A DNA stretch of 64,000 nt from Pseudomonadota bacterium (GTDB taxonomy: Bacteria > Bdellovibrionota > Bacteriovoracia > Bacteriovoracales > Bacteriovoracaceae), in NCBI GenBank assembly GCA_027487515.1, contig JAIYDL010000024.1:62001-126000 (forward strand), in the 5' to 3' direction. The position numbers were made by a program, and so were the translations under genes. Under the pieces are notes generated by a model. It was not told the DNA's origin and did not search any database. It saw only the letters and a list, made by a program, of their open reading frames with translations. Shown piece by piece: positions 1 through 64,000 of this stretch (position 1 is the first letter of the stretch; every line of letters begins with the position of its first letter).

Positions 1-1
1 G

Positions 2-103
2 AAGAAGTTTGAAGAAATGGAGACGTTTCATCAACCTGCCGCAACAAAATGGTCCCTCTTTTATGCGTATCTAAAAGAGCACGTTTTACCCCGCCTCCCT
101 TGA
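2..103 (+). CDS. C-terminal fragment of an upstream gene (partial at window edge)
   Basis: An open frame runs into the window from the left edge and stops at a TGA at 101-103, giving about 33 residues that end in HVLPRLP. It has no start within the window. The fragment is too short to identify by motif. In many genomes ricT lies directly downstream of holB (DNA polymerase III delta prime), so holB is a reasonable guess from neighbourhood only. Only 42 bases separate it from ricT. Confidence 0.45.
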   Translation, partial: KKFEEMETFHQPAATKWSLFYAYLKEHVLPRLP

Positions 104-110
104 TCGTTCA

Positions 111-139
111 TTGACTTCATAATCCTTTCTGGCCACAAT
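111..139 (+). promoter_or_regulatory. possible sigma-70 promoter of ricT
   Basis: TTGACT at 111-116 and CACAAT at 134-139 are separated by 17 bases. They match the -35 consensus at 5/6 and the -10 at 4/6. A start point 7 bases after the -10 would fall at about 146, which is the ricT ATG itself, so this promoter would give a leaderless or nearly leaderless mRNA. No Shine-Dalgarno sequence is visible before the ATG, which fits. Alternatively ricT is read through from the upstream gene. Confidence 0.35.
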
Positions 140-145
140 CAGCAG

Positions 146-1774
146 ATGACTCAAGAGCAAATCGTAGAAGAGGAAAAGATTCCTCCTACGGAAGATATAA
201 ATTCTGAGGACGAGTTCTCAGAAGATTCAGACACCTCCGAAGAGAAGCAAAGCCGAGAAGACAGCAGATTCAAAGATGGCCAAGTCCTTCGTTTTGTCCG
301 GGTGCGTTTCCCCGGGAACTCCCGTTCCTTTCCCTTTCTCGTCGGCAAACGCCACATTGAGTACGGCCAAAAAGTCGTAGCGATGTCTGACCGCGGCATG
401 GCCGTGGGGTACGTGAACTCCTTCCCTTACGACGTGACCTTCAATAAATCCATGCTCCCCGTTCGCAGCATTTCTAAGGTCGCCAACTACGACGACATCG
501 ATCAAGACCGAGAGGCCTACCGCCAGCAAAAACTCGCGGAGAATGCCTGCACCGATTTGATCATGCGCTACAAACTCGACATGCAACTAACCCACGTAGA
601 GTTCACCTCCTTCGGGAAGAAGGCGATCTTCTACTTCATCGCCCCTTCTCGGGTGGACTTCCGTGACCTCGTGAAAGAGCTGGTCGGGAAACTTAAAACC
701 CGCATTGAACTGCGACAGATTTCTGTTCGCGACCGTTCCGCGTCCATCGGAGGCATCGGGCCCTGTGGGCGTGAGCTTTGCTGCTCCTCGTTTTTGACCA
801 AGTACGGAAACGTCGGCATCAAGATGGCAAAAAACCAGGACCTGACGTTGAACTTCTCCAAGCTCAACGGCGTCTGTGGCCAGCTTAAGTGCTGCCTTCA
901 ATACGAAGACGATGTTTACCGTGAAAAGCGCTCTCGGCTGCCGAAAGAGGGCGACATCGTCACGACCCATACTGGGGAGACAGGACGAGTAGACCGGATT
1001 CATCTTTTGTCTGAACAGTTCGACATGATGACAACACGCGGTATCCGGAAACGGTTCGTGGTCGACTTGTTTAAAGAAACTCTCAACAAAGAAACAGCAA
1101 ATTTCCCTAAGGAGTTTGAATCCGTCTCCGATGAAACGCATAAAATCATTGGAATGGATGAGGCCGAAACTCGCCAAGTTAAAGAGTTCGAAGCTGAGAT
1201 CAAATCCTACAAGGATAAGAGTAAGTCTTTCGCCGACGCAGTCTTCAAGGACCTGTTTGGCGAAACATCCCTCGACTACGCTCTCCCCGAAGTCCCAGAG
1301 CTCGAGTCCCAACTCGCTCGGGTCAAAACTCCGGATGAAGAGGAAGAGATTGTTTATACACCGTCGGAAGAGGAGCTCTTGCCTGAGGACGATGACGACG
1401 ATCTGTTGGACAACGAGCCCGTAAGGACTCAAGTCGACCTGCTCGATCAGCGGCCATCCCGAGACTCTCGTCCTCGAGAACGCCAGGACCAGAGAGGCCG
1501 TGGCCCTCGCCCTGAAGCTCGGAGTGAGCAAGACAACCGTGGACCTCGTCCAGACAATCGTGGTGGCCGTGGAGGCCAGGGCAACCGCGGCGATCAACGG
1601 AACCAGTCCCGCGGCCCTCGTCAAGAAGGTCCTCGTCCAGAAGGATCGCGGCCTGATGGGCAACGCGGTGGAGGCAGAGACGCCAACCGACAAGGCCGCC
1701 AAGGTGGTGGTCAGAGTCCTCAAGGTAGCGGACAGGGCCAGAATCAAGGAAGAAACAGACCTCCGAGATCATGA
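146..1774 (+). CDS. ricT: RicT/YaaT-like PSP1-domain protein with RG-rich tail
   Basis: A 542-residue protein of the PSP1/RicT family. In Bacillus the RicT-RicA-RicF complex carries Fe-S clusters and directs RNase Y in mRNA maturation; here the partners are not nearby. An acidic N-terminus (residues 1-45) precedes the conserved core. The family cysteine signature is intact: C207, C212, C213 (GPCGRELCC) and C244, C249, C250 (GVCGQLKCC), as expected for cluster ligands. From about residue 375 to 430 the chain is Glu/Asp-rich, and from about 435 to 542 it is a low-complexity Arg/Gly/Gln/Pro tail with RGG-like units, which the Bacillus protein lacks. The stop codon overlaps the sbcD start (ATGA). 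The core assignment is strong; the role of the tail is unknown. Confidence 0.88.
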   Translation: MTQEQIVEEEKIPPTEDINSEDEFSEDSDTSEEKQSREDSRFKDGQVLRFVRVRFPGNSRSFPFLVGKRHIEYGQKVVAMSDRGMAVGYVNSFPYDVTFNKSMLPVRSISKVANYDDIDQDREAYRQQKLAENACTDLIMRYKLDMQLTHVEFTSFGKKAIFYFIAPSRVDFRDLVKELVGKLKTRIELRQISVRDRSASIGGIGPCGRELCCSSFLTKYGNVGIKMAKNQDLTLNFSKLNGVCGQLKCCLQYEDDVYREKRSRLPKEGDIVTTHTGETGRVDRIHLLSEQFDMMTTRGIRKRFVVDLFKETLNKETANFPKEFESVSDETHKIIGMDEAETRQVKEFEAEIKSYKDKSKSFADAVFKDLFGETSLDYALPEVPELESQLARVKTPDEEEEIVYTPSEEELLPEDDDDDLLDNEPVRTQVDLLDQRPSRDSRPRERQDQRGRGPRPEARSEQDNRGPRPDNRGGRGGQGNRGDQRNQSRGPRQEGPRPEGSRPDGQRGGGRDANRQGRQGGGQSPQGSGQGQNQGRNRPPRS

Positions 1775-2901
1775 GGCTTCTTCACACCTCTGACTGGCAC
1801 CTCGGGAAGCGACTCTTCAAGATGGACCGAGCAGCGGAGCACGACCGCTTCCTCAACTGGCTCGTCGAAGAAATCAAGTCTCAAGACGTTGATGCTCTTC
1901 TCATCGCTGGAGATGTGTTCGACACTCCGACTCCGCCGCACCAAGCGCTGGAAGCCTTCTTTAACTTTCTTCATCGGGTCTCCACCGAAACTCGGGCCCA
2001 AACCCATATCATCGCCGGGAACCATGATTCAGGGCTCCTCCTGGAGGCCCCGGGGAGGCTTCTCGCCCCTCACCGGGTTAAAGTCTGGGGAAAGCTCTCC
2101 GTGAATCCGGAGCACCACTGGGCGCAGGTTGGTTCCATCGATCTCTGTGCGCTGCCGTTCTTCCGCTCTTACGAACTCCTGCCCCACGGAGATGGAGACG
2201 CCATCGGAGCGCTCAAGCACTATCTCGTTCGCGATAAGGTGAGGCCTCAACTGCTCATGCTCCATCACCTAGCGGGGATGTTTGAAGCCGCAGGTTCCGA
2301 ACAAGTCATCGGCCTCTCGGGCCTCGATTCAATTCCTACGGAACTCTTCTCCGCTTTTGATTACGTGGCCCTGGGCCACATCCACAAGCCGCAGAAGATC
2401 GGCCCTCGTGCTTACTACTCGGGCTCACCGATTCCACTGCGCTTTTCAGAAACCGCTAAGAAGTCGGTCATCATCATCGACGAGGCCCAGGGCCAACTGA
2501 CGTCACAGATCCACCCGATCCCCGTCTTTCGGGACCTCTTCAGTGTGAAGACGACGGAGACGACCTACCACGAAGACCTCCGCTCGTTGAAACAAACCGG
2601 AGAGCTCACTCCCCAAGTTGAAGTCCAGATCGACCTCTCCCAACCACGCATGGGGCTCGTGGAAGAAGTCAAAGATCTCCTGGCCCAGGCGGGGATGGAA
2701 CTCCTTTCGTTCATCCCTCGTTACCAAGACAGTGAGACCCCACTCCGCCGGCCTGAGCGGATCTTCGAGCTCGAACCCCTGGAGCTGTTCGCCGAGTTCT
2801 ACGCCACGAAGTATCCCGATTCGGGGGAACTCCCCGAGGACCTGGCCCAGGATTTCAAAACGCTTCTCGAGAAGGTACGGCATGCGGCCCCTCCGGCTTA
2901 A
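1771..2901 (+). CDS. sbcD: Exonuclease SbcCD, nuclease subunit D
   Basis: A 376-residue calcineurin-like metallophosphoesterase, the nuclease half of the SbcCD (bacterial Mre11-Rad50) complex that processes hairpins and protein-blocked DNA ends. Metal-binding motifs are visible in order: SDWHLGK near residue 7, AGDVFDTP near 46, AGNHD near 88 and LGHIHKPQ near 200. It starts four bases before the end of ricT (ATGA overlap) and overlaps sbcC by 20 bases, so the three genes are translationally coupled. Length is typical for the family. Confidence 0.95.
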   Translation: MRLLHTSDWHLGKRLFKMDRAAEHDRFLNWLVEEIKSQDVDALLIAGDVFDTPTPPHQALEAFFNFLHRVSTETRAQTHIIAGNHDSGLLLEAPGRLLAPHRVKVWGKLSVNPEHHWAQVGSIDLCALPFFRSYELLPHGDGDAIGALKHYLVRDKVRPQLLMLHHLAGMFEAAGSEQVIGLSGLDSIPTELFSAFDYVALGHIHKPQKIGPRAYYSGSPIPLRFSETAKKSVIIIDEAQGQLTSQIHPIPVFRDLFSVKTTETTYHEDLRSLKQTGELTPQVEVQIDLSQPRMGLVEEVKDLLAQAGMELLSFIPRYQDSETPLRRPERIFELEPLELFAEFYATKYPDSGELPEDLAQDFKTLLEKVRHAAPPA

Positions 2902-5900
2902 GCTTCGAAACATCGCCTCACTCCGCGGTGAGCACGAGATCAACTTCCGCGAAATTCACACCCAGGGTCCCCTCTTCGCGATCACCGGTGAAACCGGGTC
3001 CGGCAAATCGACGATCCTTAACTGTCTGGGACTTGCGCTCTACGGAGAAGTCTACAAGAAGAACGTCAACCAACCCGACGTGGTGACACTCGGAGAAAAG
3101 GACGCTTCCATCGAGCTCCTGTTCCAAGTCAAAGGCAAGCTCTACCTCGCGGACTGGCGGATCCGTGTCCTGCGCCAGGATGGACGGCCCTTCGCCCAGA
3201 CCCCGACGGCCCAGCGTGTGCTCTACGCCCTCGAGGGAGAGGACTCCGAGTCCCTCAAGACCGCAATCGGCCAAACGGCGGCGGAGCTTCTGAACCTGGA
3301 CTTCGATCAGTTCTGTAAGTGCGTGATCTTGAATCAAGGTGAGTTCGCTCGGTTCCTGACGAGTTCGTTTGCTGATCGAAAGGATATCCTAGAGAAGCTT
3401 TACCCAGGAGTTCTCCTCGATAACATTTCCCGGGAGCTCGAGCAGGAGAAAAAACTCCTGGAAAAAGCGCGGCATGACATCACCATTGAGCTCGACACTC
3501 TCCGCGGGAGCACCGTGCTCGGAGAAGACCTCGTTCAGAAGAAACTCGAGCTCACCGACGACCTAAAAAACCTCGACGTGGCCCAGCGGCAGTTCGAGGC
3601 CCTGGATGTTCGTTTTAAGGAGCTCCTGTATGCCTTTGATAAGTTCCACGAAACCGAGCGCCGTAAACTCCCTCTGACGGCAGAGCTCGCCAGTGTCACC
3701 GGTCGCTACAATGAGTTCTTGAAACGCGGCGAAGGACTCCTGGCCCAAGCGGAGGAACTCCGTCGCCAGCAATCGACGGAAGTGCCTCGGCTCCAGAAAT
3801 TCCTCGAGCTGGAGAACTCCTTACTGCACATCGAGGAAGGATGGGCCCGCGCCCGTCAGGAGCTGCAGGCACTCACGAAAGCGGCGGAGGAACTCTCCGA
3901 GAAGCTCGATGGGATCGCGCAGATCGAAACCCAGAGCGCGGCGCGGCTCGCGACACTCGTCGCAGAGCTACCGTATCCACTGACAAAACTCAAACTCCAT
4001 AGAGATGACTTCCGTGAACTCTTCGACCTCTTCGGTGAGAGCGAGCTCCTCGAGCGAGAGATGACGGGCAAGGCCCTGCGACTCAGGGACCTCGAAGACG
4101 GGGGGAAAGAGCTCAAGGCCCAGGTCGAAAAACTCGCGCAGTCCATCGCCGGGCTCGCACCGAACACGAAGGAGCTCGAGGCGAAAATTTCCCTCGAGCG
4201 CCGGACTCTTGCGGGCCAGTACGATGAAAAGCAGCGGGCCGAGATCAGGGCCCAAGAAGTGCAGACCCAACTCCAGGCCCAGGTGAAAGAACTCTCCATG
4301 GTCTCGGAGCGGCTGAAGGAGCTTGAGCTCCTGCGGCTGAAAACCGAAGACGAGATCTTGCCCCTCGAGGCGACGCTCAGATTGCAGGAGGTCCTGACGG
4401 CCGCAGGCACCTGCGTCGATCACGCCCTCAGAACCGAATCCTCGGTCTGCCCCGTCTGCGAAGCCTCGGTTGATCGGAGCCGCTGGGAATCTCTGCGCGA
4501 CAAGCTTTTAACCACTGACCTCATCACTCTGCGCCAGAAGTTCCAGGCCGGAGAGAGTGTTCTCCTCAAAAGCCAGACGGAGAAAGTCTTTCTCGAAGCC
4601 CAACTGGAGAAGCTCAAGACCGAGATCAAAGGCCGAAGCGATGAGCTCCACAGTCTCCAGCTCCTTCGATCGAAAGAGCTCCCGCCGTTAGAGGCAGTGG
4701 ACCGGGAACTCGAGCGAGTCAGGCGAGACGCCCTCCTCATGGCGCAGCTCAACCGGGAGGAAGAGGCTCGGACGCAAGAGCTCCTCAAAGTGCGCAGGCA
4801 GTACAAGGAACTGCGCGATGAACTCACCCAGATGGAGGCCCTGGCCCGGGACCTGAAAGAGAAGCTCTCCGGAGTCACACTCAGGTTCTCTGGGCTCTTC
4901 GGAGTCCTCACTGCGGAGGTCATCCGGGAGCTCAAGTCCCAGGTACGCACTCTAGAACTCTGCCTCGCAGAAGAGCGGCAGCTCGAGGGACTCCAGCGAG
5001 AAAAACTCTTCCTGCGGCAGAAGAAAGATGAAACGGGTGTCGAGATCGGTCGGCTCGACGCTCTCGAGCGGAGCGAGCGCGGGAGGATGACCGAACTCAA
5101 GGCCGAACTCGAGCGGGGCCTCGCTGGCGAGCGAGCGTCGGTCCTCATTCAGCGGATCACGACCGCGGTCAACGACGCGACCGATGCCTGGGCCCGGCAC
5201 GCCGAAGCCCAGCAGCGCGAAGAACTTTCCATGAAGGACACCCAGGTTCGGCTCGCGGGGCTGGAAGACCTGAGCAAGGCCTATGACCTCCAGTTCACCG
5301 GAGAACTCCATGGCCTGCGCGAGCTCGCACGAACTCCGGAGCCTCGGGAGGAATCTCGCGCCCTCCTGGAAAAGCTCGCCGCGTTCGAGCTCTCCACCGC
5401 GGATCCACGAGAACTCTTCATTCCAGTGAAGGAGCTTATTTCTGTCCAGCGGGAGCAGTACCGCAGGAGCGCGAATGACCGGAGGATGGAGCTCGCCAGT
5501 GTGAGCACTCGGCTCACTCACTGGGAAGCGCTTCAGGATCGGATCCAGGGTCTGGAGGACCGGGCCCGGCAGCTCAGTGTCGAGCTCGGTCGGAAGCAGC
5601 GCCTCTTCGAGGTGCTCGGGCGAGACGAACTCCGAACCTTCGTCCTCTCTCGGGTCGAAGAGAACCTCATCTTTCAAACCAACGACGAGCTCCAAAAACT
5701 CTGCCAGGGTCGGTATGAAATCGTCCACCAAACTCGGTCCTTGAAACTGTCCCCAGAGTTCTATGTCCTCGATAAATTCCGAGGCGGAGGCCGGCGAAAA
5801 GTTTCCACTCTCTCGGGCGGTGAAACTTTCATGGTTTCCTTAGCGATGGCCCTGGGCCTGGCCGAGCTAAGCCGTGGCCAGGCCGAAATAGATTCTCTCT

Positions 5901-6097
5901 TCATCGACGAGGGCTTTGGTACCCTTGACCAGGACTCTCTTGAAGACGTAGTGGACATGCTCCAGCAGATTCAAAACCGGGGCCTCATGGTCGGCATCAT
6001 CTCTCACGTGAAGCCTCTGACAGCGGCCCTTCCGATCAACCTGGTGTTGAGCAAACGGACAGACGGAACATCGGCCATAAGCCTCAGACATAACTAG
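2882..6097 (+). CDS. sbcC: Exonuclease SbcCD, ATPase subunit C (Rad50-like)
   Basis: The start is the ATG at 2882 (MRPLRLKLRNIASL), inside the end of sbcD; a longer upstream frame exists but would duplicate sbcD coding sequence. The 1071-residue protein has the SMC/Rad50 layout. Walker A (GETGSGKSTIL) lies near residue 36. Long Glu/Leu/Arg-rich coiled coils flank a CPVC zinc hook near residue 523. The ABC signature (LSGGETF) and Walker B (SLFIDEGFGTLD) are near the C-terminus. It supplies ATP-driven DNA tethering for SbcD. Very strong Leu/Glu codon repetition in the coiled coil produces long antisense open frames that are not genes. Confidence 0.95.
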   Translation: MRPLRLKLRNIASLRGEHEINFREIHTQGPLFAITGETGSGKSTILNCLGLALYGEVYKKNVNQPDVVTLGEKDASIELLFQVKGKLYLADWRIRVLRQDGRPFAQTPTAQRVLYALEGEDSESLKTAIGQTAAELLNLDFDQFCKCVILNQGEFARFLTSSFADRKDILEKLYPGVLLDNISRELEQEKKLLEKARHDITIELDTLRGSTVLGEDLVQKKLELTDDLKNLDVAQRQFEALDVRFKELLYAFDKFHETERRKLPLTAELASVTGRYNEFLKRGEGLLAQAEELRRQQSTEVPRLQKFLELENSLLHIEEGWARARQELQALTKAAEELSEKLDGIAQIETQSAARLATLVAELPYPLTKLKLHRDDFRELFDLFGESELLEREMTGKALRLRDLEDGGKELKAQVEKLAQSIAGLAPNTKELEAKISLERRTLAGQYDEKQRAEIRAQEVQTQLQAQVKELSMVSERLKELELLRLKTEDEILPLEATLRLQEVLTAAGTCVDHALRTESSVCPVCEASVDRSRWESLRDKLLTTDLITLRQKFQAGESVLLKSQTEKVFLEAQLEKLKTEIKGRSDELHSLQLLRSKELPPLEAVDRELERVRRDALLMAQLNREEEARTQELLKVRRQYKELRDELTQMEALARDLKEKLSGVTLRFSGLFGVLTAEVIRELKSQVRTLELCLAEERQLEGLQREKLFLRQKKDETGVEIGRLDALERSERGRMTELKAELERGLAGERASVLIQRITTAVNDATDAWARHAEAQQREELSMKDTQVRLAGLEDLSKAYDLQFTGELHGLRELARTPEPREESRALLEKLAAFELSTADPRELFIPVKELISVQREQYRRSANDRRMELASVSTRLTHWEALQDRIQGLEDRARQLSVELGRKQRLFEVLGRDELRTFVLSRVEENLIFQTNDELQKLCQGRYEIVHQTRSLKLSPEFYVLDKFRGGGRRKVSTLSGGETFMVSLAMALGLAELSRGQAEIDSLFIDEGFGTLDQDSLEDVVDMLQQIQNRGLMVGIISHVKPLTAALPINLVLSKRTDGTSAISLRHN

Positions 6098-6149
6098 AAT
6101 CCCTGCCACCCTCCTCAAGGGGAGAGATCGAATATCCGATACAACCCCT

Positions 6150-6752
6150 ATGAAAGTTCTGATCTTGCTCTTAAGCTTCGTTTCCTGTGCCCAGAGGCCA
6201 ACCATTAACCGCCCCAGCTGGGTGGATGCGGTCCGGACCGGGGAGGAGACTCTTAAGGTCACGAACGGAAGCAAGACATACTACCGCCGAATTGCGGGCA
6301 ACCCGCAACTCCCCCGAGAGGTTTCCTGCGACTGGGCCACTCTGCGCGCCGAAGAAGATCTGCGCCGGGAGCACTCCGAGGATGTCCCGGCAACGGTTGA
6401 GGTCCTCTTCTATGACCCTGACCATGGGGACTGTGCAGTCACTCTCTCCGTCGACCTCCGGGCCTCCCGATCCCTGGCCGGGGACTCTGAACCCAATGAA
6501 GCGGTCCTGCTCCTTCGGAAACGTACTGAGCGCGCCACGAAGTACGCCCTGACGGGACTTCGGCGCGATGAATTTGAAAAGTTCGCCGGTGATAAGGTGG
6601 TCCTCTCCGATGGCGCAGGGCCTTGCTTTCATGGCTTCGGAACCCTCAGCACGTCGACCCACGGGGGTGCGCAGGTGTGTTGGAGAAATGATGTTCTGGT
6701 AGGGTACTGCTTCCTCAAAGATGGGCAGTGCTGGACAAACACCGCCGACTAA
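6150..6752 (+). CDS. Predicted lipoprotein, unknown function
   Basis: A 200-residue protein with a short lipoprotein signal (MKVLILLLSFVSC) whose Cys13 is followed by Ala-Gln, a plausible signal peptidase II site. The mature part opens with a PSWVDAVRTGE segment and a downstream run of charged residues that loosely recalls LPP20-type lipoproteins. Four further cysteines in the last 60 residues suggest disulfides. It sits 52 bases after sbcC on the same strand and may be its own unit. I do not recognise the family. Confidence 0.65.
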   Translation: MKVLILLLSFVSCAQRPTINRPSWVDAVRTGEETLKVTNGSKTYYRRIAGNPQLPREVSCDWATLRAEEDLRREHSEDVPATVEVLFYDPDHGDCAVTLSVDLRASRSLAGDSEPNEAVLLLRKRTERATKYALTGLRRDEFEKFAGDKVVLSDGAGPCFHGFGTLSTSTHGGAQVCWRNDVLVGYCFLKDGQCWTNTAD

Positions 6753-6990
6753 ACTGCCCGACTACATTGGTGAAGGAATTCAAGAAAAGCCTGAGATTCA
6801 GAGTGTTTACCCTCTGTTCCACCAGGCATTTCTCCGGCCACGGTTCTCATTCTCTGGCGTTTAAGTCTGGGATCCCTCTCGAGTTTCGCGCTTGAAACAT
6901 CGAGTGCCATTATCCAACACCATTTAATGAGGCCAGTTTGGAAGATTTTACTGACCCCAAGCACAAAGAAAGAACTCTGCCCCTGAATCC
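6753..6990. other. Intergenic stretch without a convincing gene
   Basis: Between the lipoprotein stop and the promoter at 6991 I see no credible coding frame, tRNA or terminator. A 71-codon frame on the minus strand has no ribosome binding site and an unremarkable composition. Confidence 0.6.
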
Positions 6991-7019
6991 TTGCAACTCA
7001 TGGATTCGATTGCTATAAG
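6991..7019 (+). promoter_or_regulatory. Likely sigma-70 promoter of the 7050 gene
   Basis: TTGCAA (6991-6996) and TATAAG (7014-7019) are separated by exactly 17 bases and end 30 bases before the ATG at 7050. Spacing and hexamers are close to consensus, making this one of the better promoters in the window. Confidence 0.6.
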
Positions 7020-7049
7020 AGCGCCTTTGACTAACACCCCAAGGCAGCT

Positions 7050-8756
7050 ATGAAGTCTCTGTTCCTATTTGGTCTACTCCTCGTGTCCCCCCTTGCACTC
7101 TCTGTCGGCGGTGGAAAGAGCAGCATGGAGGCCGACTTCGGGCGCACCTCTCACATGTTCCTCCCTTTGTCTTATTCAACAACCAGTGGACTTGCGTTTG
7201 AACTCGCGGGCGTCGATCTGACGGCCGGTGCCGGCGTACCGGAAGTGGACACCGAAGCGGAAGAGTTAGGTTTAGAGCTCGAGTTTCACCCCGAAATCGA
7301 CGCCGGCTATTCTCGGATCAAGCGCAAGGTCTTCACGACCGAAGTCGAGGCCCCCGACCTCCGGATCGCACCCGCCGCGGCCGCCGGGCCTTACGTGCTG
7401 ATCGAAAGCCGGAGCTGGGACCTGGGTCTCGGCCTGGTGACTGAAACGACTCTCCCGATCCCGAACGTTGGCATCGGCATCGGTGTCTCCTACCTCACGG
7501 GGAAAAATTACTATTCGCTCCGAAACTTCCAGGCCCTGGAAGAGCGGGCGCCGCTGCGGCTTCCGAAGTCCGCTGAAGCCCTGGCAGATTGGCGCGTGGG
7601 AGACGAGCTGTCGTACTCCTCCCGGGGTGGAGTGATGTTCAATCTCATCCTCGGGCTCGATCCAGTTGTGAAGATTGGCCCTCAGTACGCGCACACCGGA
7701 GTTCACCGCTTCCGCCTCCGGCGCGAGGGCCCGTCGACCTTTGAGATCGAGGTGATCACGCTGAAAACAGATCGGATCAGCATCGAAGGTAGCTCCGTCA
7801 TCCTCGACGCCCAGGCCGGGATCGAGCGCGGTGTCTCTCGCTCTGTGATCTACGAAGTTGACCTAGGCCACCCGGGCGCGTTCGACGTGATCGATCTCAT
7901 CCTCCGAGGGCGCCTCGACCTCGCCGGGTCCGTGGCACTGAACTCCGCCGGAAAGATCGGGCTTCGGACTGACCTCACCCAGCGGAATGCATCCCTCTCC
8001 GGGGTCTTCGGTGTGCCCTTCGTCTATTTCAATCATCGCGGTGCCGGGGTCTATCGGAACGAAGGAACCATGACGGGAGAAAACGGATCCACGGAAGTCT
8101 TCACCACCACCTACTCCCGCGAGAATTTCACCCGGGGACTCCTGTCGAAACAGAAGTGGGAGAACCAGAGTGTCATAAGCACAATTTTTTCGGGGCCCGA
8201 GTCTCTCATTGCAGCAGCCTTCTCGTGGTCGTTTTCCATAAAAAAAGCAAGCGCAGAACTCATCACCAAAAAGCTCCGGCGTCTTCACTGGATCTTCGGG
8301 TATCCGGCGCTGGCCAAGCTTGAGTTTTCGGAAGAGCGCCTGGGGTACGTGAAGGCCGACTTCGTGCTGAACCTCAGTGGTCGAGAGATTCTCTCGCTTC
8401 TGGCCCCGGCGAGCATCGAGGCCCTCGAAGCGCGGGCGCTGAACGAACTTGAAGAGGACTTCCGTCGCGATGGACACGAAGAGTTCTGCCGAATGCGCTC
8501 TTACGCAAACTGTCTTCTTCGGTACCAGGGCCTCGTGAAGGCCAAGGCCCAGACCCTACGCCAGATGCGGCAAGACATTGAAAGCTTTTATCAGAAACGC
8601 TCACTTGATCGAGTCACTCAGAAGCTTTCCTCACTTCTTCGCAGCCTCTTCTCTTCCCGCTACCTCTCGCGCGCGTTCGTCGAGACCAATCCCTCCCTCA
8701 AAGGAGAACTGAGACTCGAGGGCGATAGAATCGATCGTCACCGCTTCGACCTCTAG
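7050..8756 (+). CDS. Large secreted protein, unknown function
   Basis: A 568-residue protein with a clear signal peptide (MKSLFLFGLLLVSPLALS) and probable cleavage near residue 19. The first 400 residues are rich in alternating hydrophobic and polar segments (for example TSGLAFELAGVDL and GLGLVTETTLPIPNVGIGIG), as expected of beta-rich exported or outer-membrane proteins. The last 150 residues are Arg/Glu/Leu-rich and probably helical. Two cysteines (CRMRSYANC) lie near residue 480. No enzymatic motif is visible and I do not recognise the family. It has its own promoter upstream and precedes further secreted-protein genes. Confidence 0.7.
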   Translation: MKSLFLFGLLLVSPLALSVGGGKSSMEADFGRTSHMFLPLSYSTTSGLAFELAGVDLTAGAGVPEVDTEAEELGLELEFHPEIDAGYSRIKRKVFTTEVEAPDLRIAPAAAAGPYVLIESRSWDLGLGLVTETTLPIPNVGIGIGVSYLTGKNYYSLRNFQALEERAPLRLPKSAEALADWRVGDELSYSSRGGVMFNLILGLDPVVKIGPQYAHTGVHRFRLRREGPSTFEIEVITLKTDRISIEGSSVILDAQAGIERGVSRSVIYEVDLGHPGAFDVIDLILRGRLDLAGSVALNSAGKIGLRTDLTQRNASLSGVFGVPFVYFNHRGAGVYRNEGTMTGENGSTEVFTTTYSRENFTRGLLSKQKWENQSVISTIFSGPESLIAAAFSWSFSIKKASAELITKKLRRLHWIFGYPALAKLEFSEERLGYVKADFVLNLSGREILSLLAPASIEALEARALNELEEDFRRDGHEEFCRMRSYANCLLRYQGLVKAKAQTLRQMRQDIESFYQKRSLDRVTQKLSSLLRSLFSSRYLSRAFVETNPSLKGELRLEGDRIDRHRFDL

Positions 8757-8845
8757 CTGCAGAGCGACTTCATTTCCTCAAGAGAGATGGTGGATAATTC
8801 AAGGTGACCCTTCTACCACCGCTCTCGACAAAGGAAAGGAAACCT

Positions 8846-9454
8846 ATGAAGAAGCTCATCCTCCTCGCGACTCTCGTGCTCTCGACCGTCGCTGTGTCCC
8901 ACGCCCAGATCCTCGAGGCCCGGAACGTCACCGATCTGCAAAAAAGCCTCAAGAACGAGAAGTTTACCTACAAAGGCAAGGGCATGATCTTTGGCTTTGA
9001 GACCATCGAGTCCTGCCTCTACACCTCTCAAAACTTTGCCATTTTTAAGAACTACTGTTTCCCGGCCGAGCCGTACCCAGCGAGAGGGTACACCATCATC
9101 TCAAGACAATTTGGGATCGTTGACCTGTACTCCGAAGACCTGACGGGGGTCGTGAAACGCGACATCCGGATCTCCGAGTTTCCGGCACTCCTCGCGCCGT
9201 ATCTTTCGGCCCCTCTTCCGGAAAGCAGCGTCAGTGGGTTATCGGACATTCTCCGGAAGCTCTATGAAGTTTACAACCCGGCGTGCTGGTCCACCAACTT
9301 TGACCAGTATACCCAGCGCCCGGACGTGGGCTGCACCGTCCCGAGTGATCGCATCGAAAACTACTCGAACTGGGAGAGTGAGAGCCAGTGGATCGTGGGG
9401 GATGAGAACATCTACGCCGACCTCATGGACTCCGTCGAAAAAGCGATCAAGTAA
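8846..9454 (+). CDS. Small secreted protein, unknown function
   Basis: The ATG at 8846 is chosen over an in-frame ATG at 8804 because it is preceded by AAAGGAAAGG at a good distance and opens a clean signal peptide (MKKLILLATLVLSTVAVSHA, cleavage before Gln). The mature protein is about 182 residues with four cysteines that could pair. No known motif is apparent. It lies 90 bases after the 568-residue secreted protein and may be co-transcribed with it. Confidence 0.7.
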   Translation: MKKLILLATLVLSTVAVSHAQILEARNVTDLQKSLKNEKFTYKGKGMIFGFETIESCLYTSQNFAIFKNYCFPAEPYPARGYTIISRQFGIVDLYSEDLTGVVKRDIRISEFPALLAPYLSAPLPESSVSGLSDILRKLYEVYNPACWSTNFDQYTQRPDVGCTVPSDRIENYSNWESESQWIVGDENIYADLMDSVEKAIK

Positions 9455-9462
9455 ATTTCCTT

Positions 9463-9496
9463 TCGAGGTGGACTCTCTGACCGGGGCCCACCTCGA
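9463..9496 (+). terminator. Hairpin after the 8846 gene, weak terminator candidate
   Basis: TCGAGGTGG (9463-9471) pairs perfectly with CCACCTCGA (9488-9496) across a 16-base loop, just after the stop at 9454. There is no clear T tract, so termination by this hairpin is uncertain. Confidence 0.35.
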
Positions 9497-9542
9497 GTTC
9501 TAGCACTCGTGCCGATCCTTGGGGTTGTCTCGCCCAGTCTTG

Positions 9543-9559
9543 TGTGAATAATTTTCACA
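9543..9559. promoter_or_regulatory. Perfect inverted repeat TGTGAA-N5-TTCACA
   Basis: TGTGAA (9543-9548), TAATT, TTCACA (9554-9559). The dyad resembles half-sites of CRP/FNR-type regulators, but its centre is one base longer than the classical CRP N6 spacing. It lies 66-82 bases before the metalloprotease ATG at 9625, where an activator or repressor could act. Confidence 0.4.
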
Positions 9560-9590
9560 GACCGTCCATAAAATGTTAATACTCAAGAAA

Positions 9591-9605
9591 TCGACTTATA
9601 GTCGA
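9591..9605. promoter_or_regulatory. Perfect palindrome TCGACT-TAT-AGTCGA over a -10-like box
   Basis: Six-base arms (9591-9596 and 9600-9605) enclose TAT, and the centre contains TATAGT, a -10-like hexamer. It ends 19 bases before the ATG at 9625. It may be an operator overlapping the core promoter or a short mRNA hairpin before the AAGGA ribosome binding site. Confidence 0.4.
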
Positions 9606-9624
9606 CCCCACCAAGGACAGCCCC

Positions 9625-10902
9625 ATGAACAAGCTCCCTCTCCTCCTCACGTTAGCGATCAGCACCTCGAGTTTTGCCGGCCCTTTGCACCTCGACCTCG
9701 AGATGAGTTCGGAGGAGTACCGTGCACTCCTGAGTAAACAGCGTCAGGACCGAGCGGTTCGGAAAGGCATGCCAGCGGTAGAACATCCGGGCATCACCGA
9801 GGCCATCCGCCTGGGTGAGCGGCTCTCCCGCTGGATCGCCAAAGTGAACGAAGGGCGCTCCGCTGAGACCGCGATCCGCTTAACCTCGGCGAGCACACGC
9901 AGAGGGATTCCTATCGATAAACCGAACATGTACTCTCCAGACATTATCCGGGCCGACCTCCGGGTCGTGCTCTCGGAACTTCCCACGGAAATGAAAGACG
10001 TCCTCGTCGGCAGCGGTGAGCTTCCGGCCACGATTCCTCTTGAGGATGCCACGTTCATCACCCTCGCGCGCAAAGTCGATAAGAACTACCAGTCCGCCGC
10101 TCGGTATAAGTCTGTGGATCAGTACCGGTATTGGTACATCGAAGCCGCCGCCCGAGACGTCCGTGGGTACCACTACCTTACGACCCAGAAGATCGGCGCC
10201 GAGGAACTCAAGGATGTGGCCCAGATCCCCGAGGCGAAAGTAAAACCCATCCGGGACGCACTCACTTTGGTGTGCTTAAATGACCTGGGCGACCTCCCGA
10301 AGTGTAAGACGGCCGTGGAATCTGCGTTCGCGAACAACACCGTGGCCGACCTCTACACCCAGCACATGGCGGGAGCGACGGCGAACTGGATGAGCTTCTT
10401 CGACATCCCGACAGAGGCCCGTCGAAAAGATGTTCTCTGGGGAACCACCGCCGCAACAGTTCCCTTCAACACTCCGGAGATCCCGAAGTTCGTCCCGTAT
10501 CTCAAAGATAACATCGAAGATGAGTTCCGCTGGAATGGCTGGGGCCTCAAGCTCGTCTTCGGCACCTACGCCGATGGCCCTCTCCTGAAGTTTGAGCCGG
10601 GTGTCGTTCCCCACGTCAATGCCCTGGGTGGGAACGAGATCGTCATGGACGCCAATCAGCCGATCGAGGAGTACGAATCTCAGTGGACCATCCGGCATGA
10701 GTTCGGCCATGTCCTCGGTCTCCCTGACTGCTACCACGAATTCTACGACACCACCGCCGAGGCCTACGTGAACTACCAGCTTGATGTCACGGACCTCATG
10801 TGCTCTCGCGCAGGGAACATGAACGAGCGAATCTTCCTCGAGCTTGAGGAAGCGTACGCTCCGTCCCTGACCCCGGTGGCCGGTACAAACCCTCAGGAAT
10901 AA
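9625..10902 (+). CDS. Secreted metzincin-type zinc metalloprotease
   Basis: A 425-residue exported protein with signal peptide MNKLPLLLTLAISTSSFA. Near residue 357 it carries HEFGHVLGLPD, which matches the metzincin consensus HExxHxxGxxD with two zinc His and the catalytic Glu. About 40 residues later DLMCSRAG provides the methionine of a Met-turn. The preceding 300 residues are probably a prodomain or substrate domain. The ribosome binding site AAGGA and two upstream palindromes suggest a regulated gene of its own. The substrate is not predictable; secreted proteases are typical of bacteria that digest other cells. Confidence 0.82.
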   Translation: MNKLPLLLTLAISTSSFAGPLHLDLEMSSEEYRALLSKQRQDRAVRKGMPAVEHPGITEAIRLGERLSRWIAKVNEGRSAETAIRLTSASTRRGIPIDKPNMYSPDIIRADLRVVLSELPTEMKDVLVGSGELPATIPLEDATFITLARKVDKNYQSAARYKSVDQYRYWYIEAAARDVRGYHYLTTQKIGAEELKDVAQIPEAKVKPIRDALTLVCLNDLGDLPKCKTAVESAFANNTVADLYTQHMAGATANWMSFFDIPTEARRKDVLWGTTAATVPFNTPEIPKFVPYLKDNIEDEFRWNGWGLKLVFGTYADGPLLKFEPGVVPHVNALGGNEIVMDANQPIEEYESQWTIRHEFGHVLGLPDCYHEFYDTTAEAYVNYQLDVTDLMCSRAGNMNERIFLELEEAYAPSLTPVAGTNPQE

Positions 10903-10942
10903 TTGTCCGCCTGGCATTTCCGTTTCATGCTACCCTTGGGGG

Positions 10943-11569
10943 ATGGATCGATACCGTAGGGCCTTCCGGCAAAAAGTCATCCCTCGCTATTACCGTGGGT
11001 CCCTCCACGTTGCTTCTTTCGTCGGAATCCAGTCTGGAGCGGTGATCTTGGTCGGCTCAAAAGTGCACTGGAACTGGGAAGCGGTGCTCATCGTAGGCCT
11101 CTCCCTTGCCTACGCAACGACCTTCACGTATTTCCTGCACCGTTTTCTCTTGCACCGAAAAGTTCCGGGCCTTGGCTGGGCCCATAAGATGCACCATTGG
11201 CATCATACTTTTTACCAATCAAACTCCATGGAGTACGAGGAGCTAGACGATGTCTACATGCTCCTCATGCCACCGTGGATTCAGATCCTTTACTATCTTT
11301 TGTACCTCCCCGCTCTGGCCCTCGTGGCGGGGCTCGTCTTCGGAAGTGAGGTCACTCTCCCCATCGTCTTCGGCCTGACTCTTTGGTACGGAATTTACGA
11401 GCTCGTGCATTGGATGGAGCACTTACCCTCTGGGACTGGGCCTCTGCGCTTCCGGCCTTTTCAAAGGCTACGCGCCCACCACGCTATTCACCACTCATCC
11501 TTAAAGGACAAGGCAAACTTCGGGATCGTGGAGCCGAGCTGGGATTACATCCTCGGAACTAAGAAGTGA
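10943..11569 (+). CDS. Fatty-acid-hydroxylase superfamily membrane di-iron protein (1 of 3)
   Basis: A 208-residue integral membrane protein with the histidine clusters of the fatty acid hydroxylase / beta-carotene hydroxylase superfamily. They are HRFLLH (HX4H) near residue 68, HKMHH followed by WHH near residue 83, and HHAIHH near residue 180. These bind two irons at the cytoplasmic face and activate O2 for hydroxylation or desaturation of lipid chains. The small size and HRxxLHR spacing resemble CrtZ-like and short FA hydroxylases. Its last 69 bases overlap, on the opposite strand, the end of the hydrolase-like gene. Substrate is unknown. Confidence 0.82.
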   Translation: MDRYRRAFRQKVIPRYYRGSLHVASFVGIQSGAVILVGSKVHWNWEAVLIVGLSLAYATTFTYFLHRFLLHRKVPGLGWAHKMHHWHHTFYQSNSMEYEELDDVYMLLMPPWIQILYYLLYLPALALVAGLVFGSEVTLPIVFGLTLWYGIYELVHWMEHLPSGTGPLRFRPFQRLRAHHAIHHSSLKDKANFGIVEPSWDYILGTKK

Positions 11570-12319
11570 GCTATTGATCAACGTCACCATGAGACTGCGC
11601 CGGAAGGCCGAGTCCTCGGTCGAGAGTCGGGACGACGTGAAAAGATCAGAGTGATCCATCTCTAGGACGAGCTCCCGGTAGGGCGCGCGGGAGATCGTTT
11701 GCTCATCCAACGTCAGAAGGCCATCACTCCGGGCCCCGGCACGCTTCATCACAAAGTGGAACGGTCGGATCGCCCAGGAGACTTCGCGGGACTTCGCCTT
11801 GAAAGTTCGGATCACAGTCACCCGGTCTCGAAGAAACGCGCTCCGCTCTGGGACATCCACGAGCTCACGCTGGAAGAACTCGGTGTAGTAATCCTTCGTC
11901 AAGGACGCAAGCCCGGGCCAGGCCCGGAGGAGCGGCTTAAGGATCGGGGCCTCGAGAACTTCAGATCCCTTAAACGGAGGCTGGACACAGATGATCCGCT
12001 CCACCGCGGACCGGAAGAAATCGAATTCCTTCCCCAGCGCAAGCAGCACCTCGAGGCAGGCCTTACTGTGGGAGAAGATGATGAATTTTTTGTCGCTGGC
12101 GGCGTACTTACTCCGCAACACATCCATCAGTTTGCGAGCGTTTCGGTGAGCGGAGTTAAAAGAACTCAAGGTCATCGTGTGGATGTCCTGGACGCCAAGC
12201 TCCCGCAGGATCTTCTCGTTCTCCCGCAGGTAGTTCCCGACCACCGGAAGCTCGAGGATTTCTCCAAGGATTCCTCCCATGAAGACGTACTGATACCGGT
12301 TGGCCTCGGTCCTAAGCAC
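11501..12319 (-). CDS. Alpha/beta-hydrolase-like protein
   Basis: The GTG at 12319 is chosen as start because AGGAGG lies six bases upstream and because it overlaps the end of the upstream hydroxylase gene by eight bases; a longer frame would run antisense through that gene. The 272-residue product has a possible Ser-Asp-His triad. An oxyanion-like FMGGILG sits near the N-terminus, Ser is in FSHSKAC (in place of GxSxG), Asp in SDGLL, and His in EMDHSDL near the C-terminus. This order fits lipases and acyl hydrolases. Co-translation with a hydroxylase suggests a lipid substrate. The nucleophile elbow is non-canonical, so the fold assignment is moderate. Confidence 0.65.
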   Translation of the reverse strand: MLRTEANRYQYVFMGGILGEILELPVVGNYLRENEKILRELGVQDIHTMTLSSFNSAHRNARKLMDVLRSKYAASDKKFIIFSHSKACLEVLLALGKEFDFFRSAVERIICVQPPFKGSEVLEAPILKPLLRAWPGLASLTKDYYTEFFQRELVDVPERSAFLRDRVTVIRTFKAKSREVSWAIRPFHFVMKRAGARSDGLLTLDEQTISRAPYRELVLEMDHSDLFTSSRLSTEDSAFRRSLMVTLINSSLLSSEDVIPARLHDPEVCLVL

Positions 12320-12974
12320 GGAGCGCCTCCTGAGTTTTCTCTGTGATGAGAGAGTTGCGAGAAGCGACGGGCATGACGTAGTTCTTGTACCGAGCATCGT
12401 AGGTTCCGAGAAGCCAATCCCAAAGGTGGGAGGTGTTCCCGAAGTTCTTATGCGGGGCCCGGTCATGGTGATGAAAGTGGAAGCGCTGAATGTAGCCCAG
12501 GTACCCACTGCCATAGGCCCGGTAGTGAAGGAGGAAATGGACGCACTCGTAGAAGAAATACGCACCTGTGAGACCCAGAGTTAAGGAGCCAAGAACACCC
12601 GGGTCCCGGGTGAGGAGTAACACCGGGGCCAGGACGATCGGGGTCAAGAGGTAGATCATCCCAAAGCCCGCGTTGTACACTCGACGATCCCCCATGTCTT
12701 GATGGTGGTAGAGGTGAAAGGAGCCCAGGAGGTAGTTCAAGGTGCGGGACTTAAAGTGCGTGTGGTAGAGCCAGCGGTGGATCGCGTACTCGAGGAAGGT
12801 CCAGTAAAGGGCCCCGAGGATAAGACCCAAGAAAGAGAGACCAAACCGCTCCACTCCATAGAGAGCGAGGCCCCAGAGGGGAAGGACGAAGAAGAGGAGC
12901 TGCCCCGGGTTCTTCGAGGCGAAGAACTTAACCAGCTCCGGATAATCCGAGATCATAAATTGGCTCTTTTTCAT
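12312..12974 (-). CDS. Fatty-acid-hydroxylase superfamily membrane di-iron protein (2 of 3)
   Basis: The ATG at 12974 opens MKKSQFMISDYPEL; an upstream in-frame extension reads through the promoter region. The 220-residue product has four or more hydrophobic segments. Histidine motifs are HRWLYH (HX4H) near residue 92, HLYHH near residue 115, HFLLH near 165 and HFHHH near 185. The pattern resembles the FA2H-type hydroxylases that act on fatty acyl chains, including those of sphingolipids. It is the first gene of a two-gene minus-strand unit with the hydrolase-like gene and is divergent from the third hydroxylase. Confidence 0.82.
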   Translation of the reverse strand: MKKSQFMISDYPELVKFFASKNPGQLLFFVLPLWGLALYGVERFGLSFLGLILGALYWTFLEYAIHRWLYHTHFKSRTLNYLLGSFHLYHHQDMGDRRVYNAGFGMIYLLTPIVLAPVLLLTRDPGVLGSLTLGLTGAYFFYECVHFLLHYRAYGSGYLGYIQRFHFHHHDRAPHKNFGNTSHLWDWLLGTYDARYKNYVMPVASRNSLITEKTQEALRA

Positions 12975-13034
12975 AAATTGAAGTCTACCGGCACCCCCTG
13001 TCCAGGAACAAGACAGCGGGTGAGGGATTACAAG

Positions 13035-13059
13035 GGGGTGTAAAAAAATGTTGCACCCC
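13035..13059. promoter_or_regulatory. Inverted repeat in the divergent hydroxylase promoter region
   Basis: GGGGTGTAA (13035-13043) and TTGCACCCC (13051-13059) are nine-base arms with one mismatch, seven bases apart. They lie in the 111-base gap between two divergently transcribed hydroxylase genes. The A-rich centre and position 27-51 bases upstream of the plus-strand ATG suit an operator controlling both genes. Confidence 0.45.
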
Positions 13060-13085
13060 GCGGCACTCGCCCCTAAACTTTCCTC

Positions 13086-13895
13086 ATGCTCACACTGCAA
13101 GACACTCTCGTGTTCGCTGTCTTTTTAACCTTATTTCTAGGGGTTAACTACCTCGTTTTCGCCTACGGAGGGCACTGGTTTTTCTACCGCTTCCTAGGGC
13201 CCAAAATCCCCCACCGCCGGATCCTCGAGGCCGAGGCGAGCCCCTCGCAAGTGGCGAAAGAAAAATCCCGCTCACTCATGACTCAAGTGATATTTTTTCT
13301 CACGGCCCTCACGCTCTACATCCTGTTTAAGCTCGGGTGGACCCAGGTCTACGTCACCTGGGACGAGAGGGGCCCGCTCTACTTCATTCTGTCCTTCTTC
13401 ATCGTGCATCAGATCCACGACGCCTACTTCTACTGGAGTCACCGCCTCATGCACGAGTGGCGTCCCCTGAAGCGGTTCCACTTTGTGCACCATGAGTCAG
13501 CTCCACCGACGCCGTTTTCGGCCCTCTCCTTCCATCCTGTTGAGGCGTTCATCCAGGGATTCTTCTGGATTCTCATCTCCTTTTTGATCCCCGTTTCCGC
13601 GCTCTGGCTTTTCGCGTTCTACTCGTTCATGTTCTACATCAACATGTGGGGCCACTCGAGCTATGAGTTCTGGCACCGGGATCTCCTGACCCATCCCATC
13701 TTGAAGGCCCTGAACACGCCCACCCACCACAACGTCCATCACAAGTACCATAAGTATAACTACAGCATTTACTATAACTTCTGGGACCGGCTGTGCGGAA
13801 CGAACCATCCGGAGTACGAGAACCACTACCGCGCCGTCAAGGCCCGAACCGAAACGGCCAAGACTTCCCGGCTCATGAAGCTCCTGAAACTATGA
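13086..13895 (+). CDS. Sterol-desaturase-type membrane di-iron protein (3 of 3)
   Basis: A 269-residue polytopic protein of the sterol desaturase / fatty acid hydroxylase superfamily. The histidine boxes are HRLMH (HX3H) near residue 118, HFVHH (HX2HH) near 130 and THHNVHH near 217, followed by YHKYNY. This HX3H form is that of ERG3/C5-desaturase relatives and differs from the HX4H form of its two neighbours, so the three are not recent duplicates. No clear Shine-Dalgarno precedes the ATG. The stop overlaps the start of the acyltransferase gene (ATGA), implying coupled translation. Confidence 0.85.
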   Translation: MLTLQDTLVFAVFLTLFLGVNYLVFAYGGHWFFYRFLGPKIPHRRILEAEASPSQVAKEKSRSLMTQVIFFLTALTLYILFKLGWTQVYVTWDERGPLYFILSFFIVHQIHDAYFYWSHRLMHEWRPLKRFHFVHHESAPPTPFSALSFHPVEAFIQGFFWILISFLIPVSALWLFAFYSFMFYINMWGHSSYEFWHRDLLTHPILKALNTPTHHNVHHKYHKYNYSIYYNFWDRLCGTNHPEYENHYRAVKARTETAKTSRLMKLLKL

Positions 13896-14710
13896 TCACT
13901 AAAAATGTCCATCTCCTCCCCGCCAGACCTTTGTCCGCTTGGCGCAAGATCTCCCTCGGGTCCTGGCGCCCGAACGGAGACTCACAGGTGTACGCGGAGA
14001 TCGTCGTCGATGCGGGCCCGGCCCTGAGAAGAATCACGGAGCTCAACAAGACCACGCAGACGCAGATCACCCTGACCCATTTCATGGGCAAGGTCCTGGG
14101 GAAAGTTCTCGCGGAGGTCCCGGACCTGAACGCCGTCGTCCGGTTCGGGAAGATCTATCCCCGAAGAGACGTGGATGTGTTCTTCCACGTCGCCTACGCA
14201 GAAACCGAACTCTCCGGTCACGTGGTTCGAGGCATCGAGCGTAAACCGTGCCGAGACATCGCCAGCGAGCTCACAGCGGTCGCGCTGAAGATTAAGAAAG
14301 GCGAAGACGTGAGCTTCGAGAAGATCAAGGCCAGCTGGCGCTTCATCCCAGGGTTTCTGGCCCGGCCCGTCCTCGATCTGATCGGATTCTTAAGTTACTC
14401 GCTGAACCTCAACATCCATGGGTCGGGGATTCCCCGGGACTGCTTCGGATCCGTCATGATCACGAACATCGGAAGCCTAGGCTTCACCCAGGCCTTCGTT
14501 CCGATCCCGCCGTACACTCGAGTGCCGCTGATCCTGGCCCTGGGGAGACCGGAACTCAGGCCCTGCTCACTTCCGGATGGCTCCGTGGTCTCAAGAGAAC
14601 AGGTGAGTTTAAACATCACTTTCGATCACCGGATCATGGACGGGGCCCGGGGTGCGAAGATGGCGTTCCTCCTCAAGAAATTCATGCGCCACCCGGAGCT
14701 GATTGATTAA
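13892..14710 (+). CDS. Stand-alone E2-type (2-oxoacid dehydrogenase) acyltransferase domain protein
   Basis: The ATG at 13892 overlaps the stop of the hydroxylase gene; an upstream frame would overlap that gene extensively. The 272-residue product is only the catalytic domain of dihydrolipoamide acyltransferases, with no lipoyl or E1/E3-binding domain. The active-site motif DHRIMDG (His and Asp of HxxxDG) lies near residue 250, and a GSVMITNIGSLG segment near 187 matches the E2 core strand. With no E1 or E3 gene nearby, it probably transfers an acyl group from CoA to another acceptor, perhaps a lipid made by the adjacent hydroxylases. That role is inference. Confidence 0.75.
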   Translation: MITKNVHLLPARPLSAWRKISLGSWRPNGDSQVYAEIVVDAGPALRRITELNKTTQTQITLTHFMGKVLGKVLAEVPDLNAVVRFGKIYPRRDVDVFFHVAYAETELSGHVVRGIERKPCRDIASELTAVALKIKKGEDVSFEKIKASWRFIPGFLARPVLDLIGFLSYSLNLNIHGSGIPRDCFGSVMITNIGSLGFTQAFVPIPPYTRVPLILALGRPELRPCSLPDGSVVSREQVSLNITFDHRIMDGARGAKMAFLLKKFMRHPELID

Positions 14711-14734
14711 GGCAGAGCTCGCAGAAGGCGCTGC

Positions 14735-15316
14735 CTAGTTCAGAACTGCGGGTTGCTTATCCAGGCGACGGTCACGGACAACACCCGGCATCTCGAGGGC
14801 GTACCGAATGGACTGCTCCTGATCTGTGGCGATGAATTTTTTGGCGCTAAATGAACTCAGGACACAGGCCTTGAACTTGGGTGAGAGCGCGTCTCCATCC
14901 ACCGCAAGGCGGGTGAGCACTCCCTTCGTATCGATGAGGAAATCGAGGATCACTTTTTTGATCGTCTTCGAACTGCGGCCATCGTCACTGTCGATGCTGT
15001 GATTGACGTAGCAGCTATAGATCAACCCCTGGTTCGAATTGATGAGAGCGAAGTTTTGATTCGGGGCCCGGCCCCGGTGCTCCTCGAGGTTAAAGCACGA
15101 GCCCTCATCGCCGAGCTGGCAGGCACGGGCCGTGTAATCGAAATCCTTCGTCAGGTACCCGATGCGGGCACAGGCAAGAGGAAGAGACCTGGCTTCGCAG
15201 TCACTTCTGAGCTGGGCCAAGGACTCGGGAGCTTTCTTGGGGACCGCGGAGGTGTTCATGTCCGCGGTCCCACAAGAGGAGAGGATCAGAAGAAAGAGAA
15301 CTTTAGAACTCGGCAT
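14735..15316 (-). CDS. Lipoprotein with AgmX/TonB-like C-terminal domain
   Basis: A 193-residue protein with lipobox LILSSC (Cys15). The C-terminal 70 residues contain GVLTRLAVDGDALSPKFKAC and a following SSFSAKKF segment. This pattern of strand, conserved Cys and aromatic recalls the AgmX/PglI C-terminal domain found in many myxobacterial and bdellovibrio envelope proteins. Two Cys-containing stretches (SDCEARSLPLACARIG and ACQLGDEGSCFNL) look like Sel1-type or disulfide-stabilised helices. It starts 14 bases inside the end of asnS, so it is the last gene of that operon. Specific function is unknown. Confidence 0.7.
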   Translation of the reverse strand: MPSSKVLFLLILSSCGTADMNTSAVPKKAPESLAQLRSDCEARSLPLACARIGYLTKDFDYTARACQLGDEGSCFNLEEHRGRAPNQNFALINSNQGLIYSCYVNHSIDSDDGRSSKTIKKVILDFLIDTKGVLTRLAVDGDALSPKFKACVLSSFSAKKFIATDQEQSIRYALEMPGVVRDRRLDKQPAVLN

Positions 15317-16697
15317 TCTTCGGTGTCCGTGGGAACGGAATCACGTCGCGGATGTTGGTCATGCCGGAGATGTACATCACCGCACGCTCGAAGCCCAGAC
15401 CGAACCCGGCGTGGGGAACGGAGCCGTACTTGCGCAGGTCGAGGTACCACCAGTAGTTGTTCACATCCATTTTCATCTCTTCCATCCGCTTCACGAGGCG
15501 CTCGTAGTTATCTTCGCGCTGTGAGCCTCCGATGAGTTCCCCGACCCCCGGGACGAGGACGTCCATGGCGCGGACCGTGCGGCCGTCATCGTTTTGCTTC
15601 ATGTAGAATGCCTTGATGTCCTTCGGGTAGTCCGTCACGATGGTTGGCCGCTTGAAGTACTGCTCAGCGAGGAAGCGCTCGTGCTCGGTCTGAAGATCAA
15701 TGCCCCACTTCACCGGGAAGTCGAACTTATGAGTCTTGGAGACCTCTTCGAGGATCGAAATCGCATGGGTGTAAGTGACGACCTCAAACGGTGAACTCAG
15801 GACGTGCTCTAAGGTCTTGAGATTTTCGGGAGCGTAGCGGTTGGCAAGAAACTCGAGCTCGTCCGGACACTGCTCCATGGCGCGCTGGATGAGGTGCTTG
15901 ACGTACCCTGTGGCGAGGAGAGCGTTATCTTCGAGGGTATTGAAGGCGGCTTCCGGCTCCACCATCCAAAACTCCGAGAGGTGCCGTGCGGTGTTGGAGT
16001 TCTCCGAGCGGAACGTAGGCCCGAAGGTGTAGACTCGACCCAAGCCGCCGACCGCAAATGTTTCGGCCTCGAGCTGCCCCGAAACAGAAAGGAAGGTCTC
16101 ACGCCCGAAGTAATCCTGCTTAAAGTCGATGGCCCCCTTGTCCGTGCGCGGGAGCTTGTCGAGAGGGAGCGTCGAGATGCGGAACATTTCCCCAGCGCCT
16201 TCGGCGTCCGAGGCGGTGATGATCGGAGTGTGAAGGTAGGTGAAGGATTCGTTGGAAAAATACTCATGGGTCGCCTGGGCCAGGACATGCCGCAGCCGAA
16301 ACACGGCGGAGAAGGTGGTGGTCCGGGACCGAAGGTGAGCGATCTCTCGCAAGTACTCGAGAGAGGTTTCCTTTTTCTGGAGCGGATAGTCTTCGCCATT
16401 GAGGCAGTAGATGTGGACCCGGCGGGCCTGCATCTCCACGGGCTGCTTGCCCTGCGAAGCGACCACGAGCCCCTCCACTTCAACCGAAGAGCCGATGGTG
16501 AGTTTCGTCACCTCTTCGTAGTTGGCCAGGGCCAGGTCGACGATGATCTGAAGGTCCTTCTGGGTGGTGCCGTCGTTGAGCACGAGGAACGAAAACTTTT
16601 TTGATTGGCGAAGGGACTTCACCCAACCCCGGACGATGACGGTCTGATCCACCGGTTTTGTGTCGTAGACTTTTTTGATCAAAAGGTACTGAGACAT
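15303..16697 (-). CDS. asnS: Asparaginyl-tRNA synthetase
   Basis: A 464-residue class IIb aminoacyl-tRNA synthetase. An N-terminal OB-fold anticodon-binding domain (about residues 15-105, with VRGWVKSLRQSKK) is followed by the catalytic domain. Class II motif 2 (TFRSENSNTARHLSEFWMVE) and motif 3 (GFGLGFERAVMYI) are intact, and the Asn-type GEGMFRI-like segment is seen as GAGEMFRIS. AGGGAGGAACC precedes the ATG. It follows the PfkB kinase by 11 bases and overlaps the lipoprotein gene. The presence of AsnRS means Asn-tRNA need not be made by amidation. Confidence 0.96.
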   Translation of the reverse strand: MSQYLLIKKVYDTKPVDQTVIVRGWVKSLRQSKKFSFLVLNDGTTQKDLQIIVDLALANYEEVTKLTIGSSVEVEGLVVASQGKQPVEMQARRVHIYCLNGEDYPLQKKETSLEYLREIAHLRSRTTTFSAVFRLRHVLAQATHEYFSNESFTYLHTPIITASDAEGAGEMFRISTLPLDKLPRTDKGAIDFKQDYFGRETFLSVSGQLEAETFAVGGLGRVYTFGPTFRSENSNTARHLSEFWMVEPEAAFNTLEDNALLATGYVKHLIQRAMEQCPDELEFLANRYAPENLKTLEHVLSSPFEVVTYTHAISILEEVSKTHKFDFPVKWGIDLQTEHERFLAEQYFKRPTIVTDYPKDIKAFYMKQNDDGRTVRAMDVLVPGVGELIGGSQREDNYERLVKRMEEMKMDVNNYWWYLDLRKYGSVPHAGFGLGFERAVMYISGMTNIRDVIPFPRTPKNAEF

Positions 16698-16708
16698 GGG
16701 GTTCCTCC

Positions 16709-17704
16709 CTATCCTAAGACTTGCTGTTTGATTTCAGAGAGCTCTTCGCGCCGCAGCCGCGGCCCGAACTGACCAACCACCCGGCTGGCGGCGAAGGAGG
16801 CCAGGCTCCCAGCGGCGGCGAAAGGATGGCCATTGGTGATGGCATAGAGAAACGCCCCTGCGTACATGTCCCCGGCGCCATTGGTATCAACGGCTTTCAC
16901 CGCGTAGGGCTCAACGTCGATGAAGGTTTTCCCATCGAAGATCACGGCCCCACTCTCCCCCAGAGTAATGACGAAGGTCTTAGCGATGTCTTTGAGCTTT
17001 TCCCGAGCGACGAGGATGTCCTCAGTCCCGGTGAAGGAGCAGGCCTCGGCTTCGTTGCAGAAGAGGAGATCGACGCCGTCGCCGATCATCTCCCGGAGCC
17101 CTTCTTTAAAAAACTTCACCATGTTCACGTCCGAGAAAGTCAGAGCGGTCTTCACCCCCGCCGCCTCGGCGATCTTCCGGGCATGGATCGCGGCTTCGCG
17201 GCCCGTGGGCGACGCCACGAGGTAGCCTTCCATGTACATGTACTCGGACTGCCGAATCGCTTCGGGGTCGACCTGGGACTTGGAGATCGTGGAGGTGATC
17301 CCGAGGAAAGTGTTCATCGATCGCTCGGCGTCCGGGGTCACGAGCACCAAGCACTTGCCGGTCACTCCGTCTTCTCGGTCCTGATGGGTCAGGTTCGAAT
17401 CCACTCCGTTATCCTGGAGGTCTTGGAAGTAGAAATTCCCGATCGGATCTTTGGCGACCTTGCAGGTGAGAAACGCCCGCGCCCCGAGCTGAGCCGCGGC
17501 GATCGCGGTGTTCGCCGCCGATCCTCCGCACTGCTGCTTCTTCGGAGCAGTCCCGAGGGCGTCGAGGAGGTATCGCTGGCGCTCCTCGTCCACCAAGGTC
17601 ATGAGACCTTTATCAATGTTATGTTTGAGAAAAAACTCATCGTGGACTTCGTACTCCATGTCCACGAGCGCGTTACCAATAGCGTACAGGTCGTATTTCT
17701 TCAT
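16709..17704 (-). CDS. PfkB-family carbohydrate/adenosine kinase
   Basis: A 331-residue ribokinase-family protein. The ATG at 17704 has GGAG seven bases upstream and is preferred over a TTG six bases earlier. The N-terminal GGSAANTAIAAAQLG matches PfkB signature 1, and the C-terminal DTNGAGDMYAGAFLY matches signature 2 with the catalytic Asp and anion hole GAGD. The overall form (YAIGNALVDMEYEV start, CGGSAANT) resembles adenosine kinases and related nucleoside kinases of bacteria. The exact substrate cannot be fixed by eye. It is the second gene of the rsmJ-to-lipoprotein operon. Confidence 0.88.
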   Translation of the reverse strand: MKKYDLYAIGNALVDMEYEVHDEFFLKHNIDKGLMTLVDEERQRYLLDALGTAPKKQQCGGSAANTAIAAAQLGARAFLTCKVAKDPIGNFYFQDLQDNGVDSNLTHQDREDGVTGKCLVLVTPDAERSMNTFLGITSTISKSQVDPEAIRQSEYMYMEGYLVASPTGREAAIHARKIAEAAGVKTALTFSDVNMVKFFKEGLREMIGDGVDLLFCNEAEACSFTGTEDILVAREKLKDIAKTFVITLGESGAVIFDGKTFIDVEPYAVKAVDTNGAGDMYAGAFLYAITNGHPFAAAGSLASFAASRVVGQFGPRLRREELSEIKQQVLG

Positions 17705-17739
17705 GCTCAATCTCCAAGTAGACAGATACCTTAATAGTT

Positions 17740-18465
17740 TTAGAGCGAAAAATACACATCATATCGAGTCGACTTACCGATATATTCTGTCGCCGCGGTC
17801 ACGCCAAATGGTGCCGAATGCCGAGGCCGCTTGACGACTAATCGGCGGGGCCGAAGGTCGAGGGCCGTCTGGAAGACGTGCTCAGCATCTTGGTCCTTAC
17901 CCACCAATCCTCGGAATATCCGCATCTCTTTTTTGGGAGACGCCTTCTCGTTGGCGTCCTCGAACATGGGGTCAAAGAAGATGGTATCCACCGATGGAGG
18001 ATGACGGAGAACGAGCTCGGCCTCCTCAGGCAAAAAGTGCAGGTGCGCGAGCCGAGGATGACGAGCATTCTGCATCGCACTCAAAATCAAGAAGCGGATC
18101 ACAGGGTGGCGTTCGACGACCCAGACTTCGCAGCCGAAACTCAAGAAGAGAAGCGAATCACCCAGGAGACCCGCGGTGAGGTCCAGGATCCGGGGCCGGA
18201 AGGCCCCCTTGAGTCCCACCGCCCGGGCGAGGAGCTCGGTTTTAAGTCCGGCCTTCCGGAAGTAGGCCTCGTGGCGCTCGAGTTCGGAGTCGATGGCGAT
18301 GCCGATCGGGCGCTCCTTAGGGAGGTCGGAGTGGAGCCAGAACTGCCCGTCGATCCACTCGAAGGTGAGGTCGCGCTGGTTCTCAGAGCAAAACTTATTT
18401 AGCTCAGAATATTGACGGTCGTCGCTGGGGAGGACAGTTCCCCCCCGCTGGAGTGTGAGGCCCAT
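17740..18465 (-). CDS. rsmJ: 16S rRNA (guanine-N2) methyltransferase RsmJ-like
   Basis: A 241-residue class I SAM-dependent methyltransferase. The SAM-binding motif I is LDLTAGLLGDSLLFLSFG near residue 93. The RsmJ hallmark FFDPMFEDANEKASPKKEMR near residue 160 contains the DPMF catalytic motif and the following KKEMR. RsmJ methylates G1516 of 16S rRNA. The N-terminal 60 residues are divergent from the E. coli form. It heads the minus-strand operon and is divergent from gcvP. Confidence 0.85.
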   Translation of the reverse strand: MGLTLQRGGTVLPSDDRQYSELNKFCSENQRDLTFEWIDGQFWLHSDLPKERPIGIAIDSELERHEAYFRKAGLKTELLARAVGLKGAFRPRILDLTAGLLGDSLLFLSFGCEVWVVERHPVIRFLILSAMQNARHPRLAHLHFLPEEAELVLRHPPSVDTIFFDPMFEDANEKASPKKEMRIFRGLVGKDQDAEHVFQTALDLRPRRLVVKRPRHSAPFGVTAATEYIGKSTRYDVYFSL

Positions 18466-18527
18466 GATGACCGAGTGTAGTGGTTCAGGAAAGAGATGAC
18501 CATACGCATTTTTCTAGCGGAGACATC

Positions 18528-18557
18528 TTAACAAATCATCCGCCTTCGCACTAACAT
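18528..18557 (+). promoter_or_regulatory. Possible promoter of gcvP with adjacent hairpin
   Basis: TTAACA (18528-18533) and TAACAT (18552-18557) are 18 bases apart, ending 44 bases before the gcvP ATG. Overlapping the -10 is a small dyad, ATAGG-GGT (18556-18563) against ACC-CG-CCTAT (18570-18579). No glycine riboswitch core is recognisable in the 136-base gap. Confidence 0.4.
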
Positions 18558-18601
18558 AGGGGTACTTTCACCCGCCTATTTTCTGTGACCAAGGAAGAAC
18601 C

Positions 18602-21600
18602 ATGAAGCCGTCCCATGTCCCACTCACTTATCACCCGGAAAAACTCAAGCGCGAGCTCAAGCCCTTCTACATCGGCGCCGACGACAAAGACGTCCGCGAC
18701 ATGCTCGCAACCATCGGCCTAAGCTCCCTCGATGAGCTCTACGGCCACATCGACGACTCCGTGAAAATGCCGAAGGTGCCGATGCCCAAGCACCTGAGCT
18801 ACGAAGAACTCATCGCCCTCGTGAACGACGTCGCCCGGAAGAACAAACAGAAGATTTCCTTCCTGGGTGACGGACTCCCGCAGTACAAGGTGACCGACGT
18901 CGTGGGCCCAGTGTGTAGCATCCGGGGCCTCACCACTGCCTACACCCCGTACCAACCTGAGCGCTCCCAGGGGACCCTCCAGACTCTGTGGATCTACCAG
19001 TCTCTCGTCTCCCAGCTCACGGGCTTCGAGGCGATCAACGCTTCCCTCTACGACCGCTCGACCTGCCTCTTCGAGGCCATGAACTGCGCGCTTCGCCTGG
19101 TCAAGGACTCCACGACCGTGATCGTTTCCAACACGCTCTACCCCGGAGACATCGAGGTCCTCGAGACCCACGCCCGCGAGACGGGCATGAAGATCGTCCG
19201 AGCGCCGGTGAACCCGCAAAGCGGGAAGCTCGACGTCGAGGCCCTGAAGCGGCTCCTCAACACCACTCCCCAAGTGGCAGCGGTGGCGTTCCCGCAGGTG
19301 AACAACCTCGGAAATCTCGAGGCGGTAGACGAGGTCGTGGACCTCTGTTCGCAGAACAACGTGAAGTCCATCGCCGTCGTCGACCCCATGCTCCTGGGTA
19401 AGGGTGGCCTCAAGGCCCCGGTGAAATTCGGAACCCGCATGCAGGGCTCGGACATGGTCGTGGCCGAGGGCCAGCACCTGGCCATCGGTCCCAATTTCGG
19501 AGGCCCGGGCCTTGGCATCTTCGGCATCCGGTACCACGAAAACGATAAGCTTTCGATCCGCTCAACCGCCGGGCGCTACATCGGAAAGACCACCGACCTC
19601 AAGGGCCGCGAGTGCAAGGCCCTCATCCTCTCCACCCGAGAGCAGCACATCCGGCGTGAGAAGGCGACCTCAAACATTTGCTCCAACCAATCCTTCGTGG
19701 CCACCGCCGCCGGGGCGAGCATGCTGGCCCGAGGCGACGAAGGCTTCGAGGCGTCTCTCAAAGTCGCCCGCACACTCGCCGAAAGGGCCGCCGAGGGCCT
19801 CTCCCAGTTCGAGGGCGTTGAGTTGAAGTTCAAAGGCTCCCCGTTCTTCAACGAGTTCACCCTCAAGCTTCCCGTGGCCGCGATGGAGTTCATCCACACC
19901 GCCAGTGCCGCCGGGATCCAGGTCGGCGTCGACGTCTCCCACCGGCACCCGGAGCTGCGCGGGGAGAACCTCATCCTCATGAGTTTCACGGACATTCACT
20001 CTGAGAAAGACGTGGACCAATTGCTCGCGTTCTTTGCCACGCAGTTTGAGCGCACCAAGAGCAGCACCCCGGCACAGAAGATCCCTTCCGTCATGCTGAG
20101 GACAGATGCCCCGGAGATCCCGAAGCTCTCGAGCAGCGACATCCTGAGCTACTACGAGCGCCTCGGAAAACAGAATCTCTCCCCGGATGATGGGATCTAC
20201 CCCCTAGGATCGTGTACGATGAAGTACAACCCGTACATCAACGACTACGCGGCCTCGCTTCCGGGCTTCACCAACATGCACCCAGAAGCCCCGCTCGAAG
20301 ACGTGCAGGGTTGCCTCGAGGTTCTCTTTGAGATCCAAGAAGCGTTCAAGGCCATCACCGGTCTTCCGGGAGTCGTGACACAGTCCGTGGCCGGCGCGCA
20401 GGGTGAGCTCGTGGGCATCAAGATGTTCCAGGCCTACCACCGGGACCGGGGCGAGGCCGATCAACGGAACGTCATCATCATCCCACGCTCGGCCCACGGA
20501 ACGAATCCGGCCACCGCGACGATGGCCGGGTACGAATCCAAGGTCGTCGACGGTAAGGTCTATGGAATCTACACCGTAGAAGCGCTCTCGAACGGGGAAA
20601 TGAACCTGGGTCAGATCAAGGAGTTCTTGAAGACCGATGGCCACCGGGTCGCGGGAGTCATGGTGACGAACCCGAACACCGCCGGGATTTTTGAGACCCA
20701 GTTCAAAGAAATGAGCACCCTGATCCACGCGGCCGGGGGCCTCGTGTACATGGACGGCGCGAACATGAATGCCGTGGCGGGAATCGTCGACCTCGACAAA
20801 CTGGGCGTCGATGCCGTTCACAATAACCTCCATAAAACATGGACGATCCCGCACGGTGGTGGGGGCCCGGGCGATGCCATCGTGGGCGTCTCCCACCGAC
20901 TTCTGGATTTCATGCCCGGAGTCCAGGTGATCAAGAAAGACGGCCGCTACGACCTGACCCGGGCCCCGAAGTCCTGCGGCTCATTCCACCGCCACTTCGG
21001 GAACTTTGCCCACAAGATCCGCGCCTACACCTACATCAAGGCCCTCGGCGCCGACGGTGTTCAGCGCATGAGTCAGGTGGCCGTGCTTTCCGCACGCTAC
21101 CTCTTCCACAAGCTGGCAAAATCCTTCCCGACCTTACCGGCCGAGGCCCAGAGTTCACCGCGGATGCACGAGTTCATCCTGACTCTCTCCCCGGAGATCT
21201 TTAAGAAAATCGAAGCGGCCGGGACACCGAAGGCGAACACCATCGCTCGGATCGGAAAGCTCTTCCTGGATTTCGGCTTCCACGCACCAACGGTCGCGTT
21301 CCCGGAACAGTACGGCCTCATGTTCGAGCCCACAGAGACCTATTCGAAGAAAGAGCTGGATGAGTTTGCGGAGGTGGTAGAGGCGATCTTGAAGCTCGTG
21401 AGCGAGCACCCGGAAGTCCTCAAGACGGTTCCACACTTCACCCCCATCGATCGGGTAGACGAAGTTCAGGCGAACAAGAATCCCGTCCTGACAGAGAAAA
21501 TCACCGCCCACCTGCCGGAGATTATCCCAGACCGAGTGGATGCCGCCCGCCTTCGGAACTCGACGACCGGAGACCTTTGCGCGCACATCCTTAAGGCCCA

Positions 21601-21616
21601 TCAGAATTCGATCTAA
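18602..21616 (+). CDS. gcvP: Glycine dehydrogenase (decarboxylating), fused PA-PB type
   Basis: A 1004-residue P-protein of the glycine cleavage system, a PLP enzyme that decarboxylates glycine and passes the aminomethyl group to lipoyl-GcvH. Residues 1 to about 480 match the GcvPA half (TAYTPYQPERSQG near 117; QHIRREKATSNIC near 347). From about 500 onward it is a GcvPB half, including YPLGSCTMKYNPYIND, SAHGTNPATA and NLHKTWTIPHGGGGPG, whose Lys (about 745) binds PLP. Sequence style and the short inter-domain linker suggest fusion of the two-subunit form. gcvT and gcvH are not in the window. It has AAGGA before the ATG and a strong terminator after the stop. Confidence 0.94.
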   Translation: MKPSHVPLTYHPEKLKRELKPFYIGADDKDVRDMLATIGLSSLDELYGHIDDSVKMPKVPMPKHLSYEELIALVNDVARKNKQKISFLGDGLPQYKVTDVVGPVCSIRGLTTAYTPYQPERSQGTLQTLWIYQSLVSQLTGFEAINASLYDRSTCLFEAMNCALRLVKDSTTVIVSNTLYPGDIEVLETHARETGMKIVRAPVNPQSGKLDVEALKRLLNTTPQVAAVAFPQVNNLGNLEAVDEVVDLCSQNNVKSIAVVDPMLLGKGGLKAPVKFGTRMQGSDMVVAEGQHLAIGPNFGGPGLGIFGIRYHENDKLSIRSTAGRYIGKTTDLKGRECKALILSTREQHIRREKATSNICSNQSFVATAAGASMLARGDEGFEASLKVARTLAERAAEGLSQFEGVELKFKGSPFFNEFTLKLPVAAMEFIHTASAAGIQVGVDVSHRHPELRGENLILMSFTDIHSEKDVDQLLAFFATQFERTKSSTPAQKIPSVMLRTDAPEIPKLSSSDILSYYERLGKQNLSPDDGIYPLGSCTMKYNPYINDYAASLPGFTNMHPEAPLEDVQGCLEVLFEIQEAFKAITGLPGVVTQSVAGAQGELVGIKMFQAYHRDRGEADQRNVIIIPRSAHGTNPATATMAGYESKVVDGKVYGIYTVEALSNGEMNLGQIKEFLKTDGHRVAGVMVTNPNTAGIFETQFKEMSTLIHAAGGLVYMDGANMNAVAGIVDLDKLGVDAVHNNLHKTWTIPHGGGGPGDAIVGVSHRLLDFMPGVQVIKKDGRYDLTRAPKSCGSFHRHFGNFAHKIRAYTYIKALGADGVQRMSQVAVLSARYLFHKLAKSFPTLPAEAQSSPRMHEFILTLSPEIFKKIEAAGTPKANTIARIGKLFLDFGFHAPTVAFPEQYGLMFEPTETYSKKELDEFAEVVEAILKLVSEHPEVLKTVPHFTPIDRVDEVQANKNPVLTEKITAHLPEIIPDRVDAARLRNSTTGDLCAHILKAHQNSI

Positions 21617-21623
21617 GTGCGCA

Positions 21624-21650
21624 GGGGCCCGGTTCAAACCGGGCCCCTTC
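21624..21650 (+). terminator. Rho-independent terminator of gcvP
   Basis: GGGGCCCGGT (21624-21633) pairs with ACCGGGCCCC (21638-21647) across a TCAA loop and is followed by TTCTT. The stem is almost pure GC and begins eight bases after the gcvP stop. Confidence 0.8.
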
Positions 21651-21669
21651 TTCCCAAGCCTAGGCCCGC

Positions 21670-23049
21670 TCACTGCAGGGGAAAGTTCCAGTCTGAACGA
21701 ACCGTGAGGGGAAGATCCAGTCGGAACGTTGTGTGGGAACAGGTCGGAAGATAGGCGAGCGCTCCCCCGTGGTTCTGCGCAATTTCTTGGGCCATCGAAA
21801 GACCGAGACCGGTGCCCTTCCCAGCATTCTTGGTGGAGAAGAAGGGCTCCATGATCTTCGGCGCGATCCCAGGTGGTATGCCGTGACCGGAGTCTTTAAA
21901 GAACACGTGAAGCTGACCGTCCTCTTTGTGGCAACTGACTTCAACCCATTTATCCGGCAAAAACTCGATGGCATCGAAAGAGTTGTTCAAGAGGTTCAGG
22001 ATCAACTGCTCGAGCTGAATCTTATGGCCCGGCACCGAGGCCCCCTCTAACCCATAGAAGCGGAGACTGACTCCATGGTTCTTCATCCGCTGGCCGCAAA
22101 AGCCAAGGACGTCTTCGAAGAGATCCTTCAGGGGAAGGTCTCGAAGAGCCTCCTGCTCGTCAGGATGAACGAACTCTCGCAGACCCTGGAGGACGCGAGC
22201 GATCCGTTCACTGGCCCTAAGGATTTGGTGCAGCCCATCGCTCGTCTCCTGGAGTTTGTCAGCGTGACTCTTCAGCCGGAGGAGCTGGGTCGCCCGGGCC
22301 TGGATGACGGCCAGAGGGTTACTGATCTCATGGACGACTCCGGCGGACATCATGCCGAGTTCAGAGAACTTACTCTGCCCTTGAAACCTCGCACTTCGAT
22401 CTCGAAGGGCCTCCTCGAGGTCACTGCTCCGCCGGAACAAAAGAAGCTCCTGGTACCGGCCTAGGCCAGTGACAGCGAAACCGATCAGAGAAAGGATCTC
22501 AATCCCTGGCCCCAGTTCAGAGAGCTCAGGGTTTAGTCCCCAGAGCGGATAGAAAAGCCGTCGGATAAAAAAGAGGCACAAGAAGAAAGTGCATGCCCAC
22601 CGGAGGAGCGAGCGCTCCTCCGACTTTCCGCGACGAAGAGAGGCCAGGACAAGGGAGGACCCAAGGCCTCCGACGGCGAGTGAAAAGGGGGCCGTGAAAA
22701 TGACGAAGGGAAGTCCCTGGCCGCTCAGGATAAAGGTGAGAAGGGCCCCGGTCGCGAAGATCAGAGAGTGCCAGCGCTGGGTCCCATTGACTCCCGAGAT
22801 ATCTGCGGTCACAAGCATCGCAGTCCGCAGAGGCCAGATCCATCCCAGCATGGAGAGCGCGGCGAGTGGACCAGTTTGATTAGCGAACGCCATCTGCACC
22901 CCGGCGCTCACCACCATCGAGGCCCAGAACTCTCTCAGATGGCCCAGCTCTAGGTCTTTTCTTCGCTGGTAGAGTGCCCAACTCAACCAGAGCATCGAAA
23001 GTGAGAAGAGGCAGCAGATGAGGTAAAGATGTTGTGACCAGTTACTCAT
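21670..23049 (-). CDS. Orphan membrane sensor histidine kinase
   Basis: A 459-residue histidine kinase. Residues 1 to about 205 form six or seven hydrophobic segments with no periplasmic sensor or PAS domain. The DHp region carries VVHEISNPLAV with the phospho-acceptor His near residue 239. The HATPase domain has QLILNLLNNSFDAIE (N box), DSGHGIPPG (G1) and GTGLGLSMA (G2). The architecture resembles NtrY/AtoS-type cytosolic halves coupled to a 7TM-like input. No response regulator gene adjoins it. It converges on gcvP and is divergent from prfC. The signal is unknown; the multi-TM input suggests a membrane-embedded stimulus. Confidence 0.88.
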   Translation of the reverse strand: MSNWSQHLYLICCLFSLSMLWLSWALYQRRKDLELGHLREFWASMVVSAGVQMAFANQTGPLAALSMLGWIWPLRTAMLVTADISGVNGTQRWHSLIFATGALLTFILSGQGLPFVIFTAPFSLAVGGLGSSLVLASLRRGKSEERSLLRWACTFFLCLFFIRRLFYPLWGLNPELSELGPGIEILSLIGFAVTGLGRYQELLLFRRSSDLEEALRDRSARFQGQSKFSELGMMSAGVVHEISNPLAVIQARATQLLRLKSHADKLQETSDGLHQILRASERIARVLQGLREFVHPDEQEALRDLPLKDLFEDVLGFCGQRMKNHGVSLRFYGLEGASVPGHKIQLEQLILNLLNNSFDAIEFLPDKWVEVSCHKEDGQLHVFFKDSGHGIPPGIAPKIMEPFFSTKNAGKGTGLGLSMAQEIAQNHGGALAYLPTCSHTTFRLDLPLTVRSDWNFPLQ

Positions 23050-23069
23050 AACTAGATTCTAGGCAGTAA

Positions 23070-23134
23070 ATTTCTTACAGAGACTTCAATTAATTCTTAA
23101 GAGCGACAGACGTATTTAATATACATTTCTTACA
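23070..23134 (+). repeat. Direct repeat ATTTCTTACA x2 upstream of prfC
   Basis: The ten-mer ATTTCTTACA occurs at 23070-23079 and again at 23125-23134, with a relaxed third copy ATTTTTTACG at 23149-23158. All lie in the 140-base gap between the histidine kinase and prfC. Candidate regulator sites or AT-rich promoter elements; the function is not known. Confidence 0.4.
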
Positions 23135-23189
23135 TTCGCTGATATCACATTTTTTACGCAGACGATCACCTTTTCAGGATACCTCCTCC

Positions 23190-24791
23190 ATGAGCTCCAG
23201 CCCTCGTTGTACCTTCGCGATTATCTCTCACCCCGACGCCGGTAAGACGACGATGACAGAAAAACTTCTCTGGTTCGGAGGCGTCGTCCGCGAGGCCGGG
23301 ATGGTAAAATCCAAAACAGGCGACTATGCAAAGTCCGACTGGATGGAACTGGAAAAACAGCGAGGAATTTCCATCACCTCATCGGTCATGAGCTTCGAGT
23401 ACAACGACCGGGCCCTCCACCTCCTCGATACCCCGGGGCACAAAGACTTCTCCGAAGATACCTACCGGACACTGACGGCGGTCGAATCGGTGCTCATGAT
23501 GATCGACTCCGCCAAAGGGGTGGAAGCGCAGACGATTAAGCTCATGGATGTCTGCCGGATGCGGGACACCCCCATCGTCACGTTCATGAATAAGTTTGAC
23601 CGGGAGGCGATGGATCCTTTTGCGCTCCTCGACAACATCGAGTCGATCCTGAAGATTCAGTGTATCCCGATGACCTGGCCCGTGGGGAACGGAGTCGACT
23701 TCAAAGGTGTCTACGATTTTCAAACCAAGCAGATCCTGAGCTTTAAAGATTCGAAGGATCCCTTCTCCCCGAGCTTCATCGACGCCAGTGACTTGAACTC
23801 GAGTGCCCTCGTGGCCGAACTAGGTGTGGCCCTTCGAGACAAGCTTCTGGAAGAGCTCGAGATGGTAGAGACTCTCATCCCAGGCTTTCGCATGGACGAA
23901 TACCAAGCTGGGATTCAGACGCCGGTTTTCTTCGGCTCGGCACTCAAAAACTTTGGCGTCAAAGAGACGCTTGATCTCATCACGCAGATTGCCCCGACTC
24001 CGAAGCCTCGGGAAGCGGTTCTGGCCCCCTACGACTCAAGTGCTGACAGAATCACCATCGACCCCACGGATCCCGAATTCACGGGCTTCGTGTTTAAGAT
24101 CCAGGCGAACATGGATCCCAAGCACCGGGACCGGATTTCCTTCATGCGGGTCTGCTCTGGGAAGTTCACTCGGAATGACAAAATCTTTCACGTCCGCTCG
24201 GGCAAAGAGATCCGCATCGCCACTCCCCTCATCTTCCAGGCGCGGGACCGAGAAATTGCCGAAGAGGCCGTGGCGGGAGATATCATCGGCCTCTATGATA
24301 CCGGCAAGTATCAGATCGGTGACACCTTCACCATGGGCAAGAAACAGATCCGCTACACCGGGATTCCGAGCTTCTCGCCAGAGCTCTTCATGCGGGTCAC
24401 GGCGAAAGATCCGATGAGGGCGAAGCACCTCGAGAAGGGCCTCGCACAACTCTCCGAAGAAGGAGCGACCCAGCTCTTCATCCGACGGCACACCAACGAA
24501 AAGATGCTGGGAGCGGTGGGTGCGCTCCAGTTCGAGGTCGTGAAGTTCCGTCTCGAGGACGAGTATTCGGTTGAGGCCACCTACGAACCGGTTGCGTGGG
24601 CCGGAGTCCGCTGGCTCAAATTCCCCGATAAAAAATCTGAGGAAAAATTCGCTCAGGAGTATTCATCGGTCATCATGGAGGACAAGGAACACAGGCTCTG
24701 TTTCGCTGTCCGAACCGAATGGGACCTCCGGCTTGCGATGGAAAAGAACCCATCCATTGAGTTCTTTAAGAATTCCGATTACATCGAGTAA
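23190..24791 (+). CDS. prfC: Peptide chain release factor 3
   Basis: A 533-residue translational GTPase that recycles RF1/RF2 after termination. G-domain motifs are visible: SHPDAGKTT (G1) near residue 13, RGISITSSVM (G2), DTPGHKDF (G3) and NKFD (G4). The C-terminal portion lacks EF-G domains IV and V, and the length equals that of RF3 rather than EF-G. The ATG is preceded by AGGA. It ends in front of a strong bidirectional terminator. Confidence 0.95.
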   Translation: MSSSPRCTFAIISHPDAGKTTMTEKLLWFGGVVREAGMVKSKTGDYAKSDWMELEKQRGISITSSVMSFEYNDRALHLLDTPGHKDFSEDTYRTLTAVESVLMMIDSAKGVEAQTIKLMDVCRMRDTPIVTFMNKFDREAMDPFALLDNIESILKIQCIPMTWPVGNGVDFKGVYDFQTKQILSFKDSKDPFSPSFIDASDLNSSALVAELGVALRDKLLEELEMVETLIPGFRMDEYQAGIQTPVFFGSALKNFGVKETLDLITQIAPTPKPREAVLAPYDSSADRITIDPTDPEFTGFVFKIQANMDPKHRDRISFMRVCSGKFTRNDKIFHVRSGKEIRIATPLIFQARDREIAEEAVAGDIIGLYDTGKYQIGDTFTMGKKQIRYTGIPSFSPELFMRVTAKDPMRAKHLEKGLAQLSEEGATQLFIRRHTNEKMLGAVGALQFEVVKFRLEDEYSVEATYEPVAWAGVRWLKFPDKKSEEKFAQEYSSVIMEDKEHRLCFAVRTEWDLRLAMEKNPSIEFFKNSDYIE

Positions 24792-24812
24792 CTTCTCGCC
24801 AGCACCTGACAT

Positions 24813-24844
24813 AAAAAAAGGCCGGATCGCTCCGGCCTTTTTTT
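24813..24844. terminator. Bidirectional terminator between prfC and the first metallopeptidase gene
   Basis: AAAAAAAGGCCGGA (24813-24826), loop TCGC, TCCGGCCTTTTTTT (24831-24844) is a perfect 14-base dyad with A and T tracts on both sides. It can stop prfC on the plus strand and the convergent gene ending at 24865 on the minus strand. Confidence 0.9.
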
Positions 24845-24864
24845 TAGACTTTTGGGATGTGGTC

Positions 24865-25728
24865 TTAGCTCTTCGGTTTGAACCAGCACAGAGGTCTAGT
24901 TCCTACCTGATGCCCGAGCTTGGTGTGACAAGTCCCGCGGACTTCGTCCGACTGAGAAACGTCTTCATTGAAAGAGATCTCACAAAGTGCGCCCTGGAAG
25001 TACGTATCCAGACGGCACTGATGGGCCGGATGGGCGTCGTCCGTACGAGACACGACTTTCGTATCCGGAGTTTCGAACTTCGCCTCTGGCTGGTTCCTCA
25101 GAGAAGCAAAGAGAGCGGCGACGGAAACACCGGCCATACCGTTTCTGATGCAGATACCACGGTCCACAGAACCACCCCAGGCCTTCGTGCAGGCATCGAC
25201 AAGAGCTTGCGGAGCATTAAGGCGACGAACGATGGCGTCGTTGTTGTCGTTCAGGAAGGCCCGGCGAAGGCACTTGGTCGTGGCGAAATAGTCCGATTGA
25301 CCTTCGTTGGATGCCCATCGGTTAAGGAAGTTAGAAACCTTCGGAGCTCCACCCAAGTGGTGACCGATCTCGTGGCAAAGGACGAGGGCGAAGCCATCCG
25401 GGGTGATGGTTTGGTGCCGAGCAAGGCCACCGAACATGTTCACAACCCATCCACCCAGCCGTGTGGCATTGGCGTTAACGGTGGCATCTGACCACTTGCG
25501 ATTGACGATCAGCTTGCCTCCCATGCTCGCAACGATGGGTGCGTAGATGGTCTCAACTTTCTCAATCACGGTATTAAACTGCGCCTCTGTGAGGCCTCCG
25601 TTGGTCTTCATGCCAACAGGAATGCGAAGATTATTCTCCGGAAGAAAACCCGTCTTACCGTCCTCAGAACAGGCCAAGACAGCTCCTGAGAGCGTGAGAG
25701 TAAGAGCGAGGATTACCAAGTGTTTCAT
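24865..25728 (-). CDS. Cys-rich lipoprotein metallopeptidase, tandem paralogue A
   Basis: A 287-residue exported protein; AAGGAGAATA precedes the ATG. The signal ends in GAVLAC, a fair lipobox with Cys20. CHEIGHHLGG near residue 115 gives an HExxH zinc site. About 20 residues later SNEGQSDYF supplies a Glu and Asp in the ExxxD spacing used by gluzincins, including family M48. The C-terminal third has a conserved DTKVVSRTDDAHPAHQC block and ends in LCWFKPKS. Nine cysteines are conserved among the three neighbours. Substrate unknown. Confidence 0.75.
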   Translation of the reverse strand: MKHLVILALTLTLSGAVLACSEDGKTGFLPENNLRIPVGMKTNGGLTEAQFNTVIEKVETIYAPIVASMGGKLIVNRKWSDATVNANATRLGGWVVNMFGGLARHQTITPDGFALVLCHEIGHHLGGAPKVSNFLNRWASNEGQSDYFATTKCLRRAFLNDNNDAIVRRLNAPQALVDACTKAWGGSVDRGICIRNGMAGVSVAALFASLRNQPEAKFETPDTKVVSRTDDAHPAHQCRLDTYFQGALCEISFNEDVSQSDEVRGTCHTKLGHQVGTRPLCWFKPKS

Positions 25729-25830
25729 TTATTCTCCTTATAAAATCCACAGGGGACGTGAGATTAATTTAAGAACAGATGAGCTTATTCGTCAGTAGGG
25801 ATTTGGTGGAAGTAAGAAAATAAGAGGGAC

Positions 25831-25861
25831 AAAAAAAAGCGCCGAGGATGACCCCCGGCGC
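25831..25861 (-). terminator. Terminator of metallopeptidase paralogue B
   Basis: On the minus strand GCGCCGGGG and CCTCGGCGC (25839-25847 and 25853-25861 in plus coordinates) form a nine-base stem with one G-T pair and a five-base loop, followed by eight T. It begins 16 bases after the stop of the gene at 25878. Confidence 0.85.
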
Positions 25862-25877
25862 CGAAAATTAAAGGAGA

Positions 25878-26768
25878 CTAGGGAGCAACAGAAGGCTTGA
25901 ACCAGCAGAGCGGACGGAGCCCGCGGCTGAAGCCTGTAGAGGCGTGGCAAGTGCCTGTGACCTCTGAAGTCGCAGTCACATCTTCGTGCCAGGAAACGTT
26001 ACACAGAGATCCCTGGAAATACGTATCGAGGCGGCACTGAGTTGCCGGGTGGTTATCGTCGGTGCGAGTGACGACCTTCGTATCCGGAGTGTCAAACTTC
26101 GGCTCAACATCCGAACCTCGGAGGGCCTGGAAGAGTTTAGCGACAGAGAGACCCGCCATGCTTCCTCGGATACAGGTCCAGTAGTCAGCATTGAACGTGT
26201 GCATTTTCCCACACGCCTTGACCACGTCTTGCGGAACCTGATCCATCATCTCGCGGACGATCGCTTCGTTGTTATCGTTTTCCCAACCACGGCGCAAGCA
26301 CTTCAGGTTCGCGAAGTAATCGGCCTGGCCTTCGTTCGAGGCCCATGGAGAAGACCACGGAGACGCTTTCCGAGGAGCTCCACCGATGTGGTGCCCGAGC
26401 TCATGGCAAACGACCAGAGCGAAGCCATCGGCAGTGATGGTTTCGTGGCGAGCGAGACCACCGAACATGGAAACCTTCCACGTTTTCCCGATCTGCTGAG
26501 CGTACGCGTTGACGGTGCCGTCGGTCCAGTTGCGTTCGATGGCGAGGTCTCCGCCGTAACTCTTGACGATCGGATTATAGAGAACTTCAAACTTATCGAT
26601 GACTGCGTTGAACTGGGCCTCGGTGATGCCTCCGGCCCTCTTGGCGTTGACGGAAATCTTCAGGTTATTGTCCGGGACAAAACCTTCACGGCCGTCGGGC
26701 GTACATGCCAGAGATGGTAAAGCGAGTGCGAGGGATCCTAAGAGCAGTCCTTGCTTGAACATTTTCAT
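25878..26768 (-). CDS. Cys-rich lipoprotein metallopeptidase, tandem paralogue B
   Basis: A 296-residue paralogue of its neighbours, with AAGGAGAACTCAA before the ATG. The signal ends in LPSLAC (Cys22). The zinc site is CHELGHHIGG and the downstream acidic pair is SNEGQADYF. Compared with paralogue A there is an insertion around the SPWSSPWASNEGQ segment. The DTKVVTRTDDNHPATQC block and LCWFKP end are kept. Each of the three genes has its own terminator or leader, so they look separately expressed rather than one operon. Confidence 0.75.
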   Translation of the reverse strand: MKMFKQGLLLGSLALALPSLACTPDGREGFVPDNNLKISVNAKRAGGITEAQFNAVIDKFEVLYNPIVKSYGGDLAIERNWTDGTVNAYAQQIGKTWKVSMFGGLARHETITADGFALVVCHELGHHIGGAPRKASPWSSPWASNEGQADYFANLKCLRRGWENDNNEAIVREMMDQVPQDVVKACGKMHTFNADYWTCIRGSMAGLSVAKLFQALRGSDVEPKFDTPDTKVVTRTDDNHPATQCRLDTYFQGSLCNVSWHEDVTATSEVTGTCHASTGFSRGLRPLCWFKPSVAP

Positions 26769-26903
26769 TTGAGTTCTCCTTGAAAATAAAAACGCGTTCT
26801 TAACGTGATTCTGACATAGTCAGAAACGAGAAAACGAGACCAAAGTCATGAAGTAAGAATTTGTTATTTAGAGTTTTTTACTCGGCCATTTCCGGTGATC
26901 CCC

Positions 26904-26934
26904 AAAAAAAACACCGGGCACGAGGACCCGGTGT
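26904..26934 (-). terminator. Terminator of metallopeptidase paralogue C
   Basis: On the minus strand ACACCGGG and CCCGGTGT (26927-26934 and 26911-26918 in plus coordinates) pair across an eight-base loop and are followed by a run of T. It lies 30 bases after the stop of the gene at 26965. Confidence 0.85.
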
Positions 26935-26964
26935 CGGAGAACTTAGAGAAAAGAGGGAGAGGAC

Positions 26965-27840
26965 TTACTGAACTTTCGGCTTGAACCAGCAGCGCGGACG
27001 AAGACCTACAGACTGACCGGTAGAGCTGTGGCAAACACCACTCACTTCATCTTTCTGGCCAATTTCTTCGTTGAAAGATTTTTCACAGAGAGCACCTTGG
27101 AAGTACGTATCCATCCGGCACTGAGTGGCAGGGTGAGAATCCTGAGTCGAGCCAACCTGACGCGTATCCGGGGTATCGAACTTCGGTGCCTTTGATGACC
27201 AAGAGAGAGCAGCGAAGAGCTTCGCGACGGACTCACCCGCCATGCCACCACGGACGCAGATGTCGCGGTCTTGCGCATTGTTAGGCCATGCCTTAGAACA
27301 AGCAGTCATCAGGGTCTCAGGGACTTCGAGCTTTCGAATCACAGCAGCGTTGTCTTCGTTCTGCCACACACGGCGGAGACACTTCGTTGTAGAGAAGTAA
27401 TCGGCCTGGCCTTCGTTTGACGCCCAGTCATTTCCGCCGTAGCGAGGAACACCACCGATGTGGTGACCGATCTCATGGCACACGACGAGGGCGAAGCCAT
27501 CGGCCGTGATCGTCTTATGCCGAGCGAGACCGCCGAACATAGAGACCTTCCAGATGTTGCCTTCCTGCTCGGCGTAGGCATTGACTGTTCCATCAGTCCA
27601 CTTGCGAACGACCTCGAGTTTGCCACCGTACTCTGCGACGATCGGCGCGTAGATGCCTTCGACTTGGTCGATGACAGCGTTGAACTCTGTCTCGTCGATG
27701 GTGCTGATGCTTTTTGCGCCTACAGGGATAAAGAAATCGTTCTTCGGGACAAATCCCTCAGAGCCGTCTTTCGTGCAAGCAAGAACTGGTTGGGACAGGA
27801 TAACGGACGCCATGAGCAATCCAAGAGATACGTTCTTCAT
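26965..27840 (-). CDS. Cys-rich lipoprotein metallopeptidase, tandem paralogue C
   Basis: A 291-residue paralogue; AAGGAGGATTA is the strongest ribosome binding site of the three. The signal ends in QPVLAC. The zinc site is CHEIGHHIGG and the acidic pair is SNEGQADYF. The first half reads GSEGFVPKNDF and GGKLEVVRKWTDGTVNAYA, close to the matching parts of A and B, and the C-terminus is RCWFKPK. All nine cysteines align with the paralogues. If Cys22 is lipidated, eight remain to form four disulfides. The gene divergent or upstream of this block is an unrelated transporter. Confidence 0.75.
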   Translation of the reverse strand: MKNVSLGLLMASVILSQPVLACTKDGSEGFVPKNDFFIPVGAKSISTIDETEFNAVIDQVEGIYAPIVAEYGGKLEVVRKWTDGTVNAYAEQEGNIWKVSMFGGLARHKTITADGFALVVCHEIGHHIGGVPRYGGNDWASNEGQADYFSTTKCLRRVWQNEDNAAVIRKLEVPETLMTACSKAWPNNAQDRDICVRGGMAGESVAKLFAALSWSSKAPKFDTPDTRQVGSTQDSHPATQCRMDTYFQGALCEKSFNEEIGQKDEVSGVCHSSTGQSVGLRPRCWFKPKVQ

Positions 27841-27947
27841 TAATCCTCCTTGATTAACTTTTGTCTGTTCATAATGTTGTCGAAGTTATTTTACTAGCGC
27901 CAGCAATCTTAACAGCGTGTAAGAATTTGTTGGAATCAAACTTCTGA

Positions 27948-28862
27948 CTAGGGATAAAGATAGTTGAGGACCAGGTACCAAAAACCTAAGGTCAAAAATG
28001 ACAACGGCACCCCCACCCCGACCATGAGTCCCGCGAGCCGGGGTCTGAGATTGTGTGAAGCCGCGAGAATGCTCGAGGTGATCATCGGCGCCATTCCGGC
28101 CTCGAGCACCGAAACCTTGACGATCTCACGGTCAACGCCGGCCGCCGCATAGAGAGACAAAATTACGAGCGGAGCGACGAGGAGTTTGTAGCCCAGGCCC
28201 AGGGAGAGGAATCGCAACTCTTCCTGCAGATTCCGCCACTGAAGCTGCAGGCCTACGGAGATGAGGGCCAGGGGAGTTAAAAGGCCCGCGAGTCGCTCGA
28301 GAACCTCCCGCGGGATCCCTTCTGCGCGCCAGCCACAGGCCCCCGCACCAAGGCCTGCGAGGAAGGCAATGAACGGTGGAAAGAGGAGGATCTTTTTGAA
28401 CAAGATCCCCTTTTGTATTGTTCCCGATGAATACGAAAGAGCGACGTAGATCCCAAAGCTCGAGACGATCAGGAAACTTCCCGACTGGTCCAAGAAGATG
28501 GCACTCGTTAACGCCGCTCTCCCCAGGAGCGCCTCAATCACGGGAAAGCCAACGAAGGCCGAGTTGCAGAAGCCAGCGGTGAGAATCAGGCAGCCCAGGA
28601 GATCCTGCGACAACCTCCACCGCTGGCCCAGCTGCTTCACCAAGAGCCACGCTACGCCGAAAACGATCCAGGCCACCAGGGCCAGAGAGATCAAGGACCA
28701 CTCCCACCGGAGGTCCGGTAGCGAGAGCAGACAGACCGCTGGAAGAGGCACGTAGAGGATCAGCGCCCCGAGGGTCGCCGGCGCATTGGGCGGGATCGAC
28801 TTCACCTGCCGGAGAAGGATCCCGAGAACTAGAGACACCACGAGGATCGAAAGACTCGCCAT
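27948..28862 (-). CDS. AEC-family (auxin efflux carrier-like) transporter
   Basis: A 304-residue protein with about ten hydrophobic segments, beginning MASLSILVVSLVLGILLRQV and containing the paired five-helix repeats of AEC transporters (PLPAVCLLSL in helix 2; QLQWRNL between repeats). AEC proteins export or import small carboxylates and related anions. It is divergent from the xanthine dehydrogenase operon with about 105 bases between starts, so transport of a purine-related or organic acid substrate is possible, but that link is only positional. Confidence 0.85.
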   Translation of the reverse strand: MASLSILVVSLVLGILLRQVKSIPPNAPATLGALILYVPLPAVCLLSLPDLRWEWSLISLALVAWIVFGVAWLLVKQLGQRWRLSQDLLGCLILTAGFCNSAFVGFPVIEALLGRAALTSAIFLDQSGSFLIVSSFGIYVALSYSSGTIQKGILFKKILLFPPFIAFLAGLGAGACGWRAEGIPREVLERLAGLLTPLALISVGLQLQWRNLQEELRFLSLGLGYKLLVAPLVILSLYAAAGVDREIVKVSVLEAGMAPMITSSILAASHNLRPRLAGLMVGVGVPLSFLTLGFWYLVLNYLYP

Positions 28863-28967
28863 AAGGTCGACATTCTAATCAGACCTGAGAATCTTGGCAA
28901 ACGAGAACGCTTTGGGAGAAGATAGGGAAAACGTGAAGAGACCATGGATCTAGTCCACAGAGGCAGT

Positions 28968-30404
28968 ATGAGAAACAAAATCGAGTTCTTCTTAAACGGC
29001 AAGCGCACCGAAGCGGGGCCCGAGGACGCGTCGCTGATGCTGGCCGATTACCTCCGGACCCGCCGGGGCCTCACCGGGACAAAAATCGTCTGCGCTGAAG
29101 GAGACTGCGGCGCCTGCACCGTGCTGCGCCTCTTCCCTCACGCACCAGGAACTGACGCTCAGAATTTTCTTCCCACCAACGCTTGCATCACACTCGTCGC
29201 CCAGCTCGACGGGTCGAGCCTGGTCACCGTCGATGCACTAAAGGACGGAGAAAAGCTTCACGAAACCCAACGGGCGATGATCGCCTGCCACGGGTCTCAG
29301 TGTGGCTTCTGCACGCCGGGGTTCGTGATGGCCCTGACGGGCCTGGTGGAAGAGAAGCTTGCCCGTGGCGAGACCAGGGTCGATGAGAGAGAAGCGAAGA
29401 ATGGTCTTACGGGAAATCTCTGCCGCTGCACAGGCTACCTCCCCATCATCGACGCCGCCGTGTCGATGAACCTCGCCGAGTGCTCCTCCCTGTCAGAGCG
29501 CTTTTACACCCAGACCCAGAGGACCGCGCTCGAGGAAGTCTTCTCAAAGAGTACCCTCGTAGAAAACGAAAGTTTTTCTTTCTTTGCCCCGAAGACCATC
29601 GAGGAAGCGATCGCGCACCTCGCACGTCACCCCGAAACGAGGATCCTGGGCTCGGGGACGGACATGAGTGTTGTGCACAACAAGCGCAGAACGACGCTCT
29701 CTCGGCTGCTAGGACTGCACCTCATCAGCGCTCTTTATGAGATCAGAGAAGAAGCAGGGATAATTCACCTCGGCGCCCGCGTCACGCATGCCGAGTTCCG
29801 CCATTTCCTAAAAGCCCGGGTCCCGGAGTTCGCGCGCTACCTCGACGTTTTTGCCGGCCCGCAGATCAAAAACATGGGCACCGTCGTCGGTAACATCGCA
29901 ACCGCCTCCCCCATCGGTGATACCCCGCCGGCGTTTCTGGCGCTCGATGCCGTCGTCGTCGTAAGAGGAGTGGCCGGAGAACGGGAGATCCCGATGTCTC
30001 AATTCTTCTTGAGCTATCGGAAGACCGCCATCGCCCCGGGGGAGATCATCACCCATGTGAAGTTTCCGATCCCAGAGGGAACCACGGACCTGCGGTTCTA
30101 CAAGTCTTCGAACCGAAAGGACCTTGATATCTCCGCGGTGAATCTCGCCATCCGGGTCGACTGGAAGGATCGGGAGCGCCGAGAGATCCGCGATGTCTGC
30201 GTCGCGGCCGGTGGAGTGGCCGCGGTCCCCCATCGGTTCGTGCGGACAGAAAATCTCTTGCGGCAGCGCTACGACCTCGACGCAGCAGTGAGGGAGCTTC
30301 ACTCGGAGATCACCCCCATCAGTGACCTGAGGGCCAGCGCCGCTTTCCGGAGAGTCATTCTAGAAAACCTCTTCCGGAAGTTTTTCCGGGAGGTCGCCCC
30401 GTGA
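28968..30404 (+). CDS. xdhA: Xanthine dehydrogenase small subunit (2Fe-2S and FAD)
   Basis: The ATG at 28968 (MRNKIEFFLNG) is preferred because it has AGAGG four bases upstream and matches the family N-terminus; an ATG at 28944 would add eight residues. The 478-residue product has a plant-type 2Fe-2S site (CAEGDCGACTVL) near residue 43 and a second 2Fe-2S site (CGFCTPGF and CRCTGY) near 115-155. A C-terminal FAD domain (about 195-380, ILGSGTDMSV, GNIATASPIGDTPPAF) follows. It passes electrons from the Mo subunit to FAD in hypoxanthine/xanthine oxidation. It overlaps xdhB by four bases. Confidence 0.92.
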   Translation: MRNKIEFFLNGKRTEAGPEDASLMLADYLRTRRGLTGTKIVCAEGDCGACTVLRLFPHAPGTDAQNFLPTNACITLVAQLDGSSLVTVDALKDGEKLHETQRAMIACHGSQCGFCTPGFVMALTGLVEEKLARGETRVDEREAKNGLTGNLCRCTGYLPIIDAAVSMNLAECSSLSERFYTQTQRTALEEVFSKSTLVENESFSFFAPKTIEEAIAHLARHPETRILGSGTDMSVVHNKRRTTLSRLLGLHLISALYEIREEAGIIHLGARVTHAEFRHFLKARVPEFARYLDVFAGPQIKNMGTVVGNIATASPIGDTPPAFLALDAVVVVRGVAGEREIPMSQFFLSYRKTAIAPGEIITHVKFPIPEGTTDLRFYKSSNRKDLDISAVNLAIRVDWKDRERREIRDVCVAAGGVAAVPHRFVRTENLLRQRYDLDAAVRELHSEITPISDLRASAAFRRVILENLFRKFFREVAP

Positions 30405-32815
30405 GTCTTCCCCACGACAGCGCTCGAGGCCACGTCACTGGCGAGAGCGAATTCATCGATGACCGGCCAGCGCTGCGGAACGAACTCTTCGCCGACGTTT
30501 TTTATTCGACCCGGGCCCACGCGCGCATCTCGCAGCTGGACTTCACGGAGGTGTTAAAAACTCCCGGCGTGGTGGCCGTCTTCACGGGCCACGACTTCGC
30601 TCACAACCTCTGGGGCGCGATCTTCAAAGACCAGCCCCTCCTGGCCATTGGGGAAGTGAACCACGCCGGCGAGGGAATCGCGCTGATCGTCGCAGAGTCC
30701 CGGGAGATTGCCCAGCGAGCAAAGCAGAACGTGAAGATCGAGTACACAGATCTTGAGGCCATCCTCTCCATCGACGCCGCAAGAAAGGCCCAGTCCTACA
30801 TCATCCCGGCCAGGAAAATCGAACGCGGGGACGTGGACCAAGCCCTGTCAGCGGCTCCGATCCGACTCGAGGGCACAATCAAGATCCAAGGCCATGACCA
30901 CTTCTACCTGGAGTCCCAGGCCTCCCTCGCCTACCCCTTGGAGGATGGGCAAATCGAAGTCCACTCCTCTTCCCAGCATCCGACGGAAACGCAGCACGTG
31001 GTCGCCCACGCCCTGGGCCTTCCAGATAAGGACGTGGTCTGTGTCGTCAAACGCATGGGGGGAGGGTTCGGAGGAAAAGAATCTCAGGCAGCACCGTTCG
31101 CGGCCATGGCCGCCCTGGCCGCACACAAACTCCGCCGCCCCGTCCGGCTCTGCCTGACAAAAGACGACGACATGATCATGACCGGGAAACGGAACCCCTT
31201 CGAGAACGAGTACACCGTCGGCTTCGATCACGAGGGCCGCATCCTCGCCCTCGACGTGCGCCTCTTCTCCGATGCCGGTGCCTACGCCGACCTCTCCACG
31301 TCGATCATGGAACGGGCGATGCTTCACTCCGACAACGCCTACTTCATTCCCCACATGCGGGTAGTGGGACAGGTCTGTCGGACCCACAACCACTCCCACA
31401 CCGCGTTCCGGGGCTTCGGAGGTCCGAAGGGAGTTGCGACGGTGGAAAAGGTCATCGAGGAGATCGCGCACGTCCTCCAGAAGGATCCTCTCGACGTCCG
31501 GCGCCTCAATCTCTACTCCGAGGAAGCCGGCAGAGACGTCACACACTATGGACAAAAAGTTGAAAACAATACGCTCGGCCGCCTTCTCTCAGAACTCGAA
31601 ACAAGTGCGCATTACCGCCAGCGCCGAACTGAGATCAAGGAGTGGAACTCCTCCCGGAAGGAAGGCCTGCGCGGAATCTCACTGACGCCTGTGAAGTTCG
31701 GGATCTCTTTTACCACGCGATTCCTGAACCAAGGGAATGCCTACGTCATCATCCACACCGACGGCACACTTCAGATCTCCACCGGGGCCACCGAGATGGG
31801 CCAGGGCGTGAACGCTCGGATCGCCGAGCTCGTGACCAGCGAACTCGGACTTTCTCGCCAGAGCGCACGGGTGATGCCGACCCGGACGGATAAGAACGCG
31901 AACACCTCCCCCACCGCGGCCTCGTCCGGCACGGACTTAAACGGCGCCGCGGCCCTCCTGGCCGTAAGAAAAATCAAAAAACGGCTCTCCGAACTCGCGC
32001 TTCGACTCTTCGAGATCTCCCCGGAGAAATGGGCCTCCAAGACAGCGGGCCTCGGGTCCGAGCGCGAGATTGATCTCCGGGCCCCGGACCTAAATGAAAA
32101 CGATCCCAACGCCGGCGCCGACTGGGTCTCCGGAACCGCGACGTTTTTCGATATCTGCTTCGAGGCCGGGGAAGCCTTTCATCAGTCAAACCCCCGACGA
32201 AGGATCACGTTCGAGGCCCTGGTGCTTGAGGCCTACCTCAACCGCATCTCTCTGTCGGACTACGCTTTCTACAAGATCCCAGGAATTGAGTTCAACAAAC
32301 TCACGGGCGAGGGCAACGCCTTCCTTTACTTCACTCAAGGTGCGGCCTGCACCGAAGTCACCCTGGACCCGGACACCGGAGACGTCAAAGTGCTTCGGAC
32401 AGACATCCTCATGGACTTGGGCCGGCCCGTGAACGAGGCCCTCGATCTGGGTCAGATCTCCGGTGCCTATGTCCAAGGCCTCGGCTGGTGCACGACGGAA
32501 AACCTCGTCTACGATCAGCAGGGCCTTCTTCTTTCTCACGCACCGAGCACCTACAAAATTCCCAACGTCCAGGACACCCCTCGAGTGTTTAACATAGGCC
32601 TTCTCAAGAATTACGAAAACTACGCGAATGTCCGGGGCACGAAGGCCGTCGGGGAACCTCCCCTTCTCCTCGCCGTTTCGGCGTGGACAGCGATCAACGA
32701 TGCTCTCCGGCACCTTCCGCAGTACCGCGCAACGTATCCTCGGATTCGAATTCCGGCGACGGCCGAAAACATCTTGAGGGCAATCACGCCGGAACGGTTC
32801 GAACCATGGGAATGA
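30401..32815 (+). CDS. xdhB: Xanthine dehydrogenase large (molybdenum) subunit
   Basis: Starts at a GTG that overlaps the xdhA stop (GTGA). The 804-residue protein is the molybdopterin subunit. MGGGFGGKESQ near residue 222 and AFRGFGGPKG near 330 bind the cofactor. ATEMGQGVNARI is near 465, and GEPPLLLAVSAW near 750 holds the catalytic Glu of the family. It oxidises xanthine or hypoxanthine to urate with the small subunit. The stop codon overlaps the proposed xdhC start. Substrate specificity for purines is likely but not proven by motif alone. Confidence 0.93.
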   Translation: MSLPHDSARGHVTGESEFIDDRPALRNELFADVFYSTRAHARISQLDFTEVLKTPGVVAVFTGHDFAHNLWGAIFKDQPLLAIGEVNHAGEGIALIVAESREIAQRAKQNVKIEYTDLEAILSIDAARKAQSYIIPARKIERGDVDQALSAAPIRLEGTIKIQGHDHFYLESQASLAYPLEDGQIEVHSSSQHPTETQHVVAHALGLPDKDVVCVVKRMGGGFGGKESQAAPFAAMAALAAHKLRRPVRLCLTKDDDMIMTGKRNPFENEYTVGFDHEGRILALDVRLFSDAGAYADLSTSIMERAMLHSDNAYFIPHMRVVGQVCRTHNHSHTAFRGFGGPKGVATVEKVIEEIAHVLQKDPLDVRRLNLYSEEAGRDVTHYGQKVENNTLGRLLSELETSAHYRQRRTEIKEWNSSRKEGLRGISLTPVKFGISFTTRFLNQGNAYVIIHTDGTLQISTGATEMGQGVNARIAELVTSELGLSRQSARVMPTRTDKNANTSPTAASSGTDLNGAAALLAVRKIKKRLSELALRLFEISPEKWASKTAGLGSEREIDLRAPDLNENDPNAGADWVSGTATFFDICFEAGEAFHQSNPRRRITFEALVLEAYLNRISLSDYAFYKIPGIEFNKLTGEGNAFLYFTQGAACTEVTLDPDTGDVKVLRTDILMDLGRPVNEALDLGQISGAYVQGLGWCTTENLVYDQQGLLLSHAPSTYKIPNVQDTPRVFNIGLLKNYENYANVRGTKAVGEPPLLLAVSAWTAINDALRHLPQYRATYPRIRIPATAENILRAITPERFEPWE

Positions 32816-33570
32816 GTCTCTGGGCAAGATGCGGTGAGCTCGAGCGCGAGGGAACGTCCTTCGTCACGGTCACTCTGACTGAAGTCCGAGGATCCGCACC
32901 TCAGGAGGTCGGAGCGAAAATGGTCGTGAGCCTGGAGGGCCTTGAGGCCGGGACCATCGGTGGAGGGAAGATTGAATTCGCTGGGATCACGACGGCGCAG
33001 GAACTCCTCCGGGGACCCCAGTCACCCCCAATCGTTGTCTCCTGGAACCTCCAAACTGATATCGGCATGAGCTGCGGCGGTGAAGTCACACTGCTCTTTG
33101 AGCAGCATTCTCAAGAGAACTGGCCGATTGTCATCTTCGGCGCGGGCCACGTCGCCCAGGCCCTCACACGGCTCCTGGCCAACCTTAAGTGCCAGGTGAC
33201 GTGCGTGGACCCGAGGGAAGACTGGGTCTCCCGGTTAAGCGGCGTGAGAGGCATCTGTCACCCTGACCCCAAAGATCTCGTCTCGACTTTCTCTCCGCAA
33301 AGCTTCTTCCTCTCCATGACCATGGGTCACGCCCATGATGTTCCGATCCTCCGGGAGATCGCTCGGCATGCGCCGGAAGCCCCGTACATCGGCGTCATCG
33401 GAAGCGAAGTGAAGGGGATCAAGATTAAGCGCGAGCTTCGTGACTTCGGCGTCTCCGATGTTTTCCTCAATCGACTGCGGGTTCCCATGGGACTTCCGAT
33501 CGGAAACAACGAACCCTGGGAGATCGCAGTGTCAATCGCGGCCGAACTTCTCAAGGTGCGAGATGAGTGA
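32812..33570 (+). CDS. xdhC: XdhC-type molybdenum cofactor insertion factor
   Basis: The ATG at 32812 shares ATGA with the xdhB stop; another ATG six bases earlier is equally possible. The 252-residue protein has the XdhC/CoxI N-terminal motif RGSAPQEVGAKM and TIGGG near residue 45, and a Rossmann-like second half with VIFGAGHVAQAL near 107 and GVIGSEVK near 190. XdhC binds sulfurated Mo cofactor and delivers it to the large subunit. The gene order xdhA-xdhB-xdhC is canonical. Confidence 0.9.
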   Translation: MSLWARCGELEREGTSFVTVTLTEVRGSAPQEVGAKMVVSLEGLEAGTIGGGKIEFAGITTAQELLRGPQSPPIVVSWNLQTDIGMSCGGEVTLLFEQHSQENWPIVIFGAGHVAQALTRLLANLKCQVTCVDPREDWVSRLSGVRGICHPDPKDLVSTFSPQSFFLSMTMGHAHDVPILREIARHAPEAPYIGVIGSEVKGIKIKRELRDFGVSDVFLNRLRVPMGLPIGNNEPWEIAVSIAAELLKVRDE

Positions 33571-34459
33571 CGAAGCGAGTCTTCAAGAGAGTCCTCAGGT
33601 CAGAGTCCTGGGTCATTACGGCGCACTTCTTTCTCTGGTCGAGCTGGGCCTCGGGACAACTCTTCAGGCCTTTCGAATCCCCTTCGGGGGCCTCTTCCTC
33701 TCGCTGAACCAAGGCTACCTCCTCACCTGCGCATCGATCAAAACCGGAGACCCAAGGATTGCGTACTCCATTTCAAACGTGGCCGCGGTCATGAAGTCTC
33801 TCGCCCCAGCGGGGAATAAACTTGGCCCCATGCTGAGCCTTTCCATGCAGGGCCTTCTCTTTTCACTCGGCACCCGTATCGGAGTGAATCTCCCGGGCCT
33901 TGTCTTGGGCTCGGTCCTTCTTTCCCTCTGGTCGTTTGTGCAGCCCGTGATTACCTACTATCTCTTTTTCGGAGACACACTGTTTGAGGCCGTTAGGATT
34001 TTGTACCAGAAAACCCTTCCGTTCCACGCTCTGAGAGAAGAGGATCTCCTCGGGAGTCTCCTGGGCCTCATGGGACTCAAAGCTTTAACGGCCATCGGCC
34101 TCACGTTCTTGGCATGGAGGCGAAAGGGAGACGAGTCTCTGCAGGAGCGCCTCGTGATCTTTGCCAAGGCAAACCCGGTCAGCAACCAGCATCCTGCGGT
34201 TCTTGCCCTGAGAGATCTCTCGAGGCCCCTGTTCCTCGCCTCCCTCGGGCTCACGGCGGTCTTTCTATTTTACTCTCAGCACCATCGTTCCAGCATCATC
34301 TGGCACTTACTCCGACCTCTTGCCGTGGGCTTTGTCTTTTTCTACTTCTCGCGAACCCTGACCCTGGATCGCTGGCTGTCCCGACTGCACGGGGGACCTT
34401 GGGGAGATTTTGCGAAGGGTTGTGAAATTGCTCTCGGGCGCTTACGGAAGGTGCTTTAG
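33563..34459 (+). CDS. Polytopic membrane protein at the end of the xdh operon, unknown
   Basis: The ATG at 33563 lies eight bases inside the end of xdhC with AAGGTG upstream; the longer frame duplicates xdhC sequence. The 298-residue product has about seven hydrophobic segments. A conserved-looking block SLAPAGNKLGPMLSLSMQG lies near residue 80, and GTRIGVNLPGLVLGS follows. The C-terminus is Arg-rich. I do not recognise a transporter signature, although helix spacing in the first 150 residues recalls small S-component-like permeases. Tight coupling to xdhC suggests a role in purine uptake, urate export or Mo enzyme assembly. Confidence 0.65.
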   Translation: MSDEASLQESPQVRVLGHYGALLSLVELGLGTTLQAFRIPFGGLFLSLNQGYLLTCASIKTGDPRIAYSISNVAAVMKSLAPAGNKLGPMLSLSMQGLLFSLGTRIGVNLPGLVLGSVLLSLWSFVQPVITYYLFFGDTLFEAVRILYQKTLPFHALREEDLLGSLLGLMGLKALTAIGLTFLAWRRKGDESLQERLVIFAKANPVSNQHPAVLALRDLSRPLFLASLGLTAVFLFYSQHHRSSIIWHLLRPLAVGFVFFYFSRTLTLDRWLSRLHGGPWGDFAKGCEIALGRLRKVL

Positions 34460-34502
34460 TGATGCCGCCCAGGCGAAATCCCAGGCGGCGGTGAGGTCAG
34501 AT

Positions 34503-35102
34503 TTACTTTTTAAGAACGGTCACTTCAAGAGCTTTCACGACCACTTCTTTGAAGACGATCTTCGGCACACAGCCCGGGATCGGATCCGGATAGCGCTCGG
34601 AATCTTGATACTGGCAGAACACAGAATTCTTCACGTCAACGATCATCCGAGTCCGCTGAACTGGCTTCGTCTCGAAGCGGAAAAGTTTCTTTGCGAGGGC
34701 CCCGCCGGTGGAACGGAAAATCCTCCGGGCCTTCTTGAGCTGAGCGATCTCCTCTTCAGAGAACAGGTCGGTCTTGAAATTCACCACGTAGGTCGAGAAC
34801 GGATTCGTGTTGTAGACGTCGTCATCGTGGCGGCGCTCTACCGTGTGTCCGATGCTCACCTGAACGACCGGCACGGATTCGAGCACGATCACTTCATCGC
34901 AGTCCCCAGGAGCACTGTCGCCGTAGGTCGTACAGCCAGGGATCTGCCGGACTTCGGTTTTCGTCGGAAGGATCCGGTACTCCGCAAAGGAGAGTCCGAC
35001 GTCCCGAGCGTTTGCGGGGAAATCGACGCTGTTGTTAAAGCTGACTGATCCAATAGCAACGGACGAGAGGAACAAACAGGATACGGTCAAGAGAGTGCGC
35101 AT
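34503..35102 (-). CDS. Small secreted protein, paralogue 1 of 2
   Basis: The ATG at 35102 has GGAGGCCTC upstream and opens a signal peptide (MRTLLTVSCLFLSSVAIGS); a further upstream start is unsupported. The 199-residue product contains KTEVRQIPGCTTYGD near residue 45, CDEVIVLESVPVVQVSIGHT, and a C-terminal IPGCVPKIVFKEVVV block. The same order of blocks occurs in the 35249 gene. Beta-rich, two IPGC motifs, no enzymatic residues recognised. Likely an exported binding or structural protein. Confidence 0.65.
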   Translation of the reverse strand: MRTLLTVSCLFLSSVAIGSVSFNNSVDFPANARDVGLSFAEYRILPTKTEVRQIPGCTTYGDSAPGDCDEVIVLESVPVVQVSIGHTVERRHDDDVYNTNPFSTYVVNFKTDLFSEEEIAQLKKARRIFRSTGGALAKKLFRFETKPVQRTRMIVDVKNSVFCQYQDSERYPDPIPGCVPKIVFKEVVVKALEVTVLKK

Positions 35103-35209
35103 GAGGCCTCCGGTAAAGTTTGGCGGACAATCCTTCAAAAATTCAAGGTTCACAAATGAAAAATCGGCTTATGGGAAAATAATACTCGGGGGAGCGGAGA
35201 AAGGGAACC

Positions 35210-35237
35210 AAGGAAAAGTTGGGGCCTGGGCCCCAAC
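35210..35237 (-). terminator. Terminator of the 35249 gene
   Basis: GTTGGGGC (35218-35225), loop CTGG, GCCCCAAC (35230-35237) is a perfect eight-base stem. On the minus strand it is followed by TTTTCC and starts 11 bases after the gene stop. Confidence 0.7.
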
Positions 35238-35248
35238 TCACAGTGAAA

Positions 35249-35866
35249 CTAAAGAGTCTTCGGTTTGCGCGTCACGGTTACGCGCTTCACCCCTACCATA
35301 ACTGTCTTGTAGACAACATTCTCAACGCAACCAGGGAGTGGGATCCGATTCCCATCGCCGTCGTAAGAGTCACAGAACCTAGAGTTCCGATAGTCGATGA
35401 CCTGCTGGGCCTTCTTGACGTTCTTCACTTCCAAGGAAAAGTACTTGCGAGCGATGCGGATGTGCTTGGTAGAGAACGGTCGGCGCCAGTTGAACCGAGC
35501 GGCCTTGAACTCGGCCACTTCTTCCGCTGTGAATTCCGAGGTACTAAAGTTCACGACCACCCCATAGTAGGAGGCCGGTGACTCGGAGCTGGTATTGTCG
35601 CGAGGATCATCATAGGCAAGCTGAACCTGAATGACCGGGTCAGTCTCAAGGACAACGACTTCTTCACAGGTCCGGGGATAGTCATCGTGGCCATACGTAC
35701 AGCCTGGGATCGGTCGCACTTCAGTCTTGACCGGAAGTTCAACGAATCGAGCATGAGAGATATCGACATTGAGGATATGCCCACCGAGATCGAATGAATT
35801 CGGATAGCTAGAAGCAGAAACTGTAGCATGAGCTACAAGCACGAAGAGAGATGCCAAGAACTTCAT
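35249..35866 (-). CDS. Small secreted protein, paralogue 2 of 2
   Basis: A 205-residue exported protein (signal MKFLASLFVLVAHATVSAS) with AGGAGTCCCT before the ATG. It is paralogous to the 34503 gene: KTEVRPIPGCTYGHD, CEEVVVLETDPVIQVQLAYDD, a VVNFSTSEFTAEEVAEFKAAR helix, and a C-terminal LPGCVENVVYKTVMV. The two genes lie on the same strand 146 bases apart, a tandem duplication that has diverged substantially. No function recognised. Confidence 0.68.
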   Translation of the reverse strand: MKFLASLFVLVAHATVSASSYPNSFDLGGHILNVDISHARFVELPVKTEVRPIPGCTYGHDDYPRTCEEVVVLETDPVIQVQLAYDDPRDNTSSESPASYYGVVVNFSTSEFTAEEVAEFKAARFNWRRPFSTKHIRIARKYFSLEVKNVKKAQQVIDYRNSRFCDSYDGDGNRIPLPGCVENVVYKTVMVGVKRVTVTRKPKTL

Positions 35867-35884
35867 AGGGACTCCTGATTAATG

Positions 35885-35913
35885 ATGTTAGACACGCGGA
35901 CATTGCCTCACAA
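35885..35913 (-). promoter_or_regulatory. Promoter of the 35866 gene with duplicated upstream motif
   Basis: On the minus strand TTGTGA (35908-35913) and TAACAT (35885-35890) are 17 bases apart, placing the transcript start about 12 bases before the ATG. The sequence AACTTGTGA containing the -35 recurs 15 bases upstream (35923-35931), a direct repeat that could be an activator site. Confidence 0.5.
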
Positions 35914-35973
35914 GTTTAACCGTCACAAGTTAAGTTCTAGTTAGGCCCAGGAACTCTACGTCTCCCGGGACCC

Positions 35974-37038
35974 CTAGGAGTTTCTTCCGATGTTGTTCAA
36001 GTCCTCGAACGCCACCTTCAGGCGCTTCACAAACTGATCCTCACCTTTCCGGAGCCAGACTCTCGGGTCGTAGTATTTTTTATTCGGAGCTTCGGGGCCC
36101 TCTGGATTTCCGAGCTGGCCTTGGAGGTACGCCCTTTTCTCTTCGTAGAAGTTCCTCACTCCTTCCCAAAACGCCCACTGCATATCTGTGTCGATGTTCA
36201 TTTTAATCACGCCGTAGTCAATCGCTTCACGGATCTCACTTTGCTGGGAACCAGAGCCCCCGTGGAAAACAAATGAAACGGGCTTCGCTACCGTTCCGAA
36301 CTTCTTCTGCACATAATCACTCGAGTTCTTTAGGATCTGGGGCGAGAGCTTGACGTTTCCTGGCTTGTACACGCCGTGGACGTTCCCGAACGACGCCGCG
36401 ATGGTGAAGTTGCTCCCAACCTCTCGCAGGCGCGCGTAGGCAACGGCAACGTCCTCGGGCTGAGTGTAGAGCTTGGAGTTATCGACGTCCGAGTTGTCGA
36501 CCCCATCCTCCTCTCCTCCGGTCACACCGAGTTCGATCTCGATGCCGGTTTCCATGGCGTTCATCCGTTTAAAATAGCGCGCAGAGATGTCCACGTTCTC
36601 CTCGAGGGATTCTTCGGAGAGATCGAGCATGTGCGACGAGAAGAGTGGCTTCTTGTGGAGCTTGTAATGGGCCTCTCCGGCCGCCAGCATGTGGTCGATC
36701 CAGGGCAGGAGTTTCTTGGCGGCGTGGTCGGTGTGGACGACCACGGGAACCCCGTAGGCTTCGGCCATCATGTGAATGTGGTGGGCCCCGGAAATGGATC
36801 CCAGAGCGGCGGCCCGGTCGGTTTCAAGCTTCAGACTTTTCCCGGCATAGAACTGCCCTCCTCCATTGGAGAACTGGATGATCACGGGAGAATTCACGAG
36901 CCGGGCGGTCTCGAGAACAGCGTTGACGGAGTCAGTGCCGATGACGTTCACGGCCGGAAGAGCGAACTTGTTTTCCTTGGCGTATTGGTAGAGGTCTGTG
37001 AGCGCGGAACCGTAAACTAATCCAGGCCTGAATTTCAT
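35974..37038 (-). CDS. fbaA: Class II fructose-bisphosphate aldolase
   Basis: A 354-residue zinc-dependent aldolase of glycolysis and gluconeogenesis. The ATG at 37038 (MKFRPGLVYGS) has AAGGATT upstream; the upstream extension reads into the promoter of the divergent gene. Zinc and substrate motifs are PVVVHTDHAAKK near residue 104, LGVTGGEEDGVDN near 173, and FVFHGGSGS near 265. Length and spacing match the class IIA enzyme of E. coli. It is transcribed divergently from the Nif3 gene. Confidence 0.95.
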   Translation of the reverse strand: MKFRPGLVYGSALTDLYQYAKENKFALPAVNVIGTDSVNAVLETARLVNSPVIIQFSNGGGQFYAGKSLKLETDRAAALGSISGAHHIHMMAEAYGVPVVVHTDHAAKKLLPWIDHMLAAGEAHYKLHKKPLFSSHMLDLSEESLEENVDISARYFKRMNAMETGIEIELGVTGGEEDGVDNSDVDNSKLYTQPEDVAVAYARLREVGSNFTIAASFGNVHGVYKPGNVKLSPQILKNSSDYVQKKFGTVAKPVSFVFHGGSGSQQSEIREAIDYGVIKMNIDTDMQWAFWEGVRNFYEEKRAYLQGQLGNPEGPEAPNKKYYDPRVWLRKGEDQFVKRLKVAFEDLNNIGRNS

Positions 37039-37104
37039 TGTCGAATCCTTTGTTTTAGACGGAAAAATTGTATTAAACTGACCGTCGATTGAAAAGGAAA
37101 CAGC

Positions 37105-37875
37105 ATGTCCGTATCGCAATTAGGCCTCCTCTCGTATCTCAATCAGCTCCTGACACCAGAGCTCTTCGAAGATTACGCTCCGAACGGGCTTCAGATCGAA
37201 GGCAAGAGCGAGCTGAAGCGCCTGGCCTTTGCGGTCTCTGCGACGCAGGATTCTCTCACCAAGGCCCTGGCCTGGGGCGCAGACGGTCTGACCGTCCACC
37301 ACGGAGTTTTTTGGAAGCACCACGGGGCAAAACCCGTCATCGGGCCCTGGGGAGAGCGGCTTAAACTGGCCATCCGCCACGAGCTGAATCTCTTCGCCTA
37401 CCACCTGCCTCTCGATGCCCATCCGGAGGTCGGAAACGCGGCCGCCCTGGCCCGAGCACTGGGGATGTCACAGCTCCAGCCGTTTGCCGTGACGAAGCGC
37501 CAGCCCCTAGGAATCAAGGGGAAGCTCTCGGCCCCAGTGAGCGCGCGCGCTTTGCGGGAGGAAATTCAGCACCTTCTTGCCCACCCGGTCATCCTCGCTT
37601 CCCGGGACGAGGGCCGTGAGATCCAAACGGTGGGCATCATCACCGGTGGCGCCAATAACGAATGGGTACGCGCTCAAGAGGATGGCCTTGACGCTTATCT
37701 CACTGGGGAAATTTCAGAGTACAATTGGCACGACGCGAGAGAGGCCGGGATTCATTACTTCGCAGGAGGGCATCATGCCACGGAACGCCCTGGCATCATC
37801 TGCCTCATGCAGAAAGTGAAGAGTGCTTTTCCTGACCTCGAAGTCACCTTCATCGATTCGGAAAATCCAGCCTAG
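37105..37875 (+). CDS. Nif3-like dinuclear metal centre protein (GTP cyclohydrolase I type 2 family)
   Basis: A 256-residue Nif3/DUF34 protein. Motifs are DYAPNGLQIEG near residue 23, VHHGVFWKH near 64 (metal His pair), YHLPLDAHPEVGNA near 96, and C-terminal YFAGGHHATERPGI near 220 that completes the two-metal site. Members form toroidal hexamers; the cellular role is still uncertain. Its TAG stop is shared with the convergent mltA in the palindrome CTAG. Confidence 0.92.
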   Translation: MSVSQLGLLSYLNQLLTPELFEDYAPNGLQIEGKSELKRLAFAVSATQDSLTKALAWGADGLTVHHGVFWKHHGAKPVIGPWGERLKLAIRHELNLFAYHLPLDAHPEVGNAAALARALGMSQLQPFAVTKRQPLGIKGKLSAPVSARALREEIQHLLAHPVILASRDEGREIQTVGIITGGANNEWVRAQEDGLDAYLTGEISEYNWHDAREAGIHYFAGGHHATERPGIICLMQKVKSAFPDLEVTFIDSENPA

Positions 37876-39047
37876 GGAGACTTATGCCCCTTGCGCCGAA
37901 CCCGCGCGGTCTTTTTCACAAGGAAGTACTGCTCGCCTTGGTTGTTCATATTATAGGCGGTGAGCTCGGCCTGGGGGCCGTAACCGAAGTAGAGATCGCA
38001 CCGAGCGTTACCTCGGATCGCTCCGCCGGTGTCTTGGGCGACGAAGAAGCGGGAGAAGGGAACCTTGACCACCCGGCCATTCTCGTCAATGTGGGAGGCC
38101 TTGACTGCTTTCACGAAGTTTAACAGCCCCATGGTCTTGTAGATCCTTGAATCGATCGCGAGTGAGCGACCTTCCGTCAAAGGGATGTTATTCAGGCCCA
38201 CGGGCTCCTCGCTGGACTCTTTAAAGTAGACGTAGGATGGGCAGGTCGCAAAGATCTCCTCCTCCTTATCTGGGTTTTCCTCGAGGAAGCGGCGCTGCTG
38301 GGGAATCCCGGCGGCACCACGGCTCAGGTACCCCTTCTCTAGCATGTAGTGGTAGATCATCTTAAAGGGCTGACGATTTTTGCCGTCGTAGGATAGGTAC
38401 TTCACGTCTTTTGTCCCATCCGGGTTTTCCAGATTGATCCGTCCACCTCCTTGGACGTGGAGAAGGTAGAGGTCAAAGAACGACTCTTCGACCCAAAACA
38501 CTTCGAAGCCTTTGCCGGCCAGCGCGCCCTTGTAGTCGATGTCATTGCGTTTGTAGTTATCGTGGGGGGCCGGCGGTGTCCGGTAGATCGCTCGACTGTA
38601 GCGCGGGGTGGGTGTCCGTGAGCCATGAAGATCCGGTGAATAGTAGGAGGTGAACTTTGTCGTAGCGACCTGTCCAGATCCCGGTTCAGTGGACGCAGGC
38701 ACTGGTGCGTAGATATCAAACTTCTGGTTGAGCTCGGAGTTAAACTCGACCATGCAAGAGGTCTCCGGTCGCCGCTTGAGGCACGTGCGCGCCCGATCGA
38801 CGATCTCTTTAAACAGCACCAAAGAGTCGCGGAGGATGGTCTTGGGGTAGGTTGTCTGGCCGAACTTAATGGTTCCCTTAAGCCCCAGCCGGCGGAACGA
38901 GGCCAGCTGCCGCTCCACGACTTTGTCGACGTTCGTAAACATGAGGTCGTCGGCGAAGGTCACGCTCCGGTTCAGTCGAACTGTGGGCGTGTCCTCCGCA
39001 AAGCAAAGGGCGATACCAAAGAGGAGCCAAGTGACGAAGTACTTCAT
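37872..39047 (-). CDS. mltA: Membrane-bound lytic murein transglycosylase A
   Basis: A 391-residue exported enzyme that cleaves peptidoglycan with anhydro-sugar formation. The ATG at 39047 (MKYFVTWLLFGIALCFA) has AGGTCAC upstream, against a TTG start 12 bases earlier. It lacks the lipobox Cys position of E. coli MltA, so it may be periplasmic. MltA motifs are FTSYYSPDLHGSRT near residue 128, VQGGGRINL near 195, the YDGKNRQPFK stretch, and the 3D domain with FVAQDTGGAIRGNARCDLYFGYG near 335 carrying the catalytic Asp. The stop overlaps that of the Nif3 gene. Confidence 0.92.
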   Translation of the reverse strand: MKYFVTWLLFGIALCFAEDTPTVRLNRSVTFADDLMFTNVDKVVERQLASFRRLGLKGTIKFGQTTYPKTILRDSLVLFKEIVDRARTCLKRRPETSCMVEFNSELNQKFDIYAPVPASTEPGSGQVATTKFTSYYSPDLHGSRTPTPRYSRAIYRTPPAPHDNYKRNDIDYKGALAGKGFEVFWVEESFFDLYLLHVQGGGRINLENPDGTKDVKYLSYDGKNRQPFKMIYHYMLEKGYLSRGAAGIPQQRRFLEENPDKEEEIFATCPSYVYFKESSEEPVGLNNIPLTEGRSLAIDSRIYKTMGLLNFVKAVKASHIDENGRVVKVPFSRFFVAQDTGGAIRGNARCDLYFGYGPQAELTAYNMNNQGEQYFLVKKTARVRRKGHKSP

Positions 39048-39105
39048 GTGACCTGCCAAAGGATAGAGATGTTAGGATTAGGTTAAGGCGCACAATTCGA
39101 ATCTG

Positions 39106-39636
39106 TCAAAGTGTATTAGTAGACAAGTTCTTACCCATAAACAGGACAGGAGTCCCCTTGAAAACGAGAATCACTTCGTAGGTAAACCCAAGCTTCTGGT
39201 AGAAAAACCTATTCGAAGAGTCGGGTGAGGTCATGATGTGGTAACCCCGAATCCCCTGGGTCCGAAAGTGGTCTTCAATCTTTTCCATCAAGAGACGCCC
39301 CACTCCCTGCCCACGCGCATCGTGGTGACAATTAATGTGGAGGTGCGCCGGGTACGCTTCGACTTCGTGCTGAAAGACCCCCAGGTGCGGCTGGAGCTCC
39401 AGGAGCTGCGAGTCACTCGTCTGCGGTGATGCGACCAGGTAACCCAGGACTTTGTCCTGGTCCAGGGCCACCCAGCAGCACTCCGGAAATTGCCGATGGT
39501 AGTATCCAACGTACTTCGTGAAAAACTGTTCTCGCTCCGCCGCATCGGTAAACTCTCTCCGGGATGAGGTCTCAAAAAAAATCTGCCGCACCTGGAGCAT
39601 GTGGCCCGGGGCAAGCTGGGCTAGAGTCGCTGGCAT
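39106..39636 (-). CDS. GNAT-family N-acetyltransferase
   Basis: A 176-residue GNAT protein. Motif A, with the acetyl-CoA binding ARGQGVGRLLME, lies near residue 110. It is preceded by the beta-strand HLHINCHHD and followed by GYHIMTSPDSSNRFFYQKLGF (motif B), the usual order. The substrate is unknown. It overlaps the end of the upstream nucleotidyltransferase gene by 16 bases, indicating coupling. Confidence 0.88.
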   Translation of the reverse strand: MPATLAQLAPGHMLQVRQIFFETSSRREFTDAAEREQFFTKYVGYYHRQFPECCWVALDQDKVLGYLVASPQTSDSQLLELQPHLGVFQHEVEAYPAHLHINCHHDARGQGVGRLLMEKIEDHFRTQGIRGYHIMTSPDSSNRFFYQKLGFTYEVILVFKGTPVLFMGKNLSTNTL

Positions 39637-40805
39637 ACGCTCCAGACCTGGTACTTCGCCCGGAAGGGTGGATCAATGTGCTTCACGTCTTTGGGGGCCT
39701 CGAAGCGGTAGAGGTGGATCCAGTGCGGGAGGTATTCCTCGATCATCGCCATGAGCGGGAGGTCAGGATTCTTCTGAAGGAGCTGCTTCGTTGTGAAGTA
39801 CCAGTCAAAGAGAAGCTCGAAGTCCGAACGCAGTTTCACCTCGTCGAAGTCTCCTTGAAAGCTCTCGGGATACTCCGTCGCAAAGGCACGGGAGGCGTGG
39901 GCCCAGCGGGCAAGCCTGCGAGACGTTTCCGTGCTCATGGAAAAATAGCGAGACCAGTTTTCCGAAGAAACCCCGATCCATTCGAGCCCGATGACCCAGG
40001 TCTCAAACCGGCGCGGATCCGCTAGAACTTTTTTTAGCTCCGTCACTCGGTCTGTGAACGTCCGGTCCAGCGGAACACGCAGCTCCTCGTTCTTCTCTTG
40101 AACCAGGTAGGAGATGAAGTTCACAGGATCGGCGGACTTTCGCATCTCACTCCAGAGATAGGCCGGAGTGAGCCCCGACAAGGGCATGCGCTCAAGCACA
40201 ACTCGTAGCTCTGGGGAAAAAGAGAACTTAAGCTTGTTCGCGAAGCGGTGGGCCCGCAGGAAGCGCACGGGGTCCTTTCCGAAGTCGGAACCGGCGTAAT
40301 GGAGAACTTTCTCTCGGAGGTGGCGAAGGCCCTCGAGGGGATCTAGGAACGTGCTGTTTTTTCCGTCACCGGAAAAGCGCACTCCCATGGCATTGATCGT
40401 GAAGTCCCGGCGTTTCACCGCCTCCGAGAACGGAAGCGAGAAGACGTACTCAGCGTCGAAGTTAGAATGATCACGAGCAGACTCACGGAAGTGCTCGCGC
40501 CGGGGAGGAGAGAACTCGAGCTGGTGGCTTCCGACGTCAAGGCGGATGATCTCGTAGGGCAGGAATTGAGTCTTCCCGAAGCGCCCGAGGGCCTTGCCTA
40601 AATCCTTCCAGAGGCCCTTCTCAAAGGTGAGAGTCCCATGGGTGAGTTCGATGTCCCAGTCATGGCCCGGAGTCCCGGTGAGAAAGTAGTCCCGGACCGC
40701 GCCACCCACTAACGTCGCAACGAGGCCCGAGCGCTGAAGCTCGGCGAGAATTGGAAGAAAGAATCCGGGAACGCAGGCTTCGAAGTTTTTTTGGTCGAAG
40801 TTCAT
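39621..40805 (-). CDS. CCA tRNA nucleotidyltransferase / poly(A) polymerase family protein
   Basis: A 394-residue class II nucleotidyltransferase. LVGGAVRDYFLTG near residue 34 is the ATP-binding helix, HDWDIEL supplies the metal-binding Asp pair, RRDFTINAMGV near 130 and DPVRFLRAHRFANKLKF near 180 are the neck motifs shared by CCA-adding enzymes and poly(A) polymerases. Adding CCA to tRNA is the likelier role, though poly(A) polymerase cannot be excluded by eye. The C-terminal 150 residues lack an HD domain. Confidence 0.85.
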   Translation of the reverse strand: MNFDQKNFEACVPGFFLPILAELQRSGLVATLVGGAVRDYFLTGTPGHDWDIELTHGTLTFEKGLWKDLGKALGRFGKTQFLPYEIIRLDVGSHQLEFSPPRREHFRESARDHSNFDAEYVFSLPFSEAVKRRDFTINAMGVRFSGDGKNSTFLDPLEGLRHLREKVLHYAGSDFGKDPVRFLRAHRFANKLKFSFSPELRVVLERMPLSGLTPAYLWSEMRKSADPVNFISYLVQEKNEELRVPLDRTFTDRVTELKKVLADPRRFETWVIGLEWIGVSSENWSRYFSMSTETSRRLARWAHASRAFATEYPESFQGDFDEVKLRSDFELLFDWYFTTKQLLQKNPDLPLMAMIEEYLPHWIHLYRFEAPKDVKHIDPPFRAKYQVWSVCQRL

Positions 40806-40855
40806 GAACTCATTATCAGAGAATTCCGGACTTTTGGATACCTCTATTGCCTACC

Positions 40856-41746
40856 CTAGAGGTCCTTGGCCACTTCGAGTAAGAACTTGTAGAGCTCAGT
40901 GATTTTGTAGCTCTGCGCCTCATCGGCATGGAAGGCAAAGGACACCTTATTGCTGAAGACCTCAAATTCCTTGCCGACGGTTTTCACTTTCGTTTTCATG
41001 TGGGAGCGCTTGAGCACATGGGTCGGGACCACGGCCAGGCCCAGGCCTTCGTTCACCGCCTGGAGCATCTGCCCGAAGGAATTGACCACGAGCCGAGGCC
41101 TGATGTTCCGCGGAACCACGCCGAACTTTTCTCGGCACCAGCGGTAGAAATTGGGATCGTTACTCTCGTAGAAAATGATCGGCAACGCGAGGATCTCTTT
41201 TAACTCGGTCGCTTTCGAAATCGCGAAGCGGTCGGAGAAGACCAGAGTGGTGTACTCATCGTGGAGGTCGCGTTTCTCCGCAAAGGCCGGAACGAGGTAC
41301 TCGGGCATGATGAGGCAATCAATCTCATGCTGCTCAAACTTCTTCACGATGTTCTCCGGAAAGTCCATGGAGAGCCGGACCTCGAGGTCTGGGTGGCCCG
41401 TGAGAAAGTCGAGCATCCGGGAGGACAGCCATGTTTTCCCAAGGCCATAGAGAGACCCTACGTGGAGCTTGCCCTTGATCTCGTGGTTCTCAAGGTGAAT
41501 CTGCTCGATGGTTTCTTCGATGCGCTTGAAGTACTGCTTGGCGACCTTGGCCAGCCGCATCCCATTTTCGGTGAGTTTGACCGACTTCCCCTGCCTAGTG
41601 ATGATCGGGAATCCGACTTTGGCCTCGAGGTTCTTCAAGGCTTGGGAGACGGCAGACTGAGTAACGTTCAGTTCCTCCGCAGCTTTGGAAATATTTTCGT
41701 TGTGCGACAGTGCGATAAGCACCTGTAACATGGATGTTTCAACCAT
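40856..41746 (-). CDS. LysR-family transcriptional regulator
   Basis: A 296-residue LysR regulator. The ATG at 41746 (MVETSMLQVLIAL) has AAGGTGA six bases upstream; a longer reading would cross an inverted repeat in the leader. The N-terminal winged helix-turn-helix contains ISKAAEELNVTQSAVSQALKNLE near residue 20. The rest is a type 2 periplasmic-binding-fold effector domain (LHVGSLYGLGKTW near 100). The gene faces away from a small secreted protein gene 500 bases off. The target is unknown; the leader dyad suggests autoregulation. Confidence 0.92.
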   Translation of the reverse strand: MVETSMLQVLIALSHNENISKAAEELNVTQSAVSQALKNLEAKVGFPIITRQGKSVKLTENGMRLAKVAKQYFKRIEETIEQIHLENHEIKGKLHVGSLYGLGKTWLSSRMLDFLTGHPDLEVRLSMDFPENIVKKFEQHEIDCLIMPEYLVPAFAEKRDLHDEYTTLVFSDRFAISKATELKEILALPIIFYESNDPNFYRWCREKFGVVPRNIRPRLVVNSFGQMLQAVNEGLGLAVVPTHVLKRSHMKTKVKTVGKEFEVFSNKVSFAFHADEAQSYKITELYKFLLEVAKDL

Positions 41747-41753
41747 GGGCTTC

Positions 41754-41774
41754 ACCTTATACCTTGTATAAGGT
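41754..41774. promoter_or_regulatory. Perfect 9-base inverted repeat in the lysR leader
   Basis: ACCTTATAC (41754-41762), CTT, GTATAAGGT (41766-41774). It contains TATAC-N3-GTATA, hence a T-N11-A LysR-box geometry. On the minus strand the proximal arm includes the AAGGT ribosome binding site of the LysR gene, so the same bases could also fold into an mRNA hairpin that hides it. Confidence 0.6.
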
Positions 41775-41797
41775 TTACTAATATATCCGCGTGCCAC

Positions 41798-42250
41798 TGT
41801 AAACTGAATACACGCCTAAAGAGGCAGAAATCATTTGTTCTACCCCTACCAATGAGCAGACCACTAGGGATAATGATCGTGGTGTTGTCAAACGCTACGA
41901 TCGAGCAGGAATCATCGACTGAATTTGAAATGGCCTGCATCGATAGTCTATCAGTTACGCCTTTGCTCCCCATTCCTGACATGACGAAAGTACGATTAAT
42001 CAATTGTAATCGGCCGCCCCCCACCTCAGAACGTGTCGTTTGCCGACTGATGGTTTCGAACAAGATTAAAAACTTTCAACTCCCAGTCTTTAGACACAAA
42101 GACCCCATCATGTGATGGGTCCCTGCTGCAATTAACTAGGATAAGGAGTTAAGTCCTTGTTAGGAGGCAAGAATCGCAAAGAAATGAAAGGCACTAAATA
42201 AAACTCTGCTGATAGCCGATGAGTAGCCACAATCTTTCAGCGGGGAAACC
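41798..42250. other. AT-richer intergenic stretch without a convincing gene
   Basis: No frame here has both a ribosome binding site and protein-like composition; open frames of 87 (plus) and 103 (minus) codons exist but look accidental. A near-perfect hairpin, GACCCCATCA-TG-TGATGGGTC, lies at 42101-42121. Three sample lines give about 45-55 per cent GC, lower than typical coding lines nearby. Nothing else is recognisable. Confidence 0.5.
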
Positions 42251-42649
42251 ATGCCGTTTAAGACAATTGCTCGTGCACTTCCTTTACTGGCCGTGATGAT
42301 AACGTTTCAAACCCGAGTTGAAGCCATGCCAGACCAGGATTGCACAACGAATGTGACAGGAGTTGCCACGACAGATCTAGAAAAGATTGCAGATGCAAGC
42401 AACAAGCTTGAGGGCGAGTATCGTTTTTCAAGGGACCACACTGGCAGAGGGTTTTGTAGGTTCCATGCTCGATCGGGGGGTGTAAGTATAGTCTCTGACC
42501 AAGATTGCGCCGATATCTTTTTTCCCGAGACGCTGGCGGAAAGGAATCGTCGGCTAGAGCAAGAACGGTATTTCCAAGACACTCCACGACGACAAGGGTA
42601 TCAACCGCTACGTGGACCACGACCAGCTACGATAGATGGAGTTCCCTAG
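42251..42649 (+). CDS. Small exported protein, unknown
   Basis: A 132-residue protein with GGGGAAACC before the ATG and a signal-like N-terminus (MPFKTIARALPLLAVMITFQTRVEA). The mature part has three cysteines (DCTTNV, FCRFH, DCADIF) and a charged, Arg/Pro-rich tail that looks disordered. Codon usage is less GC-biased than its neighbours, so the gene may be recently acquired or rapidly evolving. It is followed by about 170 bases with no gene. Confidence 0.5.
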   Translation: MPFKTIARALPLLAVMITFQTRVEAMPDQDCTTNVTGVATTDLEKIADASNKLEGEYRFSRDHTGRGFCRFHARSGGVSIVSDQDCADIFFPETLAERNRRLEQERYFQDTPRRQGYQPLRGPRPATIDGVP

Positions 42650-42817
42650 GCTACTAACGACAATCGGATTCACGGCCAGCGCCTAGACCACTATTTGAGA
42701 TCTCGCAGGCAGTCCAAACCTTATCGCAGTCGAAATTTCGGCGTTCACCGACTCCGCACGCTACCCCCTCAAAGGCTCTTGCTCTCAGAGAGACCAGTCA
42801 TCGAGTTAAGAACCGGT

Positions 42818-42843
42818 AAAAAAAAGGGCCGACAAAGCGGCCC
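42818..42843 (-). terminator. Terminator of fusA
   Basis: On the minus strand GGGCCG and CGGCCC (42838-42843 and 42826-42831 in plus coordinates) pair across a six-base loop and are followed by eight T. It lies 28 bases past the fusA stop. Confidence 0.8.
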
Positions 42844-42871
42844 CTTCCTTGGATTCAATTTTCAGCGAGGA

Positions 42872-45043
42872 TTACTCGGCCCGCTCTGCGAGCTTCTCTT
42901 TCCGTGCCACGATGACTTTCTCTTGAACGTGAGAAGGACATGGCTCGTACTTGGCGAACTCCATCGAGTATCCGGCCTTACCAGCAGTCCCTGAACGAAG
43001 AACTGTGGCGTAACCGAACATCTCGGAGAGAGGGACGTGAGCGTTGATGATCGCGTCGCCGGTCTCTGTTGTTTCAGACCCGAGGATCACTCCCCGGCGA
43101 GAGGAAAGGTCACCGATGACGAAGCCCTGGAACTCTTGCGGAGTTTCAACTTCGACTTTCATGATTGGCTCAAGAAGGATCGGGTTTGCATTCTTAATGG
43201 CATCTCTCATCGCCATCCGTGCGGCGATTCGGAAGGCCATATCAGAGGAGTCAACGTCGTGGTACTGACCGTCTTGGAGGTAGGCTTCAACGTCGATCAC
43301 CGGGAATGCTGCGAGAGGGCCTTTATTCATGACGTCCCCGAAGCCACGGTCACAAGAAGGAATGAATTCGTTCGGAATCACACCCCCTCTGATTTCGTTG
43401 ACGAAGCGGTAGACCTGGTCTTCGCGCTCTTTCCGATCCGCAGCGAGTGGCTTGATCATACCGGCAACTTTGGCGAACTGACCTGAACCCCCCGTTTGCT
43501 TCTTGTGGGTGTACTCGAGCTTGGCCGTGCCGCGGATTGTTTCACGGTAGTTCACCTGTGGTGCCCCGATCTCAACCTCAGCCTTGTATTCACGCTTCAA
43601 GCGCTCAACGTAGATCTCAAGGTGGAGCTCTCCCATTCCGGCGATCCGCGTTTCCCCAGACTCTTCATCAGTGAAGAGGTGGAACGTAGGATCTTCTTTG
43701 ATGAAGCGCTGGAGTCCTTTGGACATCCGGGCCTGCATCTCTTTGTCTTTAGCCTTAATTGAGAGCTCAATCACCGGAATAGGAATGTGCATTCCTTCGC
43801 ATGACAGGTGGTCGACGCCTCCGTCTTCTGCCACGAACGTGTCACCCGACGCACAATCGACGCCGATCATGGAGATGATGTCACCCGCAGAAGCAGAGTC
43901 GATGTTCTCACGGTCATTGGCGTGCATGCGAACGATCCGACCGATCCGCACGCGCTTCTTCGTCCGAGTGTTCACAAGGGTGTCACCCTTGTTGAGGGTC
44001 CCCTGGTAAATTCTCGTGTACGTCAGCTGACCGAACTGTTCGTCCGTGATTTTGAAGGCCATACAGACGAGGGGCTTATCATACTCTGGAGAGAGATCGA
44101 TTTTCGTGTTCTTCGTTGAGTCGATGGCCTTCGGCTTCTCACAAGACAGAGGAGACGGCAGGTAGCGCGCAACGGCATTGAGGAGGAGCTGAACGCCTTT
44201 ATTCTTGAAGGCCGAGCCCATGAACACCGGAGTGAACTGGAGCGCGTTCACACCCTTCCTGACGGCGGCGTGGATTTGCTCCTCAGAAATTTCTTTTCCA
44301 TCGAGGATGGCTTCCATCATAACGTCATCGAAGGCCGATACGATGTCGAGCATCTCTTCCCGGGCCTTGTGGGCCTGGTCAGCGAGGTCAGCAGGAATGT
44401 CTTCTTCACGGACATGCTCGCCGTTATCGCCGTCGAAGTAGTAGGCTCTCATGGTGATGAGATCAACGACACCCCTAAAGTTCTCCTCGGCTCCAATAGG
44501 AATCTGCATGAGAACAGCGTTGTGGTTCAGTTTTTCGCGGAGGGCCTTTGTTCCGTTGTAAGGATTGGCACCCATGCGGTCCATTTTATTTAAGAACGCG
44601 AGGCGAGGAACGCGGTAGCGCTTCATCTGCCGATCCACCGTGATGGACTGAGATTGTACACCTGCCACAGAGCAGAGAACCAGAATCGCGCCGTCGAGAA
44701 CGCGAAGGGAGCGCTCAACTTCAACGGTGAAGTCAACGTGTCCCGGAGTGTCGATGAGATTGATCTTGATCGACTTACCGTCACCTTCTGCGAATGGAAT
44801 ACCTTTTTTGTCTACTCCAACCCAATCGATGGTCGTAGCAGCAGACGTAATGGTAATCCCCTTCTCTTTTTCGAGCTCCATGTGATCCATGGTGGCTCCG
44901 GCGCCGCCGCCTTTAACGTCCTCGATCTTGTGGATCTTCGAACAGTAGAAGAGGATACGTTCTGATAGCGTCGTCTTACCAGAGTCGATGTGGGCAGAAA
45001 TCCCAATGTTTCTGGTTTTCGCCAGGTTCTTGTCAATACTCAT
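42872..45043 (-). CDS. fusA: Elongation factor G (spd/mitochondrial-like type)
   Basis: A 723-residue translocation GTPase. Motifs are [15 protein letters not shown] (G1), [16 protein letters not shown] (G2), DTPGHVDFT (G3) and NKMDR (G4), then domains II-V ending near residue 700. The insertion [18 protein letters not shown] resembles the spdEFG1 and mitochondrial EF-G1 branch rather than the common E. coli FusA branch. rpsL, rpsG and tuf are absent, so it lies outside a str operon. GGAGTACAG precedes the ATG and a good promoter lies upstream. A second EF-G elsewhere in the genome is likely. Confidence 0.93.
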
Positions 45044-45092
45044 CTGTACTCCAAATGGTCTAGAGGGTTAGTTCACTGAATTTTTAACCTGC

Positions 45093-45122
45093 ATCATAAG
45101 TTAGCGGCCGAGGGATCGTCAA
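45093..45122 (-). promoter_or_regulatory. Promoter of fusA
   Basis: On the minus strand TTGACG (45117-45122) and TATGAT (45093-45098) are 18 bases apart, 50 bases before the fusA ATG. Both hexamers match consensus at five of six positions. Confidence 0.65.
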
Positions 45123-45190
45123 TTCTTTTCCCCACTTAGGGGGTGGGTTTGCTTGTTGCCAAAGGCTAAATTTTCGAGGAGATTCTCCCC

Positions 45191-45823
45191 ATGTCTGGAA
45201 AGAAAGATCTCGATAAATCAACCCTCTATGAAGCGGTCAAAACGTTAGTTGAATGCCCTGCCAAGCATATCCACCTCGACCAACAAAAGCTTTTTACGCT
45301 CTTTAGCATCGCGTTCCAGTACATCCTCTTCCGCTCCACCAAGCATCCCGGGCACTACATCATTCGCATCGAAGACTCCCTCCTCGCGGAAAAGCTCATG
45401 CGCAAGGCCAAAGACGAAACGACTCGGAAGTTCATGGGTCGCCTGGTGGTCCCGCGGCGCCTCGCTTACGGGAACTCGACGTTTCATCTAGACTACTTTC
45501 CACTCACCACTTGGGGCGTGACCAAGGACCTTCCGAAGGAGCGCATCCAGGGGGCGATCATCGTGAAGAATACCTCTCACAACCCCCTGATCGATGAGTC
45601 TGACTTCCGGCACGTGACCGAGGATGAGCAAGCGATCTCCTTGTTCGGGAAGAACTACTTCCTCACGTCACTCATGGACGTGGCCCCGACCACGATCACA
45701 ATCGCGTTCGAAGAAGTCTTCGACGGGCTCGAGAAGATTCAGTTCGATTTCATCGAGGATAAGGCCGACCGCATGGTTGACGGAGTCACCATCTCCGAGG
45801 ACCTTCACCTCGACGAGGACTAG
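45191..45823 (+). CDS. Conserved-looking cytosolic protein, unknown
   Basis: A 210-residue soluble protein with AGGAGATTC before the ATG and no signal peptide. It contains a helical N-terminus (YEAVKTLVECPAKHIHLD), a beta-rich middle (GHYIIRIEDSLLAEKL, RRLAYGNSTFHLDYFPL) and a strongly acidic C-terminus (ISEDLHLDED). I do not recognise a family. Its stop is shared in CTAG with the convergent YwqK/MORN-like gene, and a long antisense-free codon bias supports it as a real gene. Confidence 0.7.
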   Translation: MSGKKDLDKSTLYEAVKTLVECPAKHIHLDQQKLFTLFSIAFQYILFRSTKHPGHYIIRIEDSLLAEKLMRKAKDETTRKFMGRLVVPRRLAYGNSTFHLDYFPLTTWGVTKDLPKERIQGAIIVKNTSHNPLIDESDFRHVTEDEQAISLFGKNYFLTSLMDVAPTTITIAFEEVFDGLEKIQFDFIEDKADRMVDGVTISEDLHLDED

Positions 45824-46593
45824 CTCTTTCGCACTCCCTGCTCGTAGACGACCCCGGCCTCGACGCCGCTCCGGTCCCACTCTTTCCACGTGCCGTGCTT
45901 CAAATCATTCAGGTACTTCCCCTGAGACTTTTTGGCTCCCGAACTGAAGTAGAAAATCCACCCTCCGGTTTTTTCTCCGTCGAAATAGTCTCCAGCGGCG
46001 AGGAGGGCCCCGGTTTCATAGAAGTGCCGCCAGCCCCCGATGCGACGGCCCTTGAGGTAGGTTCCCTCCGTGGCGACGTTGCCGTTATCAAAGAAGAGCC
46101 TCTGCTCCCCATCCTTGAACTGCTTCGGGTAATAAAAGTCCTGGGGGGGAAGGTCCCAGCGGAAGCCGTGGATCCGCTCTTCTTCCTGGAGCTTCCGGGT
46201 GAGTTTCAGGATGAAATTGCGTGCCCCCTCCCGCTCGGCCGGAGTGACCTCTTTCAAGTAGGAGAGCTCGTCTTTGAAGCGGCCAAAGAAGCGCGGAATG
46301 ACCACCTCAAGCTCCATCAGCTTGTCTTCGGGGGCCCCGAAGAAGCACTTCGCGAAAAGCCCCGGGAGCTGATCCTGTTGGGAGAGGACCTTCTCAACGT
46401 CGTCACTGTCAAGGCCCAGGAAGTCTTCGAAGCTCCGGATGTTTTTCATCACGTAGCTCATGTAGAGCGGGTCCTCAAGAACTCCGGACATGAAGATCTG
46501 CCCGCGAGTTTGAAGGCCCGTGGTTTCCATGTTAACCACGAAATCTTTGAAGCCCTGGATCTGACGCTTTTTGATACGCTCAAGCATTCCCAT
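45820..46593 (-). CDS. MORN/YwqK-type repeat protein
   Basis: The ATG at 46593 is chosen; the upstream TTG has no support. The 257-residue protein has a helical N-terminal 140 residues. Three repeats of the YwqK/MORN kind follow: NVATEGTYLKGRRIGGWRHFY, ALLAAGDYFDGEKTGGWIFYF and KSQGKYLNDLKHGTWKEW. Such repeats form stacked beta-hairpins and often mediate protein or lipid binding. The N-terminal region is not recognised. Function unknown. Confidence 0.75.
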   Translation of the reverse strand: MGMLERIKKRQIQGFKDFVVNMETTGLQTRGQIFMSGVLEDPLYMSYVMKNIRSFEDFLGLDSDDVEKVLSQQDQLPGLFAKCFFGAPEDKLMELEVVIPRFFGRFKDELSYLKEVTPAEREGARNFILKLTRKLQEEERIHGFRWDLPPQDFYYPKQFKDGEQRLFFDNGNVATEGTYLKGRRIGGWRHFYETGALLAAGDYFDGEKTGGWIFYFSSGAKKSQGKYLNDLKHGTWKEWDRSGVEAGVVYEQGVRKS

Positions 46594-46719
46594 AAAAGAC
46601 AATTATACGGGACAAGGTTCTGGAAAAAAGTGGATTTTTATAAGGCGGAAGAAGCCCAGGACAGGATCAAAAAAGATCCTGAATTCACCGCGCGGGCGAG
46701 GAACTGCCAAGAAAACCTG

Positions 46720-47889
46720 TCACGCGCGCCGGAACCTTAAGAAAACGGCGCGGAACCGGTCCTCGATCCTCACCCGTTCTTCGCCGGTGAGGGTGAAGCT
46801 CCAAGAAACCCGCAGGCCATTGCGGGAAATGGCCCCCAGACCCCGCTGGAGAAGGACGGGACTCGGCCTGGCCGTCCCACTCGCGCACGCAGATCCGGCG
46901 CTGATTTCGATCCCGGCGAGGTCAAACACCGCCAGGGCCACGTCGCTGGTCACGCCGGAGAGATAAAAGTAAATCGTGTTGCTGGCCGCGGGGCCATCGT
47001 CGATCACACCGCCGAGGCCGCCGGCGAGCTCAGCGGCAAAGAAGTTCAGGAGGGCCGTGCGCTCCTCTTGAGTCTTTTGGACATTCACCACCTGGAGGTC
47101 GCGGAGGGCCAGGTGCGTGCTGATGACCCCCATCACATTCTCCGTGCCCGAGCGTTGATTGCTTTGCTGGGAACCGCCGAGGATCAGGGGATGAAACGGG
47201 ACGGAAGAGCGCGAGAGCGTGAAGCCGACGCCCTTGAGGGCCCCGAACTTGTGGGCCGAGAAACTCCACACATCACCCTCAGAAAGATTCCGCCAGTCGG
47301 CGACCTTCCCCGGGGCCTGGACAGCGTCCACGTGCACCGTGAGATCGGGAATGGCGCGCAGAGGGCGGAGCTCCTCGAGCGCAGAGACCTGGCCCGTTTC
47401 ATTGTGGACCCAGAGGTGGTGATACAGGATCAGGAGCTCGGGACTGTTCTCCTTTCGGTCGCGAAGATTGGCGAGGTTCGTTTCGTGAGCGTACCGGAGG
47501 TCGCGCCCACGCACGAGCTCGAGGAACTTCACGTGAGGGCCGAAGTACTTGCCTTCCAGGCTCGTGACGGCAGGGTGGTCTATCCGAGAGAAGCAGATGA
47601 GGAGCTCCTTCCCGGCGAGCCTGGCCGTCTCGGAAAAAGAGTGCGCGATGGTGTGAAAAGCCTCGGTGGCCCCTGAGTGAAAGAAAAGTCGAGTGTCGGA
47701 GAGGGAGCGCCCAAAGCAGCGAAGGATAAAATCTCGCGCCTCATTGATCTGCCGGCGGGAGGATTTCCCGTCGGTGTGCTGACTGGAGGGGTTCGCAAAA
47801 ACAAAGTCGCCGCTCTTCAACCAGTCAATGACCGATGGAGAGAGCGGCGACGTCGCGTTGTAATCAAGGTAGAGTCGGTCGAGGTTCAC
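46720..47889 (-). CDS. Cysteine desulfurase-like aminotransferase (NifS/IscS family)
   Basis: A 389-residue class V PLP enzyme starting at GTG. It begins LYLDYNATSPLSPSV, has SAHKFGALKGVGF near residue 200 (PLP lysine) and SGSACASGTARPSPVL near 335 with the sulfur-carrying Cys. These features fit a cysteine desulfurase supplying sulfur for Fe-S clusters or thiolation. It lies 19 bases after an Rrf2 regulator, the same pairing as iscR-iscS, but no iscU, hscBA or fdx follow. The sequence is divergent, for example RSGTENVMGV in place of the usual RSGTLN. Confidence 0.87.
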   Translation of the reverse strand: MNLDRLYLDYNATSPLSPSVIDWLKSGDFVFANPSSQHTDGKSSRRQINEARDFILRCFGRSLSDTRLFFHSGATEAFHTIAHSFSETARLAGKELLICFSRIDHPAVTSLEGKYFGPHVKFLELVRGRDLRYAHETNLANLRDRKENSPELLILYHHLWVHNETGQVSALEELRPLRAIPDLTVHVDAVQAPGKVADWRNLSEGDVWSFSAHKFGALKGVGFTLSRSSVPFHPLILGGSQQSNQRSGTENVMGVISTHLALRDLQVVNVQKTQEERTALLNFFAAELAGGLGGVIDDGPAASNTIYFYLSGVTSDVALAVFDLAGIEISAGSACASGTARPSPVLLQRGLGAISRNGLRVSWSFTLTGEERVRIEDRFRAVFLRFRRA

Positions 47890-47908
47890 TCGATGAAGTG
47901 TACCAGAC

Positions 47909-48448
47909 TTACTGGTTCATTTCTCCAACATTCTGGCGGATGATCGATTCCTTGCCAGCGTTGTCCTGAGACGTCGCTGAGAAAGCAGCGCCGGCACTCT
48001 TCCGCGCAAGGTCCCCGAGGGTGGTGGTTGCGAGGTAGTCCTGCATGATCGTCCCGAGGTTCTCGAAGTACGACTTCGTGAGATTGAATTCCTTGGTGTC
48101 GACGATCGCGTTGATGTCGTTTCCAGATTCGTCCTTCATGATCTCGATGCCAGAGCTTGGAACCCCGAGGATGTCTCGGGCCGGATTAATGTTCTCACCG
48201 ACGCAGTCGAGAACATCTTTCACAGAGATCTCGTCCTGAGACCGGGCGAGGACGTAGCCGCCGCCAGGACCACGGACCGACTTCACGACCTTTCCTGTGC
48301 GAAGCTTTCGGAAAAGCTGCTCGAGGTAGTGAAGAGAGATTGATTGTCTCGTCGAGATTTCTTGCAGCCTAACCGGATTTCCACTCGAGTGGAAAGTTAG
48401 GTCAAGCATTGCTCGAACTGCGTAGCGGCCTTTAGATGTTAGTCTCAT
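47909..48448 (-). CDS. Rrf2-family regulator (IscR-like, lacking the cluster cysteines)
   Basis: The ATG at 48448 has TGGAGGAAGACA upstream and the typical start MRLTSKGRYAVRAML. The 179-residue protein has the Rrf2 winged helix (residues 1-80, with ISLHYLEQLFRKLR). IscR normally has three Cys in a loop after residue 90; here only DCVGENINPARD is present, so a 2Fe-2S cluster held as in IscR is unlikely. The C-terminal 60 residues are an extension of low complexity. It probably controls itself and the desulfurase. Confidence 0.88.
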   Translation of the reverse strand: MRLTSKGRYAVRAMLDLTFHSSGNPVRLQEISTRQSISLHYLEQLFRKLRTGKVVKSVRGPGGGYVLARSQDEISVKDVLDCVGENINPARDILGVPSSGIEIMKDESGNDINAIVDTKEFNLTKSYFENLGTIMQDYLATTTLGDLARKSAGAAFSATSQDNAGKESIIRQNVGEMNQ

Positions 48449-48747
48449 TGTCTTCCTCCATAAATCCAAAAAAAGTTTGTAGATCTTTTTCTCGGGCTCC
48501 GAAACCATCCTTGTCGCCCGGGAGATTTTCGTCTCGATGTCGCTCCCAACAATCCAGACTAAATATCTCCTAAATAGTATGACCTTTTCTATTTTCTCAC
48601 GTCAACTTCTAAATCCGAAACATTCCTGTATTTTTCGGCAAGGTCTTGCGAGGGGTGAAAAAAACTATGGATTCTCTAGGCTTAAGCCCCTGGGAATGAC
48701 CCACCGGTGCGCTTTTGTCTCCAGGCAAAATCTTCCGACGGACTTAG
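48449..48747. other. Intergenic region with direct repeats, no convincing gene
   Basis: No supported coding frame in the 299 bases between the Rrf2 gene and tsaE. CTAAATA at 48559-48565 and 48570-48576 is a direct repeat with an 11-base period, one helical turn, about 110-128 bases upstream of the Rrf2 start. TTGACG on the minus strand at 48600-48605 could be a -35 box. These may be the Rrf2 operator and promoter. Confidence 0.4.
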
Positions 48748-49206
48748 TTAGTCATCGTGGAGCGATGAGAGGAAGAAGTTCCTCGACGGACCTTCGGGAT
48801 GGTCGGATCCCCCGGAGTTGACCTTGATTTCTAGCAAGTAGACGGAGAAGGTCTCCGGGATTTCTCGCAGCAACCGCCGGGAAAACTTCAGTCCCCACTC
48901 GACGAAGAAGTACTGCTTTCCCTCCAGATAGATCGGGAGTTCGAGCTGGAGGATTTCTTCGTTCTTTTCGATCCGGTAAAGGTCGGCGTGGAGGAGAGTC
49001 TTCGACTCGGAGAGGATCGAATACGTCGGACTTAGGGTTTCGGCGTCCCCCGTGAAGGCCTGAACAAAGGAAGTCTTCCCGGCGCCCAGATCCCCTTCGA
49101 GGATGACCATCGCCGGGGTCTTGGTCAGGTCCTTGAGCTCGTAGACGATGTAGGAGAGGTCGGACTTGTAAACTTTCTTCCAGTCGCGGATCGGCTTCGT
49201 GTTCAT
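48748..49206 (-). CDS. tsaE: tRNA threonylcarbamoyladenosine biosynthesis ATPase
   Basis: A 152-residue P-loop protein. LEGDLGAGKTSFVQAF near residue 35 is the Walker A, SPTYSILSE near 60 is the switch-like TsaE motif, and YFVEWGLKF near 105 ends the conserved core. TsaE works with TsaB and TsaD to make t6A37 in tRNA. It is separated by one base from the upstream nnr gene. The C-terminal 30 residues are non-conserved. Confidence 0.92.
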   Translation of the reverse strand: MNTKPIRDWKKVYKSDLSYIVYELKDLTKTPAMVILEGDLGAGKTSFVQAFTGDAETLSPTYSILSESKTLLHADLYRIEKNEEILQLELPIYLEGKQYFFVEWGLKFSRRLLREIPETFSVYLLEIKVNSGGSDHPEGPSRNFFLSSLHDD

Positions 49207-49207
49207 G

Positions 49208-50800
49208 CTACTCTTTTAAAAGTTCATCGAGCGCCTTAAACGCCTCAGGGAGGGCCTCGATGAGGCTCGTTGCTGTCATCGGACGGACCCCGACTTTGTC
49301 CGCCGCGGACCGCCCGGACCACGTATGGATCAGCACTCCGAGGAGGATCGTTCGGTTAAGGTTCTCGTAGATGTTGTAGAGCGAGTCGCGCTTCTTGAGG
49401 TTCGCCTCCTGGGCGATGAAGCCACCCAAGATCCCCGCGAGCACATCACCCACTCCCCCGGTGGCCATGCCGTCATTCGGGGAGAAATTGAAGAAAGTCT
49501 TCCCGTTCGGAAACCCGAGGTAGGTGCAGGGCCCCTTCAGGATCACCGAGCAGTTGATCATCTCGATGGTGCCTCTGAGGTACCGGTACGGCTCGTTCGT
49601 GACCTCCTCAAGGGAAATCCCGGTGAAGCGCGCGAACTCTCCGAAGTGCGGCGTCAGGAGCGTCGGTGCGCTCCGGACCCGGAACACTTCGGCGTCATCC
49701 TTGAGGTTCAGGACGTTGATGGCGTCCGCGTCGAGGACGACCGGACCGGAGAAATTATTCAGGATCTCGAGGACCAGGGTCCGGGAGCGCAGCGATCTCC
49801 CGAGGCCAGGCCCGATGACGATGGAGTCGTACCGGTCCAGGTCCCGTAAGAGCTTGCCCCACTTGGCTTGGTCATTCGGAATGAAACCGGTCATGACTTC
49901 GGGGATCAGGCGGGAGATGAACTCTTGGTACTGGGGCTCCCAGGTGCAGGCGGTGACGAGGCCCGCGCCGACCTTCAGGGCCGCGCTACTCGACATGACG
50001 AGCGCGCCGGTGAGGCCGTGAGATCCGCCGATCACCAGAGTATGGCCGAAGAGTCGCTTGTCACCGAACTTGTTCCGCCGTTCGGGAAGATCGTTCTTCA
50101 GATCTTGGTCGATGAGAAACTTATCGCCGTTTGTTTCGATCACTTCCCGCGGCAACCCCGACGGGATCACGCAGACCTCTCCGACGAGCCGAGCTCCTTC
50201 TGACTGGTAGTAGCCGAGCTTCGGGAGTCCCACGGCCAGGGTGAGGTCGGCCTTGATGGCGTTGCCCTGGATCTGGCCCGAATCACCTTCGACGCCGGTG
50301 GGGATGTCGAGGGAAATGGTGTAGGCTTTTTCTTGGTTCACGAGGTTGATCACATCGTAGAGGAAGTGCGAGAGCGGAAGCCGGACACCGGTGCCGAAGA
50401 TGGCATCGACGATGATCTTCGGGGCCGAGTTCTGCTGGAAGTACCCTTCGAGGGCGGTGACCTCATCGATCTGGGTCGTCCGGACGCCGTAGGCGCGGGC
50501 GATGCGCAGCTGCTCTTTAACCTCGGTGGAGCAGTCGCGCTCCTCGAAGAGGAGGAAGGCCCTGGTCTCGTGACCCATGCTCGCGAGGTGCCGAGCGATC
50601 GCAAGGCCCGTGCCTCCGTTGAATCCCTTGCCGATGAGGAAGATGAGTTCCCCGAGGGAAATCTCCGGGCCCAGTTTCTCGACGATGGCGCGGGCCCCGA
50701 GGAGAGCGACGTTTTCGATGATCAGCTTTTCCGGAAAATGGAAGCGCGTCTGCGCAAGCTTCTCGAGGTCTTTCATCTCCGCGTGTGTGACGATTCTCAT
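49208..50800 (-). CDS. nnr: Bifunctional NAD(P)H-hydrate epimerase/dehydratase
   Basis: A 530-residue repair enzyme for hydrated NAD(P)H. The N-terminal epimerase domain (residues 1-225) has GKGFNGGTGLAIARHLA and DAIFGTG. The C-terminal ADP-dependent dehydratase domain (about 240-525) has IGGSHGLTGALVMSS, GPGLGR, DADAINVL, LTPHFGEFAR and GVGDVLAG. Both active halves look intact. tsaE-nnr adjacency is common. The gene lies between pdxJ and tsaE with spacings of one to two bases. Confidence 0.94.
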   Translation of the reverse strand: MRIVTHAEMKDLEKLAQTRFHFPEKLIIENVALLGARAIVEKLGPEISLGELIFLIGKGFNGGTGLAIARHLASMGHETRAFLLFEERDCSTEVKEQLRIARAYGVRTTQIDEVTALEGYFQQNSAPKIIVDAIFGTGVRLPLSHFLYDVINLVNQEKAYTISLDIPTGVEGDSGQIQGNAIKADLTLAVGLPKLGYYQSEGARLVGEVCVIPSGLPREVIETNGDKFLIDQDLKNDLPERRNKFGDKRLFGHTLVIGGSHGLTGALVMSSSAALKVGAGLVTACTWEPQYQEFISRLIPEVMTGFIPNDQAKWGKLLRDLDRYDSIVIGPGLGRSLRSRTLVLEILNNFSGPVVLDADAINVLNLKDDAEVFRVRSAPTLLTPHFGEFARFTGISLEEVTNEPYRYLRGTIEMINCSVILKGPCTYLGFPNGKTFFNFSPNDGMATGGVGDVLAGILGGFIAQEANLKKRDSLYNIYENLNRTILLGVLIHTWSGRSAADKVGVRPMTATSLIEALPEAFKALDELLKE

Positions 50801-50802
50801 GG

Positions 50803-51564
50803 TTAATCCTTGAGTGGATACTTATGGATGAGGGTGTTGAGTTCTTTCACGACGTGCCCCAGACCGATGAAGACGGCTTCAGCGATGATCCAGTGGCCGA
50901 TGTTGTACTCCTCGAACTCCCCTTCCTGCAGGAGCGGCAAGAGGGAGTCAAAGGTGAGTCCGTGCCCAGCGTGGTACCCGAGGCCCGCCCCCTTGATGAT
51001 GTGCGCGCCTTTCTTGTAGCGCTCGAGGTGTGGAAGGATGCTCTTTTTCTCGAGGAAATCGCGGGCGAAATCTCCCGTATGAATTTCCACCGCATCCACC
51101 GGCAAGGTCAGGCAGCGCTGGAGGACGGCCTCGCCGGCTTCAACGAAGAGGGAGATCTTGGTGTGCGGAGAGCTGGCCTTGATGGTCTTGCAGGCGACGG
51201 CGAGGCGCTCGTAGTTCCCCGCCTCCAGCACATCCAGACCGCCTTCGGTGGTCCGCTCCTGGCGCTTCTCAGGGACGAGGCAGACCCACTCCGGGCGCTC
51301 TCTCCCAGCGATCGCGACCATCTCGTCCGACGCTCCCATCTCTAAGTTCAGTGGCTTTCCGTGATGGCGGCAGACGGCGTGAACCTCCGGGACATCCGCG
51401 TCCTGGATGTGCCGCCGGTCTTCACGGAGGTGGATCGTGATCTGCTGAGCACCAGTAGCGAGGGAGACTTCCGCCGCCCGAGCGACCGAGGGATAGAATT
51501 CTCCGCGCTGCTGCCGCAGAGTCGCGACGTGATCGATGTTAACGCCGAGGCGAGCAAACTTCAT
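50803..51564 (-). CDS. pdxJ: Pyridoxine 5'-phosphate synthase
   Basis: A 253-residue TIM-barrel enzyme that condenses aminoacetone phosphate and deoxyxylulose phosphate to pyridoxine phosphate. LGVNIDHVATLRQQRG near residue 6, TIHLREDRRHIQ near 44, LVPEKR near 97 and GLGYHAGHGLT near 190 are the active-site motifs. AGAAGGAACACC precedes the ATG. It is in the glmM-nnr operon. Confidence 0.96.
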   Translation of the reverse strand: MKFARLGVNIDHVATLRQQRGEFYPSVARAAEVSLATGAQQITIHLREDRRHIQDADVPEVHAVCRHHGKPLNLEMGASDEMVAIAGRERPEWVCLVPEKRQERTTEGGLDVLEAGNYERLAVACKTIKASSPHTKISLFVEAGEAVLQRCLTLPVDAVEIHTGDFARDFLEKKSILPHLERYKKGAHIIKGAGLGYHAGHGLTFDSLLPLLQEGEFEEYNIGHWIIAEAVFIGLGHVVKELNTLIHKYPLKD

Positions 51565-51574
51565 GGTGTTCCTT

Positions 51575-52933
51575 CTAGGTGAGGGCCTTCTTCACGGCCT
51601 CGGAGAGGTCTGCGCAGAGATCCGAGACGAGCTTCTGGTCACGGCCTTCGACCATGATCCGTGCGAGGGGTTCAGTTCCAGAGTACCGGAGGAGGATGCG
51701 CCCCTCTTTTCCGAGCTTTTGTTCTGCGGCCGCACTCGCTTTGCGGATCGCCTCCACGTCTTCGAAAGGAACGCGCTTGGCGACGGTCACGTTCTTGAGC
51801 TCCTGCGGGAAGAGTTCCACTTCCGAGGCCAGTTCCCCGAGTTCTCGGTCGTAGAACTTGATGCTTTCGATGACTTTGAGGGCCGCGAGGATTCCGTCAC
51901 CCGTGGTTGAGTAGCGCTTGAAGACGAGGTGGCCTGACGGCTCACCACCGAAGAGAGCGCCGCTGCTCCGCATGTGTTCGACGATGTACCGGTCCCCGAC
52001 CTGGGTGCGGACAAAGTTCATCCCCTGCTGCGAAAGAAAGACTTCGAGCCCGAAGTTACTCATCACGGTGCCGACGACTTCATTGGACACACCGAGCTCT
52101 CGGTTGTCTTTGAGAAACTTCGCGCACAGGCCGATGAGTTTGTCTCCGTGAATGACCTCGCCGCTGTGATCGACGATCGTCAGTCGGTCACCGTCACCGT
52201 CCAAGCAGACGCCAAGGTCGGCCCGGAACTTCCGGACGTTCTCCGCACACAGCTGAGGGTGAAGCGCACCGCAGCCTCGGTTGATGTTGGTCCCGTTAGG
52301 AGAATTCCCGAGCGAAATCACTTCCGCACCGAGCTCCTCGAAGACGATGGGAGCGAGCTTGTAGCCGGCCCCGTTGGCGCCGTCGACCACAATCCGAAGG
52401 CCCTCGAGAGAGTACTGCGGAGAGAGCGCAGCTTTGGTGTGAACGATGTAGCGACCGATGACCTCGTCCAGCCGTTTGGCGTTCCCGAGCTCCTCCCCGG
52501 TTTTCTGCGGGATGAGGGTTGGATCGAGCACCATCTTCTCGAGTTCGAGTTCGATCTCGTCCGGCAATTTGTGCCCGGTCCGGTCGAAGATCTTGATGCC
52601 GTTGTCTTCAAAGGAGTTGTGACTGGCGGAGATCATCACCCCCGCATCCGCGCGCATGCTCTGCGTGACGAAGGCTACACCCGGGGTCGGAAGGGGCCCG
52701 GTCAAGATCGCTCGGCCCCCTTGGGAGCACACTCCGGCGGAGAAGGCCTGCTCGAGCATGTAGCAGGACAAGCGGGTGTCTTTGCCGATGATGATGAGCG
52801 GTTTCTTAGAAAAATTCTTCTGGAAGTAACTGGTCACGGCGCGGCCCAGAACGAAGGCTACTTCGCCAGTCATCGGGTAGATGTTCGCTTTCCCACGAAC
52901 GCCATCCGTGCCAAACAGTTTGCGACCTGACAT
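51575..52933 (-). CDS. glmM: Phosphoglucosamine mutase
   Basis: A 452-residue phosphohexomutase making glucosamine-1-phosphate for UDP-GlcNAc and so for peptidoglycan. The start is MSGRKLFGTDGVRG; the catalytic phosphoserine is in MISASHNSFEDNG near residue 101; the metal loop is DGDGDRL near 240, and the sugar-phosphate loop RYSGTEPLARIM near 413. It follows cdaR, as in Firmicutes where GlmM binds and inhibits CdaA. Confidence 0.96.
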   Translation of the reverse strand: MSGRKLFGTDGVRGKANIYPMTGEVAFVLGRAVTSYFQKNFSKKPLIIIGKDTRLSCYMLEQAFSAGVCSQGGRAILTGPLPTPGVAFVTQSMRADAGVMISASHNSFEDNGIKIFDRTGHKLPDEIELELEKMVLDPTLIPQKTGEELGNAKRLDEVIGRYIVHTKAALSPQYSLEGLRIVVDGANGAGYKLAPIVFEELGAEVISLGNSPNGTNINRGCGALHPQLCAENVRKFRADLGVCLDGDGDRLTIVDHSGEVIHGDKLIGLCAKFLKDNRELGVSNEVVGTVMSNFGLEVFLSQQGMNFVRTQVGDRYIVEHMRSSGALFGGEPSGHLVFKRYSTTGDGILAALKVIESIKFYDRELGELASEVELFPQELKNVTVAKRVPFEDVEAIRKASAAAEQKLGKEGRILLRYSGTEPLARIMVEGRDQKLVSDLCADLSEAVKKALT

Positions 52934-52983
52934 CTGTCAAACTCACTTTTAAAGGTGGGGAACCCAGCTTCAAATATACCAGT

Positions 52984-53904
52984 TTATTGTATATTCACAA
53001 TGATCGACTTGGGGGAGATTTCCAGCAAATGGATCGTCGGTGGAAGGATGACCTTTAGGGGAACCGTGATGCGCCCCTTCGCTTGGTCCGGGACATCCGC
53101 CCAGACCTGGACAGTGGATGAGATGTTTGATCGGTTTTTAAGGAGACGCTCCGGCACCATCAGTTTCACCGCCACGGACCGGACATTGGAACTGAGCTTT
53201 CGCTTCTCCGAAAGAAACCGGATCGGAACCTCCGTGAGGGTAAAGTTCGACGTCGATGCCTTCAGTTGGTAGCGAAGCTTCACGTCAGAGCCCCCGGTCA
53301 CGGTGAGCCTTTCGTCTGGAAGCTGGAGTTCCACGGCCACTTGATCAAGGCCTTGGAGGCCCTCGAGGTCCACCGGTTTCACGGGAAGCTCTTTGAGCTT
53401 TGAGATCAAAGACCGGGGCCCATAGACCTCAACCTCCGAGGGCTCAAGCTCGGGGTGAAGGAGTGCCAGTCGGTCCGGGAGCTGCCCCGCAAAAAGAAGC
53501 TTCAGCGGGACAATCTTGCTGGCCTTTTTTTCGAGCCGGATCTGAAGCTTCCGAGGGATCACACGCTCAACCACCATGCCGAACGGGAGATTTAACTGCG
53601 CGGGGTTGATGTCCACCGTAAAGTCCAGCGCCCGACGGGCGTTGGCACGGTTCAGGTCGATGACCAGCCGGTCCTCGCGCTCAGACACGGTCCGGACGAA
53701 GGCCCGGGGCCCTTCGATCAGGAAGATCACTTCCTGCGGTGGCTTCTGGGCGAACATCATATCCACCGGGAGGATGTACTCAAGGCTTACGGTTTTTTCA
53801 AACTTCACTTTCTCCGAATTAAGAACATACACCCAGAGGAAGATGGCCAAGAAGGCCGAGAGAAACTTCAGGGAATGCTTCTTCATCCGGTTGCGCATCT
53901 TCAT
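52984..53904 (-). CDS. cdaR: YbbR-domain regulator of diadenylate cyclase
   Basis: The ATG at 53904 shares ATGA with the cdaA stop; a longer frame would overlap cdaA. The 306-residue protein has one N-terminal membrane anchor (LKFLSAFLAIFLWVYVL near residue 11) and about three YbbR-type beta domains outside the membrane, for example VYGPRSLISKLKELP and VEVQLPDERLT-like repeats. In Firmicutes CdaR is the membrane partner that modulates CdaA. Its place between cdaA and glmM is diagnostic. Confidence 0.88.
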   Translation of the reverse strand: MKMRNRMKKHSLKFLSAFLAIFLWVYVLNSEKVKFEKTVSLEYILPVDMMFAQKPPQEVIFLIEGPRAFVRTVSEREDRLVIDLNRANARRALDFTVDINPAQLNLPFGMVVERVIPRKLQIRLEKKASKIVPLKLLFAGQLPDRLALLHPELEPSEVEVYGPRSLISKLKELPVKPVDLEGLQGLDQVAVELQLPDERLTVTGGSDVKLRYQLKASTSNFTLTEVPIRFLSEKRKLSSNVRSVAVKLMVPERLLKNRSNISSTVQVWADVPDQAKGRITVPLKVILPPTIHLLEISPKSIIVNIQ

Positions 53905-54704
53905 GAGGCCCGCCCTGCTACTGGATCGAGGCCCACGCGGTCGATCTCGAGGAGAAACTTCCGGAGGTACTTGCGCAGGAGTTCTTCGTTTTCCATGAAA
54001 TGGAAGACGCCATTGTAGCAAATGTTAATCCGGCCCGTTTCTTCCGAGACCGTCACGACGACGGCGTCGGAGATCTCCGTGATCCCGAGGGCCGCGCGGT
54101 GGCGCGTGCCGTAGTGGCGGTCAATCTCCACGTTCTTCGAGAGGGGTAAGAAACACCCGGCGGCCTGGATCAGGCCATTGTAAATGATGATGGCGCCATC
54201 ATGGAGCGGAGACTTCGGCTGGAAGATCGAATAGAGGATGTCGGAATGGATCCGGGCATCGAGCCGGGTGCCGGAGGAGGCGTAGTTCAGGAGTCCCTGG
54301 TTTTTTTCGAAGACGATGAGGGCCCCGGTCCGTTCCCGAGAAAGCGCGGACGCTGCGGCGACGACTTCTTCGATCTGCTGGTCGAACTTGGAGCGGCCCC
54401 CGCGACCGATCAAGCGGGTGGTGGTGATGGAGACCAGAGCACTTCGGATCTGGTCCTGGAACAAGACGATCAAGATGATGAAGAGGTAGTCAAAGAAGTT
54501 CTGGAGGATCCACGAAAGGGCGTAGAGCTCGTAGTACTGCGAACTCCACCACACGAGGGCGAGGGCCATGATCCCGAAGAGCATCTGGTACGCCCGGGTT
54601 CCCTGGACGATGTAGAGGAACCGGTAAACGATCACCGCTACGGCAGCGATGTCCAGTAGATCCAGGAAGCGGAAATTGGCCAGGAGGATGCCCAGCTGCT
54701 GCAA
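53901..54704 (-). CDS. cdaA: Diadenylate cyclase (c-di-AMP synthase) CdaA
   Basis: A 267-residue protein with three N-terminal membrane helices (to about residue 90) and a DisA_N catalytic domain. The catalytic DGAIIIYNG near residue 170 and RHRAALGITE near 208 are intact. The enzyme condenses two ATP to cyclic di-AMP, which governs potassium and osmolyte homeostasis and cell-wall balance. It starts the operon cdaA-cdaR-glmM-pdxJ-nnr-tsaE on the minus strand. c-di-AMP is uncommon among Gram-negative bacteria, which helps place the organism. Confidence 0.94.
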   Translation of the reverse strand: MQQLGILLANFRFLDLLDIAAVAVIVYRFLYIVQGTRAYQMLFGIMALALVWWSSQYYELYALSWILQNFFDYLFIILIVLFQDQIRSALVSITTTRLIGRGGRSKFDQQIEEVVAAASALSRERTGALIVFEKNQGLLNYASSGTRLDARIHSDILYSIFQPKSPLHDGAIIIYNGLIQAAGCFLPLSKNVEIDRHYGTRHRAALGITEISDAVVVTVSEETGRINICYNGVFHFMENEELLRKYLRKFLLEIDRVGLDPVAGRAS

Positions 54705-54770
54705 TGGTGGTCTCCACGAAATGGTTATAGGAATGGTATCGGTGAGTGTGAAAAGAATCTGAGGGAAAAC

Positions 54771-54792
54771 GGGGAGAAGGAAACTTCTCCCC
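54771..54792 (-). terminator. Terminator of the PilZ-GAF-AAA gene
   Basis: GGGGAGAAG (54771-54779), loop GAAA, CTTCTCCCC (54784-54792) is a perfect nine-base stem, followed on the minus strand by GTTTTCCC. It lies 13 bases past the stop at 54806 and upstream of cdaA. Confidence 0.8.
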
Positions 54793-54805
54793 CCAAGAAA
54801 ATGAT

Positions 54806-56770
54806 CTAAGCGGCTTTGGTTTCGGCGGCCGGAGCCCCGGTCTTGGCCTGCCGGAGGCCCTCGAGGATCTCGTCGGACATGAGCATCTTCTTCCGCAGGG
54901 CTTCACGAGAAATTCCCATGGCGATGGCGGCCTTCGACTTGTTGCCCTTGTGGCGCTTGATCTCGGCGAGGATGAGTTCACGTTCCACGAGAGCGACCCG
55001 GTCCTTCAGTGGAATCGCCGGATCGTCGGCGTGGGGGATGCTCTCCAGGAGGCAGTTCCCGGTCTTCGTGACATCAATGATCGGCGCAGACTTGCTGCCA
55101 AGGTCGGTGATGACGTGGGCCTTCGGGTTGTAGAGCACGGCCTTCTCCACCGCCTTCTCCAGTTCGGCGACGTTGCCGGGCCAGGAGTAGCTCACGAGCT
55201 GCTCTTTGGCAGTCTCCGAGAATTCCTTCAGGAGAAGCCCCTGCTTCCGGCATTCCTTCCGGAGGCACACCGAGAGAAGGTCTTCGACGTCCTGGGGACG
55301 CTTACGCAGAGGATCTACGTGCACTTCGGTAACCGAGAGGAGATGGTAGAGGTCTGGGTTGAACGTCCCGTCGGTTTCTGTCATCGCCCGAAGATCCCGC
55401 GAAGTGGTAAAGATGGGGCGGATGTCGAGCGCGATGTGCGACCCCGGGAGGCGCCCCTCCGTGAGGATCTTCGCGAGCTGGAGCTGGAAGGAGAGCGGGA
55501 GGAAGCCCACGTCTTCGATGACGACGGTGCCGCCGACGCACTCTTCGAGTTTGCTCGGACTGTGGCCGTCTCCGAAGAGTTCTCGGGAGAGACTCCCCTC
55601 GTCGACGCCCTTGCATTTGATCACAATGAAGGGCGCAAGCCCGCGCTTGCCTTCGTTGTGGACGATGCGCGCGAAGAGCTTCTTCCCGACGCCGGGTTCG
55701 CCGGTGATGAGGAGTGCCGAGTCGATGTCTTTCAGGCGCACGATCGCTTTCCGAAGCTCCGAGGTCTGACCCGAGCGCCCGATCCACGCGTACTCCCGGT
55801 CATAGGGAGTCGAGAAGCGGCGGATGAGAGACTTCTCCGAGATGGGATTGTAATTGTGGAACACGGAAGAAAGGATGAGGGCCAGGACCTTCATCGTCTT
55901 CTCGTCTTCGACAGTGAAGCGGTCCTCGTTGCGCTTGTTCAGGACCTCGATGACACCGATAATCTTGTCCTCGCGGTTACTGATCGGCGAACACATGATC
56001 GATCGCGTATCAAATCCGGTCAACCGGTCGATTTCTTCGGAGAACCGCACCTTGTCCGTTTTGCAGTCGATGTTGAGGGAGACGCCGGTGGTGAACACGG
56101 ACCCCGCGATGCCTTTCCGGTAGTCAAATTTCAAGAGCTCTTTTTCGATCCCCAGGGCCGCGACGGCCTCGAGTTCGTTGGTCTCGGTGTTGATGAGGAA
56201 AATGGTCGCCCGCTGACCGTTCAGGATCCGCACAATTTCTTCGAGCATCGACTCGACGAACTTCTCTTTGTTACCGAACTGAGTGATGTCTTTAAAGAGC
56301 GAGAGCAAGAGCGAGAACATCTCGAAGCCCTCTTTCTCGGACGCGTAGTGCTGGGTGAGGGCGAGCTGGATCAAGGAGTCTTTCAGACGTTCGGGAGGAA
56401 GAGAGTGGATGTACTGCTCGATGAAGCGCTTCATGTTCCCGTAGTCCTCCGCATCGAGCTCTGCGCCGTAGCTCATGAGATCCGCCGAGGGTGCACCGAC
56501 TTCATGGAACGCACGGACAATGCTGGCGCCGAAGTCGAACCGCAGCCGCTTGAAATGCAGCGAACAGCGCACCGTCGTCCCGATGGGGAGCGGAGCTGGC
56601 GTGGTGAAGCCGATGCCGGTCATGCTGACGTCCAAGAGCTTGACCTGCTCGACGAACTCGAGACGGCCCTGATCATTTTCAAACTCGACCAGGAACTGAA
56701 CATCATCCCGGGACTCAACCGGAACCCGAAACGATTGGTAGTACTTAAACTCTGAGAAACTGGTCAGCAT
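54806..56770 (-). CDS. PilZ-GAF-AAA-Fis regulator with a degenerate sigma-54 activator core
   Basis: A 654-residue protein with AAAGGGAGCACCC before the ATG. A PilZ-like domain is at about residues 10-115, with LLDVSMTGIGF giving DxSxxG; the upstream basic motif is FRVPVESR, not the canonical RxxxR. A GAF domain (160-320) precedes an AAA+ module (345-560) and a Fis-type helix-turn-helix (605-645, NKSKAAIAMGISREALRKKM). Walker A is GEPGVGKK. The GAFTGA loop is missing (ELFGDGHSPSKLEE). Walker B reads VVIEDVG rather than FLDEIG. The FRxDLYYRLN arginine fingers are replaced by FNPDLYHLLS. It probably binds DNA without remodelling sigma-54. Confidence 0.88.
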   Translation of the reverse strand: MLTSFSEFKYYQSFRVPVESRDDVQFLVEFENDQGRLEFVEQVKLLDVSMTGIGFTTPAPLPIGTTVRCSLHFKRLRFDFGASIVRAFHEVGAPSADLMSYGAELDAEDYGNMKRFIEQYIHSLPPERLKDSLIQLALTQHYASEKEGFEMFSLLLSLFKDITQFGNKEKFVESMLEEIVRILNGQRATIFLINTETNELEAVAALGIEKELLKFDYRKGIAGSVFTTGVSLNIDCKTDKVRFSEEIDRLTGFDTRSIMCSPISNREDKIIGVIEVLNKRNEDRFTVEDEKTMKVLALILSSVFHNYNPISEKSLIRRFSTPYDREYAWIGRSGQTSELRKAIVRLKDIDSALLITGEPGVGKKLFARIVHNEGKRGLAPFIVIKCKGVDEGSLSRELFGDGHSPSKLEECVGGTVVIEDVGFLPLSFQLQLAKILTEGRLPGSHIALDIRPIFTTSRDLRAMTETDGTFNPDLYHLLSVTEVHVDPLRKRPQDVEDLLSVCLRKECRKQGLLLKEFSETAKEQLVSYSWPGNVAELEKAVEKAVLYNPKAHVITDLGSKSAPIIDVTKTGNCLLESIPHADDPAIPLKDRVALVERELILAEIKRHKGNKSKAAIAMGISREALRKKMLMSDEILEGLRQAKTGAPAAETKAA

Positions 56771-56875
56771 GGGTGCTCCCTTTCAAACTTTGGACCTTCG
56801 TCGTATCGGTCCGAGGGTCGAAAACTTGAGGGGTCTGCCATTTAATTTTGGCGGTCCATGGGGGTCAAAGAGGGC

Positions 56876-57673
56876 TCAGCTCAAGAGTCGGTGAACCAGG
56901 CGCCGAACCACGTTCTCCCCAGAAACCGCCTCCAACTGCTCAACTCCGGGGACGGCATTGAGCTCAAGGACGGAGATCTGGCCTTCGGAGACAATCAGGT
57001 CAATGGCCCCGTAGCTTGCCCCCGAGGCCGTCACGAGGGCCTCGATCGCCTTCTGAAACTCCTGGGGAAGAGTCGCCGCCACCGCCTGGCTATTCTGACG
57101 GAAGTTCGCCGCGACCCCGGACCTCGGTTGACGCTCGAGGACGAGCGGCGCTTCCCCATCCATAAAGAAGTACCGGAACTCGCGCCCTCCCCGCACGAAG
57201 GGCTGAAGAAGATACGACAGATCACTCCCCCGCTGTTTCTTCCAGGTCCTGAATTTCTCCCAGGAAAGAACCTCGATCCCCCACCCTCCTTGGCCCCGGA
57301 GTGGCTTCACGAGGAGCTCCGGGTACAGGCGAAAAAATTTCTCCACCACCAAAGGCTCAGTGCCCGGGAGAGGAATCCAAGGAAGGCAGGGCACATCCTG
57401 CGCTTCGAACCAAGCGTACTGCTCATCCTTACTCCGAAAACGTCGAAGGACTTCGGGCGGATTAATGACAGCGGCGGCGGGCAGGGCCTTGAGCATCAAG
57501 AGATCTAGGTCACTGCCGTAAACTCCTGTCGTCCGAACGAGGTAGCGCTGGCCTTCGGGAAGTAAGAAGTCACTCCAGGGATCGAAGAGCTGAACCCTTT
57601 GACCGAGTTCTTCCATCAGCCTTTTAATGAAATACGTTTGCTTATTTTTTGCCACCACGATGATCTTATTCAT
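56876..57673 (-). CDS. RimK-like ATP-grasp ligase
   Basis: The ATG at 57673 (MNKIIVVAKNKQTYFIKR) is used; a longer frame would overlap the divergent gene. The 265-residue ATP-grasp protein has LVKPLRGQGGWGIEVL near residue 123 (ATP-binding loop), EFRYFFMDGE near 165 and VLELNAVPGVEQL near 235 with the Mg-binding ELN. It resembles RimK and related ligases that add amino acids to peptides or cofactors, but lacks the extended RimK N-terminus. It is divergent from an M14 amidase with only 28 bases between starts. Confidence 0.82.
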   Translation of the reverse strand: MNKIIVVAKNKQTYFIKRLMEELGQRVQLFDPWSDFLLPEGQRYLVRTTGVYGSDLDLLMLKALPAAAVINPPEVLRRFRSKDEQYAWFEAQDVPCLPWIPLPGTEPLVVEKFFRLYPELLVKPLRGQGGWGIEVLSWEKFRTWKKQRGSDLSYLLQPFVRGGREFRYFFMDGEAPLVLERQPRSGVAANFRQNSQAVAATLPQEFQKAIEALVTASGASYGAIDLIVSEGQISVLELNAVPGVEQLEAVSGENVVRRLVHRLLS

Positions 57674-57701
57674 AAAGACAGGTTCCTGATGTTTCAATAA
57701 A

Positions 57702-58634
57702 ATGGAGTGCATGTCTAACCGATCACTCTCGACTTTTCTGGTGCCGCTTTGTCTCACTCTCCCGAGTTTAGCACGGGGAGAAAAAGATGCGCCCGCTGTG
57801 TTCCCGGTGCCAGCAACCGTGTCCAGTTTCTGCCAGGAGCTTGAAAAGAAGTTCACTGACTATAATTGGGGAAAACCACGATGTGAACATTTTCAATGGC
57901 TCACGGTGCGAAAAACGGCAAAAGGGACTCCCCTCGTTTGGACCACCTTCGGCGAGGAAAAATCCGCCGGCGCTGAAAACACCACGTTGGTTCTGTGTGG
58001 GGTCCATGGCGACGAAATCACTCCCGTGAAGTTTTGCTGGGATCTGATCAACGAGCTGAAAACAAATCACGTCTTCAAAGACAAGATGGTTGTCGTCGCT
58101 CCGGTCGTGACTCCGGATTCGTTCTTCATCCCAAAACCCACCCGCACCAATGCCGCCGGAGTGGACGTGAATCGGAATTTTCCAACCCAGGACTGGAAGG
58201 GGGAAGCGCATAAAAAGTGGGTGCAGAATTACCGGAAGGATAAACGGAAGTTCCCAGGCCCTGCCCCGGCCTCAGAGCAAGAGACGATCTTCCAGATGAA
58301 CCTGATCAAGCGCTACCGACCCAACAAGGTCATCACAGTCCACGCTCCGCTCACGCTTCTGGACTACGACGGCCCCTCGCTCAAAGCGGAGGCAGGAAAA
58401 TCCGCCAAAGAACTCCTGGAGCAAATGTCCGAGAAGTCCTCAGGCTACAAGGTCTCGAACTACCCCGTTTTCCCTGGAAGCCTCGGGAACTGGGCCGGAA
58501 AAGAGAACCACATCCCCACTTACACGTTAGAACTTCCGAACTCAGACCCCAAGGAGACCCAGCGCTTCTGGGATCTTTTTAAGGACTCGGTTATCTTCGC
58601 GATCACTCACAAGATGAAGCCGACGGTCAACTAG
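57702..58634 (+). CDS. Exported M14 (MpaA-like) zinc amidase/carboxypeptidase
   Basis: A 310-residue protein with signal peptide SNRSLSTFLVPLCLTLPSLARG (start at 57702 or 57711). Zinc ligands are in LCGVHGDEITP (HxxE) near residue 90 and TVHAPLTLLDYDGP near 205. VDVNRNFP near 147 is the substrate-binding Arg motif, and TYTLELP near 275 carries the catalytic Glu. YPVFPGSLGNWAG near 255 resembles MpaA, the murein tripeptide amidase acting on D-Glu-mDAP. The substrate is probably a cell-wall peptide. Its stop is shared in CTAG with the ferrochelatase-MFS gene. Confidence 0.85.
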   Translation: MECMSNRSLSTFLVPLCLTLPSLARGEKDAPAVFPVPATVSSFCQELEKKFTDYNWGKPRCEHFQWLTVRKTAKGTPLVWTTFGEEKSAGAENTTLVLCGVHGDEITPVKFCWDLINELKTNHVFKDKMVVVAPVVTPDSFFIPKPTRTNAAGVDVNRNFPTQDWKGEAHKKWVQNYRKDKRKFPGPAPASEQETIFQMNLIKRYRPNKVITVHAPLTLLDYDGPSLKAEAGKSAKELLEQMSEKSSGYKVSNYPVFPGSLGNWAGKENHIPTYTLELPNSDPKETQRFWDLFKDSVIFAITHKMKPTVN

Positions 58635-61036
58635 GCTTCGGCGGTCCCTTCCTTCGAGACCGGTGCCGGCAGGAGCCGAACGAGGAGCGCCGGTATGATG
58701 ATGAGACTCGCCCCGATGAGGTACGCATTCACCGAACCAAACTTCCAGTAAACCAAGGAAGCGTAGATCGGACCGAGAACCCGACCCAGAGACCCGAGGG
58801 AGCGGAAGATGCCAAGGCCCTGGCCCTGCATGTGGGCCGGGGTGTAGAAGCTCACCAAAGAGGTGAGACACGGAATGATCATCGCGGAGCCCACGGCCAA
58901 GAAAAAGAGACCTCCGTACAGCATCCACGGAACTCGCGCGAAAGCGAGGAGCAGAAGTCCCGGGAGGATCGCAATCAGACCCTGGAACGCCATTTTCCTT
59001 TCACCCACCGAATGGGCCTTCCTCCGCACGTAGCCTCCTTGAACCATCCCGATCACAAACCCGATGAAGATGAACATGTAGGCATTATCAAGGGATGTGT
59101 AGCCGAAGCGCTCCACCGCTAAGAAGGTCAGCGTGAACTCCATCCCGGAGAACGCCGTGATGAAAAAGAAGTACGCAATGTTCGTGAGGTTGATCCCCGG
59201 AAACGGCAAAGGCCTTAGGAGTTTAAACGGATTCACGCTCCGCTGGATGTGCGCCTTGCCCCCCGGTTTCAAAGTCTCTGGGAATGAGCGCCAGATGGTG
59301 ACGAAGTTCACCAGCGCCAGCACCGCGGCCAGTGTTGCAGGGGTGGAGAAAGGGTTGACCCCGAGGGCCTCGAGCGCCGGGTAATTGAGGATGGGGTTAT
59401 AGAGGGAGAGGATTCCGCCAAGTGCAGGGCCAAAGACGAAGCCCAGCGCGAAAGCGATGCCGATCACGGCCATTCCCTTCGAGCGATTTTTTTCGTCAGT
59501 GATGTCACTCACGACGGCGCTCGCGATGGAAAGGTTTCCGGACATGAGTCCACCCACGAGGCGTGCGATGATGAGCAAGGTGAATGAGCCCGAGAACATC
59601 CAGATGACGTAGCTAATGAAGAGACCGAAGACGGAAATGAGCAGCACCGGCCTGCGCCCGACGCGATCGGAGATGGTCCCCCAGACAGGAGCGGCAAGGA
59701 ACTGCAAAAGTGAGTAGAGGGCCCCGAGTAAACCTCCGAACAAAACGATGGTGCTCATCTGGGGCGAACCGTCGGCCCCGAGAGAGATCGACTGAATGTT
59801 TGAAATGAGATTCATCATGCCCGAGAGGAAGAAATTGTCTCGGTCAACTTCGAGGTAGTACTTGGCCATGGCCGGGAACATGGGGAAGATGATGGAGAAT
59901 CCCACGAGGTCGAGGAACATGGTTAGGAACATGAGCTTGAGGATTTTCTTCGACGCTTCCGGGAGTTTCGCTGGCGCGTGCTTTTCTTGGTCATTGATCA
60001 CGTGGGTGTACCTTTCTTTGGCGTCGATGGAATAGAAGAGCTCCTGGCGCTGGGCTTCGGAGCCGTTGGCGTAAACGTTGATGAAGCTCGCGTAGTCTGC
60101 GATCCACTCCGGGTCGTCATTGAGGCACGGGATGTGGACGAGGTTTCCGCCAACCTCTTTCACTTCATGGCCCAGCTCGTTTCCGATTTCGTCGGTGGTC
60201 TCGAGGCAGTCGACGACGAAGCTCGGGCAGTAGACTCCGATCGTACCGACGCCGGACTCGACCTTCTTCATGATGACCTCGTCGGTGTAGGGGCCAAGCC
60301 ACACTTCGGAGCCGAAGCGGGACTGGAAGGTCATGCTGAGGGGAATCGTTCCCTTGAGGTGCTCGCGGATGAGTTCGAAGGTCTCGAGGCAGTGGAGAAG
60401 GTAGAGATCTTTTTTCTTCAGCACTCGCCGCAGCGGGATGCCGTGGAAGGAGATGACGATCTCCTTGATGTCGGGGTGACGCTCGAGGGACTCCCGGATC
60501 TTCCTCACGGAGTGATCGATGAACGCCTTCGACCGGTGGTACGAACTCACCACGGTGAAGGTGGGGATGTTCACACGATGCTTGAACTCTCCCCCGAGCG
60601 CATCCACCACGGCGGCGATGGTGCTTTCCGAGTACTGCGGAAACTGCGGGAGCACGAGGACCCGCTGCGCGCGGGTCGCAACGTCTTCTTTTTCCCAGTC
60701 ATCGAGGACCCGGTTAGCGCGCGGTTCCGAGAGGAGAAAGATGTGGTTGAGTTCGAGGTTTGGATCGAGCTTGGGCCTCACAGCGTCGGCGACCTTCTTC
60801 GTGTTGGTGACCAGAGGGAACCCTTCCGGTGCGTAAATCCGAGCATAGGCTTCGGCGGAGCGCTTGGGCCTAAACGGAAGAACGAAGAGATTCAAAATGA
60901 GCTTCCAAAGAAGAGGATTGATGTCAACCACCCGCGGGTCACCGAGGAACTCCCGGAGGTACTTCCGTACATCTGAGACCTTCGTGCTTTTCGGAGAACC
61001 GAGCTGACCCAAGATAACTTTGATTTTTTCTGCCAT
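58631..61036 (-). CDS. Ferrochelatase fused to an MFS transporter
   Basis: An 801-residue protein from ATG 61036 (an ATG at 61075 would add 13 residues). Residues 1 to about 345 are a complete ferrochelatase: VILGQLGSP at the start, SFHGIPLRR with metal His198, TFQSRFGSEVWLGPYTDE near 236, and YCPSFVVDCLETTDEIG near 269 with Glu279. After a 20-residue linker, residues about 366-801 form a 12-helix MFS permease with motif A WGTISDRVGRRPVLL and a second half-repeat. The frame is uninterrupted, with no second start signal at the junction. It may insert Fe2+ into protoporphyrin and move haem, porphyrin or iron across the inner membrane. Confidence 0.9.
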   Translation of the reverse strand: MAEKIKVILGQLGSPKSTKVSDVRKYLREFLGDPRVVDINPLLWKLILNLFVLPFRPKRSAEAYARIYAPEGFPLVTNTKKVADAVRPKLDPNLELNHIFLLSEPRANRVLDDWEKEDVATRAQRVLVLPQFPQYSESTIAAVVDALGGEFKHRVNIPTFTVVSSYHRSKAFIDHSVRKIRESLERHPDIKEIVISFHGIPLRRVLKKKDLYLLHCLETFELIREHLKGTIPLSMTFQSRFGSEVWLGPYTDEVIMKKVESGVGTIGVYCPSFVVDCLETTDEIGNELGHEVKEVGGNLVHIPCLNDDPEWIADYASFINVYANGSEAQRQELFYSIDAKERYTHVINDQEKHAPAKLPEASKKILKLMFLTMFLDLVGFSIIFPMFPAMAKYYLEVDRDNFFLSGMMNLISNIQSISLGADGSPQMSTIVLFGGLLGALYSLLQFLAAPVWGTISDRVGRRPVLLISVFGLFISYVIWMFSGSFTLLIIARLVGGLMSGNLSIASAVVSDITDEKNRSKGMAVIGIAFALGFVFGPALGGILSLYNPILNYPALEALGVNPFSTPATLAAVLALVNFVTIWRSFPETLKPGGKAHIQRSVNPFKLLRPLPFPGINLTNIAYFFFITAFSGMEFTLTFLAVERFGYTSLDNAYMFIFIGFVIGMVQGGYVRRKAHSVGERKMAFQGLIAILPGLLLLAFARVPWMLYGGLFFLAVGSAMIIPCLTSLVSFYTPAHMQGQGLGIFRSLGSLGRVLGPIYASLVYWKFGSVNAYLIGASLIIIPALLVRLLPAPVSKEGTAEA

Positions 61037-61121
61037 ACGCTTCTTTGTGTTGTAAGATTCCCTACTTTTTGTCATAACTGTGCCTAAATGACTAGAATCA
61101 AAAGTATTCGAGGGTTAGACA

Positions 61122-61646
61122 ATGGCCAAAAAGTATAAGTCGCAGGGTCGCGCGGACAAAGACCTAAAGACCGTCTCTCTTCTGGGCAACACCCAAACAG
61201 AGTACCCAGATTCCTATTCTCCAGGGGTGCTGGAGAAGTTCCCGAACAAGCACCCAGACAACGACGCCTGGACGACCTTTATTTGCACCGAGTTCACCTC
61301 GCTCTGCCCGAAAACTGGCCAGCCCGACTTCGCCAAAATTTACGTGAACTACATCGCGGACAAAGAAATGGTGGAATCAAAGTCCCTGAAGATCTACCTC
61401 TTCAGTTTCCGCAACCACGGCGACTTTCACGAAGACTGCGTCCAGAAGATCTGCAAGGACCTCTTTAAACTCATGAAGCCAAAGTACATCGAAGTCATGG
61501 GAGACTTCACTCCCCGGGGAGGGATCTCCATCTTCCCTTTCGCCGCCCTGACCAATGGCCAGCGAAAATACGATGACTTAAAGGCCACTCGCATGGCCAA
61601 CTATGCCCCTGGGAAGTACGGGATGGACCTGGCTCGCCTTTACTGA
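61122..61646 (+). CDS. queF: NADPH-dependent 7-cyano-7-deazaguanine reductase
   Basis: A 174-residue QueF that reduces preQ0 to preQ1 in queuosine biosynthesis. [13 protein letters not shown] near residue 62 holds the catalytic Cys, and [20 protein letters not shown] near 87 is the NADPH-binding QueF signature. The length matches the short, Bacillus-type unimodular enzyme. It is divergent from the ferrochelatase-MFS gene, with tatA 40 bases downstream. Confidence 0.95.
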
Positions 61647-61686
61647 CGGACTGAGCTACAATAAGAAGAGAAAAAGGCAGGTTGGT

Positions 61687-61842
61687 ATGAACTTGGGTAT
61701 GATGGAGTTATTGGTTGTTTTAGCGATTGTCGTGCTCTTCTTCGGAGGCCGCAAACTTCCGCAACTCGGCTCAGCGCTGGGAGAATCCATCAAGAACTTC
61801 AAGAAAGGCATGAAGGAAGACGACACCGACAAAAAAGCCTAG
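61687..61842 (+). CDS. tatA: Twin-arginine translocase subunit TatA/E
   Basis: The ATG at 61687 ([21 protein letters not shown]) has AGGTTGGT upstream; the longer frame lies inside queF. The 51-residue product has one N-terminal membrane helix, the [14 protein letters not shown] hinge and amphipathic helix, and a charged tail [13 protein letters not shown]. tatB and tatC are not adjacent. The stop is shared in CTAG with the convergent SIS-domain gene. Confidence 0.92.
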
Positions 61843-63350
61843 AACCTCGCCACGACCTTCATGACCACCGGTTCGTTTTCATTTAGACTTTCGATCTCTT
61901 CGAAGATCTTCCCCACCACGGCCTCGTAGCTCGACTCCTTCCCCTGCCGGTGAAGGACCTGGAGAGCGTACCTCGCTGCACGGTCGATCAGTTTGTTGTT
62001 TGAGGGTCTGACCCAGGTCATGACGTTGCCCTCGTAACGACCAAGGAGTCCCATGATCAGAGTGGAATGTGCGTTCAAGAGCATCTTGATCATCAGGTGA
62101 TTGAAGAGCGGATCATCCCCCCAGCGGAAGCTCATCTGGGCGTCACCGAAGGCGAGAGATACGGATCCCCGGTCATGAACAACGGAGAACTCCTCGGCGG
62201 AAACCGACGTTGAACGGTGACTGAGACCCTGGCGAGAAATGTCGAACCCCAGGAGTCGCTCCAGATTGATTCGTCCCCCCAGCTCGGCCCAATCGATGGC
62301 CCTCGGGGGGCGCTGGAGGAGCTCGGTCCAGGCGTCGGAAGAAGATGCAGCGTCGGGGATAAACAGGTAGGCCAGCGCATGGGTCCCTTGTTGATCGAGA
62401 CGATTCTCAAATCCTCGAAGAGAGAACGTGGGGGAGCGTTCGGTTGTGTCGGTGAGGATGCTGATCGCAAGTGCTGAGCTCGTGACGTAGTTAACGAAAC
62501 GGCCCTCCTGGTAGCACCGGGCTTCCTGGGTCGTGAAGGGGGCCAGAGCGGTGTAGTCCGTCTCCCGTAGGCGGCGGAGAAGGTCGCGATAAAATGAGTC
62601 AAAGGAAGTCCGGTCTTGGTGGACATAGAGGAGGCCCACACCAATCCCAAGCATGAGAACTGTTGAGGCCTGCATTCTCGTAGAACCTGAGACGGCCATG
62701 GGCCCCACGGACAGGTTCACGGACTGGATGGAGCGATGCTGGAGAACCTCTCTCGAGCGCTTGATCGGAAGGAGGAGTTCGTCCGGATTACAATAAAGGA
62801 AGAAGGGTTTGCGTCGCGATGTTTCGGCGGCCTTGAGGGCCGCACCGATCACGAAAGGAGTTTCCCCGCCCTCCGTCGAAGCCAGCAGGAGGTCATGGGG
62901 ACCGAAACCCAGCTCGAGGAGTTGCCGCTCACCGTATTCGGTCTTATCCTCGAAACTCTCGACCGACTTGATTAAGGCGTAATCCCCACCTGCCATGAAA
63001 GAAACCACTTGGTCGGTGGGACCAAACTTCTGCCGGTAAAGTGTTTCAAGCACGAGGGAAAGTCTACCGGTTGCCCCGCAGCCACAGAGGAAGACTTTGT
63101 GGCCCGCGCTCAGGGTACTCCGGATCTCCTGGGCCAGGGCCCAAAGGACGGGAGTGCGATCCTCCATCATGGCGATGGCATCCGCATCGACCTCCTGAAG
63201 GAGACGAAGAGCGCTCTCTACGTCTCCCTTCACGAGCTGAGACAGGCTTGCGGTTTTCGGATGAAAGCTCTCTGTCTGGAGGTGCCCCAGCTTGAATTCT
63301 TGAGCGATCTTTAAAAACTCAGTTGTCTTTGCCGCCGGGGACACGTTCAT
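61839..63350 (-). CDS. Double-SIS MurQ/GKRP-like protein
   Basis: A 503-residue protein. Residues 20-50 ([12 protein letters not shown]) and [14 protein letters not shown] near residue 97 match the MurNAc-6-phosphate etherase signature (TE..N..T; GxGTSGR). [19 protein letters not shown] near 160 continues the first SIS domain. A second SIS-like half follows from about 280. MurQ is about 300 residues and single-domain; the doubled form resembles glucokinase regulatory protein. It may process or sense MurNAc-6-phosphate from peptidoglycan turnover. A leader hairpin lies directly before its ribosome binding site. Confidence 0.82.
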
Positions 63351-63360
63351 CGCCTTGAAA

Positions 63361-63381
63361 AGAATGGAGTCCTTCCATTCT
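63361..63381 (-). promoter_or_regulatory. Leader hairpin of the MurQ-like gene
   Basis: AGAATGGA (63361-63368) and TCCATTCT (63374-63381) pair perfectly across a five-base loop. On the minus strand the hairpin is followed at once by TTTTC and the CAAGG ribosome binding site, ten bases before the ATG. It resembles an attenuator or a translation-control hairpin. Confidence 0.45.
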
Positions 63382-63622
63382 AAGGATAAAGGTTTGCCTT
63401 TGGAAAGAACTTACCCAATACCGGCCAACCTCGGTCAGACTTGTGCGATCTCGTTTGCTTAAATGAGAGAGTTGCCTAGATAAGCATGATGGGATTCCAG
63501 CACCGGAATCTTTGAAATCAAATCCTTCCCTCTCGTTTCTTTGGCCAAAGAAGTAAAACTTATGGGTCCGCTCCTCATGATTTTGTCTCATTCATCCGAA
63601 AGACCTTAGGGGAGCTACGAAT

Positions 63623-64000
63623 ATGAGAAGACTTTTACTATTGGTCACCGTTACCATCGCTCAGTCCGTGATGGCCCAGGAGGTCCTCCCTCCTGAGACT
63701 CAAACGACTCCGGCTCCGACGGCCAGGCCTGCGACTCCCGGAAGCAGTACCCCGACCACGACTCCGGCGACGACACCCGCGACGACCCCTGCCACCGCAT
63801 CGGCCCTCCGTGGAGAACGTCAGCCCCTGCGGATGCTTCCTGGTCGCTACGGTCATGCCTCGCAGAATCTCCCGGTCACTTCACCGACTCAAGGAGACGA
63901 ACCGCCGTACCGTGTATCCTCGCGGAACCCCCATCAAATGCGAGTCCTCAATTCCGGCATGGGCTCCCTCTACGCTCGGATCGACATGATCCGACGGGCG
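63623..64000 (+). CDS. Secreted Thr/Pro-rich protein, N-terminal part (runs off the window)
   Basis: The ATG at 63623 has AGGGGAG upstream and the frame stays open for 126 codons to the window end. It begins MRRLLLLVTVTIAQSVMAQ, a signal peptide, then a Thr/Pro/Ala linker of about 40 residues containing TPATTPATTPAT repeats, then an ordinary sequence (ALRGERQPLRMLPGRYGHASQN and onward). Likely an exported or surface-anchored protein; the domain after the linker is not recognisable in the visible part. Confidence 0.75.
   Translation, partial: MRRLLLLVTVTIAQSVMAQEVLPPETQTTPAPTARPATPGSSTPTTTPATTPATTPATASALRGERQPLRMLPGRYGHASQNLPVTSPTQGDEPPYRVSSRNPHQMRVLNSGMGSLYARIDMIRRA

Follow-up and report, generated by a model that had tools for sequence, protein, structure and literature searches.

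A ferrochelatase fused to an MFS transporter in relatives of Bacteriovorax, with a conserved putative internal start in the linker

It is poorly understood how bacteria release newly made haem from ferrochelatase and move it across the inner membrane. In the DNA analysed here (the window, a stretch of 64,000 nucleotides) a ferrochelatase and an MFS transporter share one reading frame. This locus raises the questions of whether the two are made as a single protein, how the arrangement arose and what the transporter moves.

The frame is uninterrupted, and both halves were matched by profiles (Table 1), as expected from the preliminary description of the locus, which had proposed an in-frame fusion of a complete ferrochelatase with a full MFS permease. 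The ferrochelatase half matched PF00762 with an E-value of 1e-76 (258 bits vs. a cut-off of 27) and the hemH model TIGR00109 with 196 bits, above the curated cut-off of 124.6; the other half matched MFS_1 (PF07690) with an E-value of 4e-55. Residues H211 and E292, counted from the first ATG (His198 and Glu279 in the earlier numbering), which we take to be the catalytic His and Glu of ferrochelatase, were invariant in the alignment of 94 junction-spanning relatives (94/94). The motifs FQSRFG, CLETTDEIG and DRVGRRP, pointed out earlier, were all found in the fusion protein of the window. A structure predicted from a 51-row alignment (mean pLDDT 88.9, pTM 0.77) had human MFSD10 and human ferrochelatase among its structural matches. 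Judging by profile and catalytic residues, the HemH half is predicted to insert iron into protoporphyrin IX. In genome G000, the fusion was the sole ferrochelatase found, and ALAD and URO-D were found as well.

Table 1. Position of the fusion gene, its parts and its neighbours in the window.
Feature	Position	Strand	Remarks
Ferrochelatase-MFS fusion gene	58631..61075	-	814 codons, one uninterrupted frame
Ferrochelatase (HemH) domain, residues 20-327	60095..61018	-	PF00762, TIGR00109; catalytic H211, E292
Linker, residues 334-372	59960..60076	-	Predicted helix 353-366
Internal Shine-Dalgarno-like GAAAGG, in the linker	60011..60016	-	Codon 355 is AGG in 23/23 genus members
Putative internal start GTG, residue 359	59999..60001	-	GTG in 22/23 genus members; the other has ATG at 360
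MFS domain (DHA1, TetA/MFSD10-like), residues 382-769	58769..59932	-	Motif A SDRVGRR, motif C GFVFGPALGG
queF	61122..61646	+	Divergent neighbour, marker of the hemH locus
M14 peptidase (MpaA-like)	57702..58634	+	Convergent; 4-base overlap of its end with that of the fusion gene

The N-terminal start has two candidates. The first in-frame ATG (61075) is preceded by AGG 7 nt upstream in the window and is missing in several members of the genus. The second (61036, residue 14), at which the preliminary description had begun the gene, is common to all 23 genus members. This conservation makes the second ATG the likelier start, whereas the AGG of the window, which precedes 61075 and not 61036, points to the first. 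The earlier extent of 58631–61036 began at a real in-frame ATG, but the frame itself reaches 61075. A scan for sigma-70-like promoters over positions 58500–61300 gave two matches vs. 0.6 expected, with one match per strand. That on the minus strand (61159–61132) lay within the first part of queF, some 57 nt upstream of the first ATG, and neither match fell inside the ferrochelatase half.

The search for the same fusion in other genomes, which had been recommended at the outset, was made in 129 genomes of the class (relatives of Bacteriovorax), in which the loci were read individually. An in-frame, stop-free HemH-MFS junction was present in 95 of the 129. This count consists of 94 of the 96 loci examined for the junction and of G006, which was counted as a fusion on the grounds that its 534-codon frame crosses the junction. 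In all 95, the fused enzyme was the only ferrochelatase detected. Ferrochelatase was matched in 113 genomes of the class, once in each of 112 of them, and the two matches of G006 were taken for pieces of a single gene on two contigs; no second, redundant ferrochelatase was thus found beside the fused copy. The remaining 34 genomes were of several kinds. A stop codon in the linker splits the fusion of G131. Seven genomes with a match cut at or near a contig end were left unjudged (G068, G082, G089, G105, G110, G136, and G141). The MFS occurred alone in seven (G032, G077, G084, G092, G093, G125, and G126), and ferrochelatase without this MFS in eight (G078, G109, G112, G113, G114, G144, G148, and G149). 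Neither half was found in 11 (G014, G022, G029, G087, G108, G115, G117, G124, G135, G138, and G150), several of which are incomplete assemblies.

In a wider scan of a genome collection, among the best 80 of 100 relatives, 46 matched the MFS half and 34, mostly Burkholderiales, the ferrochelatase half only. The 46 comprised fusions together with MFS-only or cut copies, and their records carried names of Bacteriovorax relatives or broad names only. Two isolates with names are among these 46 and carry the fusion: Bacteriovorax sp. DB6_IX (L054) and BSW11_IV (L071). Outside the class no fusion was seen among the matches listed for 368 genomes of the phylum, where the open frames with ferrochelatase did not exceed 433 codons. 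At E-values up to 1e-55, the MFS half matched 111 of these 368 genomes, 106 of them within the class; the five matches outside it had 35–38% identity and covered only part of the protein. The fusion is real and old.

The surroundings of the gene help to trace its history. At almost every locus retrieved with sufficient reach, queF is divergent from hemH-MFS. In five genomes (G078, G113, G114, G148, and G149) the same place is occupied by queF and an adjacent hemH that lacks the MFS. The free HemH of G078, G148, and G149 ends near residue 333, ahead of the linker. In G113 and G114 the enzyme extends further, and its tail in G113 is similar to the beginning of the linker. The ferrochelatase tree placed all fusions in a single group (support 92/95), which included the split G131 and G110, whose contig ends at the junction. 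Beside this group, with modest support (89/71), came the free queF-locus enzymes, whose branches are long; G109 fell outside them. Among the genomes with the MFS alone, G032, G092, and G093 possess a ferrochelatase that falls with another family of the phylum in the tree. Matches to URO-D and ALAD are found at most about 11 kb from it, and the native locus of these genomes retains only queF and the MFS. In G125, queF and the MFS gene are separated by a further reading frame. The MFS-only genes were scattered among the fusions (five changes by parsimony, at least two of them forced by the starred branches). Their union in a single clade was rejected by the AU test (p 0.001; seven MFS-only rows vs. 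52, with outgroup, partial and G110 rows dropped). The MFS-only versions are not one clade, and therefore more than one loss of the hemH half, with the transporter retained, is probable. No enzyme-only case was nested among the fusions in the tree except the contig-cut G110. On these sequence data, the simplest reading is a single fusion event, after which the enzyme half was lost repeatedly. The basal MFS-only gene of G125 could represent the pre-fusion state.

The preliminary description had seen no internal start with a ribosome-binding site at the junction. The linker contradicts this: GAAAGG is followed in frame by GTG (AGG-N9-GTG, 60013–59999, with 9 nt between AGG and GTG). In the 23 sequences of the genus, Arg codon 355 is AGG in all and codon 359 is GTG in 22, while adjacent codons vary. 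When synonymous conservation was judged against a pair-specific expectation, codons 355 and 359 ranked first and second of 604 testable single columns. Identity for AGG at codon 355 was 1.00 (0.28 expected) and for GTG at codon 359 it was 0.91 (0.38 expected); among the genus sequences of this gene, 114 of the 764 Arg codons are AGG and 473 of the 1348 Val codons are GTG. Conservation of a ribosome-binding site and a start at the synonymous level, our criterion for an internal in-frame start, was thus found in the linker. Ranking by 7-codon windows speaks less for the linker: windows that start at residues 2–8, at the 5′ end of the gene, came out more conserved at synonymous sites, and the linker window was eighth. 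The most conserved 7-codon windows adjoin the start of queF.

The linker columns of the 71 fusions of other genera are unsuited to the synonymous test, as their residues vary. A site was scored as an AGG ending 4–12 nt before an in-frame start within linker residues 345–372. Such a site was found in 74 of 94 fusions, i.e., in 23/23 of the genus and in 51/71 elsewhere, mostly with ATG. In 25 control windows of 28 codons, from 0 to 44 fusions had AGG and a start, and the highest of these windows lay in the MFS half, where the protein sequence is better conserved than that of the linker. Within the genus, the internal site has its AGG in 23/23, whereas an AGG ahead of any N-terminal start was found in 4/23; for the fusions outside the genus the latter count was 48/71. 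Taken together, these patterns suggest that the gene probably makes both the fusion and a free transporter from one message. The earlier expectation of one polypeptide holds for the open frame; that this polypeptide is the sole product is doubtful, given the internal start at residue 359 and the linker stop of G131.

The MFS half was 31% identical to MFSD10 over 454 alignment columns, and its nearest solved structures included MFSD10, VMAT, and NorA. The equivalog model for Tet(A)/(B)/(C) gave 154 bits, below its curated cut-off of 475. In motif A, G473 and R474 were present in 93 of 93 covering sequences. Motif C has the form GxxxGPxxGG and is an antiporter signature, and the motifs of the MFS half are those of DHA1 exporters. 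The motif C residues G549, P550, G553, and G554 were present in 90 of 90 covering sequences. By family precedent only, motif C and the kinship with TetA and MFSD10 would favour outward transport, and we infer that the MFS half may carry out proton-coupled export. In the available part of its source, MFSD10 is described solely as an organic anion transporter (PMC5627054).

To relate the transporter to haem, the 129 class genomes were profiled for ferrochelatase, ALAD, and URO-D, with COX1 as a mark of haem use. None of the three synthesis genes was found in eight genomes (G077, G082, G115, G117, G125, G126, G135, and G150). Five of the eight matched COX1 (G077, G082, G125, G126, and, weakly, G150), and four of these five keep the MFS (all except G150), although the copy of G082 is cut by the contig end and may be a fusion. 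In the other three, neither COX1 nor the MFS was found. In these eight genomes, the presence of the transporter tracks haem use and not haem synthesis. The MFS is kept in G077, G125, and G126, with COX1 and without the haem-synthesis genes; a tetrapyrrole role is therefore favoured, and the pattern, drawn from few, related and mostly draft genomes, suggests a tetrapyrrole substrate. The transporter is not needed for haem use, since G109, G114, and G149 have ferrochelatase and COX1 matches and lack this MFS. Among 29 chosen genomes, G115 and G150 have cytochrome c assembly genes without any of the three synthesis genes or the transporter, which weakens export for cytochrome c maturation as a sole role. 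HemJ was found in 6 of the 29; it is uninformative on the protoporphyrin route for the window because it was not found in G000.

We tentatively prefer, with a little less than even confidence, a reading in which the gene has two products, the fusion and a free transporter, and the MFS vents a tetrapyrrole outward in exchange for protons. The full ferrochelatase-transporter would keep haem synthesis at the inner membrane, on its cytosolic side, and the internal start would yield the free transporter. The transporter would move haem, or protoporphyrin left unmetallated, and the most likely direction would be outward, with protons exchanged. In this way, a predator overloaded with haem and iron from its prey could vent haem or porphyrin at the site of synthesis; tethering would give the enzyme direct access to the valve, and the internal start would set the ratio of transporter to enzyme. 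Possible as well, though we lean slightly against it, is the broader idea of a two-product gene encoding a covalent tetrapyrrole enzyme-transporter unit with direct hand-over either out or in and a ratio set by the internal start. The roles put forward in the preliminary description (haem outward, iron or porphyrin inward, or protection) stand as a hypothesis.

One counterpoint to export is that, in cells unable to make haem, an importer is equally easy to explain. The MFS might then bring prey porphyrin, haem or iron to the ferrochelatase, and haem itself where the enzyme was lost. The named relatives are Bacteriovorax-type bacteria, which are predators, and the MFS persists in the COX1-bearing genomes without ferrochelatase, ALAD, and URO-D matches, one of which (G125) had no match to the FecCD permease among 16 chosen genomes searched. 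The coupling of the mitochondrial ferrochelatase to the iron importer mitoferrin, as given in the available part of PMC9133952, points the same way. Yet DHA1 kinship and the invariant motif C favour transport out of the cytosol, and G078 has a free ferrochelatase, no ALAD or URO-D match and no such transporter. Overall, we regard inward transport as rather unlikely.

To the same low degree we credit a substrate unrelated to haem, such as a drug, an organic anion or a siderophore, with the fusion doing no more than tie together two adjacent genes in expression or membrane anchoring. The nearest families transport drugs, amines, and organic anions. That the transporter can stand alone is seen from the internal start and from the MFS-only genes; the latter sit at the queF locus, and in G032, G084, G092, and G093 a separate ferrochelatase is on another contig. 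Such a loose association is at odds with a frame kept open in 95 genomes across an otherwise variable linker, and with the way the MFS follows COX1, not haem synthesis, in the few genomes that lack haem genes.

That the full-length protein is the sole product, and the AGG and GTG codons some other nucleotide-level signal, seems quite improbable. It would suit the 20 of 94 fusions without an AGG-type site in the linker and the predicted helix there, but the spacing is canonical and other genera have ATG instead of GTG at this residue or close to it. Moreover, the MFS-only genes start at the matching place: six of the seven have AGG 6–11 nt before a start aligning at fusion residues 359–367, and only that of G125 has no such AGG and start there. 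Under the two-product reading, the stop of hemH was likely lost and the old ribosome-binding site of the MFS gene absorbed into the coding linker and then kept. Finally, an artefact of assembly or sequencing joining two genes, or a frameshift at the junction, the refutation envisaged earlier, is refuted by the same frame in 95/129 class genomes and in isolates DB6_IX and BSW11_IV, the linker stop of G131 notwithstanding, and we give it practically no credence.

In most genomes of the class, the only ferrochelatase found is part of this natural enzyme-transporter fusion, which offers a direct handle on haem exit. Its MFS half is a testable candidate for a tetrapyrrole transporter related to human MFSD10, and the internal start turns the question of "fusion or two genes" into a measurable ratio. 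Together, fusion and internal start make haem handling at the membrane testable in predatory bacteria. If the broader idea of a covalent two-product unit is true, these proteins would form a new family of tetrapyrrole transporters, kin to human MFSD10.

No report of a ferrochelatase-MFS architecture was found in the open-access papers searched, in line with the earlier remark that no characterised protein was known to have it; the terms ferrochelatase, heme, haem, and hemH are absent from the main text of the comparative-genomics papers on the phylum PMC11656739 and PMC8067016. Compared with known systems, the fusion shares with HemH/FECH the whole catalytic domain, the catalytic His and Glu and the fold of human FECH, whereas the full C-terminal MFS transporter occurs only in the fusion. 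The likeness to MFSD10 (TETRAN) and TetA-type DHA1 proteins extends over the whole MFS half, including motifs A and C; unlike them, the MFS of the window is fused to an enzyme, and it scores far below the Tet(A)/(B)/(C) cut-off. The type II ferrochelatase of cyanobacteria and plastids with its CAB domain, as described in the available part of PMC3563542, also bears a C-terminal membrane segment joined by a linker, but there it is a single predicted helix of the light-harvesting type, in contrast to the full transporter found here. A parallel in physical coupling of ferrochelatase to membrane transporters is the mitochondrial assembly with mitoferrin and ABCB10; according to the same portion of PMC9133952, that assembly is built from separate proteins of other transporter families, and the role of mitoferrin in it is iron import.

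The genomes of the class were searched for ferrochelatase and for the upstream enzymes ALAD and URO-D. At locus L128 of genome G078, queF adjoins a free ferrochelatase gene, and neither ALAD nor URO-D was found in this genome, which is 96% complete. The final step of haem synthesis is present there without the ALAD and URO-D steps. The ferrochelatases of G032, G092, and G093 (loci L133–L135) cluster with those of another family of the phylum, and matches to both URO-D and ALAD lie within about 11 kb of them. This foreign grouping, along with the nearby matches, suggests that an acquired cluster took the place of the native haem genes in these three genomes. Searches of G115 and G150 for ferrochelatase, ALAD, and URO-D found none of the three; matches to cytochrome c assembly genes were observed in both genomes.

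The first 13 codons of the fusion frame adjoin the start of the divergent queF, and their synonymous sites are unusually conserved within the genus. These codons may be a promoter or leader rather than protein. The cyclase and regulator genes listed below are also close to the fusion in several relatives, and many of the loci retrieved carry the SIS-domain protein gene near queF.

Features in and around the ferrochelatase–MFS fusion gene
Feature	Window position
CdaA-type c-di-AMP cyclase with YbbR, adjoining PilZ-GAF-sigma54 activator-Fis regulator	52984-56770
MFS half of the fusion	58631-59956
First 13 codons of the fusion frame, adjoining queF start	61036-61121
SIS-domain protein (503 residues), kin of glucokinase regulatory protein	61839-63350

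The MFS half matched human MFSD10 with an E-value of 2.9e-63, and bacteria of this kind may have been involved in the origin of the MFSD10 family. Bacterial transporters of known structure were all far more distant from the MFS half than human MFSD10.
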